A stretch of DNA of 11,402 nt from Candidatus Methylomirabilota bacterium (GTDB taxonomy: Bacteria > Methylomirabilota > Methylomirabilia > Methylomirabilales > Methylomirabilaceae). The position numbers were made by a program, and so were the translations under genes. Under the pieces are notes generated by a model. The model made no database searches. It had not been told where the DNA came from and saw nothing but the letters and a program-made list of their open reading frames with translations. The stretch spans positions 1 to 11,402 of the forward strand of contig PQAQ01000270.1 in NCBI GenBank assembly GCA_003105305.1, given 5' to 3'. Of this stretch, positions 1 to 11,402 are shown in pieces (the first letter of the stretch is position 1; each line of letters begins with the position of its first letter).

Positions 1-789
1 CCGCAGGCTGTGCCCTAAATGGCGAAATTCTTCCTTGGTGAAGGGGATAAAGCCCCAATTGTCCGACCACGCATCCTCAAAGATCTCTTGAAGAATCCGG
101 AGTTCTTCGTTCATGCGTGACCTACGCATCGACCTGATCCTGACCCGGTCGGCGGCTTTTTTTACAGCGGCCTGCATGAGCGCGGGAGGCATGAAGTCGG
201 TCGCAATCCGATAGGCCAACAGATCTTTCGATCGCTGATACCCCTCGGCTGTGATGCGATCGGCGTAGTAGGGGCGGGCGTGGCCCATCATAATCATTGG
301 AGGGGTATCGTATCCCTCTACGAGCAGCCCACACTCCTGATTGATCGAGAGATTGAAGGGACCACGGATGCGCGACATCCCTTGGTTGCGCAGCCAGGTC
401 TCCGCCGTACCCAGCAATGCGTGAAACGTCTCTGCCTCGTCCTCGGCCTCGAGTAACCCGAAGAATCCAGTCATATCCTGATACCGCGTCTGATGTAATT
501 CGTCAATTTGGGCGCTGATCCGTCCGACCGGCCTCGTGCCGCGGTACGCGAGCCAGAAGCAACACCGTGCATGCGTAAAATACGGGTTGCGCCGAGAGAA
601 CTGCTCCCGTCGCTCGATCAGCAGGGGAGGGATCCACGCCGGGTCATCGGCATAGAACGACGACGGAAGACGTATAAACCGGCGGAGATCGCGCGATCCA
701 TTGATCGGCACGATGCGAACGGATTCGGGAGTTGCGCCGACAGTAGGGGGTAGTTCTCCAGGGAGAGCTGCGGAGTTCCGATCGGACAC
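1..789 (-). CDS. bcerS: GNAT-superfamily N-acyltransferase, probable bacterial ceramide synthase (3' end beyond window)
   Basis: The minus-strand frame stays open from about 928 to the left edge; 263 codons from the chosen GTG at 789 are visible and the C-terminus is missing. The protein begins with a variable tail, then an arginine-rich block (RDLRRFIRLP, residues 33-42), a YADDPAWIPPL block (46-56), GFFGLLE (108-114), RGPFNLSINQECGLLVEGYD (142-161) and a PPMIMMGHARPYY block (163-175). I recognise this layout from the large GNAT-fold acyltransferases often annotated as N-acetyltransferase or 'dATP pyrophosphohydrolase', the group that contains Caulobacter bCerS (CC_1154). That enzyme N-acylates the sphingoid base in the cytoplasm or at the inner membrane. 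The divergent aasR-cerR-acpR-spt cluster strongly favours the ceramide role. There is no ATG before residue 106; GTG at 789 lacks a good ribosome site, and GTG at 711 is the alternative start. The family call is firm; the exact substrate is inferred. Confidence 0.72.
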   Translation of the reverse strand, partial: MSDRNSAALPGELPPTVGATPESVRIVPINGSRDLRRFIRLPSSFYADDPAWIPPLLIERREQFSRRNPYFTHARCCFWLAYRGTRPVGRISAQIDELHQTRYQDMTGFFGLLEAEDEAETFHALLGTAETWLRNQGMSRIRGPFNLSINQECGLLVEGYDTPPMIMMGHARPYYADRITAEGYQRSKDLLAYRIATDFMPPALMQAAVKKAADRVRIRSMRRSRMNEELRILQEIFEDAWSDNWGFIPFTKEEFRHLGHSLR

Positions 790-857
790 TATGTCACCCG
801 CGACGGAGTCGTATTTTCGACTGTCAGCAACGCGTAGAGTCTCCCTGCGTTTTTTTG

Positions 858-887
858 TTGCACAAAACCCCTCAGTTCTTGTATAAG
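858..887 (+). promoter_or_regulatory. Possible sigma70-type promoter for the ceramide operon
   Basis: TTGCAC (858-863) lies 18 nt before TATAAG (882-887). The -10 matches the consensus at five of six positions, but the -35 only at its TTG. If used, the aasR transcript would carry an untranslated leader of roughly 400 nt that includes the inverted repeats at 1105-1232. This is a weak call, because no other evidence fixes the start site. Confidence 0.3.
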
Positions 888-1157
888 ATACCGGGCTATC
901 ATATTGGTGTGACAGCGGTAGGTGATGTTAGTGCCCCTTGAATCTCACTATTATGCACGTTTGCCGGTTGCGTTCAATATGTTATGCGCGCGTTGCAGGC
1001 GGGGTCGTCTTGAGTGCTGCAGCGTGCCGCATCATCGGCTAGAAGTATTACAATGATTATCTGCTATCGACCTCGATGTGTTAACAGATGATCAGGGGAC
1101 TTGCAGCGGAGTGATCTGCCGCTTGTCGCATTCTGTGTGGCGCTCGGTTTGGGATCC

Positions 1158-1193
1158 AGCCGCTCACAGTAGTTGCGAAGACGTTGAGCGGCT
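1158..1193 (+). promoter_or_regulatory. Perfect 9-bp inverted repeat in the aasR leader
   Basis: AGCCGCTCA (1158-1166) and TGAGCGGCT (1185-1193) are exact reverse complements separated by 18 nt. It could be an RNA stem-loop or a protein-binding dyad about 100 bp upstream of the first ceramide gene. No T run follows, so it does not look like a simple terminator. It is flanked by shorter dyads at 1105-1123 and 1207-1232. Confidence 0.4.
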
Positions 1194-1290
1194 CTGTTCC
1201 TCTGTGGCCGGTACGGACAGGACCTTACCGGCGCTCAGGGTTCGAGTCGTTCGGTAACGGCGTTTCGTATACAAGGGGGGTGTAGGGGGG

Positions 1291-3117
1291 ATGATAACAG
1301 GACCGACGCCGACTGAGAACTCCTTGTCGCTTCGAGCCGGTGGCTTTTCCACGCTGGCCGAGGCGCTGGACTACGCAGCCGGGGGAGAGACTGGATGTAA
1401 TTTTTATGGGGACCGTGGTGAACTGTACGCAAGCCTGCCGTACACCGAACTTCGGGAGCAGGCACGATTGCTCGCGCGGCGTCTGACGGGTCTTCAGCTC
1501 GAACGGGGCGCTCGAGTCGCCATCGTTGCGGATACCGGTCCGGATTTTCATCGCTTCTTCTTTGCATGTCAGTACGCAGGCTTGGTGCCTGTTCCGCTGT
1601 CGGCTTCGCTTCTGATCAGCGGCCGCAAGCGATACGTGACCCAGCTCCGGGCGCTTCTCGCCCACTGCCGGCCGTCGGTTGCGATGGCGCCACCTGAGTT
1701 CTTCCCATTCTTGAGCGAGGCTGCCGATGGTCTCGATCTAGTTCATATCGGGACACCGGAGACCTTTGATTGCCTGCCCGAAACCCAGGAGAGAACGGAG
1801 CCCCTGCGTCCAACCGAGACGGCCTACCTTCAATACACCTCGGGAAGTACCCGGTTTCCTCGCGGGGTGATGATTGCGCAGACGGCGGTCCTTGCCAATC
1901 TTGAGGGGATCCTTCAGCAGGGTCTCCAGATTGGGCCCGGTGATCGTGCGGTATCCTGGTTACCTTTTTATCACGATATGGGGCTTGTGGGGTTCGTGCT
2001 TGCGCCGATGGTATGCCAGGTTTCCGTCGACTATTTGAAAACCCAATCGTTTGCTATGCGACCCCGGTTGTGGCTGTCGCTCATGACGCAGACGAAGGCG
2101 ACGATCTCATTCAGCCCGTCCTTCGGATATGAAATGTGCGTAAGGCGTCTCAGGCAGGATGAGGCCGACAGGTTCGACCTCAGCGCGTGGAGAGCCGCCG
2201 GGGTTGGCGCAGAAACTATTCGGCCCGGCGTACTCAAGGAGTTTGCTGACGCGCTGGCGCCGAGTGGGTTTAAACCGAGTGCCTTTGTGGCCTGTTATGG
2301 TATGGCGGAGGCCTCCCTTGCCGTCAGTTTTGCGCCAATAGATAAAGGTATTGTCATTGATCGGGTAGACCGGAGCCTCTTGGCCAAGTGTGGAGTGGCA
2401 TCCCCTCTCAGCGAGTGTGAGCTGGGATCGGACTCGGACAAGACGAGCGTCAGCCGGTTTGTCAACTGCGGGGTTCCTCTCTCCGGTATTGAAATTGAGA
2501 TACGAAACGAGCAGGGGCTTGTGTTGCCGGACCGGCACGCTGGAGTGATTTTCGTGCGGGGCGCCAATATGACGTCCGGATATTTCGATGATCCAGAGAA
2601 AACCCGAAAGGTGCTGTCTCCGGACGGGTGGCTCGACACGGGAGATCTGGGATACCTTGTAGAGGGTAGTCTCATTATCATAGGCCGCAAGAAAGATGTC
2701 ATTATTGTCCACGGTCGAAATATCTGGCCTCAGGATTTGGAGCACCTCGCCGAGGAGTTACCGGAGGTCAGACCCGGTGACGCCTGTGCGTTCTCAATAG
2801 AGAGGCCTGATCGGACTGAGATGGCCGTCATGGTTGTCCACTGCCGGGAGTTGGATCCCGCTAAACAGGCCGATTTCATCTATCGGTTGCAAGGGCTGAT
2901 CCGCGAGTATTTTGCGCTCGACTGTTTTGTCGAACTCGTTCCACCCCGCACCCTGCCCCGCACGTCCTCCGGGAAACTGTCCCGCTCAAAAACCCGGGAA
3001 GAATTTTTGACCCGAAACGATACCGCCCGACTCTTTCATGGCCGGAACGGATCCGATCACGATCGTCTTCCGCAGCCCGACCAGCAAGCGGACTCATGCG
3101 CGGCGTCGTCGCGCTGA
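1291..3117 (+). CDS. aasR: FAAL-type fatty acyl-AMP ligase / acyl-ACP synthetase for sphingolipid synthesis
   Basis: This is a 608-residue cytoplasmic member of the ANL adenylate-forming superfamily. It activates a fatty acid with ATP to acyl-AMP and should pass it to the phosphopantetheine of the ACP encoded 0.9 kb downstream. Visible core motifs in order are the P-loop YTSGSTRFPRG (182-192), WLPFYHDMGL (223-232, characteristic of fatty-acyl-AMP ligases such as FadD32), YGMAEAS (336-342), DTGDLGY (449-455), the GRKKDVIIVHGRNIWP hinge region (465-480) and PRTSSGKLSR (556-565), which carries the expected catalytic lysine K562. The length fits the family. The ATG at 1291 follows a G-rich run (AAGGGGGG, 1273-1280). 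The last 22 bases overlap the next gene, so the final residues (about 580-608) form a non-conserved tail. A generic FadD-like ligase is less likely given the neighbouring acpR and spt, which match the Caulobacter AasR setting. Confidence 0.85.
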   Translation: MITGPTPTENSLSLRAGGFSTLAEALDYAAGGETGCNFYGDRGELYASLPYTELREQARLLARRLTGLQLERGARVAIVADTGPDFHRFFFACQYAGLVPVPLSASLLISGRKRYVTQLRALLAHCRPSVAMAPPEFFPFLSEAADGLDLVHIGTPETFDCLPETQERTEPLRPTETAYLQYTSGSTRFPRGVMIAQTAVLANLEGILQQGLQIGPGDRAVSWLPFYHDMGLVGFVLAPMVCQVSVDYLKTQSFAMRPRLWLSLMTQTKATISFSPSFGYEMCVRRLRQDEADRFDLSAWRAAGVGAETIRPGVLKEFADALAPSGFKPSAFVACYGMAEASLAVSFAPIDKGIVIDRVDRSLLAKCGVASPLSECELGSDSDKTSVSRFVNCGVPLSGIEIEIRNEQGLVLPDRHAGVIFVRGANMTSGYFDDPEKTRKVLSPDGWLDTGDLGYLVEGSLIIIGRKKDVIIVHGRNIWPQDLEHLAEELPEVRPGDACAFSIERPDRTEMAVMVVHCRELDPAKQADFIYRLQGLIREYFALDCFVELVPPRTLPRTSSGKLSRSKTREEFLTRNDTARLFHGRNGSDHDRLPQPDQQADSCAASSR

Positions 3118-4031
3118 CGGGGGCGACCGGGTTCATTGGAAGCGCCCTAGCTCGAAGGCTGATACAGGAAGGATGGTGGGTACGCGCGCTTCATCGTTCA
3201 CCATCCCCGCCGTCACATCTGACTGGCCTCTCACTGGAATGGGTACGGGGGACACTGGGGGATCGCGACTGCCTGGAGGGCTTAGTCGGCGATGCGGATG
3301 TTGTCATCCATTGCGCGGGGGTTCTGCGCGGCATCACTGACGCAGATTTTTATCCGGCCAATGTCGAAGCGGTCTCACGTCTGGCCTCAATCGCCGCCGG
3401 CCGCAGCCCAGCGCCCCGGTTTCTGCTCATGTCGTCTCTCGCAGCTCGCGAACCTGAGTTGTCACCTTACGCTGCCAGCAAACGGATGGGGGAGGTCGCA
3501 CTCTCAAAAGTCTCAGATCGGCTTTCGTGGACCGCGCTTCGCCCACCCGCGGTCTATGGTCCAGGAGACCGCGAGTTGCTTCCCTTATTGCGCCTGATGC
3601 TGCACGGGATTGCGCCCATACCCGGTTGTAAAGATGCGCGGTTCTCCATGCTCTATGTGGAGGATCTGGCGGAGGCAACGGTGAAATGGCTTACCGGCGA
3701 GATTCGAGAGAAGCGTGCGTTCGAGTTGGATGATGGACACCCGCAGGGATACACGTGGTATGAGGTTGTTGAGACCTTTGAACGGATCAGAGGAAGGCGG
3801 GTTGTACATTGCCGGATTCCGGAGTCGATCTTGAATCTGACGGCCCGGCTTAACAAGATGGCGGCTTCCGTGATAGGATATTCCCCTATGCTGACCCAGG
3901 GAAAGGTGCGAGAACTCAGACACCCTGACTGGGTCTGCGATAATGGCCCGTTTCGCCGCGTTGTGGACTGGACGCCGAAGGTGCGTCTGGAAGAGGGTCT
4001 GCGGCGGACACTTGGCGTAACACTTAACTAG
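3096..4031 (+). CDS. cerR: Extended SDR NAD(P)-dependent reductase, probable ceramide reductase
   Basis: This 311-residue extended short-chain dehydrogenase/epimerase has the Rossmann nucleotide-binding motif TGATGFIG (8-15), a catalytic serine region LLMSSLA (110-116) and the YAASK active-site pair (Y125, K129), followed by the RPPAVYGPGD block (149-158). The family includes sugar epimerases, but here the gene lies between an acyl-ACP synthetase and an ACP/serine palmitoyltransferase pair. In Caulobacter the equivalent protein, CerR, reduces the 3-keto group during ceramide formation, apparently after N-acylation. The ATG at 3096 lies only seven residues before the glycine motif, so no shorter start is possible. 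It overlaps the aasR end by 22 bp without a clear ribosome site, which suggests translational coupling. The fold is certain; the substrate is inferred from context. Confidence 0.8.
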   Translation: MRGVVALTGATGFIGSALARRLIQEGWWVRALHRSPSPPSHLTGLSLEWVRGTLGDRDCLEGLVGDADVVIHCAGVLRGITDADFYPANVEAVSRLASIAAGRSPAPRFLLMSSLAAREPELSPYAASKRMGEVALSKVSDRLSWTALRPPAVYGPGDRELLPLLRLMLHGIAPIPGCKDARFSMLYVEDLAEATVKWLTGEIREKRAFELDDGHPQGYTWYEVVETFERIRGRRVVHCRIPESILNLTARLNKMAASVIGYSPMLTQGKVRELRHPDWVCDNGPFRRVVDWTPKVRLEEGLRRTLGVTLN

Positions 4032-4049
4032 AACGTCATACCTCACAAG

Positions 4050-4298
4050 ATGGCTCTTTACGACACGATATTGCCACGGCTCTATGAGATTTTGAAACCG
4101 TTTGCGCAGGAGGGGCAGACTCTTTCTGACGAGACGGAACTCGTGGCCGATCTCGATCTCGATTCTATGAAGGTCATGGAGATCCTGCTCGAGGTGGAGG
4201 AACGGTTCGATATCTCCATTCCGTTAAACGTCATACCGGATGTGCGGACCATCAGAGATTTTGCCCGCCAGATTGAACAACTTACGGAGCAGAAGTGA
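4050..4298 (+). CDS. acpR: Dedicated acyl carrier protein for serine palmitoyltransferase
   Basis: This 82-residue acidic protein has the four-helix acyl-carrier layout. The phosphopantetheine attachment serine is S39 in DLDLDSMKVMEILLEVEE (34-51), followed by the VRTIRDFARQI helix. It should be converted to holo form by a phosphopantetheinyl transferase encoded elsewhere, be loaded by AasR, and deliver the acyl chain to Spt. In Sphingomonas and Caulobacter such an ACP is encoded beside spt. The residue after the serine is Met, not the Leu usual in housekeeping AcpP, consistent with a specialised carrier. It starts 18 bp after cerR, and its last four bases overlap the spt start codon. No strong ribosome site is visible before the ATG. 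Confidence 0.85.
   Translation: MALYDTILPRLYEILKPFAQEGQTLSDETELVADLDLDSMKVMEILLEVEERFDISIPLNVIPDVRTIRDFARQIEQLTEQK
4286..4289 (+). promoter_or_regulatory. Ribosome binding site of spt
   Basis: GGAG lies inside the end of acpR, five bases before the GTG start of spt. It supports the GTG at 4295 as the start and fits a GTGA stop/start overlap that couples translation of the two genes. Confidence 0.55.
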
Positions 4299-5518
4299 CG
4301 GATCTGCTGGAAAAGTTTCGACCACTTGCGGAAGCCCGCGAGGCGTTGACGCAATCGAGCCAAGATCCCTTTCGGGTCATCATCGAACGAATCCTGTCGC
4401 CGACCGAGGCCATCGTGAACGGCCATCCAATGATTCTGGCCGGAACCAACAACTACCTTGGTCTGACGTTCGATCCGCAATGCATACAAGCGGCGGTCCA
4501 GGCGGTGCAGGAGCAAGGCACAGGCACAACGGGATCCAGAATGGCCAACGGCAGCTTCAGCGGGCACCTCGCGTTGGAGCACGAGCTGGCGGAATTTTTT
4601 GGGCGCCGGTGGTGCAATGTGTTCTCGACCGGCTACCAGGCAAATCTGGGCGTGATAGCGGCGCTAACCGGCCAGGGGGATGTGATCCTGATCGACGCCG
4701 ATTGTCATGCGAGTATTTATGACGGATGCCGGATGAGCGGGGCGGAGGTCATTCGATTCCGCCACAACGATGTTGCCGACCTCTGTAAGCGTCTCGCACG
4801 TCTGGGGAAGCGATGCGCCAACACGCTCATCATTGTTGAAGGTCTCTACAGCATGTTCGGCGACCGCGCGGCGCTGCGGGAGATCGCCATCACAAAACGG
4901 GAATACGGCGCCTACCTGCTTGTTGATGAGGCCCACTCGCTTGGGGTGCTGGGGGAACGTGGCCGCGGGCTGGCAGAGGAGGCCGGCGTTGAAGATAGTG
5001 TCGATTTTGTCGTCGGAACCTTCAGTAAGAGTCTGGGCGCCATCGGCGGCTACTGTGTCTCGGATCATCCTGAGGTAGACTTGGCGCGGTATGTCAGCCG
5101 TCCGTATATTTTCACCGCCTCGCCATGTCCATCAATCGTTGCGTCTACGCGCGCCGCCTTGCAGAAGCTCCGGACTGAGCCGGCGCTACGCGTGCGTCTC
5201 TGGGATAACGCGCGGCGGTTGTACGACGAGTTGAAGGGACTGGGATTCAGGTTGGGTCCAGAACCCAGTCCGATTATCGCAGCTCGGCTCGGCCAGAAGG
5301 ACGAGACGATCGCCTTCTGGAACGGACTCCTTGATCAAGGTGTCTACGTCAATATGATCTTGCCGCCGGCCGCGCCGGACGGAAGCAGCCTGCTCCGATG
5401 CAGCGTGAGCGCAGCGCACACGCCAGACCAGATTAACCGGATTTGTCGAGCCTTTGCGTCCGTTAAGGCGGCTCTCTCCTCCGACCTCACCGACTGCCAT
5501 GGCGCGATTCGTTCGTAG
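4295..5518 (+). CDS. spt: Serine palmitoyltransferase (alpha-oxoamine synthase family)
   Basis: This 407-residue PLP enzyme condenses L-serine with an acyl thioester, probably acyl-AcpR, giving 3-ketosphinganine and CO2, the first committed step of sphingolipid synthesis. Visible features are GTNNYLGL (50-57), the glycine-rich GTGTTGSRMANGSFSGH stretch (75-91), H138 in DADCHAS, which should stack on the PLP ring, VEGLYSMFGD (181-190), D211 and H214 in VDEAHSLGVLG, the Schiff-base lysine K245 in GTFSKSLGAIGG, and R368 in SLLRCSVSAAHT, matching the arginine essential in bacterial SPTs. It has no membrane anchor, like other soluble bacterial SPTs. Paralogues BioF, Kbl and HemA share the fold. 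The adjacent ACP, acyl-ACP synthetase and reductase, together with the DEAHSLG form of the motif, favour SPT. It starts with GTG, overlaps acpR by 4 bp and closes the ceramide operon. Confidence 0.87.
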   Translation: MTDLLEKFRPLAEAREALTQSSQDPFRVIIERILSPTEAIVNGHPMILAGTNNYLGLTFDPQCIQAAVQAVQEQGTGTTGSRMANGSFSGHLALEHELAEFFGRRWCNVFSTGYQANLGVIAALTGQGDVILIDADCHASIYDGCRMSGAEVIRFRHNDVADLCKRLARLGKRCANTLIIVEGLYSMFGDRAALREIAITKREYGAYLLVDEAHSLGVLGERGRGLAEEAGVEDSVDFVVGTFSKSLGAIGGYCVSDHPEVDLARYVSRPYIFTASPCPSIVASTRAALQKLRTEPALRVRLWDNARRLYDELKGLGFRLGPEPSPIIAARLGQKDETIAFWNGLLDQGVYVNMILPPAAPDGSSLLRCSVSAAHTPDQINRICRAFASVKAALSSDLTDCHGAIRS

Positions 5519-5641
5519 GTCTGCCGCGGCGAAGGGCTCGTGAGACATGAGTCCTGGCGCTTAACCAACGAGAGAATCGGGCTGATGCGTAAAAATACTT
5601 ACACTTATCAACCAGCATGACGCTGGTCCATTCGCGAAAAC

Positions 5642-5671
5642 GTTGGCCGCTAAGGCTAACTATGGATTTTT
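5642..5671 (+). terminator. Weak Rho-independent terminator candidate after spt
   Basis: GTTGGCC (5642-5648) can pair with GGCTAAC (5654-5660) across a five-base loop, with one G-U pair. A T5 run follows at 5667-5671 after a six-base gap. A second small hairpin, ACCAGC/GCTGGT (5611-5627), lies just upstream. The T run is short and offset, so termination may be partial and allow read-through into the deacetylase gene. Confidence 0.35.
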
Positions 5672-5686
5672 AGAGAAGCTTCCCCT

Positions 5687-6547
5687 GTGGCAGATAAGTA
5701 CGCAAAGGCTGTGCCTGTCCTGGTGTATCACAGCATAAATCATTGCCCTGGGCGGTGGACTGTCTCGCCCGCGAATTTCGAAGCCCACATGCGGTACCTT
5801 GTGCACAGCGGCTACACTACGCTCCACGCCGACGAGTTTGCGGCCTTCATCGAAGGAAAGACAGCGCTTCCTCAAAAAAGCGTGCTCATCACCTTTGATG
5901 ACGGGTACCTCGACAACTATGTATACGCCTTCCCTGTTTTGGAGCGACTGAGTTTGCACGTGGTCATTTTTGCGGTCACGGGATGGGTCGGCGAAGGTCC
6001 GACGCGGCCGCATGCCGGGATGGGCAAATCCGAGACGTTGCCGGAGTGCCTCGACCAGCGCGCCAGTGAGAAGGCTATCACCGAGGGGTGTGCCGATGCG
6101 TTCGTGCTGCGGTGGTCGGAGATCAAAGCCATGGAGGCCAGCGGCGTGGCGGAGATCCATTCCCATACCCACGGCCACACCCGCTGGCGTCGGCAGTATC
6201 CGGAAACACGCGTACGGGTTGCCCGCCTTGAAGAAGATTTAGCCCAATCCCGCGCAGTGCTGCGCGAGCATCTTGGGCGCGACAGCAGCCATTTGTGCTG
6301 GCCCTTTGGATATTACGAAACGAGGTTTGTAGAAGCTGCAGGGGAAGCCGGCTTTTCGGTGCTCTACAGTATGCACCGTGGCGTCTGTACGCCGCGAACA
6401 AAGCCTGCCTGCGTACCGCGCATCGAGATCAAGGACGTGGATGTCCCCTCGTTCGCGCGACAATTATGGATCTACTCCCGCTCCTGGATCAACCCCGTAA
6501 TTCGCGTGCGCGATAAGTACTTTTATAGGCACCTTTTCCGAGGCTAA
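5687..6547 (+). CDS. Polysaccharide deacetylase family protein (NodB fold)
   Basis: This 286-residue carbohydrate esterase family 4-like protein has PVLVYHSI near the N-terminus (10-17), the metal-site motif TFDDGYLDNY (69-78, D71 and D72), the second motif HSHTHGH (158-164, H158 and H162 as likely metal ligands) and a third motif WPFGYY (205-210). Such enzymes remove N-acetyl groups from amino sugars. There is no signal peptide, so it probably acts in the cytoplasm on a nucleotide-, lipid-linked or lipid-attached sugar. A segment between the first two motifs (about 100-140) looks like an insertion relative to minimal NodB domains, and the C-terminal tail (about 257-286) is rich in aromatic and basic residues. 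The GTG start at 5687 follows a weak GAGAAG; no ATG is close. The gene precedes the Stealth gene by 36 bp, suggesting joint expression. The substrate is unknown. Confidence 0.8.
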   Translation: MADKYAKAVPVLVYHSINHCPGRWTVSPANFEAHMRYLVHSGYTTLHADEFAAFIEGKTALPQKSVLITFDDGYLDNYVYAFPVLERLSLHVVIFAVTGWVGEGPTRPHAGMGKSETLPECLDQRASEKAITEGCADAFVLRWSEIKAMEASGVAEIHSHTHGHTRWRRQYPETRVRVARLEEDLAQSRAVLREHLGRDSSHLCWPFGYYETRFVEAAGEAGFSVLYSMHRGVCTPRTKPACVPRIEIKDVDVPSFARQLWIYSRSWINPVIRVRDKYFYRHLFRG

Positions 6548-6583
6548 CGAGGCTTTTTGCCCTCATCGCAGGGGGTAGCATGA

Positions 6584-7642
6584 ATGCTAAACGATATAGA
6601 TTTGGTGTACTTATGGGTGGACTCAACGGAACCAGCATGGCAAGCCAAAAAAATTGAAGCGCTGAAAACGCTTGGTCAGTATACCCCGGCTCCGTTTGCC
6701 GCCAGATTTAGAAATCATGACGAGCTGAAATTCAGCTTGCGCAGCGTCGAAAAGCACGCACCATTTATCCGAAATATATACATTATTACGAACGATCAGC
6801 GGCCGGCCTGGCTGAATTCCGGAGCCAGAAATTTATTTGTTATTGATCATAAAGATATCTTCCCGGATAGCAGTTGTCTGCCGTGCTTTTCTTCCAATGC
6901 CATTGAGACCGTCATGCATAGGATTGGCGGATTATGCGAGTTTTTTCTCTATGCGAATGACGACATGTTCTTTCTTAATGATGTGACCGTCACGGACTTC
7001 ATTCTAGAGAGCGGGAAGATGCGAGTAGGTTTCAAGACGAACCTTGTCTATATTCCCAGCAATCCGGAGCACGATCCGTTTTCTGAGCAGTTCGTGAATA
7101 GCTGTCGCCTAATGGAAACGGAGTTGGGGAACTTCTTTAAACCTCGCATCAATCTCAAGCAGTGGATACGACTTCGACCTTTTCGGAAGAATGTGTATCC
7201 CTGGAATTATCCAAATCATCAGATTCAGATTCATTCCAAATCGATTGCCCATGAAATACACGAGAGGTTTCCGCGAGAGGTGTCTGCTGCAATGCATGAG
7301 AGGTTCCGATCACCACAGAGCATCGACGTCGCCGGCTTGCTGCTGTATTACGCGATTTATAAGGGTGCTGCTGTGCCTGTCTTCGATCACAACTGGATGA
7401 TGATATCTAAGAAGGGAAACACGGGCCGCCTGCCCAGGAAATCAAGCAATCTGATCAACACCCCGCCATCCCGCCGCCCGAAGTTTTTATGTCTCAATGA
7501 CTGCGAATACAATGAGCACTTCGACTGGGGATCCTATATCACGCATTTGCTGGAGCGTCTATTTCCGGAACCCAGCCGTTTTGAGAAGATGAGTGCCACA
7601 GATCGAGATCTTCATCATCGAGAAGCGATCGCGCACGGTTAA
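6584..7642 (+). CDS. Stealth-family sugar-phosphate transferase
   Basis: This 352-residue protein has the conserved regions of Stealth proteins: CR1 IDLVYLWVDSTEPAW (5-19); CR2 from NHDELKFSLRSVEKHAPFI (44-62) through IYIITNDQRPAWL (65-77) and FFLYANDDMFFLND (120-133); a CR3-like block around NHQIQIHSKSIAHEI (211-225); and a C-terminal CR4-like CLNDCEYNEHF (303-313). Relatives include GlcNAc-1-phosphotransferase and capsule hexose-phosphate transferases, which move a sugar-1-phosphate from a nucleotide sugar to an acceptor and form a phosphodiester. The asparagine/aspartate cluster NDDMF is likely to bind metal and nucleotide. A CAGGGGG site eight bases before ATG 6584 supports the start; an ATG at 6580 opens only another frame. 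The first 180 bases I counted are about 47% GC, lower than the neighbours look, which hints at separate ancestry. The acceptor is unknown; capsule, lipid-linked glycan and ceramide headgroup are all possible. Confidence 0.82.
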   Translation: MLNDIDLVYLWVDSTEPAWQAKKIEALKTLGQYTPAPFAARFRNHDELKFSLRSVEKHAPFIRNIYIITNDQRPAWLNSGARNLFVIDHKDIFPDSSCLPCFSSNAIETVMHRIGGLCEFFLYANDDMFFLNDVTVTDFILESGKMRVGFKTNLVYIPSNPEHDPFSEQFVNSCRLMETELGNFFKPRINLKQWIRLRPFRKNVYPWNYPNHQIQIHSKSIAHEIHERFPREVSAAMHERFRSPQSIDVAGLLLYYAIYKGAAVPVFDHNWMMISKKGNTGRLPRKSSNLINTPPSRRPKFLCLNDCEYNEHFDWGSYITHLLERLFPEPSRFEKMSATDRDLHHREAIAHG

Positions 7643-7740
7643 GGCGAAAAAGCGGCTGCGAAGGCTGTCGAAGGATCTCACGTGCGTCATCAAGTTTTTC
7701 GGCCAATGATCAATCTCATTCGGATCCACTGTGTGTTGTC

Positions 7741-9495
7741 ATGCGGTTTCTGATTACTATCATCCGAATGTATCCCCAACGAAGCGTGCTTACGCTGATC
7801 TCTCTGCTGCTTGCGAGTGTCGCGGAGGGGGTGGGACTCCTTGTTCTGCTGCCGTTGCTCAGCGTAGCGACGGGTGAGCACATTCAGGGAATCGGCACTC
7901 ACTTGTCCGGAGCGCAGTGGGTCCTGACGCAAGCGCTGGGAGCGGTCGGACTCATCCCGACTGTCGGCACGCTGCTGATTGTTATTGTCCTTTGTGTGGC
8001 AGTCAAGGCGGTATTTCTCGTGTTGGCGAAAACTCAAGCTGGGTATACCGTCACGCATGTCGCCACCGATCTGCGACTCTCCCTTATCCGTACCCTGCTG
8101 GCTGCCCGGTGGGAGTATTATGTACGCCAACCTGTGGGGAGCCTGGCCAATACGGTGGGGACTGAAGCCATGCGAGCGTCCATGGCTTTCATGGAGGGCG
8201 CCAACGCCGCCGCTCTATTTACCGAAGCCCTCGTCTATGCCGGCGTGGCCTTCGTCGTTGCGCGAGAGGCGATGCTGGCATTTCTGATTCCTGGAATACT
8301 GATCCTCTTCGGACTCAACTATCTTGTTCGCATGGCGCATCGGGCTGGAAACCGTCAGACTAAACTCATGAAGTCCCTGCTGGCCGACTTAACGGACAGC
8401 CTTCAGTCCATTAAACCGCTGAAGGCTATGGCGCGAGAAGAGTTGATAGGTCCGTCCCTCCAGTCCAGTACTCAACGACTGAACCGGGCGTTTCAACAAG
8501 ATGTGCTGAGTGCGGAGGCGCTGAGCTCCTCTCAGGAGCTCGCGTTGACGATCGTCATCGTGATCGGGTTATACATGGCTCTGAGCCGGTGGAAGCTGTC
8601 GCTCAGCGTCGTGATGGTGATGGTTCTTGTTCTCGCGCGCGTGCTGACCTGCCTCGCCAAAATGCAGCGGCGATATCAGAAATTACGAACGCTGGACAGC
8701 GCCTTCTGGTCGTTGCAAGCTGCGATTGACGGTGCGAACCGCGACCGTGAAACGGAGCCGGGGGGCCTCCCGCCGAGCCTCAAGAACTCTCTCCGCCTGG
8801 ACACGGTCAGCTTCGGGTATGGCAAACACCGTGTACTGCGGAACGTATCGCTGGCTGTGCCGGTCGGATCATTTACGGTGATCATAGGGCCATCGGGGGC
8901 CGGAAAAACGACGATCGCCGATCTGTTTACGGGTCTGTTGCGTCCGCAACACGGCAGTGTCTGGATTGACGATGTGCTATTGGATGATGTTGATCTGAGG
9001 CAGTGGCGACGAATGATCGGGTATGTGCCGCAAGAGCCTTTTCTCCTTCACGATACGGTGCTGCAGAATGTGACGCTTGGCGATCCGGAACTGAACGAGG
9101 CCGATGCTGAGGCGGCGCTGCGCGCCGCCGGCGCCTGGGATTTTATAACGAAGCGGTCCTCCGGGATCCATAGTTCGGTCGGCGAGCGTGGAACAGCATT
9201 ATCGGGAGGTCAGCGGCAACGCATCGCCATCGCCAGGGCGTTGGTGCATCAACCTAAGCTGTTGATCCTGGACGAGGTCACCAGCGCGCTCGATGCCGAG
9301 AATACGGCCGCCATTTGTCAAACCCTACGAGACCTTCGCGGTCGGTTGACCATTGTGGCTATCTCACATCAGCCTGCTGTGGTAGAGAATGGTGACTGGG
9401 TCTATCGGATACACAACGGTGAGGCGGTGTTGGTTACCACCGGCTGTGATTCCGAAGTCGTCCTTGGGCAGCCGGCGGGGCAATCTCAGGGGTAG
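7741..9495 (+). CDS. ABC exporter with fused membrane and ATPase domains (PglK/MsbA-like)
   Basis: This 584-residue half-transporter should work as a homodimer in the inner membrane. The N-terminal part has hydrophobic segments at about 15-43, 66-97, 157-195 and 268-303, including a SVAEGVGLLVLLPLL stretch (26-40) like that of PglK-type flippases of lipid-linked oligosaccharides. The ATPase domain begins near 350, with Walker A GPSGAGKTT (383-391), Q-loop Q431, signature LSGGQRQR (487-494), Walker B LLILDE (507-512) and H-loop H543. All catalytic residues are present. The family exports or flips lipids, glycolipids or peptides. The neighbouring deacetylase, Stealth and ceramide genes make a glycolipid or sphingolipid cargo the most attractive guess. 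It follows the Stealth gene by 98 bp with no clear ribosome site, so the start is uncertain; the next in-frame ATG is codon 10. It ends before a new promoter. Confidence 0.85.
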   Translation: MRFLITIIRMYPQRSVLTLISLLLASVAEGVGLLVLLPLLSVATGEHIQGIGTHLSGAQWVLTQALGAVGLIPTVGTLLIVIVLCVAVKAVFLVLAKTQAGYTVTHVATDLRLSLIRTLLAARWEYYVRQPVGSLANTVGTEAMRASMAFMEGANAAALFTEALVYAGVAFVVAREAMLAFLIPGILILFGLNYLVRMAHRAGNRQTKLMKSLLADLTDSLQSIKPLKAMAREELIGPSLQSSTQRLNRAFQQDVLSAEALSSSQELALTIVIVIGLYMALSRWKLSLSVVMVMVLVLARVLTCLAKMQRRYQKLRTLDSAFWSLQAAIDGANRDRETEPGGLPPSLKNSLRLDTVSFGYGKHRVLRNVSLAVPVGSFTVIIGPSGAGKTTIADLFTGLLRPQHGSVWIDDVLLDDVDLRQWRRMIGYVPQEPFLLHDTVLQNVTLGDPELNEADAEAALRAAGAWDFITKRSSGIHSSVGERGTALSGGQRQRIAIARALVHQPKLLILDEVTSALDAENTAAICQTLRDLRGRLTIVAISHQPAVVENGDWVYRIHNGEAVLVTTGCDSEVVLGQPAGQSQG

Positions 9496-9533
9496 AGGTC
9501 ATGGCTCTCCTTCTCGGACAGATGGAGGCTGTC

Positions 9534-9563
9534 TTGACTCCGTCGACTTGAGTATGGTATAAG
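9534..9563 (+). promoter_or_regulatory. Sigma70-like promoter with extended -10 upstream of the desaturase
   Basis: TTGACT (9534-9539) and TATAAG (9558-9563) each match the consensus at five of six positions and are 18 nt apart. TG at 9555-9556 adds an extended -10 element. It would start a transcript near 9570 with a leader of about 190 nt and give the desaturase/DUF2141 pair its own expression. A perfect palindrome, CTGGCGCCAG (9606-9615), lies in the leader and could be a regulator site, though it may be chance. Confidence 0.55.
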
Positions 9564-9750
9564 TGACTCTCGTTTATCTAGCCATCCCACGATGTGATCA
9601 GTGTCCTGGCGCCAGCGAAAGCGTCTCCCGTATTCCAGAGGCGGCACGTCGGCGCACGATGACTATTCGCGTTCACTCACACGATAGGCGTTTTTAACGG
9701 ATCCATTCGTGAAGGTGAGCCGTCACGCGTATCAATAATGACTTACGGAT

Positions 9751-9756
9751 GGGAGG
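9751..9756 (+). promoter_or_regulatory. Ribosome binding site that sets the desaturase start
   Basis: GGGAGG ends directly before a TTG at 9757 and six bases before a second in-frame TTG at 9763. Normal spacing therefore selects 9763. No ATG occurs in this frame near the N-terminus. Confidence 0.6.
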
Positions 9757-9762
9757 TTGACT

Positions 9763-10914
9763 TTGTACGACGATAAGACAGGGATTCCTACGGTTGTCGG
9801 GCAGGGGCCGGCATCATCGGCTACTACAAGACAGGGCCTGCGACCCTTCTCACGTTCTGACGCGAAGAAACTCGTCCACGATCTGCTCGCGCCCAAGCCT
9901 GCAGTGTATTGGATAGACTTGCTGATTACGATTTTCATCGGATACGGTTGCGCCGCGTTGTATGCCACGGCCCCCGCGTTTTCACCGCTGCAGATCGTGG
10001 CATTTCTGGTGGCCGGACCGGCACTGTTCAGGGCTGGGATCTTCATCCATGAGATTGTGCATAGGGAGGAAGACTCCATGGCGGGATTTCGTATCGCCTG
10101 GAATCTTTTCGTTGGGACGCCCCTGCTGATGCATTCGCTCCTGTACAGAAATCATCTCGACCATCACCATCCTCGTAAGTTTGGTACGCCGGCCGACGGA
10201 GAGTATCTGCCATTAGGATCGGCTCCCGTCCGAGAAACCCTGCTGTATCTTGCGCAGGTTCCCGTGTTGCCGCCCTTGACGATCTTTCGTTTTCTTGTCC
10301 TGGTGCCGCTGTCGTTTCTTCATCCCCGGTTGCGGCGATGGGTCCTGGAACGGTGGTCCTCCTATATCATCAATCCCTACTACCGGCGTGTTGTTCCATC
10401 AACGGAACCCCAGGGGGCCTGGATGGTATGGGATCTACTCGGCTTTCTGTGGGTGGTTGTCGTGATCGCGTTGCTGTACGTCGGATGGATCACATGGACC
10501 ACGATCGGACTCCTTTATTGCCTGGTGGTCTATACGATTGGCCTGAACTGGGTCAGAAATCTTGTGGCGCACCGCTACATCAATCCAGGAAGGAGGATGA
10601 CGTACGAGGAGCAGGTCGAGGACTCCCTGACGATTGCGGAACGGTCGCTCTTGACGTTGATCTTGTTTCCCGTTGGACTGCAGTTCCACACGTTGCATCA
10701 CGCATTCCCGTTGATGCCGTATCATTCTATGGCAGAGGCCCATCGTCGTTTAATGGAGGGATTACCTGAGGACTCGGTCTACAGGAGCACGGTCATGCCA
10801 AGCTATTGGACTGCGATCCGCGAACTCCTGCGAGGGGAGCAACTGGCAAGTAAGGCCGGCTCCAATCCGATGCAGGCATGGCGCCATCCGGAAACGGCCT
10901 CGTATGCGCGATAA
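9763..10914 (+). CDS. Membrane fatty acid desaturase/hydroxylase family di-iron protein
   Basis: This 383-residue integral membrane protein has the three histidine boxes of the fatty acid desaturase family: HEIVH (96-100), HLDHHH (131-136, usual form HxxHH) and HTLHH (309-313), with an extra histidine in NLVAHRY (266-272). Hydrophobic segments flank the boxes (about 49-70, 77-92 and 222-264). Such enzymes use two irons and O2 to introduce a double bond or hydroxyl into a lipid chain; carotene-modifying relatives share the motifs. Start choice: TTG 9763 has GGGAGG six bases upstream; TTG 9757 would add two residues but leaves no spacing. It follows its own promoter, and its end overlaps the next gene by 11 bp. 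The position beside a ceramide locus suggests that a sphingoid base or amide-linked acyl chain could be the substrate. This is inference; a phospholipid fatty acid is equally allowed by the sequence. Confidence 0.8.
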   Translation: MYDDKTGIPTVVGQGPASSATTRQGLRPFSRSDAKKLVHDLLAPKPAVYWIDLLITIFIGYGCAALYATAPAFSPLQIVAFLVAGPALFRAGIFIHEIVHREEDSMAGFRIAWNLFVGTPLLMHSLLYRNHLDHHHPRKFGTPADGEYLPLGSAPVRETLLYLAQVPVLPPLTIFRFLVLVPLSFLHPRLRRWVLERWSSYIINPYYRRVVPSTEPQGAWMVWDLLGFLWVVVVIALLYVGWITWTTIGLLYCLVVYTIGLNWVRNLVAHRYINPGRRMTYEEQVEDSLTIAERSLLTLILFPVGLQFHTLHHAFPLMPYHSMAEAHRRLMEGLPEDSVYRSTVMPSYWTAIRELLRGEQLASKAGSNPMQAWRHPETASYAR

Positions 10915-11402
10915 ACCGAGAGCGCGGCTGGTACGCGCCTCAGATGACACGCTGTTGCAACGTTACAGCAGCGTGAACTCCTATCTCATCGGTCTTGGAC
11001 TTGCCTTTCTGGTATTGCTGCTGTGGAGTGGGGATGTCCATGCCGGGGGGGAGGCGGCCGGGCGGGGGTGCGACAGCAACTCCACTGCGATCGAGGTTCG
11101 GGTGCACGGTGTCAGGAACGATCATGGAAAGATTATCTTCGTCCTGTATGGCGATAATCCAGCCGATTTTCTTGCAAAAGGCAAGACAATCATAAAGCAA
11201 CACGCTCCGGCAACGCATGGAACGGTCGCATTCTGCGTAAGTATACCGCAGACAGGCTCATACGCCGCCGCCGTGTATCACGATGAAAACGACAATGGAA
11301 AATTTGATCGGAACTGGATAGGGTTGCCTGGCGAAGGCGGCGGCTTCTCAAATAATCCTAAAACATTCTTGGGCCCTCCGAGCTATGCACAAGCGGCATT
11401 TC
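10904..11402 (+). CDS. DUF2141 domain protein with N-terminal membrane/signal segment (3' end beyond window)
   Basis: This frame is open from ATG 10904 to the right edge, with 166 codons visible. After a basic 26-residue N-terminus comes a hydrophobic stretch, SYLIGLGLAFLVLLLW (26-41), ending in DVHAGG, which could be a signal peptidase site after VHA (44-46). The rest (about 62-166) matches DUF2141: a VRNDHGKIIFVLY strand pair (70-82), an acidic YHDENDNGKFD loop (125-135) and the closing GFSNN (147-151) and GPPSY (157-161) motifs. The domain is predicted to be a secreted beta-sandwich; its function is unknown to me. The start overlaps the desaturase end by 11 bp, implying coupled translation. 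A GTG at 10973 would give a more ordinary signal peptide and is a real alternative start. Little beyond the recognised domain should be missing. Confidence 0.78.
   Translation, partial: MRDKPRARLVRASDDTLLQRYSSVNSYLIGLGLAFLVLLLWSGDVHAGGEAAGRGCDSNSTAIEVRVHGVRNDHGKIIFVLYGDNPADFLAKGKTIIKQHAPATHGTVAFCVSIPQTGSYAAAVYHDENDNGKFDRNWIGLPGEGGGFSNNPKTFLGPPSYAQAAF

Follow-up and report, generated by a model that had tools for sequence, protein, structure and literature searches.

A predicted ceramide-backbone locus with a Stealth-family phosphotransferase gene in a bacterium of the genus Candidatus Methylomirabilis (NC10)

The window, that is, the whole 11,402-nucleotide stretch of DNA analysed here, belongs to a draft genome (working label G000) of the genus Candidatus Methylomirabilis (NC10); the draft is approximately 80% complete, which makes its genome-wide absences soft. 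Methylomirabilis couples methane oxidation to nitrite reduction. No pmoA gene was found in the G000 draft, but one is present in 10 of the 15 Ca. Methylomirabilis genomes compared (G000 included), and the methanotroph identity of the host therefore rests on the genus.

The window encodes a bCerS-like GNAT protein, an AasR-like fatty acyl-AMP/ACP ligase (FAAL), a CerR-like SDR, an ACP and Spt (Table 1), all where the original prediction had placed them. The FAAL, SDR, ACP and Spt genes form a tight operon, and the bCerS gene lies on the opposite strand. The residues named in that prediction for the four operon enzymes (Table 1) are as described when the genes are translated. The claim of a complete five-gene pathway holds for the presence of the five genes, but not for their completeness: the bCerS open reading frame runs off the contig edge and lacks roughly its second GNAT domain in the window, so that the proposal of intact key residues in every enzyme is borne out for the four operon genes. 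The locus also does not end with spt, which is followed in the same orientation, up to the right end of the window, by genes for a deacetylase, for a Stealth protein, for an ABC exporter, for a desaturase and for a DUF2141 protein.

Table 1. Genes and other features of the window, with positions in the 11,402-nucleotide stretch.
Feature	Position	Strand	Remarks
bCerS (bacterial ceramide synthase, tandem GNAT N-acyltransferase)	1..789	-	263 of ~396 aa; 3' part beyond contig edge
AasR-like fatty acyl-AMP/ACP ligase (FAAL)	1291..3117	+	608 aa; catalytic Lys K562
CerR-like extended SDR reductase	3096..4031	+	311 aa; Y125-x3-K129; 22-base overlap with FAAL gene
AcpR, dedicated acyl carrier protein	4050..4298	+	82 aa; phosphopantetheine Ser S39
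Spt, serine palmitoyltransferase	4295..5518	+	407 aa; K245, H138, R368; 4-base overlap with ACP gene
PgaB-like polysaccharide N-deacetylase	5687..6547	+	TFDDGY and HSHTHGH in sequence
Stealth-family phosphotransferase	6584..7642	+	CR1 to CR4 all above Pfam cut-offs; candidate head-group transferase
ABC exporter, MsbA/HepA-like kind	7741..9495	+	candidate sphingolipid flippase
DAGK (CpgB-like lipid kinase) 3'-end relic	9677..9776	+	between ABC and desaturase genes, slightly into desaturase start
Fatty acid desaturase/hydroxylase-family membrane enzyme	9757..10914	+	His boxes HEIVH (98), HLDHHH (133), HTLHH (311)
DUF2141 protein	10904..11402	+	open at contig edge; after desaturase in relatives too

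Against NF047599, the NCBIfam model for serine palmitoyltransferase, the Spt reaches 634.7 bits (cut-off 500); it aligns with the solved serine palmitoyltransferase 2x8u, and all of its ten best PDB matches are serine palmitoyltransferases. The PLP lysine, the histidine and the arginine are all present, as expected for the Spt of a Caulobacter-type ceramide pathway. The protein also matches the models for BioF (338.5 bits; cut-off 426) and glycine C-acetyltransferase (308.2 bits), as would a BioF or Kbl paralogue in an operon for biotin or threonine metabolism. Both of these scores are below cut-off, however, while the SPT score is above it; G000 encodes a BioF of its own elsewhere (440.9 bits vs. 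a cut-off of 426.45); and in the tree the window Spt groups with other Spts, outside the clade formed by the BioF proteins of the genus. Clustering with bioF/kbl, the outcome on which the original prediction was to fall, is thus the opposite of what was found, and scores, separate BioF and tree together refute the BioF/Kbl reading, which retains almost no probability.

The other operon proteins are assigned in a similar way. The FAAL scores 762.5 bits against NF006624 (cut-off 600) and aligns with the solved FAAL 3pbk through the C-terminal lysine stretch; with its catalytic lysine in place, this identifies it as an acyl-ACP ligase of the FAAL kind, as is AasR. The dedicated ACP, with a phosphopantetheine serine, adjoins spt, as for AcpR, and the SDR carries the YxxxK motif and lies inside the operon, as for CerR, its reductase role being putative. 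The SDR, ACP and ABC proteins match general families only; for the SDR, the best NCBIfam matches were to HpnA (77.5 bits vs. a cut-off of 367.65) and OleD (68.9 bits vs. 580), and both readings were rejected.

The bCerS open reading frame has the length given in Table 1, compared with 380–413 residues in ten full-length genus copies, and is 87% identical across residues 1–263 to the bCerS of locus L108, a full-length relative with a tandem GNAT fold. All 263 residues of the window protein can also be aligned to the proteins that occupy the bCerS position in Azotobacter vinelandii (L080) and Pseudomonas luteola (L063), where the order of the genes is the same. It groups with the genus in a tree of 36 proteins (bCerS-position proteins only, with Caulobacter bCerS absent); as far as a tree of this composition can tell, the other outcome that would have spoken against the original prediction, a position away from bCerS, did not arise. 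Of the 14 other genus genomes, 10 have bCerS over its full length or most of it; a search by sequence for relatives of solved structure returned nothing beyond a chance-level match (E 0.015).

Among 80 loci, each fetched via its Spt and many cut by contig ends, matches to all five genes occur together in 43, and FAAL, SDR, ACP and Spt in 65, indicating clustering beyond chance. Within the genus, 11 of 15 genomes encode both Spt and bCerS; in the Ca. Methylomirabilis MAGs at L009, L010 and L011, and in G025 (L110; an assembly of a single contig of 2,752,854 bases), the backbone genes are 71–93% identical to those of the window. The published phosphosphingolipid clusters of A. vinelandii and P. 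luteola hold the same backbone genes together (identities to the window of 61–64% for Spt, 48–50% for bCerS and 51–52% for the ABC exporter), in the arrangement LptG-LptF-NTP-NTP-bCerS / FAAL-SDR-ACP-Spt-ABC, which is also that of the kinase-type genomes of the genus in five cases out of seven, save for inserts before the ABC gene. Thus, the backbone pathway is already of a known kind. Unlike the window, these two clusters have no match to the Stealth protein, deacetylase or desaturase within the fetched flanks.

The ceramide/CPG2 cluster of Caulobacter crescentus comprises CC_1168–CC_1152 and has aasR-cerR-acpR-spt with cerS in another unit, as in the window, the comparison being one of gene content (PMC11324152). 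Genes for a second LptF/LptG pair, for nucleotidyltransferases, for a lipid kinase and for a CDP-alcohol transferase lie nearby in sister species as they do in Caulobacter (PMC11324152). The window differs from Caulobacter in that the kinase, CDP-alcohol transferase and CC_1153-like gene were not found in G000, a Stealth gene being there instead, and in the ABC exporter downstream of Spt. The labels CpgA-, CpgB-, CpgD- and CC_1153-like denote Pfam domains plus position.

We infer from the genes that this is very probably the ceramide-backbone locus of a Ca. Methylomirabilis-genus bacterium, with a Caulobacter-like pathway; production of (dihydro)ceramide by the bacterial route, as originally predicted, is well supported on that basis. 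From gene identity, family membership, conserved order and distribution, the following chemical steps are predicted: AasR would load a fatty acid onto AcpR, Spt would condense acyl-AcpR with serine to 3-oxo-sphinganine, and the pathway would yield dihydroceramide. The desaturase, for which no solved relatives were found by sequence, is a candidate modifier of a ceramide chain. A head group would then be added, the ABC exporter would flip the lipid, and a dedicated second LptFG pair would carry it outward, the ABC and LptFG roles being putative. The ABC exporter does not reach the cut-off of any of the 25 NCBIfam models listed, and many relatives likewise have an ABC gene after Spt. LptF2 was not found in G000, in which the left flank lies outside the contig, and is present in the 10 other Spt-positive genus genomes. 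An Spt-like alpha-oxoamine synthase with its ACP and FAAL might instead condense another amino acid, such as alanine, to give 1-deoxyceramides or another aminolipid analogous to sphingolipids; use of alanine by Spt is on record, and further amino acids are hypothesised, in the Black Sea paper (PMC11334938). Such a product is improbable, given an SPT score of 634.7 bits against a cut-off of 500, PDB matches that are all serine palmitoyltransferases among the best ten, and a gene set matching clusters for which the literature predicts CPG2 production. Replacement of LPS by sphingolipids is unsupported, as LpxC is encoded in all 15 genus genomes.

The head-group side is the less ordinary part of the locus; the backbone is a known kind of pathway. 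In 7 of the 11 genomes with Spt and bCerS, the CpgA-like CDP-alcohol transferase, CpgB-like kinase and CC_1153-like nucleotidyltransferase genes are present; in the remaining four, G000 included, these three were not found beyond scraps, and a lineage-specific Stealth gene lies near Spt instead. In G000 none of the three gave a match (in a draft that is 80% complete), and the gene set for CPG/CPG2 is thus not seen there. The interval between the ABC and desaturase genes, home of the CpgA/CpgB-like pair in sister species, does lie within the window and holds a kinase relic only: local DNA alignments to the DAGK tails of four relatives score 56–80, compared with at most 38 in 1000 single-base shuffles, and no relic of a CDP-alcohol transferase head was found at this site. 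The core separates the CC_1153-like gene from the remaining head-group genes. Among the relatives above, G025 has the kinase/CDP-alcohol version, unlike the window, and L011 has Stealth directly after Spt, unlike the window in being without a deacetylase.

The window Stealth protein has CR1 to CR4, each above its Pfam cut-off, in common with the Stealth sugar-1-phosphate transferases CpsY (8j2n) and GNPTAB (7s6n), and its alignment with CpsY takes in the DELK and NDDMFF stretches; transferase activity here is predicted. It differs from both in belonging to a distinct, small subfamily beside ceramide genes (10 clusters at 67–100% identity, the next at 37% or less, among the 120 matches listed). 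No Stealth match (E 1e-3) was found outside L011, itself NC10, within the fetched flanks of the 80 Spt loci, and in the phylum search the only match outside the genus was in G069 (33%). A full-length deacetylase occurs only in G000 among the 15 genus genomes, with partial or weak matches of 31–36% in three others.

It is possible, but clearly short of an even chance, that the head group is the work of the Stealth phosphotransferase, with the deacetylase perhaps acting after it, in place of the kinase and CDP-alcohol transferase of sister species. More specifically, and just as tentatively, the Stealth protein may transfer hexose- or hexosamine-1-phosphate from a nucleotide sugar onto the ceramide 1-hydroxyl (or a ceramide-linked sugar), making the kinase, CDP-alcohol transferase and CC_1153-like enzyme dispensable, and the deacetylase may then expose an amine to give ceramide-phospho-hexosamine. 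If so, head-group genes would be exchanged at a site flanked by conserved genes for backbone and transport, and the locus would be to sphingolipids what an O-antigen locus is to LPS.

Most known Stealth proteins and PgaB-like deacetylases act on capsules and exopolysaccharides. Consistent with that background, the matches include the names CpsY and PgaB, and the corresponding site in other genus members is taken up by glycosyltransferases, by a sulfotransferase or by a NeuB cassette. The genes for Stealth, the deacetylase and the ABC exporter may therefore belong to a surface polysaccharide locus beside the ceramide operon, unrelated to lipid head groups, a reading to which we give a probability a little under one half. 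Against this, Stealth is exactly complementary to three lipid head-group genes in 11 genomes (chance 1 in 330, descent ignored), one of which, the CC_1153-like gene, lies across the core, and the discrete subfamily has all four of its genus copies near Spt.

This complementarity does not establish four independent head-group swaps. The Stealth/kinase label requires four parsimony changes on both trees, as do 192 and 176 of the 330 possible labelings, so that parsimony says no more than that the Stealth genomes are not clustered. The two available desaturases from Stealth genomes form one clade, and thus the kinase may have been deleted just once; in the ABC tree the three copies are not all grouped. 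A single deletion of the kinase that was passed on by exchange is as possible as repeated swaps, and so is an old polymorphism; the exclusivity may reflect the replacement of alleles at a single locus and not a function substituted several times over. A CpgD-like nucleotidyltransferase variant, 46–54% identical to the M. oxyfera-type one, adjoins bCerS in the three Stealth genomes with the left flank seen, suggesting that CDP-activated precursors may persist in these organisms.

As to the known range of sphingolipid producers, 38 phyla are already on record in the Black Sea paper (PMC11334938). No report on NC10 sphingolipids was found by title and start of abstract, a search that did not cover the published 38-phylum list, and no paper relevant by title links a Stealth phosphotransferase with bacterial ceramide. 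Extension of the known range of sphingolipid producers to NC10, as originally suggested, is possible but unproven. Envelope sphingolipids in Methylomirabilis would be a lipid class for which no report was found in these organisms, and might serve as a biomarker. Sister species in the genus that share the backbone operon but have mutually exclusive head-group genes also amount to a natural experiment, making a role of Stealth in lipid rather than capsule chemistry directly testable.

Two of the sister genomes have a stop codon inside a match: one TAA in the G032 Spt match and one TGA in the G022 CDP-alcohol transferase match. Open frames of 396 and 406 residues, respectively, are seen nonetheless, and the stops are taken as matches overrunning the gene ends.

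The locus is a sound, mostly ordinary identification of the known bacterial ceramide pathway, in a phylum for which literature searches found no report. It lies in a 2.1 Mb, 80% complete draft (G000) and forms two divergent units, in which the gene overlaps (FAAL/SDR and ACP/Spt) are as expected for an operon. The key residues that the original prediction named for the AasR-like FAAL (K562), the CerR-like SDR (Y125 and K129), the ACP (S39), and Spt (K245, H138, and R368) were all confirmed by translation. Structure 3pbk aligns with the FAAL through the latter's C-terminal Lys stretch, and 2x8u aligns with Spt. Spt scores 634.7 against NF047599 (cut-off 500), while its scores for BioF, Kbl, and HemA fall below each model's cut-off; the other close homologue in the draft exceeds the BioF cut-off, and Spts and BioFs separate in a tree rooted on BioF. 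The nucleotide-binding motif of the SDR begins at about residue 8, leaving little space for a signal peptide; Caulobacter CerR has been assigned to the periplasm (PMC11087976).

Genes of the window and selected genes of other Spt loci
Locus	Feature	Position	Strand	Remark
Window	bCerS	1-789	minus	open at contig edge
Window	FAAL	1291-3117	plus	
Window	SDR	3096-4031	plus	
Window	ACP	4050-4298	plus	
Window	Spt	4295-5518	plus	
Window	polysaccharide deacetylase	5687-6547	plus	
Window	Stealth protein	6584-7642	plus	
Window	ABC exporter	7741-9495	plus	
Window	desaturase	9757-10914	plus	
Window	DUF2141	10904 to contig edge	plus	
L108 (G021)	sulfotransferase	11364-12293		
L108 (G021)	c29 protein	15201-16370		389 residues
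L111	NeuB cassette	9711-17686		domains scanned in this locus only
L112	NeuB cassette	11261-19411		
L117	NeuB cassette	1-8699		

The named relatives whose Spt is 80-90% identical (L009-L011) are MAGs of Candidatus Methylomirabilis or Methylomirabilota. Of 15 genus genomes, 11 carry Spt (80% or more) and the same 11 carry bCerS; three of the four genomes without them (G023, G027, and G028) form a clade with no PmoA match. pmoA is present in 10 of the 15, including G031, which lacks Spt; the 80% complete window draft yielded no match. LptF2 (80% or more) is found in 10 of the 11 Spt-positive genomes, the exception being G000, and is absent from the four Spt-negative ones. Spt-like proteins have been reported from 1271 MAGs of 38 phyla (PMC11334938); Methylomirabilota/NC10 is not named in the main text of that study, supplement aside, and we therefore make no first-report claim for NC10 sphingolipids.

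Among 80 loci fetched by Spt, 43 show all five ceramide genes and 65 show FAAL, SDR, ACP, and Spt; an ABC gene follows Spt within 2.5 kb in 37 of the 69 with enough sequence. Azotobacter vinelandii and Pseudomonas luteola, whose ceramide/CPG2 clusters have been described (PMC11324152), have the order LptG-LptF-NTP-NTP-bCerS / FAAL-SDR-ACP-Spt-ABC. The same left side is present in five of seven kinase-type genomes (G021, G022, G024, G025, and G026), in which the right side runs consecutively as ABC-CDPOH-DAGK-desaturase; in G033 and G034, CDPOH follows ABC, DAGK is on a separate contig, and the left side differs. The labels CpgA-like (CDP-OH_P), CpgB-like (DAGK_cat), and CpgD-like and CC_1153-like (both NTP_transf) derive from Pfam, position, and published descriptions of the Caulobacter proteins rather than from direct comparison.

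CDPOH, DAGK, and the CC_1153-like gene each occur, full-length or nearly so, in exactly these seven genomes, and Stealth within the genus in exactly G000, G029, G030, and G032. Absence of the kinase-type genes is firmer in G030 and G032, because these are listed as 99% complete (80-83% for G000 and G029). The core tree scatters the Stealth genomes among the others: G000 sits next to G021 (support 87), G029 next to G024/G025 (100), and G030 next to G022/G033/G034 (100), with G032 poorly placed (55). All Stealth copies belong to one small subfamily of 10 listed clusters (67-100% identity); the next cluster listed drops to 37%. The ABC-desaturase gap of G032 retains a DAGK tail, scoring 84-122 where 1000 single-base shuffles reach no more than 42, together with a remnant of the CDPOH head (62-98 vs. 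at most 36). The window likewise retains a DAGK tail (56-80 vs. at most 38), with no CDPOH head detectable by the same scoring; the tail overlaps the start of the desaturase gene, and may have survived for that reason.

Stealth-family enzymes form sugar phosphodiesters from nucleotide sugars, and named family members include CpsY and GNPTAB. In Caulobacter, ceramide is phosphorylated by CpgB, and the domain of CC_1159 (CpgA) suggests a CDP-alcohol reaction (PMC11324152; PMC10331486; PMC12275187). One Stealth enzyme could replace both functions, and would then stand in for the CpgB-like kinase and the CpgA-like CDP-alcohol transferase together. Against such a replacement, varied surface-sugar genes occupy the same spot in sister species, and a CpgD-like nucleotidyltransferase variant adjoins bCerS in the three Stealth genomes with the left flank seen. 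Two desaturases from Stealth genomes also form one clade, so that kinase-gene deletion may have been a single event. The head-group exchange is testable and deserves follow-up.

Upstream of bCerS, at the site that LptFG and nucleotidyltransferase genes occupy in sister species, two Stealth genomes (L114 and L115) carry several glycosyltransferase genes, of the GT2 and GT4 kinds; the LptF2 of these two genomes sits further out. The desaturase-family gene, a candidate ceramide desaturase or hydroxylase, keeps its place after the head-group genes within the genus, and four loci outside NC10 have a match close to spt (L028, L059, L071, and L073; 44-48%). The sulfotransferase immediately 3' of Spt in G021 suggests a sulfated sphingolipid. 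A NeuB cassette of nonulosonic-acid type directly follows Spt in 3 of 11 genus genomes, possibly for a sialic-acid-like sphingolipid head group; outside NC10, seven loci (L017, L018, L020, L027, L037, L040, and L046) also have a NeuB of this kind, at 64-67% identity and ~2-4 kb past Spt, with a shorter match in L055 and more distant ones in L029 and L084. The c29 protein has no match in Pfam at E 0.001 or in NCBIfam at E 1e-60; it is seen repeatedly next to spt clusters (L108, L113, L183, L184, L025, L032, L066, L067, and L068), with 54-86% identity.

Other families of the order (L120-L124) have a different cluster, with adjacent bCerS-like, Spt, and SDR genes; within the sequence fetched, neither FAAL nor ACP gave a match. 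The Spts of L120 and L123, the two that were tested, score best against the Bacteroidetes-type SPT model but stay under its cut-off (554 and 566 vs. 640). In two class-level relatives (L118 and L119), Spt-like proteins reach 532 and 517 bits, above the cut-off for SPT; a FAAL match (36-38%) lies nearby, and bCerS gave no match within the fetched sequence. A public protein (P0001) matches 93% of the G021 bCerS at 100% identity; its Kofleriaceae label, from one source, is probably a taxonomic mislabel.
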